Shown here: positions 1 through 64,000 of the stretch, piece by piece
How positions within the stretch are numbered: position 1 is the stretch's first letter
How the letters are laid out: each line of letters opens with the position of its first letter
Source of the DNA: Bdellovibrio sp.
GTDB taxonomy: Bacteria; Bdellovibrionota; Bacteriovoracia; Bacteriovoracales; Bacteriovoracaceae
Length of the DNA stretch: 64,000 nucleotides
Direction: 5' to 3'
Assembly (NCBI GenBank): GCA_016187935.1
Contig: JACPIU010000033.1
Location: 62,001 to 126,000 of the forward strand
The notes under the pieces: generated by a model
The model's input: the letters and a program-made list of their open reading frames with translations, nothing else
What the model was told of the DNA's origin: nothing
The model's database searches: none
Program-made: the position numbers and the translations under genes

Positions 1-930
1 TGGCAGGACATTTTTATCCAGCATCTCTTCAAAATGTTTTTTGTATTTCTCTATTTTCTCTTCACTGAGAGAGTCAATTTTTGTGAGGCAAATAATCTCT
101 GGTTTTAAACCCATTTCTTCTTTGTATTTGATCACTTCATCTCTCACGACGATATAACTTTCGTAAGCTTCATAGGGCTCAAGGCACCATGAAATATCCA
201 CCAGATGGACAAAGAGGGAAGTTCGCTCAACATGTTTTAAAAAACGCATCCCAAGTCCTTTACCTTCGGAAGCATTTTCAATCAATCCCGGAATATCTGC
301 TACTACAAAAGTTTTTTCACCCACACTGACAACTCCAAGGTTGGGCTCCAAGGTGGTGAAAGGATAATCTGCAATTTTAGGCCGGGCAGCAGAAATAACC
401 GAAATCAAAGTTGATTTTCCGGCATTAGGCATTCCGATTAAAGCAATATTTGCCAGCAATTTTAACTCGAGCTCTAAGTGGAGTTCGATGCCTTTTTCAC
501 CCGGTTGAGCATGTCGTGGCGCTTGGTTGGTACTAGACTTAAAATTCATATTTCCAAGGCCACCACGACCTCCTTGCGCCAGCAAAACTCTTTCGCCGTG
601 CTTGGTTATGTCAGCAATAATTTCAGCCGTTTCGGTCATTCGGACAATCGTCCCGACGGGAACTTTTAAAATTAGGTCATCACCATTTTTACCGTTCATA
701 TGGCGTCCAGAGCCATAATCACCATCTTGGGCCTCAAAGGTTTTTCGGCCTCGGAAATGGAGAAGTGTGTTTAGTCCTTCATCGCCCTCAAAGTAGACGC
801 TACCGCCATTTCCACCGTCGCCTCCGTCAGGGCCCCCAAATTCAGCGAATTTTTCCCGTCGGAAGCTGACAGCACCTGCGCCCCCATTTCCTGACGATAC
901 GATAATTTTTACTTCATCTATGAAACGCAT
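1..930 (-). CDS. obgE: GTPase Obg (partial, C-terminus beyond window)
   Basis: Obg/CgtA, a ribosome-associated GTPase acting in late 50S assembly and stress response. The 310 codons present start MRFIDEVKI and read into the glycine-rich Obg fold (SSGNGGAGAVSFRREK, GGPDGGDGGNGGSV, GGRGGLGN), followed by a G domain with the P-loop GMPNAGKST and the G3 segment DIPGLIE. The usual length is about 330-345 residues, so only the tail is missing. It lies downstream of rplU and rpmA, the conserved rplU-rpmA-obg order, but a hairpin terminator separates it from rpmA by only a few bases, so its expression probably depends on read-through. The ribosome site is weak. Confidence 0.96.
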   Translation of the reverse strand, partial: MRFIDEVKIIVSSGNGGAGAVSFRREKFAEFGGPDGGDGGNGGSVYFEGDEGLNTLLHFRGRKTFEAQDGDYGSGRHMNGKNGDDLILKVPVGTIVRMTETAEIIADITKHGERVLLAQGGRGGLGNMNFKSSTNQAPRHAQPGEKGIELHLELELKLLANIALIGMPNAGKSTLISVISAARPKIADYPFTTLEPNLGVVSVGEKTFVVADIPGLIENASEGKGLGMRFLKHVERTSLFVHLVDISWCLEPYEAYESYIVVRDEVIKYKEEMGLKPEIICLTKIDSLSEEKIEKYKKHFEEMLDKNVLP

Positions 931-945
931 ATCTCGCTTAAACCT

Positions 946-983
946 AAAAAAAAAGGAAACCTAACGATGGGTTCCCTTTTTTA
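946..983 (-). terminator. Intrinsic terminator/attenuator between rpmA and obgE
   Basis: Read on the minus strand, AAAGGGAACC pairs with GGTTTCCTTT (10 bp, one G-U) around a short loop and is followed by a run of T. It ends about 15 bases before the obgE start codon, which leaves no room for a separate promoter. Confidence 0.8.
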
Positions 984-1013
984 AAAATTCAAAGAAAAAT
1001 TTAGCAATTGGTT

Positions 1014-1262
1014 TCAGACCACTGAAACCAATTGACGATTCTTTGTAAACCATTTGAACTGCACAACGCCTTCGCGTACAGCAAAAATAGTAAAGTCTCT
1101 ACCCATATCGACGCCAGTTCCGGGATGAATAACTGTTCCAACTTGACGGACAATAACGTTGCCTGGAATGACTCGTTCTCCGCCAAATTTTTTAACGCCT
1201 CTCATTTTTGGATTTGAATCACGGCCGTTTGTGGTCGAGCCACCGGCCTTTTTATGTGCCAT
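1014..1262 (-). CDS. rpmA: 50S ribosomal protein L27
   Basis: L27 of the large subunit; its N-terminal tail reaches the peptidyl-transferase centre. The 82 residues begin [16 protein letters not shown] and contain [17 protein letters not shown] and [11 protein letters not shown], the family hallmarks, at the normal length. There is no Firmicutes-type cleavable N-terminal extension. It lies 23 bases after rplU and is surely cotranscribed with it. A strong terminator follows. Confidence 0.97.
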
Positions 1263-1285
1263 GGTTTATCTCCTTCTACTTAAAC

Positions 1286-1651
1286 TTATTTTAAATATTT
1301 CTCTGCTAATTTGTGTGTTGACTCAATCTTTTTCGCTTTTCCTTGACCGTCTGTTACTTCAGTAATTAGCAGAGCGGTAAATTGTTGGCGATGCCCCTTT
1401 CGTTTACAGTATCGACCTGGGCGTCTTTTTAGCATTTCAATTTTATCGCCCCTGTCATGCTTGAGCACGCGCGCAACCACCTGAGCGCCAGAGATAGTGG
1501 GTTTTCCAATGATGGTGTTCTCACCACCAATGAAAAATACTTTGTTAAAGGTGGTGTCTTTTCCAGCTTCAACATCCAATTTTTGAACGTCCAACAAATC
1601 GCCCGGACGAACCTTGTACTGGAAACCAGCAATTTCAACTACGCTATACAC
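1286..1651 (-). CDS. rplU: 50S ribosomal protein L21
   Basis: L21, which binds 23S rRNA near L20. The 121 residues start with a GTG codon preceded by CAAGGAG. The core matches L21 (FQYKVRPGDLLDVQKLDVEAG, GRYCKRKGHRQQFTALLI). It is about 18-20 residues longer than the usual 103-residue protein because of a charged tail ending in STHKLAEKYLK; such tails occur in several lineages. First gene of rplU-rpmA-(attenuator)-obgE. Confidence 0.95.
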   Translation of the reverse strand: MYSVVEIAGFQYKVRPGDLLDVQKLDVEAGKDTTFNKVFFIGGENTIIGKPTISGAQVVARVLKHDRGDKIEMLKRRPGRYCKRKGHRQQFTALLITEVTDGQGKAKKIESTHKLAEKYLK

Positions 1652-1754
1652 GGAGGAACTCCTTGATGATGGCCGTAAGGGGGATTGGCGTCATATTTTT
1701 TAAAAGACGCATCACTTATATCCCTTAAAGTGTGTTTTTCTAAAGATTCCAAGT

Positions 1755-1783
1755 GGTTTAAAACTTTTTTCACAGACTGTCAA
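1755..1783 (-). promoter_or_regulatory. Candidate promoter for rplU-rpmA
   Basis: On the minus strand a perfect TTGACA -35 is followed after 17 bases by TAAACC as a weak -10. This predicts a leader of about 95 bases before rplU. The rest of the 255-base divergent spacer holds nothing else I can name. Confidence 0.4.
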
Positions 1784-1906
1784 CGCAGCCAGGGGGCGTC
1801 GACTTATATTGTGCGGCAAATAATGCCCAATCCATTCGACACTATTCCATGGATGTAAACAATATCCTTTATTTAACCGAAAGAGAGATAAGGCAAGGAG
1901 GATTTT

Positions 1907-2746
1907 GTGAGTGCTACCAATGGAACAATGATTTTTCAATTTTTTAAGGAAATAAATCTGCCTATCTATCTAAAAATGGAGTCAGAAGGATTTGGTCCTG
2001 ATTTTTTTAACTTTCTAAGAAGTATGCATTTTGAGCGGCTATCGACCGAAGATGAAAAGAAATTTGAGAAAGATACACATGCTGCAGAGCCCAATGGACG
2101 CATCCTCGAACTTAAAACATGCACTCCCCTAATGACACGACAAATGAATTCAGCGATAGAAAGCGACAAATATGGTCCTGAAAGCATAACCAATAATGGA
2201 GTTTGCAAGGTATACCGTTTTAAAGGAATGGCATTAATGATTTGGGCCTTTCAAAATAGTACTTGGGAAATGGCCTTTACTCCGACGGCTTCGCTCAATG
2301 ATAATTTGATGATGTATCGGGCCGTTTTCAATCGCTTTTTAAGTTGGGCATTGGCACCATTAGGCATTTGCGGTTTTTGGGGGCATTTTACCAATGGCGG
2401 TGTGATCGTCAAAAAAATGCGAGAGGCCCATGGAGAAGCGATCTTCTTTGATGTCCTTCAAAAAAGAATTTTAGGCCCAGGTGGAATTCAAAAGATCTCA
2501 AGCGGCTTAACGGTTTATAGGCTTGATGCTCGCGCTAAGCTGACTACCCAAATGACGAAAGAAGAATTTGCGGCATTTTTATTCCATTCGACCAGTTATT
2601 TTGATCTTCAAGGATTGAGCATGCCCATTCGCCAGGCCATTTTGTGGTTAACAAAAACCGCCGTCGGTGTGATCACCTCACAAGTTGCCGGAGTAGACAC
2701 TCCAATTTCCTCCGCATCTTCTCCTGGTCCTGGCGTTTCCAAGTAA
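1907..2746 (+). CDS. Hypothetical protein, 279 aa
   Basis: I do not recognise this family. The GTG start is chosen because AAGGAGGA sits six bases upstream. The protein is soluble-looking, with no signal peptide or clear membrane helix; it is moderately rich in aromatic residues and Met, and ends in a low-complexity Ser/Pro/Gly tail (TPISSASSPGPGVSK). The middle contains the block SWALAPLGICGFWGHFTNGG. It is transcribed away from rplU and converges on the cupin gene 28 bases downstream, so it is probably monocistronic. Confidence 0.8.
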   Translation: MSATNGTMIFQFFKEINLPIYLKMESEGFGPDFFNFLRSMHFERLSTEDEKKFEKDTHAAEPNGRILELKTCTPLMTRQMNSAIESDKYGPESITNNGVCKVYRFKGMALMIWAFQNSTWEMAFTPTASLNDNLMMYRAVFNRFLSWALAPLGICGFWGHFTNGGVIVKKMREAHGEAIFFDVLQKRILGPGGIQKISSGLTVYRLDARAKLTTQMTKEEFAAFLFHSTSYFDLQGLSMPIRQAILWLTKTAVGVITSQVAGVDTPISSASSPGPGVSK

Positions 2747-2774
2747 TCGGCCAAGATCAATCAACCAACCGAAC

Positions 2775-3110
2775 TCATTCAAGCGCTTTTATCATGGTTA
2801 AAACCATTTTAAATTTTTCAATGGCATTGACAGCATGAGGGATATTGGCCGGCATGATGATTGATTCTCCCGCCTTCAAGGTGAAGGGAGCTTTGTTGAT
2901 GATTATTTCACCTGTTCCATCAATAACATTGATAAGGGCATCAAAGGGAGCTGTGTGCTCTGATAACTGCTGGCCTTTATCAAAAGCAAATAAGGTAACA
3001 TTACCAACTTTGCGTTGAATAATTTGTTTGCTTACCACTCCACCACTTGAATATTCGATGGAGTCATTGGTGTTGAAAATAGTGGAATCTTTAAATTCAT
3101 TTTTTTTCAT
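2775..3110 (-). CDS. Small cupin-fold protein
   Basis: A single-domain cupin of 111 residues. The conserved segments are visible: QQLSEHTAPFDALINVIDGTGEI (cupin motif 1 region, with one His and a central Gly) and LKAGESIIMPANIPHAVNAI (motif 2, PxxxPHAV). Cupins of this size often bind a metal or small ligand and act as stand-alone sensors or isomerases; nothing here fixes a substrate. It lies 82 bases downstream of tRNA-Asp on the same strand and may share its transcript. Confidence 0.8.
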   Translation of the reverse strand: MKKNEFKDSTIFNTNDSIEYSSGGVVSKQIIQRKVGNVTLFAFDKGQQLSEHTAPFDALINVIDGTGEIIINKAPFTLKAGESIIMPANIPHAVNAIEKFKMVLTMIKALE

Positions 3111-3192
3111 GGAAAAGTCCTAAATGATGAGAGCGTAAAATGCGAAAAATTCGTCACAGTTGAGGACGACTTTTTAGGTTACATGTGCAAAA

Positions 3193-3269
3193 TGGCGGGA
3201 GAGACGGGACTCGAACCCGCGGCCTTCGCCGTGACAGGGCGACGTTATAACCAACTTAACTACTCCCCC
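3193..3269 (-). tRNA. tRNA-Asp (anticodon GTC)
   Basis: A 77-nt cloverleaf read on the minus strand: acceptor GGGGGAG/CTCTCCC, D stem GTTA/TAAC, anticodon stem TCGCC/GGCGA around loop CTGTCAC (anticodon GTC), T arm GCGGG-TTCGAGT-CCCGT, discriminator G and an encoded CCA. Confidence 0.96.
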
Positions 3270-3290
3270 GCAATGTTGCAATGTGGGGCA

Positions 3291-3320
3291 AATATAGTTA
3301 ATCTCGGTAATTACCGTCAA
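3291..3320 (-). promoter_or_regulatory. Promoter of tRNA-Asp
   Basis: On the minus strand TTGACG, an 18-base spacer and TATATT lie about 22 bases ahead of the mature tRNA 5' end. The good match and sensible distance support it. Confidence 0.6.
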
Positions 3321-3398
3321 GGAAATTCTCCTTATAAGGAAAAGAGATTCCATGGAAGACACGGTGCAAGAGATTAAACAAGATTATTTTTTTAAAAT

Positions 3399-4520
3399 AT
3401 GACTCAAGAATTAGATCTGTTTTTTAGGACTTTATTTGAATGGTGCTTGGATTTAGGTCCGGCCCTGTTAATAGGTTTACTTTTATCCGGCCTGTTATTT
3501 GCCTTCATAGGCGACTTTCAAAATGGTCTTTTCAGTAAGCTGCTCTCCGTCCCGGAAGAGACGCGCGCAAAAAGTTTCTTGAATTCTATTAAAATGGCCC
3601 TTATCGGGATTCCTCTGCCTCTTTGCTCTTGTTCGGTTTTGCCTGTCGCCCAAACTTTACGCAAGAAGGGTTTAGGGCATTCACCAATCTCGGCCTTTTT
3701 GACCACGACTCCGGAAACTTCCCCAACTTCCTTTTTTTTAACTTGGGCCATGCTTGGACCGGCCATGGCCGTTTTGCGGCCGGTGGCTTCGCTTATTATG
3801 GGATTAACCACCGCTTTAGTGCTGATCTTCTATGGAGGAACATCGGGAAAAACAGTCGACAGCGCGATGCCTATAGATTGTTGTCGCGGGCATTGCAATC
3901 AAACAGATTTGGCCAATCCTCAATCTTCTTGGCAGGAAAAATTTAAGAAGGGATTTAGGTTTGCCTTTATTGATGTGCTGGATGATTTTGGATACTGGCC
4001 ACTCTTAGGTTTGATATTAGGGGCAGCCATAGCTGTATGGGTGCCTATGGGTGCTCTGGAAAATGCTTCAGGTTTTCTGGGGCGTTTAGGAATAATCATT
4101 GTCGCAATCCCCATTTATGTTTGTGCTGAATCAAGCACGCCTCTAGCTCCAGGTTTGTTGGCCAAGGGCCTTTCTCCAGGGGCAGTATTTCTTTTTTTGG
4201 TGGCTGGCCCTCTTTCAAATTTATCCAGTTTACTTTCCCTTAAGAAAGCTTTTGGAACACGATTTATAACGATCCACACGGGCGTGAATACTCTCATCGC
4301 TCTTGTTCTGTCCTATCTGGTGGACATGCTCTATAAATATTTTGACTGGACCTTGTTGGCGAATCAGACCATGCAACATGGAGATCATCATGAACGGAGT
4401 ACTTTTTTCTTGATTGTTGGCGTTATCGGGACGGGACTTTTACTCCATAGCTCTTTCAGAGCGGTGAAAAAAAAGTTTTCCAAACAACATAAGAATAGCG
4501 ACGCTTGCTGTTCTGGGTAA
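3399..4520 (+). CDS. SO_0444-type Cu/Zn efflux permease
   Basis: A polytopic inner-membrane permease of the DUF318/ArsP-like group, closest to the SO_0444 Cu/Zn efflux family. Of 373 residues, the signature IPLPLCSCSVLPVAQTLRKK is at about 71-90, with the CSCS metal-thiol pair at 76-79, followed by TTTPETSPTSFFLTWAMLG. A cytoplasmic loop carries CCRGHCN (about 161-167), and the extreme C-terminus ends DACCSG. These Cys/His clusters fit thiophilic metal handling. There is no clear ribosome site and the upstream sequence is A/T-rich. An SDR gene follows after 12 bases. Metal identity is inferred from the family only. Confidence 0.85.
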   Translation: MTQELDLFFRTLFEWCLDLGPALLIGLLLSGLLFAFIGDFQNGLFSKLLSVPEETRAKSFLNSIKMALIGIPLPLCSCSVLPVAQTLRKKGLGHSPISAFLTTTPETSPTSFFLTWAMLGPAMAVLRPVASLIMGLTTALVLIFYGGTSGKTVDSAMPIDCCRGHCNQTDLANPQSSWQEKFKKGFRFAFIDVLDDFGYWPLLGLILGAAIAVWVPMGALENASGFLGRLGIIIVAIPIYVCAESSTPLAPGLLAKGLSPGAVFLFLVAGPLSNLSSLLSLKKAFGTRFITIHTGVNTLIALVLSYLVDMLYKYFDWTLLANQTMQHGDHHERSTFFLIVGVIGTGLLLHSSFRAVKKKFSKQHKNSDACCSG

Positions 4521-4532
4521 CATGAGGGAACC

Positions 4533-5294
4533 ATGAATTATTTTATTACCGGTGGAACAACAGGAATTGGGTTTGAATTGGCGAAACTGTTTTTGCACCA
4601 AGGTCATCGTGTTGGTATTTGCGGGCGTGACCTTTCCAAGTTATCCAGCGTTTTTTGTGAGCAATACAAACAATCACTTTGGACCTATCAATTAGATGTC
4701 GGTGATCGTGAAACCCTGATCAGGGCCGTGCACGATTTTAGTGAGAAGGCCCAAGGATTGGATGTGATGATTGCTAACGCCGGACGATCCGTGGGAAGCA
4801 AAACGAATGTGCCAGATTTTAAAGCTGCCAAAGAAATCTTGGAAACCAATGTGCTCGGCGTTCTTTATTCTTTTGAAGCGGCCATGCAACATTTTGTTAA
4901 TAAGAAATCGGGGCATCTCGTAGCCATTGCCTCAGTGGCCGGATTTGTGGGGTTGCCTGGGGCCGGGGCCTATTCTGCTTCTAAAGCAGCCGTTGTCCGT
5001 TTGTGCGAGTCTTGGTCAATCGATTTGAAACCACTCAACATTCCGGTTTCATGCATTTGCCCGGGTTTTATTGATACCCCAATGACTCAAAAGAATAGTC
5101 ATGCCATGCCTTTTCTTATGAGTGGTGAAAAAGGAGCAGAACTTATTGCACAGGCAATTGCCTCTCGTCGTGCGCTCTATCTTTTCCCACTGCGCATGAA
5201 TTTAGTTATAACCTTGCTCCATTTGATGCCGCGTTTTTTATATCGTTGGCTTATGGGGTTGCAGACATTTAATTATAGTAAACAATCGAATTGA
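4533..5294 (+). CDS. Short-chain dehydrogenase/reductase
   Basis: A classical SDR of 253 residues using NAD(P)H. The cofactor motif TGGTTGIG is at residues 6-13, the structural NAG motif appears in MIANAGRSV, and the active-site YSASK follows a Ser-containing strand (VAIASVAG). PGFIDTPM is the usual post-active-site motif. The C-terminal 40 residues are hydrophobic (LRMNLVITLLHLMPRFLYRW), suggesting membrane association as in SDRs acting on lipids. The substrate is unknown. It follows the efflux permease with a GAGGGAA ribosome site and precedes a small lipoprotein. Confidence 0.87.
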   Translation: MNYFITGGTTGIGFELAKLFLHQGHRVGICGRDLSKLSSVFCEQYKQSLWTYQLDVGDRETLIRAVHDFSEKAQGLDVMIANAGRSVGSKTNVPDFKAAKEILETNVLGVLYSFEAAMQHFVNKKSGHLVAIASVAGFVGLPGAGAYSASKAAVVRLCESWSIDLKPLNIPVSCICPGFIDTPMTQKNSHAMPFLMSGEKGAELIAQAIASRRALYLFPLRMNLVITLLHLMPRFLYRWLMGLQTFNYSKQSN

Positions 5295-5304
5295 TGGAGG
5301 GATT

Positions 5305-5559
5305 GTGAGAAGGTTACAAGGTTGTATCTTTATAACTTTCATGTGTATTGTTCTTTTGTTGCTCGCGGCCTGTAAGAAAGAAGAGGTGAAAATACCTCAG
5401 GGGCAGATTGAGCAATCAGCACGACTTGATGATTTTTCAGATTTGAAGGTCAAAGAAGGTGGTTGCACAACAGAGGAAGATTTGAAAAAGAAATTGGAAG
5501 AAGAGGCCAAGAAACCTACTAAACTGCAAGGCGGCAGCACTGACTGTGTGGTTAAGTAA
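5305..5559 (+). CDS. Small lipoprotein, 84 aa
   Basis: A GTG start with GGAGGG upstream. A basic N-terminus (MRR), a hydrophobic stretch and the lipobox LLAAC give a mature lipoprotein of about 62 residues beginning at Cys23. The mature part is charged (KKKLEEEAKK) and has two further cysteines (GGCTTEE and STDCVVK) that could form a disulfide. Function unknown. It is the third gene of a plus-strand run, 10 bases after the SDR. Confidence 0.75.
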   Translation: MRRLQGCIFITFMCIVLLLLAACKKEEVKIPQGQIEQSARLDDFSDLKVKEGGCTTEEDLKKKLEEEAKKPTKLQGGSTDCVVK

Positions 5560-5567
5560 TTGTTCAA

Positions 5568-6389
5568 GTGAAACGGATGCAAAAAGAATACGATAAAATT
5601 CTCTTCGATCATTACCAAAGAGTTGCGAAATTGAATGGTCTTGGTGGAACTTGCTCGATGGAAGATCCCTATATTCGTGAGTCAGAAACTAATTTTTTTC
5701 TCAAAGAAATTGGAAATTTTTGCCAAAAGCATGCTGGTGATTCTTTGACTGTTTTGGACGTGGGATGTGGAAATGGGTATCTCTTGGCCAAAATTAGTGA
5801 AGCCTTTCCGCAATTAAAGCTAATGGGGATAGAATTTGTGCCTGAATTGTTTGAATTGGCGACAAGTCGTGAAATCGCGAATTGCATCCTCGCCCTTGGC
5901 GATGCAAGAGAGCTTTCTTTTTTCCCCAGTAATGTGGATATAATTATCACCGAGCGATCAGTCATTAATGTGATGAACCGACAAGATCAAATTTTGGTTC
6001 TGCAAAATATTGCCTACACTCTCCGGGCCGGAGGGCTGTATATTCAGGTCGAATCTTATCGTGAACCACTCGATTTATTAAATCAGGCCCGTCGTGAGAT
6101 GGTCATTGCGGATGATATTGAGGAAAGTGGGCACAATCTTTACCTCAATGAAAGTATTATTGCATCGATGGTACAGAAGGGACTCATTGAAGTGCAGGCG
6201 ACATACCCGAAGAATTATTTATCCACTCATTTTTTTGTAAGTCGTGTGTTTCATAAGGCCATCCTTCCCAAAGGCGGGAAAGTGAAATATTCCTTGTTTG
6301 CTGAATTTTTTCGTGAGGCCTTACCTTCTGGTGTGGGAAATTTTTCGCCCATTCTCTTCAGAACATTTAAGAAAATCAATCAGAGCTGA
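5568..6389 (+). CDS. Class I SAM-dependent methyltransferase
   Basis: A Rossmann-type methyltransferase of 273 residues. Motif I is VLDVGCGNGYLLAKI (about 62-76), the acidic end of beta-2 is GIEFVPE, and GDAREL is the motif II region; a strand-4-like IIITERSVINVM follows. The substrate is not evident. The N-terminus (EYDKILFDHYQRVAKLNG) resembles methyltransferases found in surface-polysaccharide loci. GTG start; an in-frame ATG lies three codons later and neither has a good ribosome site. It converges on def with one base between stops. Confidence 0.84.
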   Translation: MKRMQKEYDKILFDHYQRVAKLNGLGGTCSMEDPYIRESETNFFLKEIGNFCQKHAGDSLTVLDVGCGNGYLLAKISEAFPQLKLMGIEFVPELFELATSREIANCILALGDARELSFFPSNVDIIITERSVINVMNRQDQILVLQNIAYTLRAGGLYIQVESYREPLDLLNQARREMVIADDIEESGHNLYLNESIIASMVQKGLIEVQATYPKNYLSTHFFVSRVFHKAILPKGGKVKYSLFAEFFREALPSGVGNFSPILFRTFKKINQS

Positions 6390-6390
6390 T

Positions 6391-6960
6391 CTACTCAATT
6401 TCTTTATCGTTCTTGTCTTTATCACGATCAGGGCAGAGAAAATTGTCATATTCTTCATTAAAGGCAAGTTTACGAGTGTCTTTGATGCGATCAATATAGA
6501 GTTTACCTTCGAGATGATCAAGCTCATGTTGGAATACAGTGGCGACGAAACCTTCCACCACGATGCGTTCAATGGTACCTTCGAGCGTGGTATAATCGAT
6601 CTGCAATTTTCGGGGTCTTTCCACAAACCCTCTCAGACCGGGAATTGAGAGGCAACCTTCCCAAAAACCTTGAAGTTTGGTGTCCAGTATTTTAATTTTT
6701 GGATTGATAATAATATACTGTTTTGTTTCTGGTGCATCGGGATAGCGAGGGTTATCTTCAGGTATTCCAACAATGGCCAATTGCTTTGAGACGCCAATTT
6801 GAGGCGCGGCCAGTCCGATTCCTTCATAAGTCGCCATGGTCTCAAACATATCCTCAATGAGTTTTTGAAATTCGGTTGATTGCAGTTCTTCCGGCGCTAT
6901 AAGTTTGGCCTTCTCGCGTAAAATAGGATGCCCCATTCTTAGAACTTTAAGTGTGGCCAT
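6391..6960 (-). CDS. def: Peptide deformylase
   Basis: Removes the N-formyl group from nascent proteins; an Fe/Zn metalloenzyme. All three motifs are present in order: GIGLAAPQIG, EGCLSIPG and QHELDHLEG, supplying the Cys and two His metal ligands and the catalytic Glu. At 189 residues it is slightly long, with a charged tail (DRDKDKNDKEIE). The ribosome site is AAAGGAG. It is transcribed divergently from the phosphatase gene; fmt is not adjacent. Confidence 0.96.
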   Translation of the reverse strand: MATLKVLRMGHPILREKAKLIAPEELQSTEFQKLIEDMFETMATYEGIGLAAPQIGVSKQLAIVGIPEDNPRYPDAPETKQYIIINPKIKILDTKLQGFWEGCLSIPGLRGFVERPRKLQIDYTTLEGTIERIVVEGFVATVFQHELDHLEGKLYIDRIKDTRKLAFNEEYDNFLCPDRDKDKNDKEIE

Positions 6961-7019
6961 ACAATTTCTCCTTTATGGACTAGGATGTACGGGTATGCCC
7001 GAAGGCAGGAGCTGATAGC

Positions 7020-7048
7020 ATATTACCTTCGCGAACAGAGTTTTCCAA
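7020..7048 (-). promoter_or_regulatory. Candidate promoter for def
   Basis: On the minus strand TTGGAA, a 17-base spacer and TAATAT lie about 60 bases upstream of def. Confidence 0.45.
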
Positions 7049-7091
7049 TTACTCAAGTCGTGCTAATGTGGCAAATAAAAAGTGCGGTAGT

Positions 7092-7571
7092 ATGGTAAAA
7101 GTCCTCTTTGTCTGTTTAGGAAATATTTGTCGATCTCCCTCTGCGGAAGCTGCCTTTATTGCTGAGGTTAAACGGCAAGGTTTGTCTTCTGAAATTGCGA
7201 TCGATTCGGCCGGTACTATAGGACACCATGCTGGTGAGAAAGCAGACCCTCGCACAATTAAACACGGAAAACTGAGAGGCCTAGAAATTACTTCGATTTC
7301 TCGAAAATTCGATTCTAAAACAGATTTTGCGACTTTTGATTATATTATTGCGATGGATGATGCCAATGTACGAGACCTGAAAATTCTTGACCCAAGCGGA
7401 ATGTGCCATTGCAAGATTTATAAAATGACCGATTTTAAAGTGACTCGTACTGAAAATATTGTTCCGGACCCTTATTATTGTGGCCCGGAAGGCTTTGAGC
7501 TTGTGCTCGACATTGTGCAAGATTGCTCTTTGGGGCTTCTAAAACATATGCGTCAGAAGCATAGTTTTTGA
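7092..7571 (+). CDS. Low-molecular-weight protein-tyrosine phosphatase
   Basis: An LMW-PTP fold, 159 residues from this ATG. The P-loop CLGNICRSPSAEAAF (C-x5-R) lies near the N-terminus and the general-acid DPYY near the C-terminus (IVPDPYYCGPEGF). An in-frame GTG at 7068 would add eight residues, but family members begin right before the VLFVCxGN strand, so the internal ATG is preferred; neither has a strong ribosome site. Such enzymes dephosphorylate tyrosine kinases of capsule assembly or small arsenate-like substrates; no partner is visible. greB follows 12 bases later. Confidence 0.88.
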   Translation: MVKVLFVCLGNICRSPSAEAAFIAEVKRQGLSSEIAIDSAGTIGHHAGEKADPRTIKHGKLRGLEITSISRKFDSKTDFATFDYIIAMDDANVRDLKILDPSGMCHCKIYKMTDFKVTRTENIVPDPYYCGPEGFELVLDIVQDCSLGLLKHMRQKHSF

Positions 7572-7583
7572 AAAAACACTTCC

Positions 7584-8081
7584 GTGAAGACAAGTGAAAA
7601 AAATTATATAACGCCCGAAGGCCATCAAAAATTAGTTGATGAGCTTTATACTTTAGTCAAAGTAGAACGTCCTGAGATAACGCGGATTGTAGCATGGGCA
7701 GCCGCCAACGGAGACCGATCAGAGAATGCGGATTATATTTATGGCAAAAAAAGACTTCGCGAGATCGATAAACGCATAGGTTTTTTAAATTCCAGAGTTG
7801 AAGCAGCGGTCGTTGTGGATGTGGTTGGATTAAAATCCAAAAAGATACAATTTGGTGCTACTGTGACGATGAAAAATCTTGAAAATGAAGAAATTAAACA
7901 ATGCGCTATCGTAGGGGTTGATGAAGTCGATACAGCAATAGGAAAAATTTCATGGCGCTCTCCTTTGGGGGCGGCCCTTCTTGGAAAAGAAGTTGGCGAT
8001 ATAGCAATGGTCAATGCTCCTTCTGGCCTTATCGAATATGAAATTTTGGAAGTAAAGTATATGACAGAGAGGCAAGCATGA
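7584..8081 (+). CDS. greB: Transcription elongation factor GreB/GreA family
   Basis: Rescues backtracked RNA polymerase by stimulating transcript cleavage. The 165 residues contain the N-terminal coiled coil with the tip region GDRSENADYIYGKKRLREID, carrying the acidic D/E pair of Gre factors, and a C-terminal FKBP-like domain (SPLGAALLGKEVGD). The YITPEGHQKL start and YIYGKKRLREIDKR fit GreB better than GreA. GTG start. Its stop overlaps the ATG of the next gene by four bases, so the two are translationally coupled. Confidence 0.92.
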   Translation: MKTSEKNYITPEGHQKLVDELYTLVKVERPEITRIVAWAAANGDRSENADYIYGKKRLREIDKRIGFLNSRVEAAVVVDVVGLKSKKIQFGATVTMKNLENEEIKQCAIVGVDEVDTAIGKISWRSPLGAALLGKEVGDIAMVNAPSGLIEYEILEVKYMTERQA

Positions 8082-8461
8082 AGATTTTATGTCCGATCGG
8101 GATAGGAGAGTTGGCAGATAAAATATCGATACTGGAAATCAAGCGACAAAAAATCAAAGATAAAACCAAACTTCAGCATATTAACCATGAACTCACTTCG
8201 TTGAGAGAGTTAATGAAAGTGAATGGTTTGGATGAAATGGAAAAATTTATTAATGATTTAACCAGCGTTAATGGTAAATTGTGGGATGTGGAAGATGCCA
8301 TTCGTCTCAAAGATAGAACTCAAGATTTTGGAATTGAATTTGTAAATTTGGCCCGACAAGTTTATGTTTTGAACGACCAACGTTTCACATTGAAAGATGC
8401 CGTCAATTCATACTTCGGAAGTTCAATTATTGAAGTAAAATCCTACGAAAAATATAAATAA
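8078..8461 (+). CDS. DUF6165 family protein
   Basis: A 127-residue protein matching the DUF6165 pattern as I know it: IGIGELADKISILEIK near the N-terminus, VNGKLWDVEDAIR in the middle and LARQVYVLNDQRFTLK before a terminal SSIIEVKSY. It is predicted all-helical and cytosolic. The family often occurs near surface glycan or LPS genes; here it overlaps greB by four bases instead. Molecular function is unknown. Confidence 0.8.
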   Translation: MKILCPIGIGELADKISILEIKRQKIKDKTKLQHINHELTSLRELMKVNGLDEMEKFINDLTSVNGKLWDVEDAIRLKDRTQDFGIEFVNLARQVYVLNDQRFTLKDAVNSYFGSSIIEVKSYEKYK

Positions 8462-8469
8462 TCCTATTA

Positions 8470-8913
8470 TTAAGCATGGACTATTTCAAAACGCTTTTCA
8501 GGAAACGAATGTTTTAGAAAACTTAATTCCGGTAATTCTGGTTGATCTTTATTGATCAAAATAATTATCTTCTCCGTGACAGGCAGTTGATTCTGTTTCT
8601 TGCCGGCCTTTTCTGTAAATAATTGCATAAGACTCTCAAAATCTTTTTTTAAAACTTGTTTTGCAGCATGAATATGCGCGACAAAAAAAGGTCGTCCAAA
8701 ATTATGCGACATGAAAAAGTTATGGCGTTCAGTTTGCATCGTTACTTCTTTGGTATTTGTGCGTCTTAGATAATAGGTTAAAAGTCCGTCTAAAAGATAA
8801 TCGACCTCTTGAAATGGAGATGGAAATTCCGAGAGAGCCTTCCTTGTAATCCAAAAAATCCCGAGAACTTCAGGGCCGATTTGCTCACGAAAACTTTGTG
8901 ATTGATTGTGCAT
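8470..8913 (-). CDS. Hypothetical protein, 147 aa
   Basis: No recognised family. Soluble, with no signal peptide; predicted helical N-terminal two thirds (TRKALSEF, VDYLLDGLLTYYLRR) and a C-terminal strand (EKIIILINKDQPELPEL) suggestive of an alpha/beta end. It is the last gene of the fab-glyA-nrdR-nusB run, six bases after nusB, hence likely cotranscribed. Confidence 0.7.
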   Translation of the reverse strand: MHNQSQSFREQIGPEVLGIFWITRKALSEFPSPFQEVDYLLDGLLTYYLRRTNTKEVTMQTERHNFFMSHNFGRPFFVAHIHAAKQVLKKDFESLMQLFTEKAGKKQNQLPVTEKIIILINKDQPELPELSFLKHSFPEKRFEIVHA

Positions 8914-8919
8914 GTAAAA

Positions 8920-9384
8920 TTATGATTTTAAATGGGCCACTTTGTCGAGGACACCATTAATTAAACTCGGTGAATCTTGCGGACCGTATAATTTGGCCAA
9001 ATTAATGGCCTCATTTATGACGACTTTGTAAGGAGTATCACAAAAGAAAAGCAGCTCACAGGTACCGAGTTTAAGCAAAGCTAAATCGACCTTATTAGTA
9101 CTATTATTGCCCTTAAATTTTAAAAATTTACTCAAGCATTCTTCAATTTCAAGATTTTTCGCAAAGGCTTGGGCAATAAGTTGACGTGCAAAAATTAGAC
9201 CTCTCTGATCAATGTTTAAGGCCTTTTCATTTTCATCAATAAAAATGTGTCGGAAGAATTCAATGGCCGTATCGAGGGCCTCTTTTTCAGGAGGGGGAGC
9301 AGTATGAGTATTTGCCACTTCCCATTGGTAGAGAAAGCGAAAAGCAAATTCTCTACCGACTTGTTTTGCATTATAGGAAGACAT
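8920..9384 (-). CDS. nusB: Transcription antitermination factor NusB
   Basis: An all-helical RNA-binding protein that joins NusE at boxA in rRNA antitermination. The 154 residues contain the NusB signatures GREFAFRFLYQWEV near the start, VDLALLKLGTCELLF, and the terminal INEAINLAKLYGPQDSPSLINGVLDKV. The start codon overlaps the nrdR stop by one base (TGATG), indicating coupling. The nrdR-nusB pairing is common in proteobacteria. Confidence 0.96.
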   Translation of the reverse strand: MSSYNAKQVGREFAFRFLYQWEVANTHTAPPPEKEALDTAIEFFRHIFIDENEKALNIDQRGLIFARQLIAQAFAKNLEIEECLSKFLKFKGNNSTNKVDLALLKLGTCELLFFCDTPYKVVINEAINLAKLYGPQDSPSLINGVLDKVAHLKS

Positions 9385-9902
9385 CAGTTTAAACTCTCAG
9401 TATTATTTTGTTTTTCAGGATTTGAGGCAAAGTCCTCAGGATTAAGCACTTTCTTGATATAATTATGCGTTAACCCGGATACGAATGACTCGACGTCGTC
9501 AAAATTCCAATAGAAGGATGCGAAGCGCACATACGCAACAGGATCAAGTTTTTTAAGTTCCTCCATGACCATCTTACCAATATCCTCGCTCTTGATTTCT
9601 TTTTGACCTGATTGTGCCAATAACAACTCAATTCGATCGACGATATTATTTAATTCAGCAACTGAAATAGGGCGTTTTTGACAAGACTTTAAGAGTCCAT
9701 TCATAATTTTTTCGCGTTCAAAGATTTCTCGCCGACCGTCATTCTTTACAATCGTAGGTAGTTCCATTTCAATTTGTTCATACGTAGTGAAACGATATTG
9801 GCATACTTCGCAACGTCGGCGACGTCGAACTGCACTTCCAAGATCGAAATGGCGTGAATCGATGACTTTAGTATCACTAGCTTGACATTTTGGACAGTGC
9901 AT
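9384..9902 (-). CDS. nrdR: Transcriptional repressor NrdR
   Basis: A zinc-ribbon plus ATP-cone repressor of ribonucleotide reductase genes that senses ATP/dATP. The N-terminal MHCPKCQASDTKVIDSR and RRRRCEVCQYRFTTYEQ give the four zinc cysteines; the ATP cone is VVKNDGRREIFEREKIMNGLL. The 172 residues are slightly longer than the usual 150-160 because of an Asn/Glu-rich tail. Begins with ATG after GAGGAAATC and overlaps nusB. Confidence 0.96.
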   Translation of the reverse strand: MHCPKCQASDTKVIDSRHFDLGSAVRRRRRCEVCQYRFTTYEQIEMELPTIVKNDGRREIFEREKIMNGLLKSCQKRPISVAELNNIVDRIELLLAQSGQKEIKSEDIGKMVMEELKKLDPVAYVRFASFYWNFDDVESFVSGLTHNYIKKVLNPEDFASNPEKQNNTESLN

Positions 9903-9925
9903 GATTTCCTCTTTAACCTGGCTAA

Positions 9926-9955
9926 ATTATTACTTTTTCCATCGGGGTTAGACAA
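9926..9955 (-). promoter_or_regulatory. Candidate promoter for nrdR-nusB
   Basis: On the minus strand TTGTCT, 18 bases, AATAAT; it ends about 24 bases before the nrdR ATG. It suggests nrdR-nusB can be expressed separately from the fab-glyA operon. Confidence 0.45.
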
Positions 9956-10032
9956 GCGAGGAGCAACAATAATCGGCATTCATGGAATAATTACATAGCA
10001 GGCGCAATTAAGAAAGCACATAGGACATTTTA

Positions 10033-10079
10033 TTGACGTTATCATGGGCAATTTGTTAAGTTGCAAGGATCGACTTAAC
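10033..10079 (+). promoter_or_regulatory. Candidate promoter with inverted repeat over the -10
   Basis: TTGACG at 10033-10038 and TTAAGT at 10056-10061 are 17 bases apart. A perfect 7-bp inverted repeat GTTAAGT/ACTTAAC (10055-10079, 11-base loop) covers the -10 region, as an operator might. It would drive the tiny reading frame described next. Confidence 0.3.
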
Positions 10080-10092
10080 TAAGGACCGTTCT

Positions 10093-10161
10093 GTGCATGC
10101 GTTTATTCAGTTTGCATTAGTGCTTTTTTTAGTCATTGTGGCCGGGCAAGTTTTTTCCTAA
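10093..10161 (+). CDS. Possible 22-aa membrane peptide
   Basis: A GTG-initiated frame with AAGGA seven bases upstream in the 271-base gap between nrdR and glyA. The product starts MHAFIQFALVLFLVIV and ends AGQVFS: almost entirely hydrophobic, the right length for one membrane helix. There is a promoter-like sequence upstream. Such peptides also arise by chance in T-rich DNA, so this is tentative. The remainder of the gap shows nothing else. Confidence 0.3.
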   Translation: MHAFIQFALVLFLVIVAGQVFS

Positions 10162-10173
10162 TCAGTGTTCCAT

Positions 10174-11430
10174 TTATTTTTTATAAACTGGAAATTCTCG
10201 ACAGAGTCCTTGGACTTCTTTGCGAATACTCACAAGAGAATTTTCATCTTTACAATTTTTTAGGGCTCGCGTGATGGTATCGGCCAACCAATCCATGTGT
10301 TTTTCTTGCAGTCCACGTGTTGTGATTGCCGGTGTGCCGAGGCGAATGCCTGAGGTGATAAAGGGTGATCTCTTATCTCCTGGGATCATATTTTTATTAC
10401 AAGTCATTCCTGCTAATTCTAGGGCCTTCTCGGCTTCTTTGCCGGAAAGTCCAACAGAATCAGTTTTTACAAGTAACAGATGATTTTCTGTTCCATCGGA
10501 TACCAACTGGAGACCATTTTTCATCAACCCATGGGCAAGACAAGTGGCATTTTTTAGAACTTGATCTTGGTAAATTTTAAATTCAGGTTGCAGGGCTTCC
10601 TTGAATGCTACCGCCTTGGCCGCAATGACATGTTCAAGAGGTCCACCTTGGATACCAGGAAATACATTAGAATTTATTTTTTTCGCCAATTCTTCTTTTT
10701 GAGTAAGAATAATACCACCGCGAGGCCCACGGAGAGTTTTATGAGTTGTGGAAGTTACAATGTCAGCAAATTCCATCGGATTAGGATGGAGTCCTGATGC
10801 CACCAACCCTGCGATATGGGCCATGTCCACCATCAACTTTGCACCGACACTATCGGCGATTGAACGGAACCTGGCAAAATCAATAATGCGTGGATAGGCA
10901 CTGGCCCCTGCGATGATTAGTTTGGGACGAAGCTGTTTAGCCTGTTCCGCCAAGGCATCATAATCAATAGTTTCAGTTTTGGGATTGAGACCATAAGCAC
11001 TAATCTTATAAAAGCGGCCAGAGAAATTAACAGGTGAGCCGTGAGTGAGATGTCCTCCCTCTGCCAGGTTCATGCCAAGAACCACGTCACCAAGCTCAAC
11101 CAGCGAAAGATAGGCGGCCATATTGGCCTGAGAGCCGGAATGTGGTTGAACATTGGCAAAGTTCGCCCCAAAAAGTTTTTTCACTCGCTCAATTGCCAAT
11201 TCTTCCACCGCATCGACGAATTCACATCCGCCATAATAACGTTTTTTGGGAAGTCCTTCGGCGTATTTATTGGTGAGAACTGAACCTTGTGCCTCCATGA
11301 CAGCAGGAGAGGTATAATTTTCTGAAGCAATGAGTTCGAGCCCTTCTTCTTGACGTTTCAATTCAAGATCAATCACGGCGTTCACTTCAGCATCAACAGT
11401 CATGAGTGAATTGCTTTTTATATGGAACAT
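10174..11430 (-). CDS. glyA: Serine hydroxymethyltransferase
   Basis: A PLP enzyme converting serine and tetrahydrofolate to glycine and 5,10-methylene-THF. At 418 residues it has the normal length. Visible motifs are [58 protein letters not shown] and the PLP-lysine segment [15 protein letters not shown]. The stop lies in the gap with no clear terminator. It begins nine bases after fabF ends, so it sits in the fatty-acid operon, a frequent deltaproteobacterial arrangement. Confidence 0.98.
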
Positions 11431-11439
11431 GGAAACTCC

Positions 11440-12693
11440 TCAGTTGGAAAAGTGTTTGAAAATTATACTGGCGTTGGTACCGCCAAAACCAAAGCTATTA
11501 TTAAGGGCATACTCAACTTGGACTTTTTGGGCGACATTGGGCACATAATCCAGATCACACTCGGGATCGGGATTTTCTAAGTTGATTGTCGGTGAAATAA
11601 TGCCATGATGCAGAGACATAATGCAAAAGATCGATTCTAAACCACCGGCCGCGCCTAATAGATGGCCTGTCATGCTCTTGCTAGAGCAGATTTTTATTTT
11701 GGGAGCATACTGTTGGAAAATACCCTTAATTGCTTTGGTTTCTCCAATATCACCCAGCGGAGTCGAAGTCCCATGAGCATTGATGTGTCCAATTTGCTCG
11801 ATCTTCAAATTGCCTGATTCCAAAGCTAATTTCATGCATCTTTTTGCCCCTTCTCCTTCAGGATGGGGAGCCGTGATGTGATAGGCATCGGAGCTGGCAC
11901 CATGGCCAACCACCTCAGCATAAATTTTGGCGCCGCGGGCGCGCGCCTTCTCCAGATTTTCCAAAACAAGAAGGCCCGCACCTTCACCCATCACGAAACC
12001 ATCTCGATCGCGGTCAAAAGGACGAGAGGCCTTAGTGGGGTCGTCTTCACGTTTAGAAAGTGCTTTCATGTTGGCGAATCCAGAGATGGGAAGATTGCTA
12101 ATAACGCTTTCTGCGCCACCTGTAATGATGACATCATGCCGACCGCTCTCAATTTCGTATGTCGCGGAAGTGATAGCATGAGTAGAGGAGGCACAGGCAC
12201 TGGAGATATGGTAATTCACACCCTTAAGTCCATACTGAATGGAAATCACTCCTGGTGCCATATTTGGAATAATTGCGGGTATAAAAAAGGGTGAAACTCT
12301 TCTGCTGCCCTTACTTAAAAATGTTTCACAGGTTCTTTCTATCTCAGGTAGTCCGCCCATGCCGATACCTAAAATACATCCCATGCGGTCAGGCAGGTAG
12401 TTTTTTTTCAAATCTTCCAACCCGGCAAGATGTAACGCCTCATGAGCGGCCTTGACTGCAAAAAGAATAAAGCGATCATAACGGCCTGCTTCTTTTGCTG
12501 GAAAAACATTTTCGTTAAGAACGAAATTTTTTACTTCCCCTGCAATTTTACAGGGGAGTGCTTCAGTGTTGATATTTTCAATTTTAGAAATGCCAGACTG
12601 GCCACTCAGGAGCTTTGGCCAAATTGTGGTTAGATCAGTACCAAGTCCACAGAGGGCACCCATTCCGGTTACGGCAACACGATTTTTTGCCAC
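11440..12693 (-). CDS. fabF: Beta-ketoacyl-ACP synthase II
   Basis: Condenses malonyl-ACP with acyl-ACP in chain elongation. The Cys-His-His triad is visible: SSACASSTHAI (Cys), NAHGTSTPLGD (His) and SMTGHLLGAAGGLE (His). At 417 residues it is a typical FabF. A GTG start follows AAGGAG. Upstream on the same strand lies acpP, separated by an intrinsic terminator and 58 bases, so fabF-glyA may have its own promoter or rely on read-through. Confidence 0.97.
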   Translation of the reverse strand: MAKNRVAVTGMGALCGLGTDLTTIWPKLLSGQSGISKIENINTEALPCKIAGEVKNFVLNENVFPAKEAGRYDRFILFAVKAAHEALHLAGLEDLKKNYLPDRMGCILGIGMGGLPEIERTCETFLSKGSRRVSPFFIPAIIPNMAPGVISIQYGLKGVNYHISSACASSTHAITSATYEIESGRHDVIITGGAESVISNLPISGFANMKALSKREDDPTKASRPFDRDRDGFVMGEGAGLLVLENLEKARARGAKIYAEVVGHGASSDAYHITAPHPEGEGAKRCMKLALESGNLKIEQIGHINAHGTSTPLGDIGETKAIKGIFQQYAPKIKICSSKSMTGHLLGAAGGLESIFCIMSLHHGIISPTINLENPDPECDLDYVPNVAQKVQVEYALNNSFGFGGTNASIIFKHFSN

Positions 12694-12751
12694 AGGCAGA
12701 CTCCTTCTTAATAAGAGTTATCGAGAACTAGGGCAGAATAAAATCTGTACA

Positions 12752-12778
12752 TAAAAAAAAAGGCCCGAAGGCCTTTTT
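12752..12778 (-). terminator. Intrinsic terminator after acpP
   Basis: AGGCC and GGCCT around a CGAA tetraloop, flanked by A8-9 and T7, so it can work on either strand. On the minus strand it sits directly after acpP and would limit fabF relative to acpP. Confidence 0.85.
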
Positions 12779-13006
12779 TTATTGCTTTTTTTCAAGGTAG
12801 GAGACTACATCCTTAACAGTTTTTAATCCTTCTGCATCTTCTTCAGGAATTTCAATTCCGAAATCATCTTCCATTTTCATCATAAGTTCTACGATGTCGA
12901 GCGAATCCAGATTGAGATCATCTACAAAACTTGTATCCAATGTGATCTTACCAGCATCAATCTTTGTTGCATCGCTAATCAACTTAATCACTTTCTCTTG
13001 CATCAT
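12779..13006 (-). CDS. acpP: Acyl carrier protein
   Basis: The 75-residue acidic helical carrier of the type II system. The phosphopantetheine serine lies in DLNLDSLDIVELMM. Length and charge are typical. Its start has two adjacent ATG codons after AAGGAG; the first is used here. Located between fabG and fabF, as in most proteobacteria, with its own terminator, consistent with ACP being needed in excess of the enzymes. Confidence 0.97.
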   Translation of the reverse strand: MMQEKVIKLISDATKIDAGKITLDTSFVDDLNLDSLDIVELMMKMEDDFGIEIPEEDAEGLKTVKDVVSYLEKKQ

Positions 13007-13056
13007 GGGTGTACTCCTTGCTTTTATACCCTAAAAATAAAAAAACTCATAATAGA

Positions 13057-13821
13057 CTAAATGTAAAGGCCACCATCAACTTTGATCACTTCACCGGTAA
13101 TGTATGAAGAGGACATACTTAACAAAAAGCACGTCAAATTGGCCACATCTTGTGTTTTACCAAATTTCCCTAAAGGGATTCCGGTAAGATAGCTTAGCTT
13201 TACTTTCTCATCAAGGGCCACAGTCATATCAGTTTCAATAAACCCTGGACATACTGCATTGCATCGCACTTGGCGACTCGATAATTCTTTTGCCAAAGAT
13301 TTTGTCAAACCGATGAGTCCGGCCTTGGAAGCGGCATATACTGTCTGGGCCCCATTGCCCATGAGCCCTACCACTGAACTTATATTGACGATAGAAACGT
13401 CTTTGGCCTTAAGAAAACTTCGAGATAAGAGAGCACACATCATGATTGCTGACTTCAAATTAACATTTAAAACTTCGTCAACATCGTTGCTTTTCACCCG
13501 CATAATGAGTTGATCTCGGGCGATGCCGGCATTATTAACCAAACCGGAGATGGGGCCGACTTCCTTTATAAATTTATCGAGCTGTTCCTGCGCCTTCGCT
13601 GTATCTGTCACATCAAAGGAGAGTCCATAAGATTTACCACCAAAGGATTCAAAATGTTGGCGAAGTTTTTCTTGTTCATCAACTCCTCTGCGGGTAGAAA
13701 AAACTACTGTAGCTCCTTGCGCACAAAGACTTTCACAGATGGTCTTTCCAATGCCTCGAGAGCCACCCGTAACGAGAATAATTTTTTCTTTTAAATCGGG
13801 AAAAATGGGGTTTCCGCTCAT
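13057..13821 (-). CDS. fabG: 3-oxoacyl-ACP reductase
   Basis: An NADPH-dependent SDR that reduces beta-ketoacyl-ACP. Motifs: TGGSRGIGKTI, the NNAGIARDQLIMR block typical of FabG, the catalytic Ser in VNISSVVGLMGN, YAASKAG and PGFIETDMT. The C-terminal VIKVDGGLYI matches the family end VxxVdGGmym. 254 residues. Its ATG overlaps the fabD stop by four bases. Confidence 0.97.
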   Translation of the reverse strand: MSGNPIFPDLKEKIILVTGGSRGIGKTICESLCAQGATVVFSTRRGVDEQEKLRQHFESFGGKSYGLSFDVTDTAKAQEQLDKFIKEVGPISGLVNNAGIARDQLIMRVKSNDVDEVLNVNLKSAIMMCALLSRSFLKAKDVSIVNISSVVGLMGNGAQTVYAASKAGLIGLTKSLAKELSSRQVRCNAVCPGFIETDMTVALDEKVKLSYLTGIPLGKFGKTQDVANLTCFLLSMSSSYITGEVIKVDGGLYI

Positions 13822-14780
13822 TGGATGATCTCCCTTAATTGTTGAAAGGCCCCTTCTTGATCAAGCGAAAGGGTTTTTATATCAGGACGGGTTTTTTTCA
13901 CTAGTCCAGCTAAGACACGACCCGGGCCGACTTCCAGACATACAGTATTTTCAGGCAGAGATTTAATACTTTGCATCCATAAGACGCTTCCCTCAATTTG
14001 CCGATAGAGATTTTCTTTGATCAGCTCTGCTTTTGTACCAGGGCCATATTCGTTGGCATCAATGTTCGCGATATAGGCAATCTCATTCGGACATAGCGAG
14101 ACGTTGAAAAGTATCTCTTGCATTTTCATTGCAGCTGGACGCATAAGGCGTGAATGGAAAGGAGCAGATACCGGAAGTTCCATGGCACGATGAGGTTGAG
14201 GATAATTTGTTTTAAGCCAAGCAATGGCCTTCTCAGTGGCATCTTTGTGCCCCGAAATAACAATTTGATTGGGTTCGTTGAAGTTGGCCGGCATGACCTC
14301 ATTACCTGGATTTGAGACTTCTCTGCAGGCCTTGATGACAACTTCTTCAGGAACTTTAAGTAATGCATACATGGCCCCCACCCCGAGCGGAACTGCCTGC
14401 TGCATAAATTGTCCTCGCGCTCTCACTAAACGGAGAGCATTTTCAAAAGTCAAAGATCCGATAGCAATGAGCGCAGCATATTCACCTACGGAGTGTCCTA
14501 GACATCGATTGACCGTAATATTTAATTTTTTTAATTCTTGGTTTAGGGCAGTTAAGAGCGCCATGGAATGAGTAATAATAGCAGGCTGAGTATTTTCGGT
14601 AAGTTTTAGTTGGTCTTCAGGTCCTTCAAACATCAATTTGCTGAGCGGAAAATCCAGCGTTTTATCAGCGCGCTCAAAAATGTCTTTCGTCTGAGAATAT
14701 TGTGGCATTCCCATCCCGACATATTGGGAACCTTGACCAGGAAAGAGAAGAGTAACTTCTTTGTTCATACAAAACTCCAT
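13818..14780 (-). CDS. fabD: Malonyl-CoA:ACP transacylase
   Basis: Transfers malonyl from CoA to ACP. The nucleophile elbow GHSVGEYAAL, the N-terminal FPGQGSQYVGMG and the acyltransferase His in SAPFHSRLM are all present. 320 residues from ATG; an internal ATG five codons later (MNKEVTLLFPGQG) is equally plausible. It lies six bases after fabH and overlaps fabG. Confidence 0.97.
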   Translation of the reverse strand: MEFCMNKEVTLLFPGQGSQYVGMGMPQYSQTKDIFERADKTLDFPLSKLMFEGPEDQLKLTENTQPAIITHSMALLTALNQELKKLNITVNRCLGHSVGEYAALIAIGSLTFENALRLVRARGQFMQQAVPLGVGAMYALLKVPEEVVIKACREVSNPGNEVMPANFNEPNQIVISGHKDATEKAIAWLKTNYPQPHRAMELPVSAPFHSRLMRPAAMKMQEILFNVSLCPNEIAYIANIDANEYGPGTKAELIKENLYRQIEGSVLWMQSIKSLPENTVCLEVGPGRVLAGLVKKTRPDIKTLSLDQEGAFQQLREIIQ

Positions 14781-14786
14781 GCCTGC

Positions 14787-15788
14787 TTAATATCGCAATA
14801 GGGTTGAACCAAAAGTGAGCCCTGCCCCGAAAGCATCGAGAAGCACAACATCGCCCCGTTTTATTTTTCCTTCAGTAACAGCTTCATGAAAGGCAATGGG
14901 AACTGTCGCTGCGGAAGTATTGCCATACTTTTGAATGTTGATAATCACTTTGTTCTCTGGGATGCCTAAAATTTTTCCAGTAGTTTCAATGATCCGCAGA
15001 TTAGCTTGGTGAGGGATCAGCCAATCAACCTGTTCCAAAGACATTTTAGCATCATCTAAAACATATTTTGCACACTGAGCGAGTGTACGCGTTGCAACCT
15101 TGAACATTTCGCCACCTTTCATTTTCATGTAGTGTGATTCTTCCACAAGATGTTTGGCGGTGATGGGTGTCACGGCCCCACCGATGGGTTGATCGAAAAA
15201 TTCTTTTCCAGTTCCATCTGCACCAAGATAAGTTGATAAAATGGCCGATGAGTCTCCCTCAGGTGCCCGTCCCACTAGAGCGACCCCGCAACCGTCTCCA
15301 AAAAGGATACAGATAGAACGATCTTTCCAGTTTACTTCACGACTCAGCATTTCAGAGCCGATCACAAGTGCGGTTTTGATCATCCCAGTTTGAATCATGG
15401 CATGGGCCATGTTAAGGCCATAAACGAATCCGGAACAAGCGGCGGCCAGGTCAAGACAGGCACACTTATTAGTGATTCCAAGCTTTGTTTGGAGAATAGA
15501 AGCACTATTAGGCAACTTCATATCGGGAGTTACCGACCCAAATAAGATCATATCAATAACGTTGGGAGATAAATTTGCCATTTTTAGCGCCTGCTGGGTC
15601 GCATGATAGGCCATGTCAGTGGGAAATTCGCCTCCGTCAGGAGAACAAATACGCCGTTCTTTGATACCAGTGCGTTCTACAATCCACTGGTCAGAGGTTT
15701 CTACCATTTTTTCCAAGTCCGTATTGGTGAGAATTCTTTTGGGAAGGTAGATTCCCGTTCCTAGGATTTTGGTTTGATAGTGGCGCAT
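14787..15788 (-). CDS. fabH: Beta-ketoacyl-ACP synthase III
   Basis: Starts fatty-acid synthesis by condensing an acyl-CoA with malonyl-ACP. The Cys-His-Asn triad is visible in LAAACSGFVYG, LIPHQANLRI and KYGNTSAATVP. 333 residues. The ribosome site AAAGGTAG lies immediately after the T tract of the rpmF terminator, so there is no room for a promoter between them. plsX, normally between rpmF and fabH, is absent. Confidence 0.97.
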   Translation of the reverse strand: MRHYQTKILGTGIYLPKRILTNTDLEKMVETSDQWIVERTGIKERRICSPDGGEFPTDMAYHATQQALKMANLSPNVIDMILFGSVTPDMKLPNSASILQTKLGITNKCACLDLAAACSGFVYGLNMAHAMIQTGMIKTALVIGSEMLSREVNWKDRSICILFGDGCGVALVGRAPEGDSSAILSTYLGADGTGKEFFDQPIGGAVTPITAKHLVEESHYMKMKGGEMFKVATRTLAQCAKYVLDDAKMSLEQVDWLIPHQANLRIIETTGKILGIPENKVIINIQKYGNTSAATVPIAFHEAVTEGKIKRGDVVLLDAFGAGLTFGSTLLRY

Positions 15789-15798
15789 AAGCTACCTT

Positions 15799-15831
15799 TA
15801 AAAAAAAGGGCCCAGTTCAGGGCCCATTTTT
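15799..15831 (-). terminator. Intrinsic terminator/attenuator between rpmF and fabH
   Basis: On the minus strand TGGGCCC and GGGCCC pair around a TGAACT loop, followed by eight T. It ends about ten bases before the fabH start codon. Confidence 0.85.
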
Positions 15832-15875
15832 GTCTGGAATCATTAACTAATTTGAATAACAAGGTTGGTCACTCT

Positions 15876-16103
15876 TTACTCTGGTTTAGCTTCTGCTTCA
15901 GCTTTGAGTGCAAGTTTCTCAGCGCGAGAAGTAAATATCTTGACTCCTTTATACATACCAGTTGCTGGGTTAACTCGATGGGGCAGCACATAGTCTCCGG
16001 TGGTGGCATCGCGACCAACTGTTTTTGCGGAAAGTTTGTGATGCTGCCCAGCATGTCTCATTCCTTTTCTAGAAACGCTGGTTTTCTTCTTAGGTACTGC
16101 CAT
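15876..16103 (-). CDS. rpmF: 50S ribosomal protein L32
   Basis: The start at the ATG before AVPKKKTSVSRKGMRHAG is the family N-terminus (MAVPKKK) and has TTGGAG upstream; the longer frame that adds 18 hydrophobic residues is rejected. At 75 residues it carries an Ala/Glu/Lys-rich tail (AEKLALKAEAEAKPE) beyond the usual 56-60. The Cys-type zinc ribbon is absent, as in many L32 variants. It heads the fab operon and ends in a strong terminator. Confidence 0.95.
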   Translation of the reverse strand: MAVPKKKTSVSRKGMRHAGQHHKLSAKTVGRDATTGDYVLPHRVNPATGMYKGVKIFTSRAEKLALKAEAEAKPE

Positions 16104-16219
16104 GGTCAACTCCAACAGATTGAAAACAAAAAAAAGTAATAGTTTTACGGCGATCATCTGTACGATAATTCATTCAATAACGCAAGAACTTCCCGTTTTT
16201 GTGCGATGCGCGAGGTACT

Positions 16220-16765
16220 ATGAAAATCTTTTTATGTGGCTTTATGGGGGCAGGGAAAACCTATCTTATGCAAAGTTTGAAGGGAAGATCTATGCAAACT
16301 ACGGCTTGCTGGGATTTTATTGACTTGGATGAGAGACTTTTTGAACAACTTAGATCACCAGATGATAGACACTTGGGAGAGTCAATCGAGCGAATAGGAT
16401 GGGATAAATTCCGCGCGATGGAAAAAGCTTTGATCTTCGAAATTTTAAACTGGAAGAAAAATGTGATTGTGAGCTTGGGTGGCGGGGGATTGAATCATGA
16501 AGTCGTAGAGGCCATTAAGAAACAGGCCGATGCATTACTCATTTGGGTAGATACACCTTTTCAAATTTGTTTGAAGCGTATTCAGGGTGATCACACTCGT
16601 CCACTAGCAAAGAAAAGTGAACGGGAATTACATGACCTCTACTTGCAACGTCGATCTTTTTATCAACAGGCCCATGTTCGAACTCAAGAATTAGATGATG
16701 TGTTGAATGAGCAAAATCCTATTGATTTAGAACGGCTTATAAGAAAGCATGTAGGCAGTGCGTGA
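16220..16765 (+). CDS. aroK: Shikimate kinase
   Basis: Phosphorylates shikimate in the chorismate pathway. The Walker A GFMGAGKT is at residues 7-14, DLDE follows, the shikimate-binding SLGGGGLN is central, and RPLA is the lid arginine region. The start at 16220 is chosen for GAGG seven bases upstream and for the family start just before the first strand; an upstream frame adds only seven residues. 181 residues. No aroB follows; the next gene is unrelated. Confidence 0.93.
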   Translation: MKIFLCGFMGAGKTYLMQSLKGRSMQTTACWDFIDLDERLFEQLRSPDDRHLGESIERIGWDKFRAMEKALIFEILNWKKNVIVSLGGGGLNHEVVEAIKKQADALLIWVDTPFQICLKRIQGDHTRPLAKKSERELHDLYLQRRSFYQQAHVRTQELDDVLNEQNPIDLERLIRKHVGSA

Positions 16766-16767
16766 TT

Positions 16768-16793
16768 CACCCTATATACTAATCAATAGGGTG
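16768..16793 (+). repeat. Inverted repeat between aroK and the next gene
   Basis: A perfect 8-bp inverted repeat CACCCTAT/ATAGGGTG with a 10-base loop. The right arm contains AGGGTG, the only ribosome-site-like sequence ahead of the ATG at 16802, so the RNA hairpin could mask translation. There is no T run, so it is not a classical terminator. Confidence 0.5.
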
Positions 16794-16801
16794 TACAAAT
16801 T

Positions 16802-18292
16802 ATGAGTGAAATAACAAAATATTTTGATGTCGTGATGTTGATGGCCGATCTGCGGGAGGCACGAGAACTCTCAAGTGTGTTTAAAAAGGCCGGAATAAAT
16901 CCCATTTGTTACACAGAATATGGCCAATTTTGGCATGGCATTCTCAATCGGCCACCTTCTCTGGCCTTAATTGACATCTCTCTTATGGGGCAAGGACACA
17001 TGCCACTTAAAGAGCATCCTTTGATTAAGGGAGGTCAGCTTCCAATCGCTTTCTTTTATAAGGATGAGCATCGTCCTTTGCTGACTTCAACTTTGGATTA
17101 TGCTCATTACGGACTCATTCGGAAACAGGCAGATTACGAAGCTCCTCTAAAATCTTTGCTCTTGCGAGTAAATCAGCATCTGGCACTTGAGGGGCAATTA
17201 AAACAAAAAGAACTTGAATTGGGCAAGCGGGATGCTCAGCTGGCCCGTGTGTTAAAGGATAATGAGGAGCTTCGGTTGCAATTAGAGGCAAGTAGCGAAC
17301 TGAAAAATTTTCAGTTCGATGGCGAAGCCTTACGTAATGCTCAAGATTTTTCAACCTGGCTAGTGGCAAACTTAGAAAAGTGGGATTGGATTAAGCGTTT
17401 TGGATTGTATGAATATTCCTTATCAGAGAAGAAATTGATCACCCCGCCGGTGGTTAGCCCCAAGTATATCCCTTTGCCATCCTTATCGGTAAGTGCAGGG
17501 CCGAGTCCGCTAATGCAAAATATGGCCGCTCAAATGGCATTGGAAAATTTAGGGCCTAAGTTGATTTCACTTAATCTTGTCGGCCCATTCGACACCCCAT
17601 CTATTATGCTTTTTCTGGAGATTAAAGAACATAATCAAACAGGCAAAGATATTTTCCAGGACGATCGATTCCAGCCATCGTGGCCTCTTGTTGAGAATTT
17701 TTTGAGTGGTGCTTACGCCATTTGGGAATTACAGCACTTTACTGCTCCCAAGCCTAGCTCCAAGGAAAGGTCCTTGTGTGATATTCTGGCCTTGGCCGAT
17801 CGGGAATTTTTTGGTGATATGAACACAGTGACAGCAGAGAGTGGAGGAGATTTTGTATTTATCGGTCTGGATATCAGCTTTCTTGATCACATTATTAAAA
17901 AATATCCTGACAACCGCTTTTTTTGGCAAAAATTTGGACAGGATTTCAAATCAAGGATGCAAAATCTTTTAAGAAATGATGAAAATGCCTTTATTTCTGT
18001 GGCCGGGCCGTACGTTTATATTCTGGCCGTAACTCAATTAACTTACCAACGAACCTGGGACCATGTGCGCGATTTAACACAACGTTTTTCCTATTGGAGA
18101 TATTTTGAGAATCCTGAGAAAATTTTTGTTGAGAGTGTTCGTCCACTCATTCGACAACTTCCTGAATCGTCCGATGCATTGTTGAACTTTATTCACAATC
18201 CGACAACTCAATTTACTTCTTTATCGAGGAGGAAGACGGGCGAGCAGGTCAAAATTCCCAAAACTAATATTGCAGCAGAGGCGAGGCCATAG
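16802..18292 (+). CDS. Degenerate receiver-coiled-coil protein
   Basis: A 496-residue cytosolic protein. Residues 8-125 resemble a response-regulator receiver: a strand with a single acidic residue (VVMLMADLREA), a possible phospho-acceptor Asp in LALIDIS, and a Lys in YGLIRKQ. About 130-165 is a coiled coil (QLKQKELELGKRDAQLARVL). The remaining 330 residues are unrecognised but fold-like, ending in a basic tail. No DNA-binding or enzyme domain is visible. alr starts three bases after its stop. Function is unknown. Confidence 0.7.
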   Translation: MSEITKYFDVVMLMADLREARELSSVFKKAGINPICYTEYGQFWHGILNRPPSLALIDISLMGQGHMPLKEHPLIKGGQLPIAFFYKDEHRPLLTSTLDYAHYGLIRKQADYEAPLKSLLLRVNQHLALEGQLKQKELELGKRDAQLARVLKDNEELRLQLEASSELKNFQFDGEALRNAQDFSTWLVANLEKWDWIKRFGLYEYSLSEKKLITPPVVSPKYIPLPSLSVSAGPSPLMQNMAAQMALENLGPKLISLNLVGPFDTPSIMLFLEIKEHNQTGKDIFQDDRFQPSWPLVENFLSGAYAIWELQHFTAPKPSSKERSLCDILALADREFFGDMNTVTAESGGDFVFIGLDISFLDHIIKKYPDNRFFWQKFGQDFKSRMQNLLRNDENAFISVAGPYVYILAVTQLTYQRTWDHVRDLTQRFSYWRYFENPEKIFVESVRPLIRQLPESSDALLNFIHNPTTQFTSLSRRKTGEQVKIPKTNIAAEARP

Positions 18293-18295
18293 TTA

Positions 18296-19429
18296 GTGAG
18301 ACTCGGAGCCAATCTTGATATCGATTTGAAACTTCTTAAGAGCAATGTACAGGCCCTTACGGTACTTGCTTCGAACTCTGATATTCTATTTATGGTCAAG
18401 GCCAATGGGTATGGGCATGGAATGGTTCCTGTCACTCGTTTCACCCTTGAGGAATGTGGGGTACGAAATTATGGTGTCGCCACTTTGTTCGAAGGTCTCA
18501 AGCTGAGAAAAGCTATCCCCGAGCACTCTTTTGATATTTATGTCTTTTCTGAGAATCATTTATCTTCCCAGTATGCCGAACAATATTCGCATAATGCTCT
18601 TATTCCGGTTCTTTCATCTTTAAGTGAATTAGATTTATTTTTGAGTGAGCAAGTTTTCTCACGTGTACCTCTCGTGCTGAAATTCAACACAGGAATGAAC
18701 AGATTAGGTTTACCTATAAACGAAGATGAATTTGATTTGATCGTGACTAAGTTAAAAAATAAAGGACGCCGTGAGATTTTTCATCTGATGACTCATTTTG
18801 GCAGGTCGTTTGAGACACTGGCTGAACCAACCCAAATCACCCAGGAACAAATGAAGTCTTTTGAGGAAATCAGACAACGCTTTTTGCAGGCAGGATTTTC
18901 CATCATCTTCACATCAACTTCCAATTCGGGGGCGATTGAGCGGGGAATTGGGACTGGACTGTCTCATGTCCGTCCAGGGTTGATGTTATATGGTCCCTCG
19001 GCACTTTCTACGAATAGCACGCGTCCAAACTGGAAAGGTCATTGTATTTCTTCATTAAAGGTACAAGTGTTGCGAAGGATGAGTGTTAAGAAAAATACGC
19101 CAATTGGTTATGGCGGGACTTTAACTCCTAGGGATGGCACGATATGTGTTTTGGCCATTGGTTATGGCGATGGCTTTTCAACTAAGTTGCAGAACACCAC
19201 ACTTTATCATTTACCTGGCCAACCAACTTTTTTTGGGCGCATTAATATGGATATGGCGCAACTTTTTTATGCCGGATCAGGAAGTTCAATTCCCAATGAA
19301 GGTGATGTTTTAGAAATTTGGGGGCACGATGCTTCTCATGTTCTTAGCATTTCACAACAATCGGGCATCATCCCCTATGAGATTTATTGTGCCTTAGGGG
19401 AAAGAATTCCTCGGAAATATACTCTATGA
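18296..19429 (+). CDS. alr: Alanine racemase
   Basis: A PLP enzyme supplying D-alanine for peptidoglycan. The PLP lysine is K35 in MVKANGYGHG, the FNTGMNRLGL and TSNSGAIER motifs follow, VRPGLMLYG is present, and GYGDGFSTKL carries the second catalytic Tyr. 377 residues, a normal length. A GTG start directly follows the receiver-like gene. The stop overlaps the next ATG by four bases, tying it to the mla genes. Confidence 0.95.
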   Translation: MRLGANLDIDLKLLKSNVQALTVLASNSDILFMVKANGYGHGMVPVTRFTLEECGVRNYGVATLFEGLKLRKAIPEHSFDIYVFSENHLSSQYAEQYSHNALIPVLSSLSELDLFLSEQVFSRVPLVLKFNTGMNRLGLPINEDEFDLIVTKLKNKGRREIFHLMTHFGRSFETLAEPTQITQEQMKSFEEIRQRFLQAGFSIIFTSTSNSGAIERGIGTGLSHVRPGLMLYGPSALSTNSTRPNWKGHCISSLKVQVLRRMSVKKNTPIGYGGTLTPRDGTICVLAIGYGDGFSTKLQNTTLYHLPGQPTFFGRINMDMAQLFYAGSGSSIPNEGDVLEIWGHDASHVLSISQQSGIIPYEIYCALGERIPRKYTL

Positions 19430-20244
19430 GCGCAAACAACGCACATCCAGCAGATCACCCCTGGCCGTACAGAATTGTCGCGGAATTAGGGCAATCGATC
19501 ATAGATGTTTTGCGCGGGCTGGGTAAAATTACCCTATTTGCCGGCCGTTTTTTTTATTGGGTCGGACGTCCTCCCTACCGCATCCGTTTGGTTTTTGATC
19601 AGCTTTTTTTTATAGGTAATAAGAGTGTATTTATTATTGTGCTCTCCGGCTCTTTTACCGGTATGGTCATGGCCTATCAGACTTATTTCGGGTTTAAGTT
19701 GATTAATGTCGATACATTAGTTGGACCTGTCGTCGCTATTTCATTGGCAAAAGAATTGGCCCCAGTTTTGACTGGTTTGATTGTCGCTGGTCGCGCAGGC
19801 TCTGCCATGGCAGCTCAGATTGGTACCATGAAAGTTACTGAGCAAGTTGATGCTTTGGAAGTGATGGGGATTAATTCTTTGCAATACTTGGCAGCGCCAA
19901 GAATTTTAGCTGGAACATTGGCCTTACCTCTGTTGTCCATTATTTTTCTGTTTGTTGGAAGTGTCGGCGCCTATATTATCGGTACGAAGGCATTGATGAT
20001 CGACGAAGCGATTTTTTATTCGAAACTGGGCGAGTTCATGTATTTAGAAGATATGCTTCAGGGGGTTATTAAAGCTTTCTTTTTTGGCTTTGTTGTTTCT
20101 ACCATCGGTACATATTTCGGTTTTGAAGTCACCGAAGGGGCGGAAGGAGTGGGACGCGGGACTAATCAAGCGGTGGTCTGGGGAATGATTTTTGTATTGG
20201 TTCTTGATTACTTTTTGACCAGTTTTCTCATCAGGATTCTGTGA
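19426..20244 (+). CDS. mlaE: MlaE-type ABC permease
   Basis: Inner-membrane permease of the MCE/Mla phospholipid transport system. 272 residues from the ATG that overlaps the alr stop; an upstream in-frame start would overlap alr by 43 bases and is rejected. Signature segments: SGSFTGMVMAYQTYFGF, LAKELAPVLTGLIVAGRAGSA and the C-terminal GVGRGTNQAVVWGM. Five or six membrane helices. It overlaps mlaF. Confidence 0.94.
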   Translation: MSANNAHPADHPWPYRIVAELGQSIIDVLRGLGKITLFAGRFFYWVGRPPYRIRLVFDQLFFIGNKSVFIIVLSGSFTGMVMAYQTYFGFKLINVDTLVGPVVAISLAKELAPVLTGLIVAGRAGSAMAAQIGTMKVTEQVDALEVMGINSLQYLAAPRILAGTLALPLLSIIFLFVGSVGAYIIGTKALMIDEAIFYSKLGEFMYLEDMLQGVIKAFFFGFVVSTIGTYFGFEVTEGAEGVGRGTNQAVVWGMIFVLVLDYFLTSFLIRIL

Positions 20245-20990
20245 TGCCAGAAGACATCATTATTCAGTTTCAAAATGTTACTAAAAAATTTGGTGAGCAT
20301 GTTATTTTGTCTAATTTAAATTTTGAAATTTATAAAAATAAAATTACAACTATTTTAGGATTTTCCGGTGCTGGCAAATCGACCCTTTTGAAAATTATTT
20401 TAGGATTAGTTCATCCCACAGAAGGAGCTGTCTATGTTCTCGGACAGGATTTATCCAAGCTCGGTGATTTCCCATTGAGAGAATTCCGTCGTAATTTTGG
20501 GATGGTGTTTCAATATGCCGCTCTTTTTGATTCGATGACGGCCTACCAGAATGTCGAATTTCCCTTAAAAGAGTTCACCAATTTAAGACCTTCTGAACGT
20601 GATCATAAAGTTCGTCATCTTTTGACTTCTGTGGGGATTGATGATTTTGGCATGAAAAAACTACCTTCCGAATTATCAGGAGGGATGAGAAAGAGAGTGG
20701 GATTGGCCCGAGCGCTAGCATTGTCACCTGCCATTATGCTCTACGATGAGCCGACCACTGGATTGGACCCTATTACAAGCAAAATGGTCAATGATTTAAT
20801 TGTCGAGACCGCCGAGGCACATAAAGACAGAGGCCTGACCTCGGTTATAATTTCTCATGATATAAAGGCCACTTTGAAGATTTCCGACTTCATTGCCTTT
20901 TTAGACCGTGGTAGAATTGTAGAGTATTTGCCGGCCAAGGACTTTGTGAATTCCAACCATCCGTTGGTTCAGGAGTTCGTGCATTTATGA
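20244..20990 (+). CDS. mlaF: MlaF-type ABC ATPase
   Basis: ATPase that powers MlaE. Walker A GFSGAGKST, Q-loop FQYAALFDSMT, signature LSGGMRKRVGLARAL (the GMRKRV form is typical of MlaF), Walker B IMLYDEPTTGLDP and the switch His in ISHDI. 248 residues from this ATG, which overlaps the mlaE stop in TGATG; a GTG codon directly before is an alternative. mlaD follows after 15 bases. Confidence 0.95.
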   Translation: MPEDIIIQFQNVTKKFGEHVILSNLNFEIYKNKITTILGFSGAGKSTLLKIILGLVHPTEGAVYVLGQDLSKLGDFPLREFRRNFGMVFQYAALFDSMTAYQNVEFPLKEFTNLRPSERDHKVRHLLTSVGIDDFGMKKLPSELSGGMRKRVGLARALALSPAIMLYDEPTTGLDPITSKMVNDLIVETAEAHKDRGLTSVIISHDIKATLKISDFIAFLDRGRIVEYLPAKDFVNSNHPLVQEFVHL

Positions 20991-21005
20991 AACGAGTTAG
21001 ATTGT

Positions 21006-22379
21006 ATGAATGAATTTAAAGTCGGATTGCTAGCGCTGATCGCAATGGGAGCAGTTGTTTTCATGTCATTGAAAATAACTTCAAACCAATCGGGCTTTGG
21101 TAACTATAGAAGTTTCAAGACGATCGTCAAAGATGCGTCAGGAATTTTCCCTAAAACGCCGATCAAAGTTGCAGGTATTAATGCAGGTCGTATTAAGAGC
21201 ATTGAGCTTGAAAATAACGCTGCTCTTATCACTTTTGAAATTTTGAGCAAAGTGACCATTACAAAAGGGTCTAAACTTAAAATTAAAACAATTGGGTTTT
21301 TGGGTGACAAGTATTTGGAAATCACCATCGCCGAAAACGCCGAACCACTGGCCGAAGATGCATTCATCGAAGCCGAAGAAGGTGCGGGCATTGAAAAACT
21401 TATGAAAGATGCTTCGGAAGTCGTTGCCGATGTGAAGAAAATTACCACCAGCTTAAAAGAGAGCTTGGCCCCAGAGGGCAAAGAAGCACCCGTGACAAAA
21501 ATTTTAAATGATGTCAAAGAACTTACAGGAAATGTTAGAACGGTTTCTGAGACTTTAAAGCGCGTCATTACTGGCAACGAAGAGCAGCTGAAGAGGCTGA
21601 TTGATAATTTGGAGAAATTTTCAAAGCAAATTCGTGATGAGACGGACAAAACCAGAGATAAGAGTCTCGCTGCTGAGTTAAAAGAGATTTTGGCCAATAC
21701 TAAGAATGCCACTCATGATTTGAAAGTACTCATGGCGGATATTAGAAGTGGCAAAGGGTCGATAGGGAAATTTTTAGTAGAAGAAGAGATTGCAGATAAA
21801 GTAAACACCGCCCTTTCCAGCGTGAATCGTCTCGTCAATAACTTTAACTCGATACGGACTGAAGTTAATGCTTTTACCGGGGCCAATTCTGATTATGGTG
21901 CTGACACTCGAGCACAAGTTCGAATCTTTCCATCACCCGAGCGTTTTTATGTGTTGGGTCTCTCGACATCTGAATTTGGGCCGGAAAATGAACGACACAC
22001 GACGATTACGCAAGATGGGACAGAAACCCGTCGGGTTGAGAATTATCGAGATAAAAATTCATTCAGATTTGATATTCAGATGGGCCGGCGTGTTCAGAGT
22101 GTTTTTTTTCGCGGCGGCTTAATCGAATCCACGGGGGGATTAGGGGTTGATTATTTAGTTCAGCGATGGGGAACCACATTTACAGCGGAGTTGTTCGATT
22201 ATCGCGAAGGTGTCGGGCCCAATGTTCGCCTCGCTTCAGAAATTCGATTATGGAATATCTTCCATATGAAAGTTATGATGGAAGATTTGATTATTAGTAC
22301 CAGTCGAAGTTTTAGCGCTCTGATAGGTCTCAAATTTAATGATGAAGATCTGCGTAATTTGATTGGATTTTTCCTTTAG
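21006..22379 (+). CDS. mlaD: MlaD-type MCE protein with beta-rich C-terminal domain
   Basis: The substrate-binding MCE subunit. An N-terminal membrane anchor (about 5-22) is followed by one MCE domain (about 35-115: DASGIFPKTPIKVAGINAGR, TIGFLGDKYLEI), a long helical region with heptad character (about 120-285), and a C-terminal 165 residues made of alternating short beta strands separated by glycine/charged turns, ending IGFFL. E. coli MlaD is about 180 residues. The C-terminal part looks like outer-membrane strands (FYVLGLSTSEFG, GGLGVDYLVQRW, TTFTAELFDY), suggesting an envelope-spanning protein. No mlaC or mlaB is adjacent. Confidence 0.88.
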   Translation: MNEFKVGLLALIAMGAVVFMSLKITSNQSGFGNYRSFKTIVKDASGIFPKTPIKVAGINAGRIKSIELENNAALITFEILSKVTITKGSKLKIKTIGFLGDKYLEITIAENAEPLAEDAFIEAEEGAGIEKLMKDASEVVADVKKITTSLKESLAPEGKEAPVTKILNDVKELTGNVRTVSETLKRVITGNEEQLKRLIDNLEKFSKQIRDETDKTRDKSLAAELKEILANTKNATHDLKVLMADIRSGKGSIGKFLVEEEIADKVNTALSSVNRLVNNFNSIRTEVNAFTGANSDYGADTRAQVRIFPSPERFYVLGLSTSEFGPENERHTTITQDGTETRRVENYRDKNSFRFDIQMGRRVQSVFFRGGLIESTGGLGVDYLVQRWGTTFTAELFDYREGVGPNVRLASEIRLWNIFHMKVMMEDLIISTSRSFSALIGLKFNDEDLRNLIGFFL

Positions 22380-22388
22380 GGAACACTG

Positions 22389-24458
22389 ATGGAAAAGAAT
22401 TGGCTCATAAGAACAAGACAGAAACAGATATTAGGCCCGATCGGGCGTCAAAAACTCTTAGAGTTGCTATCAAAGAATTTATTGGCCCAAGATGATGAAA
22501 TTTGCTCTGGTAATGGTCATTGGTTCTATGTAAAAGAAAAATCGTTAATGGAGAAGTATATTTATGAAGGTATCAAGCAATCCTTCAATCCAATTTCCGA
22601 AGCCAAGGACGTTCTTAATATCGAGGGTACCAATCCTAATTCTCACCCACCGCATGAGGCGACAGATGCGCCCAACTCTTCTTTAGAATCGACAGTCGTT
22701 TTGAAAATGCCACCTAAAACCGAAAAAGTGGTGGAAGCTGCCCAGACCTCGATTAAAGCTAATCAAGAACGTAGAGCAAAACCAATCGCGCAGAATATCG
22801 TAGTACAAGATGAAGTCAAGGATCATTTTCCCCAAAGTACGGACTTGGAATATCCCGCGTCAGAGGAATCTACATCCTCAACCGCTGCAGCACCTCCCGT
22901 TCCACGGGATGAAGCGGCACACGATGGTGAGACCAGCAAACATTCTGAATCTTCGGGACCAAAAAAAAAAATAAAAACTGACCCGGCACTCCTGCTTAAA
23001 TTGAATCATCCTTCAGAAGATAAAACCGATGAAATTCCGCACGAATTTTCCAAGACGCGCAATGATTATTATCTATTTTATATTTTAATAGTCATGGCGA
23101 TCGTCGTACTTGTGGTGGTGTTTTACTATCGAAAGATTCTCAACCGGCCGTTGCCTTTTTTGAGTGATGCAAATGCGCAAGAACTCTTTTTGAATGTGCA
23201 CAAGAAATATCTCTTAAGTGATTTTTCCTTAAAATCTCAATTAGGCGAGATTAACTTTTCACAAAACATTTTTGGAATGATGCCTGAGACTCATAATGAA
23301 CGCCCAAAAGATTGTCCTAATAAACCATGGACACCTGTTGACTCTTTTTTTGTTCTGCTGGCGCAAAATAAAAAGGAATGGGCAGATTGGTGCAATAAAT
23401 GTCGTGCGCATCTCGGAGATGAAACCAAAGTATTTGAATTGCTGAACATGTCTATGTCGTATGACTCACAAAAAGAAATCAGTGGACAATTAAAACACTG
23501 GGGATATGACATTAGTGGATTAGAAATTGCCTTCAAGACCCTTGATGAGAATGCAAAAGTTGGTGCTAAAATCGTTCTTGCAGTTGATCAATTGATAGAA
23601 TCACTCTCAATTCAAGAGGAAAAAAGCTTTAACCCACAGGCACTGAGTTTGTGGCACAAGCGGATAAACAGTATCGAGCATGAGAATGTAATGGTCCCGC
23701 TCTTGTCGAGTATTTTGGCAATTCGTCATCACAACAGAGGAATGGCGCAAAAATTATACCAACAAGTTTTTGCCTTAGGCCCTTGGGATATATTTACGCG
23801 ACCACATTTCTACTCTCGTGTACACATAAACGGGCTATATAATAATTTAAGTAAACTTTTGAGATATACAAAGCTTCATTCTTTGGATCAATTTTATTCT
23901 AATATTTTATTCCATCATTTGGCCTTTTTAGATGGAGAGGTCTTAGCGAGGTTTTTACAGGACAATGCCCGACCGCTGTCATTATTAGATATCCGTACAC
24001 ATGCCAATTCATTTGTAGATTCTAAAATTGATCCGATTTTATGGTTTGATTTTCTTTATCGCAGAAGTACTGAAAATGAATTAAATAATTTCTTATCCTT
24101 CCTTGCCATGAAGGACAATGAACTTGTTGATTACAATGCTGCCAAGGGCCTGTTTATCTTGCATGAGAACGGGCGACAATTTCTCAATGAGAAATACAAT
24201 CCTCTTGTAGAATCATTATGGCAAAGTTCATCTTGGGGAAATAAAGTATTAGCTCTCAAGGCCTTTGAAAAAAATCCTTCACTGCAACGGGAAATAACTG
24301 AAAAGAATCAAGAGTTGAGTCGTCCTCTCTTCGATGTAAAAAGACATTTTTTTAGAAAGATGATTCAAAATGGACGTGGTATTTTCTATGCGTTATACAA
24401 TCTTTATAAATTGGGTGACATGGACGAAAAACTTTTGGTTCTTGTATTCTTAAGATAA
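22389..24458 (+). CDS. GYF-like domain protein with one membrane helix
   Basis: 689 residues. The first 60 resemble a GYF_2-type domain (WLIRTRQKQILGPIGRQKL then a GNGHWFYVKEK segment). A charged, Pro/Ser-rich linker leads to one membrane helix at about 229-248 (YYLFYILIVMAIVVLVVVFY). The rest, some 440 residues, is predicted helical and probably periplasmic, without recognised motifs. It shares the mla transcript (nine bases after mlaD) and abuts the Sua5-like gene. Its position suggests an accessory role at the inner membrane; that is inference. Confidence 0.75.
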   Translation: MEKNWLIRTRQKQILGPIGRQKLLELLSKNLLAQDDEICSGNGHWFYVKEKSLMEKYIYEGIKQSFNPISEAKDVLNIEGTNPNSHPPHEATDAPNSSLESTVVLKMPPKTEKVVEAAQTSIKANQERRAKPIAQNIVVQDEVKDHFPQSTDLEYPASEESTSSTAAAPPVPRDEAAHDGETSKHSESSGPKKKIKTDPALLLKLNHPSEDKTDEIPHEFSKTRNDYYLFYILIVMAIVVLVVVFYYRKILNRPLPFLSDANAQELFLNVHKKYLLSDFSLKSQLGEINFSQNIFGMMPETHNERPKDCPNKPWTPVDSFFVLLAQNKKEWADWCNKCRAHLGDETKVFELLNMSMSYDSQKEISGQLKHWGYDISGLEIAFKTLDENAKVGAKIVLAVDQLIESLSIQEEKSFNPQALSLWHKRINSIEHENVMVPLLSSILAIRHHNRGMAQKLYQQVFALGPWDIFTRPHFYSRVHINGLYNNLSKLLRYTKLHSLDQFYSNILFHHLAFLDGEVLARFLQDNARPLSLLDIRTHANSFVDSKIDPILWFDFLYRRSTENELNNFLSFLAMKDNELVDYNAAKGLFILHENGRQFLNEKYNPLVESLWQSSSWGNKVLALKAFEKNPSLQREITEKNQELSRPLFDVKRHFFRKMIQNGRGIFYALYNLYKLGDMDEKLLVLVFLR

Positions 24459-25051
24459 TGAATATCTACATCTATCCAACAGACACAGTATGGGGAATTG
24501 GTGCTTCCATTTATGATTTTCAGGCACATCTTCGAATTGGTGAGATTAAAAAAACTCCCGCAGATAAACCTGTTTCAATATTGATGCCAACGTTAAAGGA
24601 CGTGCAGGAATATTTCAACTTACCTGAGACAACGAATTTTGTCCTGCTGAAAGAAATGTTTAAGTTGGAAGTGACCTTGGGTTTTCCTTTGCAATGGATG
24701 CAAAAAGAAATTCCGAGTTACATTTTTTCCGGAAGTTCTTGGGTTGGGGTGCGTTGCTTAGAACCAGCGTCTATGCCATCAATTAAATGTTTGATGAAAG
24801 AAGTCTCTGGGCCAATCACCAGCACGAGTCTGAATTATTCTGGCGAGGCACCCATTACATCGGAAGTCCTTGCACGAGAGTTTGCTAAAAAAATTGAAAA
24901 TTGCACGTTTATCCCTCCATTACCCAACGACCCTCCGATGAGTGGTCAGTCATCGTGTCTCCTATGTTTTGATGATCAGGGTGCTTCTAAGCTAATTCGT
25001 TCAGGAAGATTTGTGAAAAGACTTCAAGACTGTGCCAAACGATTATTCTAG
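24458..25051 (+). CDS. YrdC/Sua5-family protein
   Basis: A YrdC-like domain protein related to L-threonylcarbamoyl-AMP synthases of the tRNA t6A pathway. 197 residues with IYPTDTVWGIG near the start, the KTPADKPVSILM substrate region and GPITSTSLNYSGEAPI, matching the SxxNxSG motif. The KRxx sequence usual after the first helix reads KKTPADKP. It lacks the Sua5 C-terminal domain and may be the YciO or TsaC type. It starts on the last base of the preceding stop and converges with the DciA-like gene with a four-base overlap. Confidence 0.8.
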   Translation: MNIYIYPTDTVWGIGASIYDFQAHLRIGEIKKTPADKPVSILMPTLKDVQEYFNLPETTNFVLLKEMFKLEVTLGFPLQWMQKEIPSYIFSGSSWVGVRCLEPASMPSIKCLMKEVSGPITSTSLNYSGEAPITSEVLAREFAKKIENCTFIPPLPNDPPMSGQSSCLLCFDDQGASKLIRSGRFVKRLQDCAKRLF

Positions 25052-25632
25052 GACTGTTTTAATTGGATAATGAGAGAGATTAGTAGTTCCTTCACATCTG
25101 CTTCAAAAGTTTCGGATGTTTGATCGCCGTCAAGGATACTTTCAGCTTCTTTTCTTATTTTCTTATAATGTGGAGAATGGGGGTGGTAACGCAGAAAATT
25201 TTCTTTGCCGGTTGAAGATTTTACAGGGGAATTCTCCATTCCTTTGAGCCATGTTTCGCGAAGTCTTTGGAGTTCACCTGGACTTGTTAGAAATTTAATA
25301 TTTTTTAAACTTGTGGCCATGACCGGGAAGTGACCTCTAATCTTGTCCCTTAAATCTTGTTCCAACATGGCAAGTTCTTTGGACCAGGCAGGATGAGCAC
25401 AAAGAATGGTGAGTGTCCCGCGTGTGAATTTGAGTGGGAGGCTGTGGTTTGCGGCCCTTGTGCCAATAATCTTTTCCCAGCTTTTGATCAATGTAAGAAA
25501 ATCAAAAAGTTGACCTTCCTCTGAATTAATTTTGTTTCGTGAGGTGCTTTTTCCCGATTTTCGATAAGCATCTGGAACTTCATCGAGTGTTTGCAGAAAA
25601 TCGCTCAGCTTTCTATGATGAAATTTGGCCAT
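25048..25632 (-). CDS. DUF721/DciA-like protein
   Basis: 194 residues with a central DUF721 domain (about 45-120): KSWEKIIGTRAANHSLPLKF, GTLTILCAHPAWSKEL and RDKIRGHF. DciA-type proteins load or operate the replicative helicase in bacteria lacking DnaC; the domain alone does not prove that role. A basic N-terminus and a charged C-terminus flank it. Transcribed divergently from the lptE-like gene with only about 50 bases between starts. Confidence 0.75.
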   Translation of the reverse strand: MAKFHHRKLSDFLQTLDEVPDAYRKSGKSTSRNKINSEEGQLFDFLTLIKSWEKIIGTRAANHSLPLKFTRGTLTILCAHPAWSKELAMLEQDLRDKIRGHFPVMATSLKNIKFLTSPGELQRLRETWLKGMENSPVKSSTGKENFLRYHPHSPHYKKIRKEAESILDGDQTSETFEADVKELLISLIIQLKQS

Positions 25633-25686
25633 GCTATTCAGAGATGTATTCCCTTTATCCTATATTAATTGATAGTATGTGAGTCT

Positions 25687-26388
25687 ATGAAAGAAAAGGG
25701 CCTTTTTCGCAAATTAATTTTTTATTTTTTGAATTTAGTGGCGATCGTTGGGACATCGGGTTGCACCGGATATCGCCCTGTGCAGGCCAAGAATCCCTTA
25801 TATTATTACGGTATTACTTCTGTGTCGGTGCCTCAATTTATTAACAAGTCAATTATACCGTCTATTTCAGGACCCCTGACGAAGTCTATTTTTTTAGTCT
25901 TGGCACGTTACCCGGGTTTGACTGTTTATGCCGGGGAAAATCCTAAGGCCGATGCGGTATTAATTGGTATTATCGAATCAAAGGATCATCGCGAAAAGGT
26001 TTACAATCATGGGATTAGCCGCCACTTTATTAATGAGAATAGTTCCTTGAAAGGATCAATAGGCAACCGGCCCGGGTTTTATGTGAACGGTGAATCAACT
26101 TATTCAGTCAATTTGCGTTTGATTTTGATCAAGAACCCTGATTGGCAATCGGTCTCCTTGGCGCAATCAGATTTGGGGAGTCAGCTTTTGGCTTCTCCTC
26201 AAATAATTTTAAACGAATCATTGGGTCTGCGTGGTTCCTTCAGCCATGCTCTGGATAGTAATGTTGGCCCGGATGATGGTGGTGTTGTGAATTTCACCAA
26301 GACTAAAGGTATTTACGATCAATCCCTTCAATCAATGGGGCAAACCGCCGCCGATTGGTTTCGAGGTGTTGTTATGAACGCATTTTAA
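25687..26388 (+). CDS. lptE: LptE-like outer-membrane lipoprotein
   Basis: Probable LPS-assembly lipoprotein. The signal peptide ends in the lipobox TSGC, followed by TGYRP and the LptE-like strand VPQFINKSIIPSISGPLTKSI; further on ADAVLIGII resembles the family GxI segment. 233 residues. The identification rests partly on synteny: lptE-holA-rpsT is a common order. The ATG at 25687 is preferred; the frame could start at a TTG six codons earlier, but that overlaps a likely -10 (TATATT, 25662-25667). Confidence 0.7.
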   Translation: MKEKGLFRKLIFYFLNLVAIVGTSGCTGYRPVQAKNPLYYYGITSVSVPQFINKSIIPSISGPLTKSIFLVLARYPGLTVYAGENPKADAVLIGIIESKDHREKVYNHGISRHFINENSSLKGSIGNRPGFYVNGESTYSVNLRLILIKNPDWQSVSLAQSDLGSQLLASPQIILNESLGLRGSFSHALDSNVGPDDGGVVNFTKTKGIYDQSLQSMGQTAADWFRGVVMNAF

Positions 26389-27345
26389 GTGAGCAACTTA
26401 TTGGAAACTAAAGCAGAATGGGCACCGTGGGAGTTTTATAAGATCTACACCCATCCTTTTGTAGGAAAGGATGAAGGATTACATCTCTTTTCTTTTCCTG
26501 ACTCCCACTTGGAAAGAGTTTTATTTTATCGCAAGTATTCTACCTACTCGACGAATCGTTCCTTTCGCATAGTGCACGGACAAGATTTGACCATCAATTG
26601 GATTGATGAAAATTGGAATGGGATGGACCTTTTTGGAACAGACGATGTATTTTTTGTCCTCATGCCGGAATTGGCTTCAGATGAAATAAAAAAATATATT
26701 AAGCAGCATGGCCCTTTTAGCAAAACCATTATTATGTCTTTTACTGGAGAGCAGGACTGGTTTCTTGAACTTAAAAAGGTGACAAATTCGTCAGTATTAG
26801 TGCGCGCTCCTAAATTTTGGGAAGGGCATCAGTTGCTTGAACTCCTTATGCTTTTTTATGATCTTGAGCTTACCTATGAAGCCGAACAATTCATCCTCGA
26901 ATCGTTACCTTTTGAGACCGCGCCTTTGATGGCCCAGCTCAATTTAATAAAAATATATTTTCCGAAAGAGGGCCAGGTATTAGGACAAAAAGATATCGAA
27001 ATCCTTGTTTCTCGGCAGAAATTGGATTTTTTTCATCTTGCAACTCATTTCGGGAAAAAACAGCTGGAGCAATTTTATTCAAAGCTTGTGAATTATGACG
27101 GAGATTTTGAGGAATTTTTCCGTTTTATGGAAGGACATTTATTAAAGTTGTACGATCCATCTTATGCTCAAAAAAAAGGCCGTCCGAGTAAATATGATAA
27201 GGAAATACTTGATCACTCGCGCTTATGGAACCGGCAAGAGATTTTAGACAATCTCCTGTTCTTTGGTGATTTATGGATTCGCACGAAAGGATATGATGCC
27301 TCAGTGTTGGATTCCTTGCGGTTATGTTATTTGAAGACTTTGTGA
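26389..27345 (+). CDS. holA: DNA polymerase III delta subunit-like protein
   Basis: 318 residues, very divergent. The assignment to HolA comes from position (directly after lptE, before rpsT), length, and weak pattern matches: DLFGTDDVFFVLMPE resembles the delta-subunit strand after the clamp-loader linker, and FFHLATHFGKKQLEQFYSKL resembles the helix that begins the collar region. There is no Walker A, as expected for delta. A GTG start immediately follows the lptE stop. If correct, it loads the beta clamp. Confidence 0.6.
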   Translation: MSNLLETKAEWAPWEFYKIYTHPFVGKDEGLHLFSFPDSHLERVLFYRKYSTYSTNRSFRIVHGQDLTINWIDENWNGMDLFGTDDVFFVLMPELASDEIKKYIKQHGPFSKTIIMSFTGEQDWFLELKKVTNSSVLVRAPKFWEGHQLLELLMLFYDLELTYEAEQFILESLPFETAPLMAQLNLIKIYFPKEGQVLGQKDIEILVSRQKLDFFHLATHFGKKQLEQFYSKLVNYDGDFEEFFRFMEGHLLKLYDPSYAQKKGRPSKYDKEILDHSRLWNRQEILDNLLFFGDLWIRTKGYDASVLDSLRLCYLKTL

Positions 27346-27375
27346 AAAAAAAAGGCCCTTTATAAGGGCCCTTTT
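27345..27375. terminator. Bidirectional terminator between holA and rpsT
   Basis: GGCCCTT and AAGGGCC form a 7-bp stem with a TAT loop. Nine A on the left give a strong T9 run for rpsT on the minus strand; CTTTTCTT on the right serves the plus strand. Confidence 0.85.
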
Positions 27376-27413
27376 CTTAATATCCGATATTCCTCCAATT
27401 CTGGAGAGAAAAA

Positions 27414-27677
27414 CTATTTCAGTGAAGTAACTTGCGCAGATAGTCGAGAGACGTGTCTACCAGCAGTGGTGCGTTTAATAATCCCTATCTTGGCCAAACG
27501 ATCGATAAGAGACTGAGCTTTAACGAGAAGACCTTTTGCAAGTGTCTTGTCTTTTGATTCAAGTGCCAAGCGAACCTTTCTTACGGCAGTGGCAACTTCT
27601 GCCTTGCGGCCTTTGTTACGTTCTTGACGCTTGAGGTTTTGTCTTGCACGTTTAACAGCACTCTTATGATTGGCCAC
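27414..27677 (-). CDS. rpsT: 30S ribosomal protein S20
   Basis: The GTG start is chosen because ANHKSAVKRARQNLKRQERN is the family N-terminus and AAGGAG lies ahead. The upstream frame is rejected. 87 residues, strongly basic, helical, with the typical RKVRLALESKD and GIIKRTTAGRHVSRLSAQV. It has its own promoter and terminator. Confidence 0.97.
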   Translation of the reverse strand: MANHKSAVKRARQNLKRQERNKGRKAEVATAVRKVRLALESKDKTLAKGLLVKAQSLIDRLAKIGIIKRTTAGRHVSRLSAQVTSLK

Positions 27678-27698
27678 GTTATACTCCTTATCGCAAAC

Positions 27699-27726
27699 CT
27701 TATATCCGGCCGAGTATTTATGACAA
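27699..27726 (-). promoter_or_regulatory. Promoter of rpsT
   Basis: On the minus strand TTGTCA, 16 bases, TATAAG: five of six matches in both boxes, about 22 bases from the GTG start. Confidence 0.65.
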
Positions 27727-27852
27727 AAAAATTGTGATGGCAAGAATAAAGTCCTATTGGACAGGTTTTAACCTTACTCTTAAGTTGACCATGAGGGCAC
27801 CTTCAGGGGAGTATTACTTCCGAATTTTCCATCCATAATTTTGGGGTAATCT

Positions 27853-28710
27853 ATGCATAGCGTACATGGGATCGGAGTTATCGGAGCTGGCCAGATGGGG
27901 CGTGGAATTGCACAGGTGGCGGCGCAAAGTGGATTTGTGGTCAAGCTCTATGATGTCTCGGACAATTATCTTAAATCGGGAGTCCAGTTTATTAAGGACC
28001 AGTTATTGAAAGGGGCAGAAAAGGGAAGATGGTCCCAAGACATGGCATTGCAATCATTAGATTTTATTCGTCCAACGCTCAAACTGGATGATCTAGGTGA
28101 TGTCGATGTTGTGATTGAAGCCGCAACAGAGAACAAACAGTTAAAATTTCAAATTTTCAAGGACATTGATAGGGTGACTAAGCCTTCTTGTCTTTTGGCC
28201 ACTAATACTTCTTCTATTTCCATTACTGAAATTGCCAGTGTGACAAAACGTGCAAATCAGGTTGCAGGAATGCACTTTATGAATCCTGTTCCTGTCATGA
28301 AATTGGTCGAGGGAATTCGTGGACTTGAAACTAGTGATGAAACCTTTACTGCGATCGAACAATTGGCCCAAAAGATGGGTAAGACCTTTGTAAAAGTGAA
28401 CGACGTCGCAGGTTTTGCAGTTAATCGAATTCTGATGCCAATGATCAATGAAGCTGTTTATGTTTTGTCCGAAGGTATCGCCAGTGTAGAAGATATTGAT
28501 ACGGCCATGAAATTAGGAACCAATCAACCCATGGGGCCTTTAACCTTAGCGGACTTTATTGGACTGGATACTTGTTTGGCCATTATGGAAGTTTTGCACG
28601 AAGGACTTGGTGATACCAAATATCGTCCTTGCCCACTCTTGAAGAAGTATGTAGCGGCCGGACGATTGGGAAAGAAATCAGGACGGGGTTTTTATGTTTA
28701 CTCCACATGA
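27853..28710 (+). CDS. hbd: 3-hydroxybutyryl-CoA dehydrogenase
   Basis: NAD-dependent oxidation or formation of 3-hydroxyacyl-CoA. The Rossmann motif [10 protein letters not shown] is at residues 8-17. The catalytic His lies in [16 protein letters not shown] and the C-terminal domain contains [11 protein letters not shown] and [18 protein letters not shown]. 285 residues, a stand-alone short-chain enzyme. It overlaps the crotonase start by 17 bases and forms an hbd-crt-bcd operon. Confidence 0.95.
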
Positions 28711-29500
28711 GCTGCAGAGCATTAAATTTCAGATGGAGGATAGGATTGGCACTATTGCTGTGAATCGACCTGATCGTTTTAATGCGCTCAATCGACAGGT
28801 TTTAGAAGAGCTAAAAAATCTTCTCGAATATATCAGTAACACTTACAACCATGAAACACTCCATGGAATTTTGCTAACCGGTGAAGGGGAAAAGGCCTTT
28901 ATCGCCGGTGCTGATATTAAAGAAATGTCTAAAATGGACACCAATCAGGCCGTGGAATTTGGTCGTTTGGGACAGAATGTAACCTTTTTGATGGAAAAAC
29001 TGCCTTTTATCGTGATCGCCCTGGTCAATGGTCATGCCTTAGGTGGTGGGCTGGAAATGGCCATGAGTGCGGACTTCATTTTTGCCACTCAGAATGCCAC
29101 TTTTGGTGCTCCAGAAGTGAAACTAGGCCTAATTCCCGGTTTTGGCGGGACCCAACGTTTGTCCAAAATTTTAGGTAGAAATCGGGCCAAGGAATTGATC
29201 TATTCAGGTCGAAGTATGGGAGCGGCTGAAATGCAGGAAATCGGTCTTGTCTTGCGCGTGTACGAAACGAAAGACGCCATGTTGAATGCTGCCAAAGATT
29301 GGGTTAAGACGGCTTCCAATAATTCCCTATACGCTATTGGTAAGGCAAAGCAAGTGATGAATATCGCCAATGACCTTCCCCTTATCGAGGGACTGCAATG
29401 TGAGCTTTCAGAATTCAGCGCTCTTTTTGCTTCTCAGGATATGCAAGAAGGGACTCGTGCTTTTTTAGAAAAACGTCCAGCTAAATTTGTAGGAAACTAA
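28694..29500 (+). CDS. Enoyl-CoA hydratase (crotonase)
   Basis: 268 residues with the crotonase fold: [10 protein letters not shown], the oxyanion-hole segments [10 protein letters not shown] and [13 protein letters not shown], and the glutamates expected in [19 protein letters not shown] (both catalytic Glu positions plausible). Hydrates short enoyl-CoA. The start lies inside the end of hbd (17-base overlap). Cotranscribed with the acyl-CoA dehydrogenase after 16 bases. Confidence 0.93.
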
Positions 29501-29516
29501 CATAAAGGAATTTATT

Positions 29517-30653
29517 ATGTCGTATTCTGAACACCACCAAGCTATTCGTGATATGGCCTCTAGATTTTCTAATACCGAGCTGGCCCCTTTGGCCCATGAG
29601 ATTGATAAAGAGGCGCGAATTCCGAAAGAGATTCTCAGGAAGTTAGCTGATAATGGTTTTTTGGGTATTTTCATTCCGGAGGCCTATGGTGGTGCCGGTA
29701 TGGATTATGTTTCTTACGCATTGGTAGTAGAAGAGTTGTCGAGAGGCTGTGCGTCGACTGGCGTCCTGGTTTCCGCCCATGCGTCATTGGCCACATGGCC
29801 AATTATGCGTTTTGGCACTGACGAACAAAAGGCCAAATATCTTCCCAAGTTGGCAAGTGGCGAAATGATCGGATGTTTTTGTTTAAGTGAACCCAATGCG
29901 GGTTCGGACGCCGGAGCTTTGACAACGGTAGCGGAAGATAGGGGAGATCACTATGTTATCCGTGGAGTGAAAAACTGGATCACGAATGGTAGGGAAGCAG
30001 GACTTGCGATTGTTTTCGCCAAAACGCGGAAAACTGAGAATCATAAGGGGATTTCGGCCTTTATTGTGGAAACCAATTCACCTGGTTTTAGTATCATCAA
30101 GGTTGAAGACAAGCTTGGCATTAAGGGGTCCTCCACCGCTCAATTGGCCTTTGATGATGTGAAAGTTCCCAAGGCCAATTTGTTAGGTCAGCTAGAGCAA
30201 GGGTTTAAAATTGCTTTAGCGACTCTTGATGGGGGGCGTTTGGGGATAGCTTCTCAAGCACTGGGCATTGGAGAAGCTGCGTTTCGCTATGCTAAAAGTT
30301 ATGCAAAAGAACGAGTCCAGTTTGGTGCTCCCATTGCCGATTTGCAGGGCATTCAATTTATGCTGGCCGATATGAGTACTAAATTGGCGGCTGCGCGATT
30401 GCTTATTTTAGATGGGAGCCTAAAAAAGGACCAAGGTAAACCATACACAAAAGAGGGGGCCCAAGCTAAGCTCTTTGCCTCAGAAGCCGCCATGTGGATT
30501 ACCACCAAGGCCATTCAAATTTGTGGTGGAAATGGCTATACCAAGGAATATCCTGTGGAACGCCATTTTAGAGATGCCAAAATCACAGAAATTTATGAAG
30601 GGACCAGCGAAATCCAACGTCTTGTGATCGCGGCATTGGAACTCAAGTCTTAA
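29517..30653 (+). CDS. Acyl-CoA dehydrogenase, butyryl-CoA type
   Basis: FAD enzyme of 378 residues. Motifs: [16 protein letters not shown] (FAD/acyl binding), [58 protein letters not shown] and the catalytic Glu in [11 protein letters not shown]. Sequence and neighbours point to a short-chain enzyme. No etfAB genes are in the window, so its electron acceptor is encoded elsewhere. Confidence 0.93.
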
Positions 30654-30741
30654 TTGTGTTAAGGGAGTCAGGGGATGTGGCCATTGTCGAACAAGACCTG
30701 TGATGTTAGGTTAACCCGGTGCCTTCATTGAGGGTTGCCAT

Positions 30742-31851
30742 ATGATCAAAGAGATTTTGGAGAGTCTTCGTATGTCTAAGAAAAAAGAAGTTAAGAAAGA
30801 GTTAAAAAAAGCGCCCAAAAAAGAAAGTAAAAAGGATGTTAAGAAAGAGGCAAAGAAGGATGTCAAAGTTGTGGCCAAAAAGGTCGCCAAAGTTGCTTCC
30901 AAAAAAGAGTTAGAAAAAACGACCACTAAAAAGATCGTAGCGACTGCAAAAGATCAAGCGAAAGAAAAAAAGGACATCAAAAAGAAGCCAATCGAAGCCA
31001 AAGGTAAAAAGGCGGAAGTGGAGAAAGAGACTCCCAAAAAGACAAAGAAAGAAGAGAAGCTTATTGAAGCCAAAAAAGAAGTGTCCAAGAAAGAAGCCAA
31101 AAAACCAGATGCCGCGCCTGAAAAGCCATCGAAAAAATCAAAAGAGGGCAAACCTAAAACAGCTAAAGAACGTGCGAAAGATAGCGAGGGTGAGGTTGAA
31201 GCCAAGGGCGGTGAAGTTGCCGCTGAGGATGAGGAGGAAGGAACTTCCAGCAAACCCTCTGAGAATGATGATGATTTTTTTGGGGATGATGATTCTGAGT
31301 TTGGAGGGGAGGGAGACTTTGGTCCAAAATTTGAATTTGAAGAAGAAATAGAAAAGGAATTGGCGAAACCAAGAAAACGCGACAAGGGCTATGATGATTT
31401 TAAAGAAGCAATCTCGGATGAAGTTATTGCATTGGCGGAAGATTTTCCTCTCAAAGATATTATTGAAACCCTGAAGAATGTAAATTTTTTTAGTGCTAAA
31501 ACAGATGAATGTTTAGAAAAGGGTTGTGACAATCCAGCTACAACTCTTGCTTATTGTCGTTATCATTACATAACGAATTGGAAGGATGTTAAGAAGAAGC
31601 AGACCATTTTGAAAGAAGGAAAACTTCAAGAATTTATCGAAGATCTCGTAAAAAAATATCCAGCGAAATATCTAGAGAACATTATTACAGACCTGAATGA
31701 TGAAAAATCTTTCCTAGGTGTTCTCAAGGAAATGGATATCGATGCCGATGATGATGACGCTTTTGATGATGTAGAAGAGGATGTGGTCGAAGATGAGCAA
31801 GACATCGCATTCGAGACGCGCCCTGTTAAAATCCAATATACCGAAGAATAG
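30742..31851 (+). CDS. Lysine-rich protein with C-terminal zinc-type motif
   Basis: 369 residues in three parts. About 10-135 is a KKExKK/AKK-type low-complexity region like histone H1 or SR-like tails. About 140-200 is acidic (DEEEG, DDDFFGDDDSEF). The C-terminal 160 residues are a folded domain with the pattern C-x4-C-x9-C-x2-H (starting CLEKGC, ending YCRYHY), resembling small zinc motifs of the EGC...GLCxxH kind, and it ends acidic. An alternative ATG is at 30772. It may bind nucleic acid; function not known. It lies 88 bases after the acyl-CoA dehydrogenase. Confidence 0.8.
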   Translation: MIKEILESLRMSKKKEVKKELKKAPKKESKKDVKKEAKKDVKVVAKKVAKVASKKELEKTTTKKIVATAKDQAKEKKDIKKKPIEAKGKKAEVEKETPKKTKKEEKLIEAKKEVSKKEAKKPDAAPEKPSKKSKEGKPKTAKERAKDSEGEVEAKGGEVAAEDEEEGTSSKPSENDDDFFGDDDSEFGGEGDFGPKFEFEEEIEKELAKPRKRDKGYDDFKEAISDEVIALAEDFPLKDIIETLKNVNFFSAKTDECLEKGCDNPATTLAYCRYHYITNWKDVKKKQTILKEGKLQEFIEDLVKKYPAKYLENIITDLNDEKSFLGVLKEMDIDADDDDAFDDVEEDVVEDEQDIAFETRPVKIQYTEE

Positions 31852-31868
31852 GTTTCTGTTCTAAAGCT

Positions 31869-32327
31869 TTAAAGTGGAAAATCATCACCAAGTAAAGCAT
31901 TGGCCTTTTGAGTTAGCGCCAGGTTTTCGCGAGAAATTTTGTAATAGAATTTTAATCCACGCAATTCACTGGTCTGCCAAGTTACGCTATATTCCATAGC
32001 AGTTTCGTTGGCGAAAAATTGATCAAAGAAAATTTCCGCTGAATCCACTAATCTATCCAGCAATGAAAGAGGGTCAGTTTTGTCAGTTAGATCGGCCGAG
32101 ACTATGTAGGTCATTGGAAGATCAGATGATGACCCATCATTTTCAGAAACCAAGCATAAACCAAAGCACAGTTCATTGGCATACAATTCTGTAAACAACT
32201 CAAACTTTCTGTGGGTGAGAGAAAGGTCAGAAGAATATTGCTCTTGAAGCGCATGTTGAAATTTCTCCACCCATTCATTGGGTAGTGATCGCGTGTGTTC
32301 GCTATTGCGTTGATAACGTGAAAGCAT
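31869..32327 (-). CDS. Hypothetical protein, 152 aa
   Basis: No recognised family. Soluble, acidic, with no signal peptide; contains LSLTHRKFELFTELYANELCFGLCLV and, further on, SADLTDKTDPLSLLDRLVDSAEIFF. Divergent from the thiolase gene across an AT-rich 86-base spacer that includes TATAAT near 32354. Confidence 0.65.
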   Translation of the reverse strand: MLSRYQRNSEHTRSLPNEWVEKFQHALQEQYSSDLSLTHRKFELFTELYANELCFGLCLVSENDGSSSDLPMTYIVSADLTDKTDPLSLLDRLVDSAEIFFDQFFANETAMEYSVTWQTSELRGLKFYYKISRENLALTQKANALLGDDFPL

Positions 32328-32413
32328 AAATCTCCTCTCGTCGGGATGAAGCCTAGTGTATATAATTAATATATTTTTTTGGGAAGAGACTACTTTTTAA
32401 CTCTGGAGGAATT

Positions 32414-33574
32414 ATGTCGGTATATATTCTAAACGGTGCTCGAACAGCGGTGGGGAGCTTTATGGGTGGGCTTTCCACCATCAGGGCTTCGGAATTAGGC
32501 GCTACGGCCATTAAGGCCGCAGTGAATCGTTCCGAAATTGAAGGGACCAAGATTGATCAAGTGTATATGGGTCTGGTGGTGGCAGCAGGCGCCGGGCAGG
32601 CACCAGCACGGCAGGCCACTATTTTCGCTGGACTCGGAGAAGATGTGCCAGCAGCGACAGTAAATAAAGTTTGCGGCTCAGGTCTGATGAGTATTGTTCT
32701 CGGTGCTCAAAGCATTATGACAGGAGATTCAAAACTAGTCGTTTCTGGAGGAATGGAAAATATGTCCTTAACTCCTCATCTTCTTTATACCCGTACACCT
32801 TCCAAGTTTGGCAACGTTGAAATGCGTGATTCCATGCTTTGGGATGGCCTCTGGGATGTCTATACTGATCGGGCCATGGGTGAATGTGCCGAAGAGTGCG
32901 CTAAAAAATTTAATTTTACCCGTCAAGCTCAAGATGAATATGCCATTAGTTCTTTTAAGCGTGCTCAAGCTGCCATTCAAGATGGGACTTTTAAAAAAGA
33001 AATTGTACCAGTGGTAAAAAAGGAAAAAGGCAAGGATATTATTGTTGATCAAGATGAAGGCCCCTTTAAAGCTAATTTTGAAAAAATTCCCGCTTTAAGG
33101 CCGGCATTTTTGAAAGATGGTACAATTACTGCAGCCAATGCCTCCACTATCAATGATGGTGCGGCTGCGGTGGTACTTGGGGATGACAGTTATAAAAGTA
33201 AGGCCCGATTCAAAATCGTGTCCTATGCTTTCCATGCTCAAAATCCAACTTGGTTTACGACAGCTCCTGTGATGGCCATGAAGAAATGCAGCGAGAAGGC
33301 CAAAATCCCACTTGAAAAAATCGGCCTTTTTGAAATTAATGAAGCTTTTGCAGTGGTTGCGATGAGCGCAATCAAAGAATTACAATTAGATAGAGAGCGA
33401 GTGAATATTTATGGCAGTGGCATTTCACTCGGCCATCCCATTGGTGCTACAGGAACAAGAATTGTGGTAACTCTGATGAATGCTCTTGAACAAAAAAGAG
33501 AACGGTATGGCATGGCCTCTCTGTGTATTGGTGGAGGCGAGGCCCTTGCCATGATTATTGAGAGATTAGGATGA
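32414..33574 (+). CDS. Acetyl-CoA acetyltransferase (thiolase)
   Basis: Biosynthetic or degradative short-chain thiolase, 386 residues. The acylated Cys87 lies in VNKVCGSGLMS; NEAFAVVAMSAI, GSGISLGHPIGATG (His) and the C-terminal Cys in SLCIGGGEALA complete the site. It ends at about the usual 390 residues. It supplies or consumes acetoacetyl-CoA with hbd, crotonase and acyl-CoA dehydrogenase upstream. Overlaps the next gene by four bases. Confidence 0.94.
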   Translation: MSVYILNGARTAVGSFMGGLSTIRASELGATAIKAAVNRSEIEGTKIDQVYMGLVVAAGAGQAPARQATIFAGLGEDVPAATVNKVCGSGLMSIVLGAQSIMTGDSKLVVSGGMENMSLTPHLLYTRTPSKFGNVEMRDSMLWDGLWDVYTDRAMGECAEECAKKFNFTRQAQDEYAISSFKRAQAAIQDGTFKKEIVPVVKKEKGKDIIVDQDEGPFKANFEKIPALRPAFLKDGTITAANASTINDGAAAVVLGDDSYKSKARFKIVSYAFHAQNPTWFTTAPVMAMKKCSEKAKIPLEKIGLFEINEAFAVVAMSAIKELQLDRERVNIYGSGISLGHPIGATGTRIVVTLMNALEQKRERYGMASLCIGGGEALAMIIERLG

Positions 33575-34668
33575 GCAATTTACCCTCAGGGACTGGCAAT
33601 GCGGCAGCCGCAAAACCTGCCGCGCAGGCCGGAAAGTCTGGCATTAGAACGTTGAAACCTGGGGAAGTTGTTTTCAATGAAAAAGATGTAGCTGATTCAC
33701 TTTACATCATACAAAAAGGCCAGATCAGACTCTATCTTCCCAAAGGCCGCGGATTTGTAGAAATTGGTATTTTACGCACAGGGGAAGTTATTGGTGAGAT
33801 GGCCTTTTTTGATGAAAAGGCCCGGCGCCGAAGCTGTTCTGCCGCCGCCATTGTCACTACTGAAGTCGTAGAAATTTCATTCAATGCTTTTGGCAAAACA
33901 ATGCAGGGTCTTAATCCTTGGTTCAAAACGATTGTTTATACCTTGGCAGAACGATTAAGAAAAACAAATGATAAGGTAAAACAACTGGAGAGTAATTCAG
34001 TCGGCTTGGGTGTGGGGGGGAAAATTGCAGATTATAAATTTTTTCATTCTATCGATGTTATAAAAATTTTATCTCTTCTCTATCTCACTTTTAAAACCCA
34101 TGGAGAAGTCAAAGACGGCAAGGCTGAAGTGCATCAAGATAAATTTCGTTTTTATTTATTGGATGTCTTCAATGTAAAAGAAATTATCTGGGAAGAACTC
34201 AAAATTATTATTGAGGGACAGGGTCTTTTACAAATGAAAAATGATGCGGATGGATTTCCCAAAATTATGGTTGCCACGAACTTTGATATGTTCAGAACTC
34301 TCATGGTATTTTTCAATACACAAAGACAGCTTGACGATACAAAACGTTTAAAGATTTCTCCGCGTTGTGAAATTTTTTTGAAGGCGATTCTTGATCAATT
34401 GAAAACGACAACCATCACGGACGGACAGGGTATAGCCAATTTGACTCTTATTCTAGAGGATTTTAAGGCAACCAAAATGAATATTACTGAGGAAGACTTG
34501 GCCGATGCCCATACGGCGGGCTTTACCGGTGATATTTTAGTAGGAACAGGAAACGCTCTCACCACCAAGGTTGCGTACGCCAAATTGGATAAATCTTATT
34601 TGGGTATCAAAATGATGAATGCTATTGAGAAAGTGAATGAGAAGAAAGCAGGACATCAGCCAGGTTAA
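33571..34668 (+). CDS. Cyclic-nucleotide-binding-domain protein
   Basis: 365 residues. About 25-130 is a cNMP-binding beta barrel: PGEVVFNEKDVADSLYIIQKGQI, then the phosphate-cassette-like GEMAFFDEKARRRS with the expected Glu and Arg. A C-helix follows (LAERLRKTNDKVKQLE). The remaining 220 residues are unfamiliar: no HTH, kinase or cyclase motif is seen. It overlaps thiolase by four bases and converges on the lipoprotein gene with a four-base overlap. It contains a G7 run near 34014. Likely a regulator of unknown output. Confidence 0.82.
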   Translation: MSNLPSGTGNAAAAKPAAQAGKSGIRTLKPGEVVFNEKDVADSLYIIQKGQIRLYLPKGRGFVEIGILRTGEVIGEMAFFDEKARRRSCSAAAIVTTEVVEISFNAFGKTMQGLNPWFKTIVYTLAERLRKTNDKVKQLESNSVGLGVGGKIADYKFFHSIDVIKILSLLYLTFKTHGEVKDGKAEVHQDKFRFYLLDVFNVKEIIWEELKIIIEGQGLLQMKNDADGFPKIMVATNFDMFRTLMVFFNTQRQLDDTKRLKISPRCEIFLKAILDQLKTTTITDGQGIANLTLILEDFKATKMNITEEDLADAHTAGFTGDILVGTGNALTTKVAYAKLDKSYLGIKMMNAIEKVNEKKAGHQPG

Positions 34669-36155
34669 GAACCCTCAGGATCATAGACGAAATTTACCAC
34701 AGAACCACTTTGATAAATTGCAGAGCCGTGCATTTTCAGAAAATGTGCGTTAGTGCGAATATCGGCAGGTAAAACTTCCTGATAGGGGTCTTGTGGAAAA
34801 TTGGGCCCTTGGACTCGTAGGTTCTGTGAAGCCTGAGACCCGATATATTCCCAACCATCAACATTCGATTGGGGGATAGAACGGCCGTCGATTGTGACAC
34901 GAATAGAGCTGACAAGCGGCTTGGAATTGAGTGCAACATAACCATAATAATAAGTTGGGGATACTGTTGTGATGAGAAGACATTCTGGATAAGTGACGCG
35001 AGCATTGCCATAAAGTTCAATCATATGTCCAGTAAAGGCTTCACCTGGTGAGGGCGCATATCGCATATTTTGATTGGTAAGATATCCCGCATATCTCCAG
35101 CCGTCTCCTTGGTTCGGGCCTGCAACTTCAAAAAACTCATCGCCGTTGGCCTTTTGCACGCGCAGTTTATTGGGGTCAAAGGTCAAAGGTGATTCAACCG
35201 CCGAGATCGGCCAAAAGTTGTATTGGTGTGCAATCACTGTGTCTTGAATGGAGTTGTTGACTCCATCAAAAAGATGTAAAAAATCGCTTGTGCAGATATC
35301 ATAGCTGTCCGGAGTTGAATCACCGGTTTGATCATAAGGTAGTTTGCGCAAGTCACCTGACGGGAAAGGGGCCGAGTAGAGTTGCTTGGACATTTCTGTG
35401 TAACTGCCGCCTTGGCGCCAATAAACGCGACATTGATCGGTATGAGGAACAAGCGAAATAAAGCGCAGTTGAGTAGATCGCAAAACATTATTGCGTAAAT
35501 TAATAAAGAGATTTTTGTTGGTTTGGATATATTGATTTGTACTAACTGGATCAGGGTAACCGTTTGAATCTTTTTTGTAGTCATTTCCATTCGACATTAC
35601 TACCACGATAGTATAGGCATCTTGGCGGAAGATACCGTTTGTAATATTTGCGCTGATCACTTCGTAGGATCTTTGAATCCCTTTCTCATCAGCACTGGAG
35701 GTCGTGGTGAAGTTGTTAAGCAGGTTCGGGGCCTGGGATTGCTCGACGCGAATGTTAAGCGCCGATTGGCCAAGTCCGAAGATTGAAGTCGTGACCAGAT
35801 AAGCGACATCGTTGATGGCACTACCTGGTTGCGGCACAAGCGGGGCAAGCAAAATATGAAAATCAAATCGGTCGGAAATATAGTCGATTGTGTTGCTCAA
35901 GGCCTGTTTAGTTTCAGGTGTAACAAAAACTTGAGAACTAGTGTTATCCCAGAGGAAGAGGAAGTCGACGCGAGGCTTGATCAGTGTGAATTGGGAGCAG
36001 ACAGTGGCGTTATTTGAAAAAGTAAGTGGAGCGCTAAAAGTGTCTTGGGATTTGGATGCTATGAATTCTTCTTTGGCGCAACTCACAAGTCCCAACATAA
36101 ACATGAGTATGGCAAAAAATCCTGCGTATTTAATTCGATACTTTTGCAAAAACAT
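34665..36155 (-). CDS. von Willebrand A-like lipoprotein
   Basis: 496 residues. The signal peptide ends in the lipobox LVSC with mature Cys26. The domain from about 55 begins FLFLWDNTSSQ, a MIDAS-like position where canonical DxSxS reads DNTSS; the vWA-type core alternates strands and helices (IVVVMSNGNDYKK). The C-terminal part carries a tandem duplication: two units each with a DGWxYxG segment, xQNxR and then a strand-rich end (HMIELYGNARV and HFLKMHGSAIY). Likely surface or periplasmic and adhesive. Divergent from the PilZ gene. Confidence 0.78.
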   Translation of the reverse strand: MFLQKYRIKYAGFFAILMFMLGLVSCAKEEFIASKSQDTFSAPLTFSNNATVCSQFTLIKPRVDFLFLWDNTSSQVFVTPETKQALSNTIDYISDRFDFHILLAPLVPQPGSAINDVAYLVTTSIFGLGQSALNIRVEQSQAPNLLNNFTTTSSADEKGIQRSYEVISANITNGIFRQDAYTIVVVMSNGNDYKKDSNGYPDPVSTNQYIQTNKNLFINLRNNVLRSTQLRFISLVPHTDQCRVYWRQGGSYTEMSKQLYSAPFPSGDLRKLPYDQTGDSTPDSYDICTSDFLHLFDGVNNSIQDTVIAHQYNFWPISAVESPLTFDPNKLRVQKANGDEFFEVAGPNQGDGWRYAGYLTNQNMRYAPSPGEAFTGHMIELYGNARVTYPECLLITTVSPTYYYGYVALNSKPLVSSIRVTIDGRSIPQSNVDGWEYIGSQASQNLRVQGPNFPQDPYQEVLPADIRTNAHFLKMHGSAIYQSGSVVNFVYDPEGS

Positions 36156-36258
36156 TGAGATTCCGTCCTCTTCTACTGCCTAGGTCTTTTCGGAGGGCCA
36201 AGCTAAAACTTAAAGGAAAGAGCGTTTGAGTAAAAAGGTGCGGCAAAAAGAGACAGTC

Positions 36259-36288
36259 AGGACACCTTTACTTTCATGAGGTTATAAT
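36259..36288 (+). promoter_or_regulatory. Promoter of the GYF-PilZ operon
   Basis: AGGACA, 18 bases, and a perfect TATAAT about 40 bases ahead of the ATG at 36328. Confidence 0.6.
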
Positions 36289-36327
36289 ATTTAGAGGGTA
36301 AAATATTATTTTTGCAGGATTCTTTCT

Positions 36328-37122
36328 ATGGAAGGTTGGTATTACGTCGTAGGACAAGACAGAAAAGGACCCGTTTCATTCGAAGAAATTATGGCCCTGG
36401 CAAGCAATGGAACGCTCGTGCAAGATTCCTATGTTTGGCGCAAAGGCCTTGATGGATGGAAGAAAATGAAGGAGTTGTCCGAATTTTCTACTAATCGATC
36501 TAGTGATATCCCGCAAGTCATCAACTCCATTCCACCGACGATGAAGCCGACGGCAAAGTTCGATTGGCATACTGTGGATAGTAATAAGAAAATTTTCACC
36601 ATCAGGATTGGCCCAGATCGTGGACAGGAAATCGAAGAATATGGTCCTTTCGCCTTGGATGCAGTCAAATCACTTTTGAATGAGAATAGAATTAATGGCA
36701 AATCATTAATTTTTGCCCCAGGAATGGAAGAGTGGATTTTTATCACTGATACCCCATTGTTTGATATGACAAGCGGGAAAAAAAATTTACCACCTGTTAT
36801 TGCTCCCGAAGAACGCCGCAAATATGTTCGGCGTCCTTTTGTAGCACGCTTATTATTTCACAATAATGAGGATGTCTGTGAAGGGATTTGCCGTGATATT
36901 TCGATTGGCGGATTACAAATTCTTGTGGCCGATTTTCCTGTCTCGAAGGGGGATGTCATACAATTAAATGTTCATCCCGACAATTCTTCGGTTTCCTTTG
37001 TAGCAAAAGGAAAAATTGTGAGAATTTTGGAAGGCCGAAGAGGTTTTTCCATTCGATTTGAAGGCTTGAGTACTGAAGCGCAAGCGTCTATTCTCAAATA
37101 TGTCGAGAGTGATGAATCGTAA
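36328..37122 (+). CDS. GYF-GYF-PilZ protein, probable c-di-GMP receptor
   Basis: 264 residues. About 1-50 is a GYF_2 domain (WYYVVGQDRKGPVSFEEI, then GLDGWKKM). A second, weaker copy spans about 90-145 (EYGPFALDAVKSLL, then GMEEWIFI). About 160-262 is PilZ with both c-di-GMP motifs: RRKYVRRPF and DISIGGLQI. It is soluble. GYF_2 domains probably bind proline-rich partners, so the protein may relay c-di-GMP to a protein partner. First gene of an operon with the hydrolase-like and lipoprotein genes; a c-di-GMP source (47044) is nearby. Confidence 0.87.
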   Translation: MEGWYYVVGQDRKGPVSFEEIMALASNGTLVQDSYVWRKGLDGWKKMKELSEFSTNRSSDIPQVINSIPPTMKPTAKFDWHTVDSNKKIFTIRIGPDRGQEIEEYGPFALDAVKSLLNENRINGKSLIFAPGMEEWIFITDTPLFDMTSGKKNLPPVIAPEERRKYVRRPFVARLLFHNNEDVCEGICRDISIGGLQILVADFPVSKGDVIQLNVHPDNSSVSFVAKGKIVRILEGRRGFSIRFEGLSTEAQASILKYVESDES

Positions 37123-37144
37123 TGAATTATTGTGAATAGGTGTT

Positions 37145-38107
37145 ATGGGAAATACAAGTGAAGGCGAAAAAAATACCGTAACGGATCAGAGAGTTGCGGG
37201 GTTGTCATTACCTTCGGGGTGGAATACTCAAGTCACGACCCTGCGGTCTTATAATTCGAAAGATAGTTGTCATGTAAAGAAGATTACTTATCGGGCAACT
37301 CCCAATCTACGATCCAACGCACTTCAGATATTTTTAGTTCATGATATTTTTGAGCACCATTTAAGATGGTACCCGCTTGTGGAAAATCTTGTACAAGATT
37401 GGAGTGATAATTATCAATTGGTGCTCCATGATCTCAAAGGCCATGGGTTGAGCACGGGAACGCGAATGCACATTGAGGATTTTTCCATCTATTGCAAAGA
37501 CCTTGCAACTCTTATTAATTTGAGTAAAGAATCTCGTAATGAGAAGTGTAAAGTAGTATTAATAGGTCAAGGGATGGGCGCACTCGTCATCCTTAAGGCC
37601 ATAGAACAATATAGGCATCTTATAGATGCGGTTATTGGCGGGCTCATTTTGATTAATCCTTCATTTAAATTGGCATTTCAGATTCCTTACTCATGGCAGG
37701 GGACAGGTCAGAATTTTTTTTCAGCTCTCTCGAAAATCAGACTTGCTCGGCCGTTTAATGGTCAAGATTTATTTGCCTTAACGACGGACGCGGAAGATTA
37801 TAATGCCGATCCATTAATTCCCCGATTTTTGTCACTAGGCCTAATGTCTCAGCTTCTGAAAAGCACTAAGGAGATGCGACAATTTTCGTATTTTGTCGAT
37901 GTACCTTCTCTTTTTATTTGTGGTAAACATGGACCACTTTTCGATCCGGATTCAGCTTTTCTCTTTCATAAGGGGATTCCAAATACGGAATCACTTTATT
38001 TGCAATATCCGGAAGAAAAACATGGACTTCTATATGGTGAAAATAAACAGGAAATTATAACGACGATAAAAAATTGGATTCAAAAAATTGGCGATAATGT
38101 GATTTGA
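37145..38107 (+). CDS. Alpha/beta-hydrolase fold protein lacking the nucleophile
   Basis: 320 residues resembling monoacylglycerol-lipase-type hydrolases: LVHDIFEHHLRWYPLVENL where active enzymes read xxHGxxEHxxRY, HDLKGHGLSTG, and a C-terminal EEKHGLLYGE with the usual His. The nucleophile elbow reads GQGMG, not GxSxG, so serine is replaced by glycine; the oxyanion His-Gly is also His-Asp. It is therefore probably a binding pseudo-hydrolase. It follows the PilZ gene by 22 bases. Confidence 0.8.
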   Translation: MGNTSEGEKNTVTDQRVAGLSLPSGWNTQVTTLRSYNSKDSCHVKKITYRATPNLRSNALQIFLVHDIFEHHLRWYPLVENLVQDWSDNYQLVLHDLKGHGLSTGTRMHIEDFSIYCKDLATLINLSKESRNEKCKVVLIGQGMGALVILKAIEQYRHLIDAVIGGLILINPSFKLAFQIPYSWQGTGQNFFSALSKIRLARPFNGQDLFALTTDAEDYNADPLIPRFLSLGLMSQLLKSTKEMRQFSYFVDVPSLFICGKHGPLFDPDSAFLFHKGIPNTESLYLQYPEEKHGLLYGENKQEIITTIKNWIQKIGDNVI

Positions 38108-38119
38108 TTAGGGGAATAT

Positions 38120-38635
38120 GTGAAGATTCTGACATTACTTTCATGTTTGTTAGTGGCCTGCTCACACTCGACGGCAAATATGTCTAAGTATGGTAGTTTT
38201 GTCTTACAAAGTGGCATAGTGAACGGAAAGGAGATTAAGGAGAATTTACTTTTTAAGCAGGCCTCACTTTATCAAGAACTCAATTTGCTTTTAGATATAA
38301 TGTCCTTGCGACTCGATGAGATAGGAGGTTTTAAAGGATGGTTGAGTGAGGAAGACCAAAAACAACTCCAAACATGCCCAAATCCTATTTTACTCTTGGT
38401 TTATACGCTAGATGAAACTCGCATACGGCAGTCTCTTGTAACGTCTCAGATGTATGATTTTGGTTTCAAACTTTTTGCCATCTCTGGTTTTCGCGAAAAT
38501 CTCTTGATGCATCCCGGAGCGGTGGAAAATTCTCTCAAAATGTACAAGTCTTATACATTTTGTGGCCCTCAAGTTATTCCGAGTCCTTTGGTTTTAACTA
38601 TCCCGGGATTCGAACCTGTTGAAATCAGGTTGTGA
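38120..38635 (+). CDS. Putative lipoprotein, 171 aa
   Basis: GTG start after AGGGGAAT. A short signal ends in the lipobox LLVAC. The mature part is about 155 residues with no recognised domain; two cysteines (LQTCPNP and TFCGPQ) could pair. Downstream of the hydrolase-like gene by 12 bases, the third gene of the PilZ operon. Confidence 0.72.
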   Translation: MKILTLLSCLLVACSHSTANMSKYGSFVLQSGIVNGKEIKENLLFKQASLYQELNLLLDIMSLRLDEIGGFKGWLSEEDQKQLQTCPNPILLLVYTLDETRIRQSLVTSQMYDFGFKLFAISGFRENLLMHPGAVENSLKMYKSYTFCGPQVIPSPLVLTIPGFEPVEIRL

Positions 38636-38718
38636 TGTTAGGCCGACTTTTTTTCTAAAATTTTCCATAAAGTTTTGTTTCATCCGGCCCGAGAAGATTA
38701 CCTAGGAGGACCTGTATT

Positions 38719-40776
38719 ATGGCCGGCGGCCAAACCAAAATCGAAAGATTTGGCAGATATTTGATTCTCGACCATTTTGTCGATGGCGGGATGGCAAAAA
38801 TATGTCGTGCTCGTTACTTAGGTGAGCAAGCGGATAAAATTGTCGCTATTAAAATGGTCCAGGCCCAATTCTCGCAGGACGTAGCATTTAAGACTATGTT
38901 CATGGATGAAATCAAAGTTACTTTCGGCCTACTCCATCCCAATATCGTGCAAACCTATGATTATGGCCATCATAATGGTCAGCTCTACGTTGCTATGGAA
39001 TATTGCGATGGCAGAAATCTCAAAGAATATCTTGATAAGTTAAGGGATCGAAAATTTGTCTTTCCGGTGGAAATCTCGGTTTTTATTATTACTCAGGTCT
39101 GCCAGGCGCTCCACTACGCTCACACCCTGACTGACAAAATGACTGGAAAGGAATTTAGTATTATTCATCGTGATATTTCGCCTCATAATATTATGTTGAC
39201 CTTTGATGGATCAGTGAAGGTTATTGATTTTGGGATTGCAAAAGCAACCACAAATACAGAGGCCACACAGGCCGGAACAATCAAGGGCAAGTTGTCTTAT
39301 TTGGCACCAGAGTATTTGGAAGGAAAAGAACTTGATGCTCGTTATGATGAGTTCGCTGTTGGTATTACGCTTTGGGAAATGCTGTGTTCTCGTAAAATGT
39401 TCAAGGCGCAAAATGATCTAGCGGTGTTAAAGAAAATTCAAGATTGTATTATCGACCCTCCTTCAAAAATAAACCCAAATGTTCCAAAAGAATTGGATGA
39501 AATTGTCTTAAAGGCATTGTCAAAAGATAGGAATAAACGTTATGAAAACATGGATCAAATGAACCGTGCTCTCATGAAGTTTTTGTACTCTCATTATCCT
39601 GATTTTAATGCCACGGACCTTTCATATTTTGCCAAAGAGCTTTTTAAAGAAGAAATCAAAAAAGATCGTGAAAAGTTATTTGAGTTTGGCAAAATTGACC
39701 TTAAACCTTTTCTTGATGATTTGAGACGAGAACAGTCTGGTGGAGCAGAAATAGCAAGTCCGCAAGCAGAAGCAAAAGCTACGCCGACTGCACGCGATCA
39801 TGTTCTAGATTTTGGATTTGCTCAAGGCCAAAGTGGGGCAACTAAAACGACCCCCGGCGGAACAAGAGTTGTCGCAAAAGATGAACTGATGAAACGTGCA
39901 GCCCAAACCAGACAGGTTAAAGTTGCTGAAATTGATAAGAAAAGCGAGTTACAACTTGGCCAAGCTGTGGTGAAGAAAAAAGTCCCGTCTAAAACGAGCC
40001 GTGTTGCCGATTCGAATAATGCAACTCGATCCCAAGGTACGTCAGTAGGGCAGATTCGCACGAGAACGGGTGCTGTAAAGGAAGATAGTTCAAAATTTAG
40101 TTTGAAGACAATGGCCATTGCGCTAGTGGGAGTGGTGGCCGTGCTGACTGTAGGTTATTTTAAGTTCGGAGAACAATTATTAGCGCCCAAAGGAACAAAA
40201 GTTGAGAGTCGTCGGCCATCATCGGAAGGGAATGTGACAAAGGCGGATATGAAGCATGAGTCGATAGCCGGTGAGGAATACAAAATAGTTATTAGTAATT
40301 TTGAAAAATACGAGCAGAAAGCTTTTGTGAATGGGCAAGAGGTGGAAGTTTCTATATTAGGTGAAATCAAAATCAGTACGCCTGGCGAGTATATATTGAG
40401 AGTACAGACAAAAGGGCAAGAACATTTTGTGAGGAAAGTGAAAATTGATGAGAATAATCCTGCAATCAAAATCAAAAAACCGAATATGCCCTATGCAGTT
40501 TTTGGTTATCTTATGAACTCACGAACCTGTGTCAGTGGAAAACTTTTTGTAACCCTTTTTGGCGAGGAAAGAGTGGAACGTCTGCCAATTAGCAAAGGGG
40601 GGATTCAGTTTCCTATTAAAATTGGTCCTGCAGGAGAACCAGTGGAGACTGATTATAATGTTTTTTATCAGAAAGATGGTGAAGATATCCAACGCAAACT
40701 CAATTTCTCTATTAAATTTGAGAATGACTCAATCGACCTCTGCAATGCAATTCATAGACAGTCCGAAAGCGAATAA
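38719..40776 (+). CDS. Membrane Ser/Thr protein kinase
   Basis: 685 residues. The N-terminal Hanks-type domain (about 10-295) has the loop VDGGMAKI, VAIKM, the catalytic HRDISPHN, DFGIAKA and LAPEYLEG. A Ser/Gln/Lys-rich juxtamembrane linker leads to one membrane helix at about 463-481 (MAIALVGVVAVLTVGY). The periplasmic 200 residues have a PEGA-like beta region with no clear ligand site. HRDISPHN is the variant frequent in myxobacteria and relatives. SD AGGAGG. It may phosphorylate FHA-binding partners; see the cyclase at 47044. Confidence 0.9.
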   Translation: MAGGQTKIERFGRYLILDHFVDGGMAKICRARYLGEQADKIVAIKMVQAQFSQDVAFKTMFMDEIKVTFGLLHPNIVQTYDYGHHNGQLYVAMEYCDGRNLKEYLDKLRDRKFVFPVEISVFIITQVCQALHYAHTLTDKMTGKEFSIIHRDISPHNIMLTFDGSVKVIDFGIAKATTNTEATQAGTIKGKLSYLAPEYLEGKELDARYDEFAVGITLWEMLCSRKMFKAQNDLAVLKKIQDCIIDPPSKINPNVPKELDEIVLKALSKDRNKRYENMDQMNRALMKFLYSHYPDFNATDLSYFAKELFKEEIKKDREKLFEFGKIDLKPFLDDLRREQSGGAEIASPQAEAKATPTARDHVLDFGFAQGQSGATKTTPGGTRVVAKDELMKRAAQTRQVKVAEIDKKSELQLGQAVVKKKVPSKTSRVADSNNATRSQGTSVGQIRTRTGAVKEDSSKFSLKTMAIALVGVVAVLTVGYFKFGEQLLAPKGTKVESRRPSSEGNVTKADMKHESIAGEEYKIVISNFEKYEQKAFVNGQEVEVSILGEIKISTPGEYILRVQTKGQEHFVRKVKIDENNPAIKIKKPNMPYAVFGYLMNSRTCVSGKLFVTLFGEERVERLPISKGGIQFPIKIGPAGEPVETDYNVFYQKDGEDIQRKLNFSIKFENDSIDLCNAIHRQSESE

Positions 40777-40784
40777 GATTTCGT

Positions 40785-42041
40785 TTACTTAAATTCGTAG
40801 TACAACAATGCAAAATTGGCCAAAAACATCGCAGCAGTGATGGTGTAACATAGGAAGTTAAAGATTGGACCATTAGTATGATCACCCATTACGTCAGGAT
40901 CACTGCAAAGATTTGTGATATAGAGAAGAATGACAGGTATTAATATTCCATTAATAACTTGTGACCAAATTAGAATTTTAAAAAGACTGATATGTGGAAT
41001 TAACGTAACCCCGGCCGCAATAATAATTAAGAAAGTAAAAATAGTGAAAAAGTTAGGTGCTTCTTTAAATGATTTATCAACCCCGGACTCCCATCCCATA
41101 CCTTCACAGACATAATAACTTGCCGCCAAAGGAAGAAGAGCGGCAGCGAAAATAGAAGCGTTAAAAAGACCGATAGCAAAAAGAAAGGATGAATATTTAC
41201 CTGCAAGCGGTTCTAACGCCAAAGCGGCATCCTTGGCACCCGAGATTTCGATCTTGTTGGTGAACAGAGTTTCTGCACAGCAAATGATAATAAAAAGAGT
41301 AACAATCGACATGGTGATGCAACCAATGATGACATCCAGCCGTGCATAATTTAAATCTTTCACACTGGTACCTTTTTCTACAACGGCGGATTGGATATAA
41401 AATTGCATCCACGGAGTAATCGATGTGCCCACTAACCCTACAATAATAGGCATATCCAGTTTACTAATCTCTCCAAAATTGGGGGAGATTAAAGATTTTC
41501 CTATGCTATTCCAATCTGGGCCAATGATAAAACCAGTTATTATGTAACTTATGTAAACGAAGCATCCTAAAATAAAAACTCTTTCGACTATTTTGTAATT
41601 TCCTTTGATGACAAGAGGCCATACGAGCAGGGCACAAATGGGAACAGCAATATAACGGGAAAGGCCAAAAATTTCACTGGCCGACGCTAATCCTGCAAAT
41701 TCAGCAGTTATGTTTCCCAAATCGGCAATGAGGCATAATGACAGCGTATAAAAAGTAATTCGAAGACCATATTTTTCACGGATGAGATCGGCCAAACCTT
41801 TCCCTGTTACAATGGCCATGCGAGAGCCCATTTCTTGGATACAAATCAAAGCAATTGTAATGGGAATCAAAAGCCACAGAAGGCGATAGCCGGTATGCGC
41901 ACCGGCAATCGAATAAGTTGCAATACCGCCAGCATCATTATCGATATTAGCGGTAATTAATCCCGGCCCGATGATGCTGAGAAGGATGAGGGCCTTCTTA
42001 ATTGATCGTTTGAATCTCGTTTCTTGAAGCCTTGTTTCCAT
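40785..42041 (-). CDS. Nramp-fold divalent metal transporter, NRMT-like
   Basis: 418 residues with about eleven membrane helices. The N-terminus GPGLITANIDNDAGG aligns with the Nramp helix-1 motif, but DPGN reads DAGG. In helix 6 the canonical MPH of manganese transporters reads TPW (SITPWMQF). These changes fit Nramp-related magnesium transporters rather than MntH. It starts two bases after a soluble MgtE-N/CBS protein, the usual regulator of Mg channels, which supports Mg2+ as substrate; substrate identity is an inference. Confidence 0.8.
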   Translation of the reverse strand: METRLQETRFKRSIKKALILLSIIGPGLITANIDNDAGGIATYSIAGAHTGYRLLWLLIPITIALICIQEMGSRMAIVTGKGLADLIREKYGLRITFYTLSLCLIADLGNITAEFAGLASASEIFGLSRYIAVPICALLVWPLVIKGNYKIVERVFILGCFVYISYIITGFIIGPDWNSIGKSLISPNFGEISKLDMPIIVGLVGTSITPWMQFYIQSAVVEKGTSVKDLNYARLDVIIGCITMSIVTLFIIICCAETLFTNKIEISGAKDAALALEPLAGKYSSFLFAIGLFNASIFAAALLPLAASYYVCEGMGWESGVDKSFKEAPNFFTIFTFLIIIAAGVTLIPHISLFKILIWSQVINGILIPVILLYITNLCSDPDVMGDHTNGPIFNFLCYTITAAMFLANFALLYYEFK

Positions 42042-42043
42042 GG

Positions 42044-43423
42044 TTATTTTTCATCCAGTAACCAGGGAAGAATATCATCAACGGAGATGATTCCCATGAG
42101 CGTTTGCTTTTGATCGACAATGGGAACTGTAATCAAGTTATATTTGCTCATATGCTTCGCAACATCCCTCCAGGGAGTGGAGGGATGTAAATATTTTAGA
42201 TCAGTTTTATTCATCAATTCTCCAATCTCAATATCTTCTGTCTGAATAAGAAGCTTAGAGAGCGAAGTTGCACCGATGAGGCGCCCCTGCGAGTCAATCA
42301 CAAAAATATCGTATACTGTTTCAAGGTCTTTGTATTGTTCTTGAATTGTTTTGAGAATGTGAGACCTTCTATGGTGGGGACCGAATTGAAAAATTTCAGT
42401 GGACATGAGTCCACCTGCGACATCCTGGTCGTATTCTAATAGTTCTTGAATTTCTTCTTGGGTTTCATTGTCTTCAATATTGGCAATGATCTCATTGGCC
42501 TGTTCATGCTCCATTTCTGAAAGAACGTCGACGGCCTCATCAACCCCCATATTTTCGATAATTTTCGCCACTCCTTCAGGATCTTCATTTTTCAGCAACT
42601 CGACTTGCAAATCAGACTCAACTTCACTGAGTGTTGCAGCTGCTAGTTCAGGAGACAGATTGCTGAAGAGAGTTTCACGTGAATAATTATCTAAGTCCTC
42701 TAATATATCAGCTAAGTCGGCAGGGTGTAGGTTCTGAATTTCTTCATTTTTTAAACCAAGTCTCACATGTCCATAGATAGATTTTGACGGTATGGCATGA
42801 ACGAACTTCCAATTAATAAGCGCTTCTTTTTTCAAATATTGGGCATTGGGATTGCACAAGCGTAGCGCACGATCCACCAGCTTCTCATACCCTAGGCGAC
42901 GAATCATGCTTCGCATGCCAATAGCGGCATGAGTGATGCGAAGTTGATTTCCTGCCTTAACAAATTCTATATCATTAACGCGTACAACTTTTTTTCCTGA
43001 AGTATCCACAATTTGTCGGTCGAGAATAACTTTTCCCAAAGGGGGATACTCGACCATGGTATCTTCTCGTTTATCTGAGCTAGAGGAATTTTCACTGGCG
43101 CTGCGATTGAACTGATCAGCAACTTGACTATGTAAGAAACGTCGTGCGGTGATACGAGGAAGAGTACGACTTCTTCCCAAGGTAAAATCAGCTTTGACGA
43201 CGATTTTCCTTAGGGAAAATTGGACAATATCTGACCAATGAACATAAAAGTATTGGTCATTTTTTTTAAACTGGACAGCAAGAATTGGTGGATACATTTC
43301 TTCAAAATCGACAAAGAGATCCGTAACTTTGCCGACAAGCATCTCTTCATTACTGAAGATTTTAACTCCAATCAGACTGGAAAAGTGAATGTTGATGTCG
43401 GTTAAACCGTCAAAAATTTTCAC
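42044..43423 (-). CDS. PRC-barrel/MgtE-N/CBS protein
   Basis: 459 residues, soluble. About 1-85 is a PRC-barrel-like strand region (IGVKIFSNEEMLVGKVTDLF), about 130-215 a second one, about 220-330 an MgtE N-terminal superhelix (LHPADLADILEDL, ELAAATLSEVESD, EMEHEQANEII), and about 335-459 a CBS pair (QDVAGGLMSTEIFQ, VPIVDQKQTLMGIISVDDIL). The transmembrane part of MgtE is missing. Paired with the Nramp-fold transporter, it could sense Mg2+ and gate it. Overlaps the PPPase gene by four bases. Confidence 0.85.
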   Translation of the reverse strand: MKIFDGLTDINIHFSSLIGVKIFSNEEMLVGKVTDLFVDFEEMYPPILAVQFKKNDQYFYVHWSDIVQFSLRKIVVKADFTLGRSRTLPRITARRFLHSQVADQFNRSASENSSSSDKREDTMVEYPPLGKVILDRQIVDTSGKKVVRVNDIEFVKAGNQLRITHAAIGMRSMIRRLGYEKLVDRALRLCNPNAQYLKKEALINWKFVHAIPSKSIYGHVRLGLKNEEIQNLHPADLADILEDLDNYSRETLFSNLSPELAAATLSEVESDLQVELLKNEDPEGVAKIIENMGVDEAVDVLSEMEHEQANEIIANIEDNETQEEIQELLEYDQDVAGGLMSTEIFQFGPHHRRSHILKTIQEQYKDLETVYDIFVIDSQGRLIGATSLSKLLIQTEDIEIGELMNKTDLKYLHPSTPWRDVAKHMSKYNLITVPIVDQKQTLMGIISVDDILPWLLDEK

Positions 43424-44286
43424 TCGTTTTCACCACTGTCCTCTGTTGTTTTTTGCTTGAAAATATTGTTTCTTCGCATATTGAGTAACTTGAGGATATC
43501 TGCAGCAACTTCTTCAAGGGCCTTATCAGTGACATTAAAAACCGGCCATCGTTTGTTTTCCTTGAAGATATTGTTGGCCCATTCCAGTTCCTCCATAACT
43601 TTAGATTGAGTTGCATAATCTCCTGCGTGATCTTGGGCACCGAGACTCGAGAGGCGATTTCGGCGAATTTCGAGCAGGGCCTCTGGATCAATAGTCAGTC
43701 CAATAATCTTGCGTTGATCCACTAGAAATAGATTTTTAGGTAGCGCAGTCCCTTGGACGAGAGGAACATTGACGACTTTGAGACCATTCATCGAGAGGAA
43801 AAGGGAGAGAGGAGTTTTCGAGGTTCTCGATATCCCCACCAAAATAACATCGGCCAAATGGAGAGAATCAGGATTTCGACCGTCATCGTGATTGAGCGTG
43901 AATTCCATGGCCGCCACTCGACCAAAATACTCATCATTTACTGCATGCAGGAGACCGGGTTCAGCTTTCGGTTCCTGCTCAAAATAGTTGGAAAATGCAG
44001 TTAAGGCAGGTCCGATCATATCGAGTGCCCGAACATGCTTTGTTCGGGCCAAGTCACTGATATACTCTCGTAAATCCGGTGTAACAATCGTGTGTACAAT
44101 CATGTCATGATGAATGGCGGCTTCGGTGAAAATAGCATCAATTTGCTCTCGAGTGCGGACGTTTTTATATCGCGTAAAATAAACATCCTTATCTGAGAAT
44201 TGTTTCATGGCCGCTCGGCTCAGGGCCGTAGCAGTTTCTCCGGTACCGTCTGAAATAATAATTATTTTGAGTTTGCTTGGTGCCAT
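43420..44286 (-). CDS. ppsR: PEP synthase regulatory kinase/pyrophosphorylase
   Basis: A DUF299 bifunctional enzyme: ADP-dependent phosphorylation and Pi-dependent dephosphorylation of PEP synthase or pyruvate phosphate dikinase. 288 residues; IIISDGTGETA is the N-terminal signature and VGISRTSKTPLSLFLSMNG the P-loop-like motif. No ppsA or ppdK gene is in the window. It lies 45 bases after miaA and overlaps the MgtE-N gene. Confidence 0.92.
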   Translation of the reverse strand: MAPSKLKIIIISDGTGETATALSRAAMKQFSDKDVYFTRYKNVRTREQIDAIFTEAAIHHDMIVHTIVTPDLREYISDLARTKHVRALDMIGPALTAFSNYFEQEPKAEPGLLHAVNDEYFGRVAAMEFTLNHDDGRNPDSLHLADVILVGISRTSKTPLSLFLSMNGLKVVNVPLVQGTALPKNLFLVDQRKIIGLTIDPEALLEIRRNRLSSLGAQDHAGDYATQSKVMEELEWANNIFKENKRWPVFNVTDKALEEVAADILKLLNMRRNNIFKQKTTEDSGENE

Positions 44287-44331
44287 AGGGTCTCTTCACT
44301 CCCGAACTAGGTGTAATTAGGAGAATATATC

Positions 44332-45285
44332 CTAGGCCTGCATAAAATCATAGAGCGTTTTTAAAATAGTCTGCGAGTCGGTGAGGGGATTGACTGTAAT
44401 TTTGGGGGTAATCCTTTTAAAGAAAGTCCTCTGGGTTTTGGCAAGTTGGCGGGTTGAAATGAAGATTTGTTCAATCAAGTCCTCCAAGGAGGGAATTTCG
44501 CCACGCAAATAGGCCAAAGTTTCCTTGTAACCTACGCTTTGTAATGGTCTTTCTTCTCCAGAGTATCCATGGTTTAGGAGATTTTGAAGCTCCGTAACCA
44601 TACCTCTTTCCACCATGAATCGGGAACGTTGTTTTAAAATGCTCCAATGTTCTTGTTTGGGGATATCAAGGTAGAAATGGAGTAAATCTTTCTGTGGAAA
44701 TTGATTACGTGAAAAATCATACGGATTGATTTCTTGGAATTCATTATACTCGTCAGAAATTGGCCTTTCGGTTGCAATATTATACTCGACGGCGCGACGA
44801 AGTCGGTAATGATCATTGATATGCAGTCGTTTGAGAGACTCCGGATCGAAAATCTTCAGATAATCAAGAAAAGGTGCGATGCCTTCCTGTTCATACACTG
44901 TTTGCAATGAAGCTTTCATTTCAGAGGACAGATGATCACTACGAAACATACCTTTTATCAGAGCTCTGATATAGAAAGGGCTTCCTCCCACGAGAATGAT
45001 ACATTGTCTGGCCGTTGTAAGTTGCTCGATAATTTCTTTGGCCTGTTGGCAAAAAGTGAAGGCGTTCATTTCGTTGTCGATAGAAGTGACATCAACCATA
45101 AAATGTTTAATTTTTTTTCTCAAAGCTAGGTCGGGCTTGGCGGTTCCAATGCTAAGTTCACGGTAAAAACACATACTATCAAAGTTGATTATTGCGCATT
45201 CACAACCTTGCTCCTGTATAAGACACCCAAGTTTCACTGCCCAGTCACTCTTTCCTGTGCCTGTCGGACCAGTAATCAGGATCAT
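44332..45285 (-). CDS. miaA: tRNA dimethylallyltransferase
   Basis: Transfers an isopentenyl group to A37 of tRNAs reading UNN codons. The start at 45285 (MILITGPTGTGKSDW) is chosen because the P-loop is right at the family N-terminus and the longer frame would run 110 bases into mutL. GTAKPD, VGGSPFYIRALI and RRAVEY are family motifs. 317 residues. mutL-miaA order is conserved. Confidence 0.95.
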   Translation of the reverse strand: MILITGPTGTGKSDWAVKLGCLIQEQGCECAIINFDSMCFYRELSIGTAKPDLALRKKIKHFMVDVTSIDNEMNAFTFCQQAKEIIEQLTTARQCIILVGGSPFYIRALIKGMFRSDHLSSEMKASLQTVYEQEGIAPFLDYLKIFDPESLKRLHINDHYRLRRAVEYNIATERPISDEYNEFQEINPYDFSRNQFPQKDLLHFYLDIPKQEHWSILKQRSRFMVERGMVTELQNLLNHGYSGEERPLQSVGYKETLAYLRGEIPSLEDLIEQIFISTRQLAKTQRTFFKRITPKITVNPLTDSQTILKTLYDFMQA

Positions 45286-45295
45286 TTTTTCTTTT

Positions 45296-47023
45296 TTAAT
45301 GTTCTGCAAAGATACCTCGCAAAAAAAGCTCATCCAGGGGTTGAGAATAAAGCTTTTGATGAAGGGCCTCTTGAAATGCCGGGCAAAGAATGAATTGGTG
45401 GGCATCCTGGATACTCCATTGCCCTTCGGAGAACTGATTGATTACGGACAAAAATTCATTCTTGAGCTGTGATATGGAAAATGGGGTCTGCAAGAACTTT
45501 TTCCAGAGAAGCGGTAAAAACTTCTCGCATAATGGGGCCAGGGGGAATCCGTGGAAGTATTGTGGAAATGTACGAAGAATAATGCGCTGACAGTCGGGTA
45601 CAGAAATGGTGGCTTCGAAGCCGGCCACATTCAAGAGAGTGAGGAAAGATTTAAACTTTTCATCATCCTTAAAGTCGGATAAAGGTATGGGAATTCCAAT
45701 GAGGATGGGAAAAATATTATCTTCGCCAAGTGGAAAGTGCGCTTTTTCAAGACGTGCTCGAAGCAAGAGTTCCAGGGCAGAAAAAGGACGCACTAAGTAG
45801 GTCGCTGCATGAGGGACATGGTAAATAAAGGTTTTTTGTGGCAGCTCAAAGATGGTCGGGAGATTGAAGGTCTTTTGGGTTTGTTCTTCCTGGGAAGTCT
45901 GGGAACCTTTCATCGACTGAGAAGTTTGCCAATTTTGAAAGTCTTGATTCTCAAGATTGCGACTATTGACCAGGGGAACATTAATCTCTTGTTGTGATTG
46001 TCCGAAACGTTTCGCCAGACCACTGGTTAAAGCATGGATGATTTGCGGTTCCGCAAACTTTATTTCCGTTTTATTCGGATGCACATTAACATCTAACTCA
46101 CTGGGAGGAATGTCCATATAAAGAACGAAATCGCTGTCAATATTTGGCAGATGTTCATTGAGAGCATTGGTCAAAAGATAATGGATTTTGCGGTCTTGGA
46201 AAAAACGTTTGTTGGCAAACAAGAATTGAAATTTATTGCTGATTTTGTCATTGATTTTCGACCCCACATGCTTCATGAAGATAGCATGGATATGGTGACC
46301 TTGAAATTCGTCATGATATTGCGTTAACTCAAAAGTTGGCAGTCGCTTCCCGAGGAGTTGCTCGACTCGTTTGATGTATTGGTTTGTGGCCACAGCAGGA
46401 TACAACTCCTTGTCTTGCTGGTTCCATCGAACACTGAAACTGGTTTCTGGATGGGTAAGCAAGAAGGACAGAAGAATTTTTTTTATTTGTTGAATTTCCG
46501 TCTTCTTGGAACGGATGAATTTAAGACGTGCGGGTGTATTATAAAAAAGATCACGAACATAAATTGATGTCCCATGGTTTCCGCCGTGAAAAGGGCCTAG
46601 AAAGATTTGTTCGCCTCCGTGAAATTCTATCTTTCCACCCAAGGATGGGATGTCTTGGGGTATAGCCGTGCAAATGACACGAGCAACTGAAGCTAATCCG
46701 GCCAAGGCCTCGCCTCGAAATCCGAAACTAGAGAGCCGATATAAGTCTTCAAAACGGGTAATTTTGGAAGTAGCGTGGCGGGTAAAGGCCAGAGGAAGCT
46801 CATCTTGTTTCATGCCGAAACCATCATCACAAATAGAGATGAGGGTAAGTCCTCCATCATCAATCTGGACATCAATATTTTTGGCCTGAGCATCAAGAGA
46901 ATTTTCAATCAGCTCTTTGACGATGGCCGCTGGGCGCTCAATAACTTCGCCCGCCTTAATTTGGTCAATAAGGTGTTTGGGAAGGACCTGAATCTTCTGC
47001 GTCGAAGAAGCTTGAATCATCAA
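45296..47023 (-). CDS. mutL: DNA mismatch repair protein MutL
   Basis: ATP-dependent matchmaker in mismatch repair. The GHKL ATPase motifs are intact: IKAGEVIERPAAIVKELIEN, ENSLDAQA, SICDDGFGM, TRHATSKI and SFGFRGEAL. 575 residues. In the C-terminal dimerisation domain the endonuclease motif DQHA(x)2E of MutH-less bacteria reads RPFSALE, and no C-terminal CPHGRP is present; it may therefore lack nicking activity. It follows the cyclase gene by 20 bases and ends 10 bases before the miaA start codon. Confidence 0.96.
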   Translation of the reverse strand: MMIQASSTQKIQVLPKHLIDQIKAGEVIERPAAIVKELIENSLDAQAKNIDVQIDDGGLTLISICDDGFGMKQDELPLAFTRHATSKITRFEDLYRLSSFGFRGEALAGLASVARVICTAIPQDIPSLGGKIEFHGGEQIFLGPFHGGNHGTSIYVRDLFYNTPARLKFIRSKKTEIQQIKKILLSFLLTHPETSFSVRWNQQDKELYPAVATNQYIKRVEQLLGKRLPTFELTQYHDEFQGHHIHAIFMKHVGSKINDKISNKFQFLFANKRFFQDRKIHYLLTNALNEHLPNIDSDFVLYMDIPPSELDVNVHPNKTEIKFAEPQIIHALTSGLAKRFGQSQQEINVPLVNSRNLENQDFQNWQTSQSMKGSQTSQEEQTQKTFNLPTIFELPQKTFIYHVPHAATYLVRPFSALELLLRARLEKAHFPLGEDNIFPILIGIPIPLSDFKDDEKFKSFLTLLNVAGFEATISVPDCQRIILRTFPQYFHGFPLAPLCEKFLPLLWKKFLQTPFSISQLKNEFLSVINQFSEGQWSIQDAHQFILCPAFQEALHQKLYSQPLDELFLRGIFAEH

Positions 47024-47043
47024 TAATTTTAGGACGTCTTTAT

Positions 47044-47949
47044 TTATTCTTTAAAAAAGTGAACTTGATTGCGTCCGCCCTGTTTGGCTTTGTATACAGC
47101 AGCGTCGGCCCTTTTGAAAAGATCTGTCCCGGTATTAACGCCTTGACGGTAATCGGCCACTCCAACAGAAGCCGTGACTGGGAGTTTTTTCGAATCATAG
47201 ACAAATTTATGTCCTTCGAGCAGCTTTCTTAGCCTCTCCGCAATCTCAAACGACTGCTTTAGATTAGTTTTCGGCAATAGAATTACAAATTCTTCCCCGC
47301 CATAGCGAGCAAAAACATCTTGATCGCGAACACCATTGGTACGAATCATTCGGGCCATTTCTTTGAGAACATAATCTCCAGCATCGTGACCAAAATTATC
47401 ATTCAGCGCCTTGAAATGGTCGAGATCAAACAGCACAAGCGAGAGGGGGTCGCCCGTCACTTTGGATTTTTTAACTTCTAAATTGATGGCATTGTTAAAA
47501 TATGTCTTATTATAACAGCCAGTGTGGCGATCCATATTGGCTTCACGACTTAATTTGTCATAGGTTAAACGTTCTGGATCGCCAGCGGGAATGAATTTAA
47601 GCGCCACACTACCCAATTTAATAATATCACCCTTGGACAAAGTGGCCGATCCCTCTAATTTTTGATTGTTAAGGTAAGTCCCATTTTTAGAGCCGAGGTC
47701 AACAATAATGACCTTAGTATCTTGTAAAAGAATTTTTAAATGATGGCGGGAAATACCTTGAAATTCCAGCATGATGGTATTTTCAGCGCTGCGACCGAGA
47801 ACAGTTTCATCATGAACTAGATCAAATAGTGTGCCATTCAGATCTCCACCAACAACAAGTAGCGCGGGTGGTTTGTTACTGGCCTCTTTATCTGAAGAAT
47901 CAAGGGCGGCCTTAATGTCTGTAAGGACTATAGTTGAATCATCAGACAT
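47044..47949 (-). CDS. FHA-GGDEF diguanylate cyclase, DgcB-like
   Basis: Makes c-di-GMP. 301 residues: a short Thr/Ser-rich N-terminal tail, an FHA domain (about 30-110: TVLGRSAENTIMLEFQGISR, DLGSKNGTYLNNQKL) and a GGDEF domain (about 140-300) with an intact active site ARYGGEEFVILLP and an NFGHDAGDYVLK segment. The same order as Bdellovibrio DgcB, needed for predation and activated by a phosphorylated N-terminal tail. First gene of a mutL-miaA operon, an unusual place for a cyclase. Confidence 0.9.
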   Translation of the reverse strand: MSDDSTIVLTDIKAALDSSDKEASNKPPALLVVGGDLNGTLFDLVHDETVLGRSAENTIMLEFQGISRHHLKILLQDTKVIIVDLGSKNGTYLNNQKLEGSATLSKGDIIKLGSVALKFIPAGDPERLTYDKLSREANMDRHTGCYNKTYFNNAINLEVKKSKVTGDPLSLVLFDLDHFKALNDNFGHDAGDYVLKEMARMIRTNGVRDQDVFARYGGEEFVILLPKTNLKQSFEIAERLRKLLEGHKFVYDSKKLPVTASVGVADYRQGVNTGTDLFKRADAAVYKAKQGGRNQVHFFKE

Positions 47950-48001
47950 CTTGTATCCTCATCTTTTCTCCGTAATGTAAATGAGATATCACTCACTTGC
48001 T

Positions 48002-48030
48002 CTAATATGTAATATTAAACTCTAGGACAA
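48002..48030 (-). promoter_or_regulatory. Promoter of the cyclase-mutL operon
   Basis: On the minus strand TTGTCC, 17 bases, TATTAG about 50 bases ahead of the ATG. Confidence 0.5.
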
Positions 48031-48094
48031 CCGATTTCAATCCGAATACAACCTTTCCCAAATTAAAGAGTCCATTAAAGACACATCGCAGGCA

Positions 48095-48133
48095 ATAAAC
48101 TGCTTGTCGACGTACTATTTCTGTCCAGTTTAT
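48095..48133. repeat. Inverted repeat at the pgi stop codon
   Basis: ATAAACTG and CAGTTTAT, a perfect 8-bp inverted repeat with a 23-base loop containing GTCGAC; the right arm includes the pgi stop. No T run follows, so a terminator role is uncertain. Confidence 0.35.
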
Positions 48134-49416
48134 CGACTTTTTCCGGCCAAATGCCTAAGACATTCAAAGGCGTATTTCTTTCCCGCCTCAACCCCAGGTT
48201 GATTAAATGGATCAATGTTTAAATAATGGCCCATCATAGCGGTTAAAATTTCAAAAAACATTATCAGCTCGCCCAATGCTTCAGAAGTTAACTCTGGTAT
48301 TGTTAAGAGAATGTAGGGCCTTCCCGCTTCAGTTAATGCCTGCAGGGTTCCCTCTAATTCGGCCGACATTAAATCAGACAGATTAAAATGAGCAAGTTTA
48401 TCAGAACTATTACATTTGAATTGCCCTTTAAGTGAAAAATCGCTTTGAAATTTGGCGACTTTGATAATGACAAGCGCTTTATCAAGCGGCCCCTCCATGA
48501 AGAGTTGCATTTGTGAGTGTTGGTCGGTTGCACCATAAGCACGAATAGGTGTAAGTCCCTCAAAAACTTCCCTGCCACTAAGTCCCGTCTTTTTCCCAAG
48601 ACTTTCTGCCCATAGTTGCACAAACCAATCGGCGAAGGATTTTAGGCGACTACTGTAGGGCATCATGACAGTTTGAGTGATGCCTTGATTTTTCCATAAG
48701 AGAAGGGCATTCAAGGCCTGCCAAACTGCGTTTCGATCGGACTCATCCATAGACATTTGGACAATTTTTTGGGCCCCTTCGAGTAATGAATGGGGACGGG
48801 AATTCGCAAACATTGCAGGTAAAAGTCCGACAGGAGTTAGGACGCTAAAGCGCCCTCCGATATCGCTAGGAACTTCAAGGGCATCCAATGAAAATTCCTT
48901 GGATAATTGCCTCATATCCCCATTTTTGGGATCAGTGCAAAAAATAAAATGCTTTGTGAAATCAAAATCGCTATTCGCATTGTTTACGGCCCAATTACTC
49001 AGGATAGAAAGATGGGCCATAGTTTCAGCCGTGGTTCCTGATTTTGAAACGAAATAAAAAAGACAGTCATGAGGAGAGATTCCCGCCAGATCGTTGGTTA
49101 TCTGATCAGGATCGATGTTATTAATAAAAATAAATTCTGGATGAGGTTGTTGTCCTATGGCCTCAACAAGCATCTGAGGTCCCAGCGAACTTCCACCAAT
49201 GCCAACGTGGATAAAGTACTTTGGTGACTGATATTTCTCGCGAACATTGCGACACTGTTGAGCAAACTTTTTCTCACCGGCCAGCCTAATAAAACCAATA
49301 TCGGGCCGTGCTGCCAGTGTTTTTAGCTGGGCCACAAAGTCTTTTACATCAGGAAGAACATCTGAAGAAGGATTGGGATTGTGAATATCGATTTTAAGAG
49401 ATGAAAAATTTATCAT
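48130..49416 (-). CDS. pgi: Glucose-6-phosphate isomerase
   Basis: Interconverts glucose-6-P and fructose-6-P. 428 residues from the ATG at 49416; a longer frame would overlap the upstream dehydrogenase by about 90 bases and is rejected. GIGGSSLGPQMLVEAIG and VSKSGTTAETMAHL are the sugar-phosphate signatures. It is shorter than E. coli Pgi (549) but in the range of compact bacterial forms. The catalytic Glu and Lys were not located. Confidence 0.9.
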   Translation of the reverse strand: MINFSSLKIDIHNPNPSSDVLPDVKDFVAQLKTLAARPDIGFIRLAGEKKFAQQCRNVREKYQSPKYFIHVGIGGSSLGPQMLVEAIGQQPHPEFIFINNIDPDQITNDLAGISPHDCLFYFVSKSGTTAETMAHLSILSNWAVNNANSDFDFTKHFIFCTDPKNGDMRQLSKEFSLDALEVPSDIGGRFSVLTPVGLLPAMFANSRPHSLLEGAQKIVQMSMDESDRNAVWQALNALLLWKNQGITQTVMMPYSSRLKSFADWFVQLWAESLGKKTGLSGREVFEGLTPIRAYGATDQHSQMQLFMEGPLDKALVIIKVAKFQSDFSLKGQFKCNSSDKLAHFNLSDLMSAELEGTLQALTEAGRPYILLTIPELTSEALGELIMFFEILTAMMGHYLNIDPFNQPGVEAGKKYAFECLRHLAGKSR

Positions 49417-49426
49417 AATCTGTCCA

Positions 49427-50560
49427 TCACATTTGGGTTTCTTTTTCGAGTTGTTTTGCAATAACAACTCGTTGAATTTGATTAGTGCCTTCGACAATTT
49501 GCAGTGCCTTTGCATCTCGCATCAGTCGTTCAACCGGATACTCCATGGTATACCCTACGCCACCTAATATCTGTACTGCGTCGGTGGTGATTTGCATAGC
49601 GGTATCAGTCGATTTGAGTTTTGCCATTGAGGCCAACAAAATATCCTGTTTTTTTAAATCAAATTGTCGAGCAGCTTCTCTTACCATTAAACGTGAAGCC
49701 TCGAGTTCAGTGCGCATATTGGCGAGCATAAACTGGATACCCTGAAACTCAAAGATGGGTTTTCCAAATTGCTGACGTCCCATGGAATATTTCAATGACT
49801 CTTCTAAAGCACGTTCGCTTAAGCCGATGGCCAAGGCACCTACAGTAATGCGACCGCGATTTAAAGCTTCCATGGCGAGATTGAAGCCTCTACCGATTTG
49901 CCCAAGCACTTGATCATCAGAAACGAAACAATTTTGGAAAATTATCTCACGCGTAGGGCTGATTCTGACCCCCATTTTCTTTTCATTTTTTCCATAACTA
50001 AAGCCAGGAGCGCCATCTCTAACTAGGAAAGCGGTAATACCTTTTGGGCCTGATTCGCCGGTGCGTGCCATGACTAAATATGTTTTTGAGAGTCCAGCTG
50101 AGCTGATCCATAGTTTACTGCCATTTAATGTCCAACCTCCTGGGACTTTTTTGGCAGAGGTTTTTAGTGAAGCCGCATCTGATCCTGCCGATGATTCACT
50201 TAAGGCGAAAGAGGCAATTTCTTCGCCTCGGCAAAGAGGTGGGAGATATTTTTGCTTTTGTTCCTCGGTGCCATAAATATTGATCAGGGTTTGAACCATG
50301 GTTGAAACGGAAATGGTTACTGCATAGGCAATTGAGCTTTTCGCCAACTCTGTCAGGGCCAAGCAATAGTCGGAGAAAGAAAGTTCTGCTCCTCCGTAGC
50401 GCTCAGGAAGAACCATCCCGGTGTAACCCAGTTGTCCCAATTCGCGAAAAATTTCCATCCGAAACTGCTCTTTTTCTTCATCTTGCAAAACGGTTGGATC
50501 AATTTTTTGGGTACGAAATTTTTTTAACTGTTGAAGAAGTTCGTCTTGATAAGTGTCCAT
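49427..50560 (-). CDS. Acyl-CoA dehydrogenase
   Basis: 377 residues. Motifs: [73 protein letters not shown] and the catalytic Glu in QIVEGTNQIQR. Starts three bases after the other dehydrogenase ends. Substrate class not decidable; the pair may serve branched-chain or short-chain acyl-CoAs. Confidence 0.9.
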   Translation of the reverse strand: MDTYQDELLQQLKKFRTQKIDPTVLQDEEKEQFRMEIFRELGQLGYTGMVLPERYGGAELSFSDYCLALTELAKSSIAYAVTISVSTMVQTLINIYGTEEQKQKYLPPLCRGEEIASFALSESSAGSDAASLKTSAKKVPGGWTLNGSKLWISSAGLSKTYLVMARTGESGPKGITAFLVRDGAPGFSYGKNEKKMGVRISPTREIIFQNCFVSDDQVLGQIGRGFNLAMEALNRGRITVGALAIGLSERALEESLKYSMGRQQFGKPIFEFQGIQFMLANMRTELEASRLMVREAARQFDLKKQDILLASMAKLKSTDTAMQITTDAVQILGGVGYTMEYPVERLMRDAKALQIVEGTNQIQRVVIAKQLEKETQM

Positions 50561-50563
50561 AGA

Positions 50564-51700
50564 TTAGTTTAGCTCCAGAAGAGATTTAGCGATGATGATA
50601 ATCATCACTTCATTGGTTCCTGCTCCAATTTCCATCAATTTGTTATCGCGCAAATAACGCTCCAGCGGGAACTCTCGACTATAACCGTAACCTCCGTGGA
50701 TTTGAATGGCATCAAGAGCGATTTTGGTAACCATCTTGGGAATGTTAAGTTTTACTTTGGCGGCAGATGTTTTATCACATTGTCCCTGATCAAAGGCCTT
50801 GGCCACTGAATACAGATAGTGTTCCATCATTTCGGTTTCTGCTGCCATCTCAGAGATCATTTTTTGGATCATTTGGAAATGCCCGATAGTTGTGCCAAAT
50901 TGTTTTCTTTCATTGGCGTATCGGACACTTTGCTCAAGGCACGCTTTGGCAATCCCCAAGGAAATACCCGCAATGGTGATGCGCTCAATTTCTAAGTTTT
51001 TCATGAGGTGGATGATAGATTGATTTTCTTCTCCTACACGCTGGGCAACAGGAACGATAGTATTATTGAAAATCAATTCACCTGTTGGGGAGGCGCGCAT
51101 ACCAATTTTGTGTATCGGCTTTCCGGCAGCAAAGTGGCCTTTGCTCTTTTCGAGAATAAAAGTGGAGAGTTGTTTTTTTTCAGCGCCGGTACGGGTATAA
51201 ACATAGGCAATGTCGGCATATTGAGCATTGGTAATCCACATTTTAGTGCCATGAATCTTATAGTTATCGCCGGAGCGGGTTGCCTTGGTTTGGATACCAA
51301 CAGCATCAGAGCCATATTCCGGCTCACTCATACCCATACAACCAATCCACTCGCCGGAAATCAATTTAGGCAAGTATTTGCTCTTCTGCTCGGTGGAGGC
51401 ATTATTTTGGATATTGTTCACGCATAGGATGCTGTGGGCCAAATAGCTTAAGGTTGTTGAGGCGCAAACTTTTCCAAATTCTTCCATGACTATGGTTGCG
51501 GCCGTGGCACCTAATCCTGCCCCACCATAATCGGGTGAAGCTGTAATTCCCAAAACGCCGATGTCGGCCATTTTTTTGAAAGCCGCAAGATTAAATGTTT
51601 CATCTTGATCATGCTTTGCGGCAAATGGTGCCAATTCTTTCTGGGCAAAATTACGGCAGACACGTTTAAGCTCTCTCTCTTCATCATTAAAAAACCACAT
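50564..51700 (-). CDS. Acyl-CoA dehydrogenase
   Basis: 378 residues. CMGMSEPEYGSDAVGI, MWITNAQYADIAYVYTRTG, RKQFGTTIGHFQMIQKMISEM, HGGYGYSREFPLERYLRDN and MEIGAGTNEVMIII are the family motifs. The GAGTNEV ending lacks the EGT of butyryl-type enzymes and resembles isovaleryl-type ends, so leucine breakdown is possible. First gene of a dehydrogenase-dehydrogenase-pgi operon. Confidence 0.9.
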   Translation of the reverse strand: MWFFNDEERELKRVCRNFAQKELAPFAAKHDQDETFNLAAFKKMADIGVLGITASPDYGGAGLGATAATIVMEEFGKVCASTTLSYLAHSILCVNNIQNNASTEQKSKYLPKLISGEWIGCMGMSEPEYGSDAVGIQTKATRSGDNYKIHGTKMWITNAQYADIAYVYTRTGAEKKQLSTFILEKSKGHFAAGKPIHKIGMRASPTGELIFNNTIVPVAQRVGEENQSIIHLMKNLEIERITIAGISLGIAKACLEQSVRYANERKQFGTTIGHFQMIQKMISEMAAETEMMEHYLYSVAKAFDQGQCDKTSAAKVKLNIPKMVTKIALDAIQIHGGYGYSREFPLERYLRDNKLMEIGAGTNEVMIIIIAKSLLELN

Positions 51701-51797
51701 AGTATTAACCCCAAAAAGTAAGATAGAATCAAATTAGAAATAAAAGTAAATTTATAACAAAGGGCCGGAAGTCCTGGCAAGAAAAGTGACTGTTTTC

Positions 51798-51827
51798 TTT
51801 ACACTATTTTTGCCGACTAGTTAAAAT
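51798..51827 (+). promoter_or_regulatory. Promoter of the TTG-start gene
   Basis: TTTACA, 18 bases, TAAAAT: five of six matches in each box, about 40 bases ahead of the start at 51868. Confidence 0.55.
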
Positions 51828-51867
51828 TTTCTAATGGCGTAACTTAATTAATGAAAGAGGTGGCTTT

Positions 51868-53577
51868 TTGTCCCTTACCACACCACAAATGTCTGAAGAT
51901 TTATCGGTTTTGCCCGGTGAGAACTGGTTTTTCTATTGGAAAACATCTGTATCTCTCTGGGAACAGAAGATGTCACAGATTCGAGGTCACCGAGTTTTCA
52001 TTCCTTTGAATTGGGCGTTTCACTCAGAAACGGGGGATGTATATGACTTCGGTGAATTACGACCGGAGGCCAACCTTAAAAAATTAATCGAAGTATGTAA
52101 TAGTCTGGGTAAAGATTTTACCTTTCTGTTGCCCATCGGCCCAGCACCATTCATTGCCAATGGAGGCTATCCAACTTTGCTGGCGCGTATTCCTTCCTCC
52201 CTAAATAACCAAGCATCTTTGAGCGTCGTCAATAATGATGGGCAGATACACAAATTTTTTTCTTTCTATGACCCCAGAGTGTTCAAAGGATTTATAGAGT
52301 GGATTAAGGCAATGAATAACTATTTCAAAAAATTTGCCTTACGACCCAGTCTTTTTGCCATTAAAAGTGGCTATTTTGACGGTTTGAATTTTTGTTCGTA
52401 CACCGACGATAATTCGGTGGCGTTTGATTCAAGTTTTGCGCGTTTTTTGAAATCAGATGGTTCAGACAAGACTTTGTCATATGAAGACGAGCAAGTGCAA
52501 CGAAATGAATTTGGCCTTTCGATTGAAAATCTTTATCTGGAAACGGTGAAAAGCGAATTAAATGATTATTGGGATGGAGTACTGCCAATGGCATTCTTGG
52601 GTGGGCATCCTTCCCGCACGATCATTCAAGGTCTGGCCCCCACGTTTAGTTATTCGTATTTGTCTGAATTGAACACGGCTCTGGCAACCGGTATTTTGGC
52701 TTCATCGGCCCTGGTGGAGGAATCGGTCAAAAAAACAGTTTTGGGAAAACAAATTCGTGACGTGAATAATATTTTAGTATGGGATGGAAAATTTTATCCA
52801 TCATCGCATGATGATAGTATTGGCGGACCGTATAAACCTCTGCGACTGGCCTATATGTATGTTGATAGAAAATTTGGCTTGGCCCAACACTCTTTCTCGA
52901 CTGCCGGGACTAGAAATTTTTTGGAGAAAAAATTTTCTAATTGCTGGGAATTTCGGGAGGTTAATTCCTTTGAATTTGACGAGACAACCGATTTGAATGG
53001 GGTCCATCTTTTTTATTTGCGAGATCTTGATAAAAAAAGTTTTGCCAAAATTTTACGTTTATTTATGGGGGGAGGAAAAATTATTTTGGATAGGGGGGGG
53101 GCCAGCAACGAGCAGATTCAAAGATTAGAGCTATTTGTTTTGGAAAATAATTTATCGGTTGAACGCATTCAATATTTGGGGCCGATTCAAAATATTTCTC
53201 TTGGAGAAGGGCGTTTCGTTATGACAGATGTGGCGGCTTCACATTTGCAAAATCCGCAGGATCAATATAATTTTTGGTTAAAATTATTTTCCAGCTTTGA
53301 GCTTAAATCTTTCGAATTAGGCGACATCGATATCCCTTATCTGTGGTGGATTAAAATACCATCAAATCTTGAACTCAAATTTGAAGAAATGCGCAGGCTA
53401 GGTCTGTATAATCCAACCTCTTACAAGAAAAAAATCCGTTTCGACATTCCCAAAAATTTTGTTTTTGCCAAGATGCTGGATAGCTTCAGAACTACATTGC
53501 AGACATTTCCCAATGAAATCGAGATCCAATTACTTCCTGATGGTTTTGTTGCTCTAGATTTTGGAAGATTTTCATAA
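51868..53577 (+). CDS. TIM-barrel-like protein, possible glycosidase relative
   Basis: 569 residues. The TTG start is chosen because AGAGGTGG lies six bases ahead; the first ATG is seven codons later. The N-terminal 300 residues alternate strands and helices, with HRVFIPLNWAFHSETG, TFLLPIGPAPF and FYDPRVFKGFIEWIKAM reminiscent of glycoside hydrolase clan A (GH42/GH35-like) barrels; catalytic glutamates were not identified with confidence. There is no signal peptide. A G9 run (53093-53101) lies inside the frame. It is coupled to the following small gene (nine bases). Confidence 0.7.
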   Translation: MSLTTPQMSEDLSVLPGENWFFYWKTSVSLWEQKMSQIRGHRVFIPLNWAFHSETGDVYDFGELRPEANLKKLIEVCNSLGKDFTFLLPIGPAPFIANGGYPTLLARIPSSLNNQASLSVVNNDGQIHKFFSFYDPRVFKGFIEWIKAMNNYFKKFALRPSLFAIKSGYFDGLNFCSYTDDNSVAFDSSFARFLKSDGSDKTLSYEDEQVQRNEFGLSIENLYLETVKSELNDYWDGVLPMAFLGGHPSRTIIQGLAPTFSYSYLSELNTALATGILASSALVEESVKKTVLGKQIRDVNNILVWDGKFYPSSHDDSIGGPYKPLRLAYMYVDRKFGLAQHSFSTAGTRNFLEKKFSNCWEFREVNSFEFDETTDLNGVHLFYLRDLDKKSFAKILRLFMGGGKIILDRGGASNEQIQRLELFVLENNLSVERIQYLGPIQNISLGEGRFVMTDVAASHLQNPQDQYNFWLKLFSSFELKSFELGDIDIPYLWWIKIPSNLELKFEEMRRLGLYNPTSYKKKIRFDIPKNFVFAKMLDSFRTTLQTFPNEIEIQLLPDGFVALDFGRFS

Positions 53578-53586
53578 GGTGCCAGA

Positions 53587-54042
53587 ATGTATTATTTCTT
53601 TTTTTCCAATTCCTTGAAACATCATACTTTTTTATCTGATGGAACAATTATGCCCAGTCCGGGTAATTATGGCATTCATGTCGTCGTTCATTCCAAAGAT
53701 GAAATGCTTCCTGAAAATTATAAAAAGATTTTTCAAACATACCAAAAATTCGAATCCAATTTTAGCTTTCCCGAGAATTTAGAACATATTGAGAATACGT
53801 TATTTAAGGATACTTTTTTACTCTTCGATTCTCTGGAAAAGCTTCAGGCATTTATTGTCCAGTTTTTGAAAGATATTGGCGAAAAGAGTGCCCGAATTGT
53901 GGCCATGACACAATATAATCATGCCCTTCAACAATCGGGACATATTTCCCAGATAGCGTCAAATGTGCATTCCCTTTCAGATGAAATTATTAATCCTGAG
54001 TTTCGTGAAAACGCTGGATTGTTGCACAAATTGTTTAAGTAA
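53587..54042 (+). CDS. Hypothetical protein, 151 aa
   Basis: Unrecognised. Hydrophobic-aromatic start (MYYFFFSN) without a typical signal, then charged and helical (NYKKIFQTYQKF, LEKLQAFIVQFLKDIGEKSARIV). It lies nine bases after the TIM-barrel-like gene and is probably its partner or accessory subunit. rlmN follows after 45 bases with its own promoter. Confidence 0.68.
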   Translation: MYYFFFSNSLKHHTFLSDGTIMPSPGNYGIHVVVHSKDEMLPENYKKIFQTYQKFESNFSFPENLEHIENTLFKDTFLLFDSLEKLQAFIVQFLKDIGEKSARIVAMTQYNHALQQSGHISQIASNVHSLSDEIINPEFRENAGLLHKLFK

Positions 54043-54052
54043 CAAAGGCTGT

Positions 54053-54081
54053 TTGACACGGCGTAGCACTAGTGCTAAATC
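54053..54081 (+). promoter_or_regulatory. Promoter with embedded palindrome before rlmN
   Basis: A perfect TTGACA (54053-54058), 17-base spacer and TAAATC. Between and overlapping the -10 is a perfect 14-bp palindrome TAGCACTAGTGCTA (54064-54077), a likely operator. The predicted start site falls almost on the ATG at 54088, so the mRNA would be leaderless or nearly so; a second ATG is at 54094. Confidence 0.5.
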
Positions 54082-54087
54082 CCCCAT

Positions 54088-55137
54088 ATGAAAATGGCAA
54101 AGATATTTTTTCAAACTACTTTCGATGAATTATTGGTCGAGTTTAAGCAAAACGGTTTTCCGGCCTACGCTGCGGAACAAGTATATTCTTGGATCTATAA
54201 GCATTTTGTTTTTGATATGACCTCTTGGACCAATGTTTCAAAGACCGTGAAGGCCTATTTACATGAAAATTATTCCTTCGATTTGCCAAAAACTTTATGG
54301 CACGGACAGTCTCTTGATGGCACACGCAAGTTTCTTTTTGGTCTGCATGATGGTCAGTCGATTGAAACTGTTCTGATTCCGGCAAAAGATCGTCTTACTC
54401 TATGTGTAAGTTCGCAGGTTGGCTGTGCTATTGGATGCCGTTTTTGCCATACCGGCACAATGGGGTTTCAGCGCAATCTTGCCGCGTCTGAGGTTGTCGG
54501 CCAACTTATGGCCGTCACTGTAATGTTTAATGCCAAAGTGACGAATGTAGTTTACATGGGCCAAGGCGAGCCCCTGCATAATTTTGAAAACATGAAACAG
54601 GCAACGTTGATTTTCATGTCGCAGAAGGGATTAGCGCTCGGTCAAAGAAAAATCACCCTTTCAACCTCTGGTCTTGTTCCGCAAATTGAAAAACTCTCTG
54701 AATTTCCACCTGTGAACGTAGCGATTAGTTTGCATGCCGCCCAGAACAAAATTCGCTCTGAATTAATGCCGATCAACAAGGCCTATGATCTTGAACGATT
54801 GTTAAAGGCAATCAAAGGAATTCCTTTGAAGGCCCATCGCTTTATTACTTATGAGTATATTTTGATTGATGGTCTAAACGACCGTCTTGAGGATGCTGAA
54901 GCGCTGATAGCATTACTAGATAAAAAAAACTCCAAGATCAATATCATCCCCTTTAATGAATATCCTGATTCCGCCTATAAAAGACCGAGTAAAGAAAAAA
55001 TTCTTTGGTTTCAAAACCTGCTAAATTCGAGAGGGCTGGTTAGCACCATCAGAATGACTAAAGGTGCTGATATCCTTGCGGCGTGCGGGCAATTAAAGAG
55101 CGAGTGCGAAAAACTCAATGTCTGGAACAAGAATTAG
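54088..55137 (+). CDS. rlmN: Dual-specificity 23S rRNA/tRNA methyltransferase RlmN
   Basis: A radical SAM enzyme methylating C2 of A2503 in 23S rRNA and A37 in some tRNAs. 349 residues. The cluster motif is CAIGCRFCHTG (about 113-120); YMGQGEPLHNF is the GEP motif, and ISLHAAQNKIRSELMP and ILIDGLNDRLEDAE follow. The catalytic Cys at the C-terminus appears in ILAACGQL. It converges on the small secreted gene with three bases between stops. Confidence 0.95.
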   Translation: MKMAKIFFQTTFDELLVEFKQNGFPAYAAEQVYSWIYKHFVFDMTSWTNVSKTVKAYLHENYSFDLPKTLWHGQSLDGTRKFLFGLHDGQSIETVLIPAKDRLTLCVSSQVGCAIGCRFCHTGTMGFQRNLAASEVVGQLMAVTVMFNAKVTNVVYMGQGEPLHNFENMKQATLIFMSQKGLALGQRKITLSTSGLVPQIEKLSEFPPVNVAISLHAAQNKIRSELMPINKAYDLERLLKAIKGIPLKAHRFITYEYILIDGLNDRLEDAEALIALLDKKNSKINIIPFNEYPDSAYKRPSKEKILWFQNLLNSRGLVSTIRMTKGADILAACGQLKSECEKLNVWNKN

Positions 55138-55140
55138 TTT

Positions 55141-55497
55141 TTATTCTCCGCGATGATTTACGCGCTCATATTTCCAAAATTTCATTTTCTCTTGATAATT
55201 TTTCTCAGCGTCCACTGAGGGAGAGGTTGCGGAATTTGAAATTTCCTGTTTCCCAGGATTGGAACTCGGGCCGCGATCCTTTGGATCGACGGGAGTTTCT
55301 TCGACATCGCTGGCCAACTGCCTTACAGGAGTTTCGTCGTCACTTATTTTGGTATCATTCATGTCCTGCCAATCAGCTGTCTTTGTTTTGATTTTGCTCG
55401 TATCCGGAGTATTTGGAAGCTTGAGGTTGGGGACCTCATATGTACCGGCCAAAACTCCTGAGGAAAAAGCTAGAGCTAACAATAAAGACATTTTCAT
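55141..55497 (-). CDS. Small secreted protein, 118 aa
   Basis: A signal peptide of 17 residues (cleavage near VLAG-TYEV). The mature part is hydrophilic and disordered-looking, rich in Asp, Thr, Pro and Ser, without cysteine. Function unknown. It is transcribed divergently from sppA. Confidence 0.65.
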   Translation of the reverse strand: MKMSLLLALAFSSGVLAGTYEVPNLKLPNTPDTSKIKTKTADWQDMNDTKISDDETPVRQLASDVEETPVDPKDRGPSSNPGKQEISNSATSPSVDAEKNYQEKMKFWKYERVNHRGE

Positions 55498-55628
55498 AAA
55501 TCACCTCATCGCCAATCGATATTATGTCTGAGCCGCTTGGAACTTTTCGACAGTGATCAATGATAGATTTACCTATTCTTGTTTCTTTTCGAGATGGGAA
55601 GATTTTTCCCGACTAAAAATGTCCGGCA

Positions 55629-56633
55629 ATGGATTTAAATGCTCAAATTAAGAATCAGATGGTAAAATATCAAGGTCAATCGGACTATTTGCTTCGGACA
55701 CGGGAGAAAAAGGTGAAAAGAGAACGAGCGATCATTGGGCTAGTTTTGATTACAGCAATTTTCTTTTTGTTATTGTTTGTCTTTGCTTTGTTAACCATTC
55801 GTGGAATGCAGCAGGCCAGTGATATAACCGCAAGTTCCAGTAATGCCAATGCAAAAATTGCCGTAATTGAAATTCAAGGAGCTATTTCAGATTCGAAAAA
55901 AATTATAGAAATGTTGAACAAGGCTTCTGAATTAAAAGATCTTAAGGCCCTTATTTTAAGAATTGATTCTCCCGGAGGGGCGGTGGGGCCGACGCAAGAG
56001 ATTTATGATGAAGTAATCCATCTGGATAAAAAACTTCCCGTTTACGCATCTTTTGGTGGGATGGCGGCTTCTGGTGGATATTATATTGGCAGTGCCGCGC
56101 GGAAGATATTTAGCAATCGGGGAACTCTCACGGGTTCTATCGGTGTTATCATGCAATTTGTAAATCTTTCCAAACTATATGAGTTTGTGAAAGTTTCACC
56201 TGAAGTTGTTAAGGCAGGTCGTTACAAGGACATGGGACAAACCGCGCGGGCCATGACAGAGGAAGAAAAGGGATTATTAGGAGGGCTTCTTGCCGGAGTT
56301 CACAAGCAGTTTATAGAAGATATTTTGAAACGACGTAAGGATAAAATTAAGGGAAATATTAACGAACTGGCCCAGGGACAGATATTTTCCGGCGAGGAGG
56401 CCATGAAATATGGGCTTGTAGATGAATTGGCAGGACTCTATGAAGCAGGTCGAAAGGTGCATGAGGAATTGAAAATCAAAGGGGAGTTTAAAGGGTTTAA
56501 ATTTATTAAAGAGAAGAAGCCTTTTAACTTTATGGAGTTAATGGAGGAATTAGGGGATGCTTCAGAGAAGGCGGGAACTTTCTTATCCTCGCTAAGCAGT
56601 CAACCTGAACCCATGTTTAAAATGGCAAATTAA
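55629..56633 (+). CDS. sppA: Signal peptide peptidase SppA
   Basis: A membrane serine protease degrading cleaved signal peptides. 334 residues, the short single-domain form. The N-terminal membrane helix is at about 37-57. IDSPGGAVGPTQEIYD, the nucleophile in GGMAASGGYYIG (Ser about 147) and the general-base Lys in AGRYKDMG (about 200) are present. The ribosome site is weak. lapB follows after 94 bases with two hairpins. Confidence 0.93.
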   Translation: MDLNAQIKNQMVKYQGQSDYLLRTREKKVKRERAIIGLVLITAIFFLLLFVFALLTIRGMQQASDITASSSNANAKIAVIEIQGAISDSKKIIEMLNKASELKDLKALILRIDSPGGAVGPTQEIYDEVIHLDKKLPVYASFGGMAASGGYYIGSAARKIFSNRGTLTGSIGVIMQFVNLSKLYEFVKVSPEVVKAGRYKDMGQTARAMTEEEKGLLGGLLAGVHKQFIEDILKRRKDKIKGNINELAQGQIFSGEEAMKYGLVDELAGLYEAGRKVHEELKIKGEFKGFKFIKEKKPFNFMELMEELGDASEKAGTFLSSLSSQPEPMFKMAN

Positions 56634-56673
56634 CAATGAACCGCAATTTTTCGCAGAAAAATGATAAGAGAGA

Positions 56674-56692
56674 GGCAGCCACGAAGGCTGCC
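56674..56692 (+). repeat. Hairpin upstream of lapB
   Basis: GGCAGCC and GGCTGCC pair perfectly around ACGAA. No T run, so it is more a leader stem than a terminator. Confidence 0.5.
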
Positions 56693-56708
56693 CACGATAC
56701 AGGTCTAA

Positions 56709-56728
56709 TTTTGGCCAGGAGGCCAAAA
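56709..56728 (+). promoter_or_regulatory. Start-site hairpin sequestering the lapB ribosome site
   Basis: TTTTGGCC (56709-56716) pairs with GGCCAAAA (56721-56728) around an AGGA loop. The ribosome site AGGAGG lies in the loop and right arm, and the last paired base is the A of the start codon. Folded RNA would block translation, so regulation by a protein, temperature or another RNA is possible. Confidence 0.55.
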
Positions 56729-57960
56729 TGAACCCTATCTATCTAAATTGGTTTCAAGAGAATCTTCTCTCCGTCGTGGCCGTCGGTCTTACCATCATTT
56801 TGATTTATCATTATTTAATTGAAAGAGACACGGGAGTAAAACTTTCTAAGCGTTATCGGAATTCCATTTTTGAAGCTCAATCGAAAATTTTTCTAAATGC
56901 TACGCAATATCTCATTGTAGGGAACAAGGATTTGGCGATTAAGGAATTTTTGAACGCGGTAGATATTAATCGAGAAACGATCGAAACATACTTTGCCCTT
57001 GGTGGTTTATTTCGCAGTAATGGGGAGATTGAAAAAGCGATTAGTATTCATCGCTCTTTAATAGCCAGGGAAAGCATTTCTGAATCCACGCGATTGAGGT
57101 CCTTGAAAGAATTGGCGGTTGATTTCGATAAGGGTGGTTTCATTGATAAGGCCATTGAAACGTATAAGGATGTCTTAAAGATCAATCGCGATCAGTTTGA
57201 AGTCCTGCAATCACTCTGTCGGATTTATGAAGATATTGAGGATTGGGATCAGGCTTACCATTATCGAATCATGCTTTCCAAGGTCGCGCACGAAAATCAA
57301 TCGGAAACCATTTCACATATTTTAGTCCAGAAGGCACGGCAATCCTTTGAAAAGGGAAATTTTGTAAAGTGTAGCGAGGATCTTGAAGATGCCTTTCGCT
57401 TCGCCCCTTCAGTTTCGGCCAAAATTTTGCGCTTGAAATTATTCCTGGTTAACGGGGAATTAGAGCAAGCCAAGTTTTTGCTCTTGGAACTTCTCAAAGA
57501 GCATCCTGTCTATGCCTCCTTTATTTTTGTTTCTCTTGATGAAGTCAAGCGTCTGGATCGTCCATGGGTTGCTGACTTTGTAACTCGTTACGACTTATTG
57601 AGAAGTTTTTTCCTGGACCTCAAAGACAAAGATTTGCTTGATTCCCCCTCTGTGGTTTTATCCAAGGTCCGTTTCTTCAAGGAACGCTCTTTGAATAGAG
57701 AAGCTTTTGAGTTGTTGCAAGGGCTCATGGATTCCAAGAAAGCTCAGAACGAAGTCTTGGAAGCTGAGTATATAAAGCTCTTGATTGATATGGGTAAGAA
57801 AGATGAAGCATTGGTGAAAACGAAAAACCTTTTAGATAAATTTTATCAATCCCTCACACGGCATTTTTGCCGCGAATGTGGATTTAATTCTGATGATATC
57901 TTTTGGCGATGTCCACAATGCCATGAGTGGGAAACCATCCAGTTTAGATGGAAGGTATAA
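56728..57960 (+). CDS. lapB: LapB/YciM-type envelope TPR protein
   Basis: 410 residues: an N-terminal membrane helix (LLSVVAVGLTIILIYHYL), about seven TPR units, and a C-terminal rubredoxin-like metal site, CRECGF then CPQCHEW (about 380-397). This is the LapB layout, in which LapB directs FtsH to LpxC and so limits LPS synthesis. The ATG sits in a hairpin. The next gene starts five bases after the stop, so lapB heads the tol operon. Confidence 0.93.
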   Translation: MNPIYLNWFQENLLSVVAVGLTIILIYHYLIERDTGVKLSKRYRNSIFEAQSKIFLNATQYLIVGNKDLAIKEFLNAVDINRETIETYFALGGLFRSNGEIEKAISIHRSLIARESISESTRLRSLKELAVDFDKGGFIDKAIETYKDVLKINRDQFEVLQSLCRIYEDIEDWDQAYHYRIMLSKVAHENQSETISHILVQKARQSFEKGNFVKCSEDLEDAFRFAPSVSAKILRLKLFLVNGELEQAKFLLLELLKEHPVYASFIFVSLDEVKRLDRPWVADFVTRYDLLRSFFLDLKDKDLLDSPSVVLSKVRFFKERSLNREAFELLQGLMDSKKAQNEVLEAEYIKLLIDMGKKDEALVKTKNLLDKFYQSLTRHFCRECGFNSDDIFWRCPQCHEWETIQFRWKV

Positions 57961-57964
57961 ACTG

Positions 57965-58387
57965 ATGCGGATGATACTGTTTTTGATATTGTCATTTTTT
58001 GGCAAAGGAGAATTGGGGCTGGCTGCGGACACCAAAACGGTGCTAGGTGTTTTTTACTTGAAACCTATGTTTGCCCATGTTCACCAGAATGCGTCTCGCT
58101 ATTCGGCTTCGTTAACGACCTTGGCATGCGGCCATCCGATTAAAGTGTTGCAATCAACAAAGGAAAATGGCACCCCTGAAGTGGTGTTTAATGGCTCATG
58201 GAATTTAATCAGTGTCGGCCCTTACGAAGGGTATATTCGTACAGAGTTTCTGTCTCCCACAAGGGTTGATTGTTTTCAGGACAAGTTCACAAAATTTTTT
58301 GATATTTTTGAACTTGATTTAGCTGAACTATATTATTGGGGAAGGTTATATGACTTATATTGGCAAGGTAAGTCGAAGGTAAGATGA
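57965..58387 (+). CDS. Exported SH3-like protein, 140 aa
   Basis: The start at 57965 gives a 20-residue signal peptide ending GLA (mature ADTKTV); an upstream frame that overlaps lapB is rejected. The mature part is beta-rich with the look of a bacterial SH3 domain (PIKVLQSTKENGTPEVVF, GSWNLISVGPYEGYI) and two cysteines (LACGHP, VDCFQD). Such domains bind peptidoglycan or protein partners in the periplasm. Ends with a four-base overlap with the next gene. Confidence 0.75.
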   Translation: MRMILFLILSFFGKGELGLAADTKTVLGVFYLKPMFAHVHQNASRYSASLTTLACGHPIKVLQSTKENGTPEVVFNGSWNLISVGPYEGYIRTEFLSPTRVDCFQDKFTKFFDIFELDLAELYYWGRLYDLYWQGKSKVR

Positions 58388-59367
58388 TTCAACGAGCAGC
58401 AACCACATTCATATTATTTTATTCCCTTACAGTGTTTGCCCAAAATGGTGGGGCCGGGATGGAGACAGTGCAGGTAACTCCCAAGGAGCCGAAAAATGAA
58501 ACACCTACAACCATCACTGGTTCGGGCAGTAGTTCTTCGGGACAAGCTACAGAAGGACAAATCCTGAAAGAATCTGAGGTGGTCGACTTTAATTCAATAA
58601 AAGAACTTCTAAAAAAGGATCAATTAGAGAAAGAAGTCGTCAAAATTGAAAAAGTTGTTAAAACTGAGAAAAAGAAAAAAGTCGAGGTAAAAAAGAATCT
58701 TTTCAATATCCCCGGCGATGAAGAGTTTTGGAGTTTCTTTTCAGAGTATTGGTTAGTGAAGAATGCTCCTGCTTTAAAATGGGAGTATCAGCATCCAGAA
58801 TATGGATTGGAGGAGACCTTTGAGAAATTATTAGAAAAATTTGGACATTTTGAGAAGAGATTTAAGATACTTTTACTAAATACTACAGCGCTTTATCACA
58901 TTGCCTTGCCTTCAGATTCATCAGGTGTGATCCTATTGCTCTCAGATCCATTTATCAAACACCTTGACCTTTCTAAATTGGAAATTGCTTTATTGTTATT
59001 TCAGGATTTTTTAAGAGAAAGAATGGGACAATTCCGACACAAGGTTGAAACCAAAGAATTAAGGCAAGAGCTGGGTAAGAATTTCGAAGGCCGAGCACTT
59101 TCGGCAAAAATTTTTGATCAAGTTTTGAAAAATTATGATCAAGTTATTTTCAATAAGGGATTTAGTTTTCAGGAGCAATTTGAGTTAACCCGTGATATGG
59201 GAAATTTGTTGCGCTCTGAAACCACGCTTTGGACGACGTATATTGATTTGTTAAAGAAATTAGACGGTATCGTCAAAACTGATAATAAATTTAAAGATTA
59301 TAGCAAGATTTATCCTTCCCCTGAATTGCAGATAAATTGGTTAGGTATTAAAACTGGACCACGATGA
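58384..59367 (+). CDS. Exported protein, 327 aa
   Basis: A signal peptide (MIQRAATTFILFYSLTVFAQ) of about 19 residues; low-complexity Thr/Ser/Gly follows, then a Lys/Glu/Val-rich repeat region (VVKIEKVVKTEKKKKVEVKK), then a helical domain of about 220 residues. No recognised family. Overlaps genes on both sides by four bases, so it belongs to the tol operon. Confidence 0.72.
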   Translation: MIQRAATTFILFYSLTVFAQNGGAGMETVQVTPKEPKNETPTTITGSGSSSSGQATEGQILKESEVVDFNSIKELLKKDQLEKEVVKIEKVVKTEKKKKVEVKKNLFNIPGDEEFWSFFSEYWLVKNAPALKWEYQHPEYGLEETFEKLLEKFGHFEKRFKILLLNTTALYHIALPSDSSGVILLLSDPFIKHLDLSKLEIALLLFQDFLRERMGQFRHKVETKELRQELGKNFEGRALSAKIFDQVLKNYDQVIFNKGFSFQEQFELTRDMGNLLRSETTLWTTYIDLLKKLDGIVKTDNKFKDYSKIYPSPELQINWLGIKTGPR

Positions 59368-60153
59368 AGGAATTTTTTTTTGATTACTTAGCAAAGATAC
59401 GGCTGGCTGCAAGACCTGCGATATTTATTTATTTTGTTGTGATGTATCTCCTTTTCTTTCTTAGCATGATATTTATAAATTCCATCATTACTTTTTTGCA
59501 CTTCAGATTGTCTCATGAACTCAGTGTCATTGAAGACTGGATTTTTCATAAGCGATGGGAGATCGTCCTCGTGAGTAAGTGCATCGCTGTTTTTTTAGTC
59601 TACCATTTAGTGAAAATTCGTGTGGATGATGCTGCTTATTTGAAGAAGATATTCAAATGGCAGTGGTCTTCACCGCCTTTACAGTTTTGGGTAGTTATTT
59701 CATTCTTTATGAGCATGATCATCATCATTGGGCGTCCCACCTTGATGGGACCGCCGGGGTTGTTCTTTGAATTTAAGTTTATTTCTTTTCTTGCTTCTTT
59801 TATCTACTTTGCACTTGATGCCATGTCTGGCACTTTTTCCAACAATTGGAATATATATTGCCTTTTTAGGCGATGCGGAAAATCTCCTTCCTACCTATAT
59901 ATATGCCTTTTATTTTCTATTTTTTCTAAGTCATTCTGTTTTCAACCATTCGCATGCATTTCTTTTTTTGTTGATGTTTGTCGGTCCATGTTTTTGGGCC
60001 TTTGGTTTGGACCCATTGTGGGGAGGAAGTTTTTCGTTGTTTAAAATCAATAACATTCTCGGTGTGTCCACATGGATCGGGTTGCTGATTGTGGGCTTCG
60101 TGTATTTAAAGTATGTGACTCGCGATAACCCACTTTTAATAAGGAAGGTTTGA
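59364..60153 (+). pseudogene. Frameshifted polytopic membrane protein ahead of tolQ
   Basis: Two frames make one membrane protein of about 262 residues if one T is removed from the T5 run at 59834-59838. The first part (59364 on) runs through FALDAMSGTF; the second continues PTIGIYIAFLGDAEN and ends LLIRKV exactly at tolQ (TGATG). Downstream of the T5 run the first frame gives odd sequence while the second shows real membrane helices. Six to seven helices in total. It may be a true pseudogene, a sequencing error or a programmed shift. No family recognised. Confidence 0.75.
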
Positions 60154-60845
60154 TGAATGGCGAAGATATAAATATCTTAAAAATTATTTTAGAAGCTGGT
60201 TGGATTGTAAAATTAGTTTTGGCGATGTTATTCATTTTATCTATTTTGTCGTGGGCCATCATTTTGCAAAAAAGAAAATACTTTGCGCGGGCAAATCAGC
60301 TGAATAAAGAATTTTTAGAGATCTACAAGCAAGGTAATACCTTTTCCGAGGTTTATGATCGGGTCCATCATCTACCCATGTCGCCTTTGAAAAATATGTT
60401 TCTTGAAGGCCACTTGGAATTGCGCAAAGTACGAGAATCTCAGAAAGATTCACCACAGACATTTAAAAGTTATATCGACAATTTTGGAATGGATGGTGTA
60501 GACCGTGCATTGAAAAAAGGCGCAGTTACTGCACGAATGAATTTAGAGGAGAGACTTTCTTTATTAGCGAGTATTGGCTCTGTTTCACCTTTTGTTGGCC
60601 TCTTTGGTACGGTATGGGGAATTATTGATTCCTTCACCGGATTAGCACGAGGAGGTGGGACGTTGGAACAAGTTGCTCCAGGCATTGCCGAGGCCCTGGT
60701 GGCCACGGCCCTTGGGCTATTTGCCGCTATTCCGGCGGTTTGGTTTTACAATCATTTTCAGATGAAGTTGATTAAATTTGAGGGGGATATGGAATGCTTT
60801 GGTCAGGATTTTGTTAATACTGTCCAACGCATTGTGATCCGTTAA
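60153..60845 (+). CDS. tolQ: TolQ/ExbB proton channel protein
   Basis: 230 residues with three membrane helices. LFGTVWGIIDSFTGL and GIAEALVATALGLFAAIPAVW are the signature helices 2-3. Works with TolR as a proton-driven stator. The ATG at 60153 overlaps the previous stop and has AAGGAAGG upstream; the TTG one codon earlier is not needed. tolR follows after two bases. Confidence 0.95.
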   Translation: MNGEDINILKIILEAGWIVKLVLAMLFILSILSWAIILQKRKYFARANQLNKEFLEIYKQGNTFSEVYDRVHHLPMSPLKNMFLEGHLELRKVRESQKDSPQTFKSYIDNFGMDGVDRALKKGAVTARMNLEERLSLLASIGSVSPFVGLFGTVWGIIDSFTGLARGGGTLEQVAPGIAEALVATALGLFAAIPAVWFYNHFQMKLIKFEGDMECFGQDFVNTVQRIVIR

Positions 60846-60847
60846 TT

Positions 60848-61267
60848 ATGGCCTTTCAGCTTCCAGGCAAACGAAATGTTATGTCGGAGATCAATGTCAC
60901 GCCGCTTGTCGACGTCATGTTGGTGTTGTTAGTCATTTTTATGGTGACAGCTCCCCTCATGCTCAACGGGATAAAAATTACGCTGCCGAGAACAAAAGAA
61001 TCGAATCCCATTAACTTAAGTAGCGAGCAAATTATTTTGAGTTTTACGCGTGCAGGGGATTTATACATTGGTGAGCAAAAATATCTGCGGGAGGAAATTA
61101 TTACCAAGATTATGCAGGAATTTAAGAGCAAGAAAACTGACGTCGTCTTTTTGCGCGCCGATTTTGGGCTTAATTATGGCAGAGTAGCAGCTCTCATGTC
61201 ATTGTTAAAATCCAATGGTATTACTAAAATCGCTCTTGTTACAGAGATGGATAAGAAATCGAATTAA
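60848..61267 (+). CDS. tolR: TolR/ExbD protein
   Basis: 139 residues, one N-terminal membrane helix (VDVMLVLLVIFMVTAPLML), with the essential Asp in TPLVDVMLVLL, and a periplasmic beta domain (VVFLRADFGLNYGRVAALM). Partner of TolQ. Its stop is 16 bases before the next ATG. Confidence 0.95.
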   Translation: MAFQLPGKRNVMSEINVTPLVDVMLVLLVIFMVTAPLMLNGIKITLPRTKESNPINLSSEQIILSFTRAGDLYIGEQKYLREEIITKIMQEFKSKKTDVVFLRADFGLNYGRVAALMSLLKSNGITKIALVTEMDKKSN

Positions 61268-61283
61268 CAGATCATAATAGGCC

Positions 61284-62075
61284 ATGAATCATTATTCACT
61301 ACAAAGACATTTGACAATATCTACAGGGATGCACTTGATTCCCTTGGCCTTGCTCATAATCTATTTGATATTTTTCAATCAGAAGCTGTCAGAAAGAAGA
61401 AAAATCAATATTAAGCTCATGGAAAATTCTGTGCGGGTTGACGTTGTCGCTATGCCTGAAAAGACTTTGCGTGAACTCAAGAATATCAATTTGAGCGATG
61501 TAAATGATATCAAAGGTGAATTGGCTGAATCTCCTAAACCTGTAGAGGCACCCATTAAGGAAGATGATATTGTCATGAAAACCGAGACTCCAAAAAAAGA
61601 TTTTAAAAGTTTTTTGAAGGAACTCGGTCAGAAAGTACCCAAGTTGGGAAAAACCAAGGACTTAGGAAAAGGGACAACAAAGGGAACAAAAATAAACAAC
61701 GATGTGCGTTCGGATTTGAGAGATTTAGTTTTGGCGGGCAATAAATTATCAGAGGGCAGGGCGCTGGTAGGTGGTGGAGTTCAAGGTAGTTCGATCGAGT
61801 TTGAGAAATATTTAGGAACGATTCCAGATCATGTCCGTCCCTTTTGGTTGCTACCGTCTTATTTGAAACAGGACCCGCTACAATGCCGCATTCGTATCTA
61901 TCTTGGGCGTGATGGAGTGATCATTAAGGCGGTAGTTTTCGAATCAAGTGGCAATGAAGAATATGATGAGCGCGCCATCACGGCAATACAAAAAGCTTCA
62001 CCGTTCCCTGTCCCGCCGATAGAATTTTTACCCAAAGTTTTAAATGGTCAAATTATTTTAGGATTTCCATTATGA
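61284..62075 (+). CDS. tolA: TolA/TonB-type energy transducer
   Basis: 263 residues: a short cytoplasmic tail, one membrane helix (LIPLALLIIYLIFF), a charged Pro/Lys-rich linker (ETPKKDFKSFLKELGQK) and a TonB C-terminal domain (about 175-263: YLGRDGVIIKAVVFESSGN, AITAIQKASPFPVPP). It spans the periplasm and carries force from TolQR. Whether it acts as TolA or TonB cannot be told from sequence; position before tolB favours TolA. Overlaps tolB by four bases. Confidence 0.88.
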   Translation: MNHYSLQRHLTISTGMHLIPLALLIIYLIFFNQKLSERRKINIKLMENSVRVDVVAMPEKTLRELKNINLSDVNDIKGELAESPKPVEAPIKEDDIVMKTETPKKDFKSFLKELGQKVPKLGKTKDLGKGTTKGTKINNDVRSDLRDLVLAGNKLSEGRALVGGGVQGSSIEFEKYLGTIPDHVRPFWLLPSYLKQDPLQCRIRIYLGRDGVIIKAVVFESSGNEEYDERAITAIQKASPFPVPPIEFLPKVLNGQIILGFPL

Positions 62076-63430
62076 GTAATTTTTCAAAAAAAAATAAGGC
62101 CGCCTACCTTAAGATTCTCTTTTTTTATTTCATAAACATAATTGTTATGTTTGGCTTCAGTTCTTTAGGAATAGGCCAAGAAGATGCTAATACCGGAACG
62201 GTTGTGGCCGTTGGAGAAGCCGGCACGATTAAAGCACGGATGACTATTGTGTCAGACGGAAAATTGGATGACATTAAACAAATTATTTCCGGTGACTTTG
62301 CTTTTTATATTCGAACATTTGAGGTTCATGATTCAGGCGCTGCGGTGTCATCTTCTTTGTCACAGACAATAGATCAAACCTATTATAGCAATAAGGGATA
62401 TAGTTATGTATTACAGCTCTTGCGCGGAAAAAATGAGAATAGTGTCTTGATTAAAATATGGGACGTTAAAGGGAAAGGATTATTAGGCGAAAGCGAAGGA
62501 GTGCGTGATTCTAATGTGAGATCTCTCGCCCATGTGTTATCTGATTATGCCTTTCAAAAAATATTGAATAAAAAATCAATCTTCAAAACTAAAATGATTT
62601 TTGTCTCAGACATTCGAGGGACTGTGAAAAATCCGGTAAAAGAGTTATTTATTGCCGATTTTGATGGCCATAATTTAAAGCAATTGACTCATCATCGTGG
62701 GACAGTTCTTTCTCCCTCATTTTCCTATAATGGAAAAAAAATTGTTTATAGCTTGATTCGCGGACAGAATATAAAAGGGCGTAATATTGATCTCCTTATT
62801 TTTGATGTGGATTCCCAGAAAAGCGAAATCTTATCATCATTTCCAGGTATCAATTCCGGAGCTGTTTTTCTGCCTGGGGATAGAGAAATATTATTAACCA
62901 CAAGTCATTCTGGAAATGCGGAACTTTATAAGTTGAATATTAAAACTAAGGAATTGATCCAATTGACCAATCATCCAGCGCCTGATGTAGACCCTTCGAT
63001 CAATCACGATGGAAGTTTGTTGGCCTTTCTATCAGGGCGCCCTGGTAAGGCAGAAATCTATCTTATGGACCCTTCAGGTATGGAAAAAGACGTTCGTCGC
63101 ATAAGTTTTGTGGGAGAGTTTAATGCCACGCCTCGCTTCTCGTCAGACGGAAAAGAGATTGTCTTCTCCTCCTGGATTAATAATTCTTTTGATATCTTTC
63201 GCATTAATAGCAATGCTTCGGGGTTGGTGCGCTTGACTAAAGATTTTGGCTCTAATGAGGCACCTGTCTTCTCGCCCGATGGCGAGTTTATCGCTTTCTC
63301 CTCGCAGCGGGTCCTTTCTCTGCGTTCGGCCGTACAAAATATCTACATTATGGGTCGTGATGGTGAAATTATCGGGCCCATAACCAGCAAAATGGGGAAC
63401 TGTTCAACACCTAGATGGAGTAACTACTAG
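62072..63430 (+). CDS. tolB: TolB-type beta-propeller protein
   Basis: 452 residues. The N-terminus has an unusual hydrophobic stretch (ILFFYFINIIVMFGFSSLGI) that acts as a signal peptide. About 170-450 holds five to six PD40/WD40-like repeats (IADFDGHNLKQLTH, PSFSYNGKKIVYS, DPSINHDGSLLAFLSG, PVFSPDGEFIAFSSQ). The N-terminal TolB domain is present in reduced form. Pal, normally next, is not downstream. Last gene of the operon. Confidence 0.9.
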   Translation: MSNFSKKNKAAYLKILFFYFINIIVMFGFSSLGIGQEDANTGTVVAVGEAGTIKARMTIVSDGKLDDIKQIISGDFAFYIRTFEVHDSGAAVSSSLSQTIDQTYYSNKGYSYVLQLLRGKNENSVLIKIWDVKGKGLLGESEGVRDSNVRSLAHVLSDYAFQKILNKKSIFKTKMIFVSDIRGTVKNPVKELFIADFDGHNLKQLTHHRGTVLSPSFSYNGKKIVYSLIRGQNIKGRNIDLLIFDVDSQKSEILSSFPGINSGAVFLPGDREILLTTSHSGNAELYKLNIKTKELIQLTNHPAPDVDPSINHDGSLLAFLSGRPGKAEIYLMDPSGMEKDVRRISFVGEFNATPRFSSDGKEIVFSSWINNSFDIFRINSNASGLVRLTKDFGSNEAPVFSPDGEFIAFSSQRVLSLRSAVQNIYIMGRDGEIIGPITSKMGNCSTPRWSNY

Positions 63431-63476
63431 ATATCACATTAAGCATGTCTTGTAACGCGACACAGTAAAAAATATC

Positions 63477-63505
63477 TTGTAAAACTTTCAGACGCAGTGT
63501 ATCAT
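63477..63505 (+). promoter_or_regulatory. Promoter of the GAF protein
   Basis: TTGTAA, 17 bases, TATCAT: a good match, about 67 bases ahead of the ATG at 63572. It separates the GAF gene from the tol operon. Confidence 0.6.
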
Positions 63506-63571
63506 TCGGGTATCTTGATGCCGAGCATTATTGTCGGCCATAACCGTTTTTCACTGACTAGGAGTTGAACA

Positions 63572-64000
63572 ATGAATACTAACCTCGCTAAAAATGTAAC
63601 GGCCCTGGAAAATCTTTCGTCCATTTTATTATCAACCCTCGATGAAACTATTTTTTTTAGTGAATTATCAAAATATGTAAAGAATTTAATAGGTTGCGAT
63701 AGGATTAAAGTTTATAAGGTTCAGGATGACACATCGGCTAAATTAATTTCATTGGATGGTATTGCTGTTCAAGATGGTAAAGAATTGATGATCGGCGAAG
63801 GTCCTGCTGGTCACGTTATTCGTACCAAACGCAGCTATTTTAGCAATAATACGGCCCGTGATCCTTTGTTCGCCAAAGAACTTCATGAAGGCGTTAAGTC
63901 AGAATTATGTTTTCCGGTTGGGCATGAAGGTGTTTTGATTGCCACTCTTCATCTCCAGAATTTGAATGAGGTGCGTGAGTTTAACCGTGAACATATCAAT
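63572..64000 (+). CDS. GAF domain protein (partial, C-terminus beyond window)
   Basis: 143 codons to the window edge. After about 20 residues a GAF domain begins: LIGCDRIKVYKVQDDTSAKL, GEGPAGHVIRTKRSYFSNN, then FPVGHEGVLIATLHLQN. GGAG precedes the ATG by eight bases. The output domain lies outside the window; GAF proteins commonly end in kinase, GGDEF or phosphatase domains. Confidence 0.85.
   Translation, partial: MNTNLAKNVTALENLSSILLSTLDETIFFSELSKYVKNLIGCDRIKVYKVQDDTSAKLISLDGIAVQDGKELMIGEGPAGHVIRTKRSYFSNNTARDPLFAKELHEGVKSELCFPVGHEGVLIATLHLQNLNEVREFNREHIN

Follow-up and report, generated by a model that had tools for sequence, protein, structure and literature searches.

The three genes of a probable trans-envelope MlaEFD system, mlaE, mlaF, and mlaD, are present together in the window, the 64,000-nucleotide stretch of Bdellovibrio sp. 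contig JACPIU010000033.1 that was analyzed. With the upstream alr gene (18296–19429) they form an operon-like run on the plus strand, in which neighboring genes overlap or nearly so. mlaE (19426–20244), encoding the permease, is recognized by PF02405 (E 8.2e-73) and scores above the cut-off of TIGR00056; its reading frame is open from a TTG at 19387, and the ATG at 19426 overlaps the stop codon of alr. mlaF (20244–20990), encoding the ABC ATPase, starts with an ATG at 20244, with an alternative GTG at 20241, and matches PF00005 (ABC_tran) with E 2.3e-35; its match to the MlaF model NF008809 has E 5e-49, yet lies below the cut-off of that model. The last gene of the run, mlaD (21006–22379), encodes a long form of MlaD of 457 aa and was identified by a match to PF02470 (E 2.1e-14) and by the conserved mlaE-mlaF-mlaD order. 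No STAS/MlaB gene was found linked to the operon, and none of the genes after mlaD is a lipid-transport gene by its Pfam family.

MlaD begins with a transmembrane helix, residues 2–27 (21009–21086), modelled as such by AlphaFold2 and containing a hydropathy peak of 2.28 over 19 residues from residue 6. The MCE domain, residues 37–107 (21114–21326), is modelled with its strands and is the only MCE stretch detected by Pfam, which sets the protein apart from PqiB and LetB with several MCE domains per chain. The long helical stretch that the first-pass annotation had placed after the MCE domain was recovered at residues 129–280 (21390–21845), as amphipathic helices modelled by AlphaFold2 with low confidence and with a hydrophobic period of 100–104 degrees. 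These approximately 150 helical residues would be long enough to span the periplasm, reaching up to about 23 nm if unbroken, at 1.5 Å per residue. The AlphaFold2 model of full-length MlaD contains the helix 2–27, the MCE strands, the helices 129–280, and twelve strand segments within residues 284–444; its mean pLDDT is 60.5, with the helices mostly below 50, and at such confidence it is of little use as a guide to the helices or to the relative placement of the domains.

The C-terminal part of MlaD, residues 284–444 (21855–22337), is predicted to be a ten-stranded β-barrel. When residues 277–457 were modelled alone by AlphaFold2 with an alignment of 23 sequences, ten strands (approximately 284–444) followed by a helix at 446–456 were obtained with a mean pLDDT of 81.6, strands 3 and 4 forming one long hairpin. 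Strand by strand, hydrophobicity alternates between the two faces with a mean difference of 3.32, as compared with 1.22 ± 0.28 in shuffled sequences (maximum 2.40 of 5,000), and one face is clearly more hydrophobic in nine of the ten strands. The nine to ten amphipathic strands proposed from the sequence are thus present in the model, and their alternation is far beyond that expected by chance. In a Foldseek comparison of the β domain with the PDB, the 50 best matches were essentially all transmembrane barrels: designed eight- and ten-stranded barrels lead (E 3.3e-4 and 1.2e-3), followed by porins, OmpG, OmpA, and OMPLA. The matches are moderate, the best E value being 3.3e-4 and the TM-score normalized by the query reaching at most 0.55; this value belongs to the designed ten-stranded barrel TMB10_163, for which the score by target is 0.67. 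In agreement with the first-pass annotation, the structure predicted for the domain alone is of the transmembrane-barrel type and not a soluble sandwich. Searches with the barrel sequence alone gave a single chance match in the PDB, to a ribosomal protein, and scattered single matches in Pfam, none of them real. In the model, the turns on the side of the termini are short (SPER, QSV, QRWG, NIF), and most of the loops on the opposite side are longer. Outer-membrane barrels usually have short turns on the periplasmic side and longer loops on the other side. Ten modelled strands with both ends on the same side would agree with an outer-membrane barrel whose two termini lie in the periplasm.

One argument for such a barrel had to be abandoned. 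The final residues IGFFL had been read as a porin-like ending, but they follow the last strand, which stops at F444 (GLKF), and lie in the predicted terminal helix. The segment that comes after F444, NDEDLRNLIGFFL (residues 445–457, 22338–22376), contains a DxDL motif and is modelled as a short amphipathic helix at 446–456. The corresponding motif, G-h-x-h-x-D-x-D-h, occurs in 74 of 75 homologues and at no other position in those proteins; even distant members end in forms such as GAGLFLTNDDLKLLL. MlaD has neither a canonical C-terminal porin signature nor a canonical terminal aromatic residue, and a barrel-assembly signal at the last strand is recognizable in 22 of the 75 homologues by strict and in 47 by relaxed criteria.

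The genome from which the window originates is 4.4 Mb in size and 99.25% complete. The remark that mlaA and mlaC are not adjacent to the operon can be extended to the entire genome, since no match to PF04333 (MlaA) or PF05494 (MlaC) was found in it, while the E. coli and Caulobacter controls were positive. A search for MlaB-type proteins gave one weak STAS match, on another contig and below the cut-off. A TamB of approximately 1,330 aa is present. Two further MlaE-F-D sets are encoded in the genome; their MCE proteins, 306 and 295 aa long, lack the β domain. The second set (locus L091, 2402–4628, contig 27) comprises a divergent MlaF-like ATPase and the 306-aa barrel-less protein. In the third (locus L092, 2584–5672, contig 2), the gene for the 295-aa protein overlaps a gene for a predicted 280-aa TPR lipoprotein, which may serve as an outer-membrane partner instead of a barrel.

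The long MlaD is not confined to this genome. Homologous loci with 45–89% identity were found in assemblies of Bacteriovoracaceae and other Bdellovibrionales, the closest (89%) in Bdellovibrionales bacterium GWA2_49_15, and in these homologues the C-terminal domain is in frame. Among 144 sampled genomes of Bdellovibrionota, 93 contain matches to the C-terminal domain, always as a single copy whose reading frame is uninterrupted by stops; almost all of these frames are about 430–550 aa long. The same C-terminus, which the first-pass annotation had proposed to look for in relatives, is thus shared by near homologues, distant loci, and the majority of the sampled genomes. The gene order is also conserved: mlaE lies upstream of the long mlaD in all of 20 distant loci, with mlaF between them in 18 (MlaF was not detected in the other two by the comparison used), and the mlaF-mlaD order is seen in every near locus of sufficient length. 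MCE domains were detected in 134 of the 144 genomes, MlaA in none, and MlaC in 42. MlaC is present in 14 of the 93 genomes with the barrel domain versus 28 of the 51 without it (Fisher p 9e-7, related genomes not being independent observations), i.e., the barrel domain and MlaC tend toward mutual exclusion in the phylum.

The closest known counterpart is MlaD of Veillonella parvula, as described by Grasekamp et al. 2023 (PMC10665443). Neither MlaA nor MlaC is present in V. parvula, and its MlaEFD system likewise consists of the three genes mlaE-F-D only. Its MlaD, of 419 aa as compared with 457 aa here, has the same four-part build, composed of a transmembrane helix, a single MCE domain, approximately 150 helical residues, and a predicted ten-stranded C-terminal barrel; the likeness described here is one of architecture, and in both proteins the barrel is known from prediction. 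In isolation, the V. parvula barrel is found in outer-membrane fractions and the MCE part in inner-membrane fractions, and mla mutants show outer-membrane phenotypes that are suppressed by mutations in tamB, TamB acting as an antagonist (PMC10665443). TamB is also encoded in the genome analyzed here, which was counted in favor of a V. parvula-type reading. The two systems differ in that V. parvula belongs to another phylum and has tolC and tamB following in one operon, whereas here a gene of unassigned family follows, and in that the present genome encodes two further, barrel-less MlaEFD sets. Barrels were reported in 103 MlaD sequences, approximately 10%, from diderm Terrabacteria, some Proteobacteria, and related phyla; the main text of that paper makes no mention of Bdellovibrionota, although its supplements may include them (PMC10665443). 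Literature searches yielded no relevant paper on Bdellovibrio MlaD and, for later work on the V. parvula protein, only passing mentions.

Other MCE systems resemble the present one in part. MlaE, MlaF, and the MCE domain of MlaD are shared with the Mla systems of E. coli and A. baumannii (MlaA, MlaBDEF, and MlaC), and solved MlaD structures of this type match the N-terminal part of the protein. E. coli MlaD, however, is a short protein of 183 aa that depends on MlaC as a shuttle and on the lipoprotein MlaA, neither of which was found here; against TIGR04430, the equivalog of the short E. coli-type MlaD, the 457-aa protein scores 65.7 bits, with a cut-off of 135. In PqiB and mycobacterial Mce1, as is proposed here, an MCE ring and long helices form a tube across the periplasm, and an Mce1 chain matches residues 4–260 of the MlaD profile. 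Unlike the MlaD modelled here, neither has a ten-stranded barrel in each chain; PqiB contains three MCE rings and works with the lipoprotein PqiC, and Mce1 is a heterohexamer (PMC10665443).

Taken together, the locus likely encodes a minimal, three-component MlaEFD phospholipid transporter in which a long MlaD would bridge the envelope. MlaE and MlaF would form the inner-membrane ABC transporter, beside which MlaD, probably a hexamer, would be anchored through its N-terminal helix. The MCE ring and the helical tube would provide a path for lipids across the periplasm, and the ten-stranded barrel is predicted to insert into the outer membrane with both ends periplasmic. With such a bridging MlaD, neither the shuttle MlaC nor MlaA, the outer-membrane lipoprotein, would be needed. 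By analogy with V. parvula only, misplaced phospholipids may be returned from the outer to the inner membrane. A single protein reaching from the inner membrane across the periplasm to the outer membrane, as had been suggested from the sequence, is thus supported by the barrel prediction, the shared C-terminus, the absence of MlaA and MlaC, and the published V. parvula model; the flow of lipid along it is inferred. Weighing against this reading are the moderate structural matches, the poor full-length model, the lack of a porin signature, a conservation difference between the strand faces that does not reach significance in distant homologues, the narrowness of a ten-stranded barrel, and the two barrel-less MlaE-F-D sets in the same genome.

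Provided that this explanation is correct, it is rather probable that the barrel serves only as an anchor or docking device and that lipids never cross it, their exchange with the helical tube taking place at the inner face of the outer membrane. The authors of the V. parvula study considered a ten-stranded barrel too narrow for a phospholipid and suggested that barrels merge or have an anchoring role, and most long MlaDs, all but approximately 10%, have no barrel (PMC10665443). The polar face of the barrel studied here carries many charged residues, whose side chains likely fill the lumen. Nothing decisive stands against this possibility, which differs from the main explanation solely in the lipid path. 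Since so narrow a barrel may only anchor, we think that anchoring is a more likely role for it than that of a lipid conduit.

It is much less probable that the C-terminal domain is a soluble periplasmic barrel or sandwich touching peptidoglycan or an outer-membrane partner without insertion. Such a domain would agree with the lack of a canonical terminal aromatic residue, and alternation alone also fits an inside-out soluble barrel; conservation was therefore compared face by face. Across 55 near homologues the polar face of the β domain is more conserved than the hydrophobic one (0.718 versus 0.641, permutation p 0.028), with a difference in the same direction, not significant (p 0.14), in 20 distant homologues. 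The order is reversed in the soluble MCE strands of these proteins, with conservation of 0.735 on the polar and 0.872 on the hydrophobic face. This opposite behavior, supporting but not conclusive, favors an arrangement in which the polar face would line the barrel and the hydrophobic face would touch lipid. A soluble β-sandwich was also considered and is disfavored by the best structural matches, essentially all transmembrane barrels, and by the recovery of the V. parvula barrel in outer-membrane fractions (PMC10665443). Equally improbable is an unrecognized partner that takes over from MlaA or MlaC, for example a lipoprotein of the outer membrane encoded elsewhere and contacted by the barrel: the 14 barrel-domain genomes with MlaC and the TPR lipoprotein gene directly after one barrel-less set, which shows that candidate partners lie near such systems, speak for it, while the absence of MlaA from all 144 genomes, of MlaC from the window's own genome, of a linked STAS/MlaB gene, and of lipid-transport families after mlaD speaks against it.

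The idea of a trans-envelope MlaD is not new, being the same as the published V. parvula model (Grasekamp et al. 2023, PMC10665443). There are only two additions: the conserved DxDL terminal helix and the phylum-wide set of members. What is added is that the predicted trans-envelope MlaD runs through most of Bdellovibrionota, a phylum that includes predatory bacteria, so that a whole phylum with growable and mutable predators joins the documented cases. In the same family, MCE genes were found in 32 sampled relatives, 20 of which carry just one, and in these a single deletion would test MCE-based transport without shuttle or lipoprotein. In one same-family genome (G050), 99% complete, no MCE gene was found; every MlaD appears to have been lost there naturally. 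On a more far-reaching and rather improbable reading, the barrel MlaD, in many Bacteriovoracaceae the sole MCE protein of the cell, would operate in the absence of MlaA and MlaC and so carry MCE-based lipid traffic between the membranes alone. The same doubtful reading would make the DxDL helix a working part as well: it could gate or plug the inner opening of the barrel, or that of a larger pore formed by merging, or it could be an unusual signal for barrel assembly, of a kind undescribed for other outer-membrane barrels.

Several reading frames around the operon are without family assignment. The 496-aa frame at 16802–18292 has no Pfam match, and its start, by eye, resembles a degenerate receiver domain. 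Directly 3' of mlaD, the frame at 22389–24458 encodes a protein of 689 aa without a significant Pfam match, in which a GYF-like segment at the N-terminus and a single transmembrane helix around residue 230 can be discerned by eye. Farther downstream, at 25669–27345, a lipoprotein-like frame is followed by a gene for a protein of 318 aa, and both are without a Pfam match; their order and appearance suggest an LptE-like lipoprotein and the delta subunit of DNA polymerase III, comparable to lptE-holA of E. coli.
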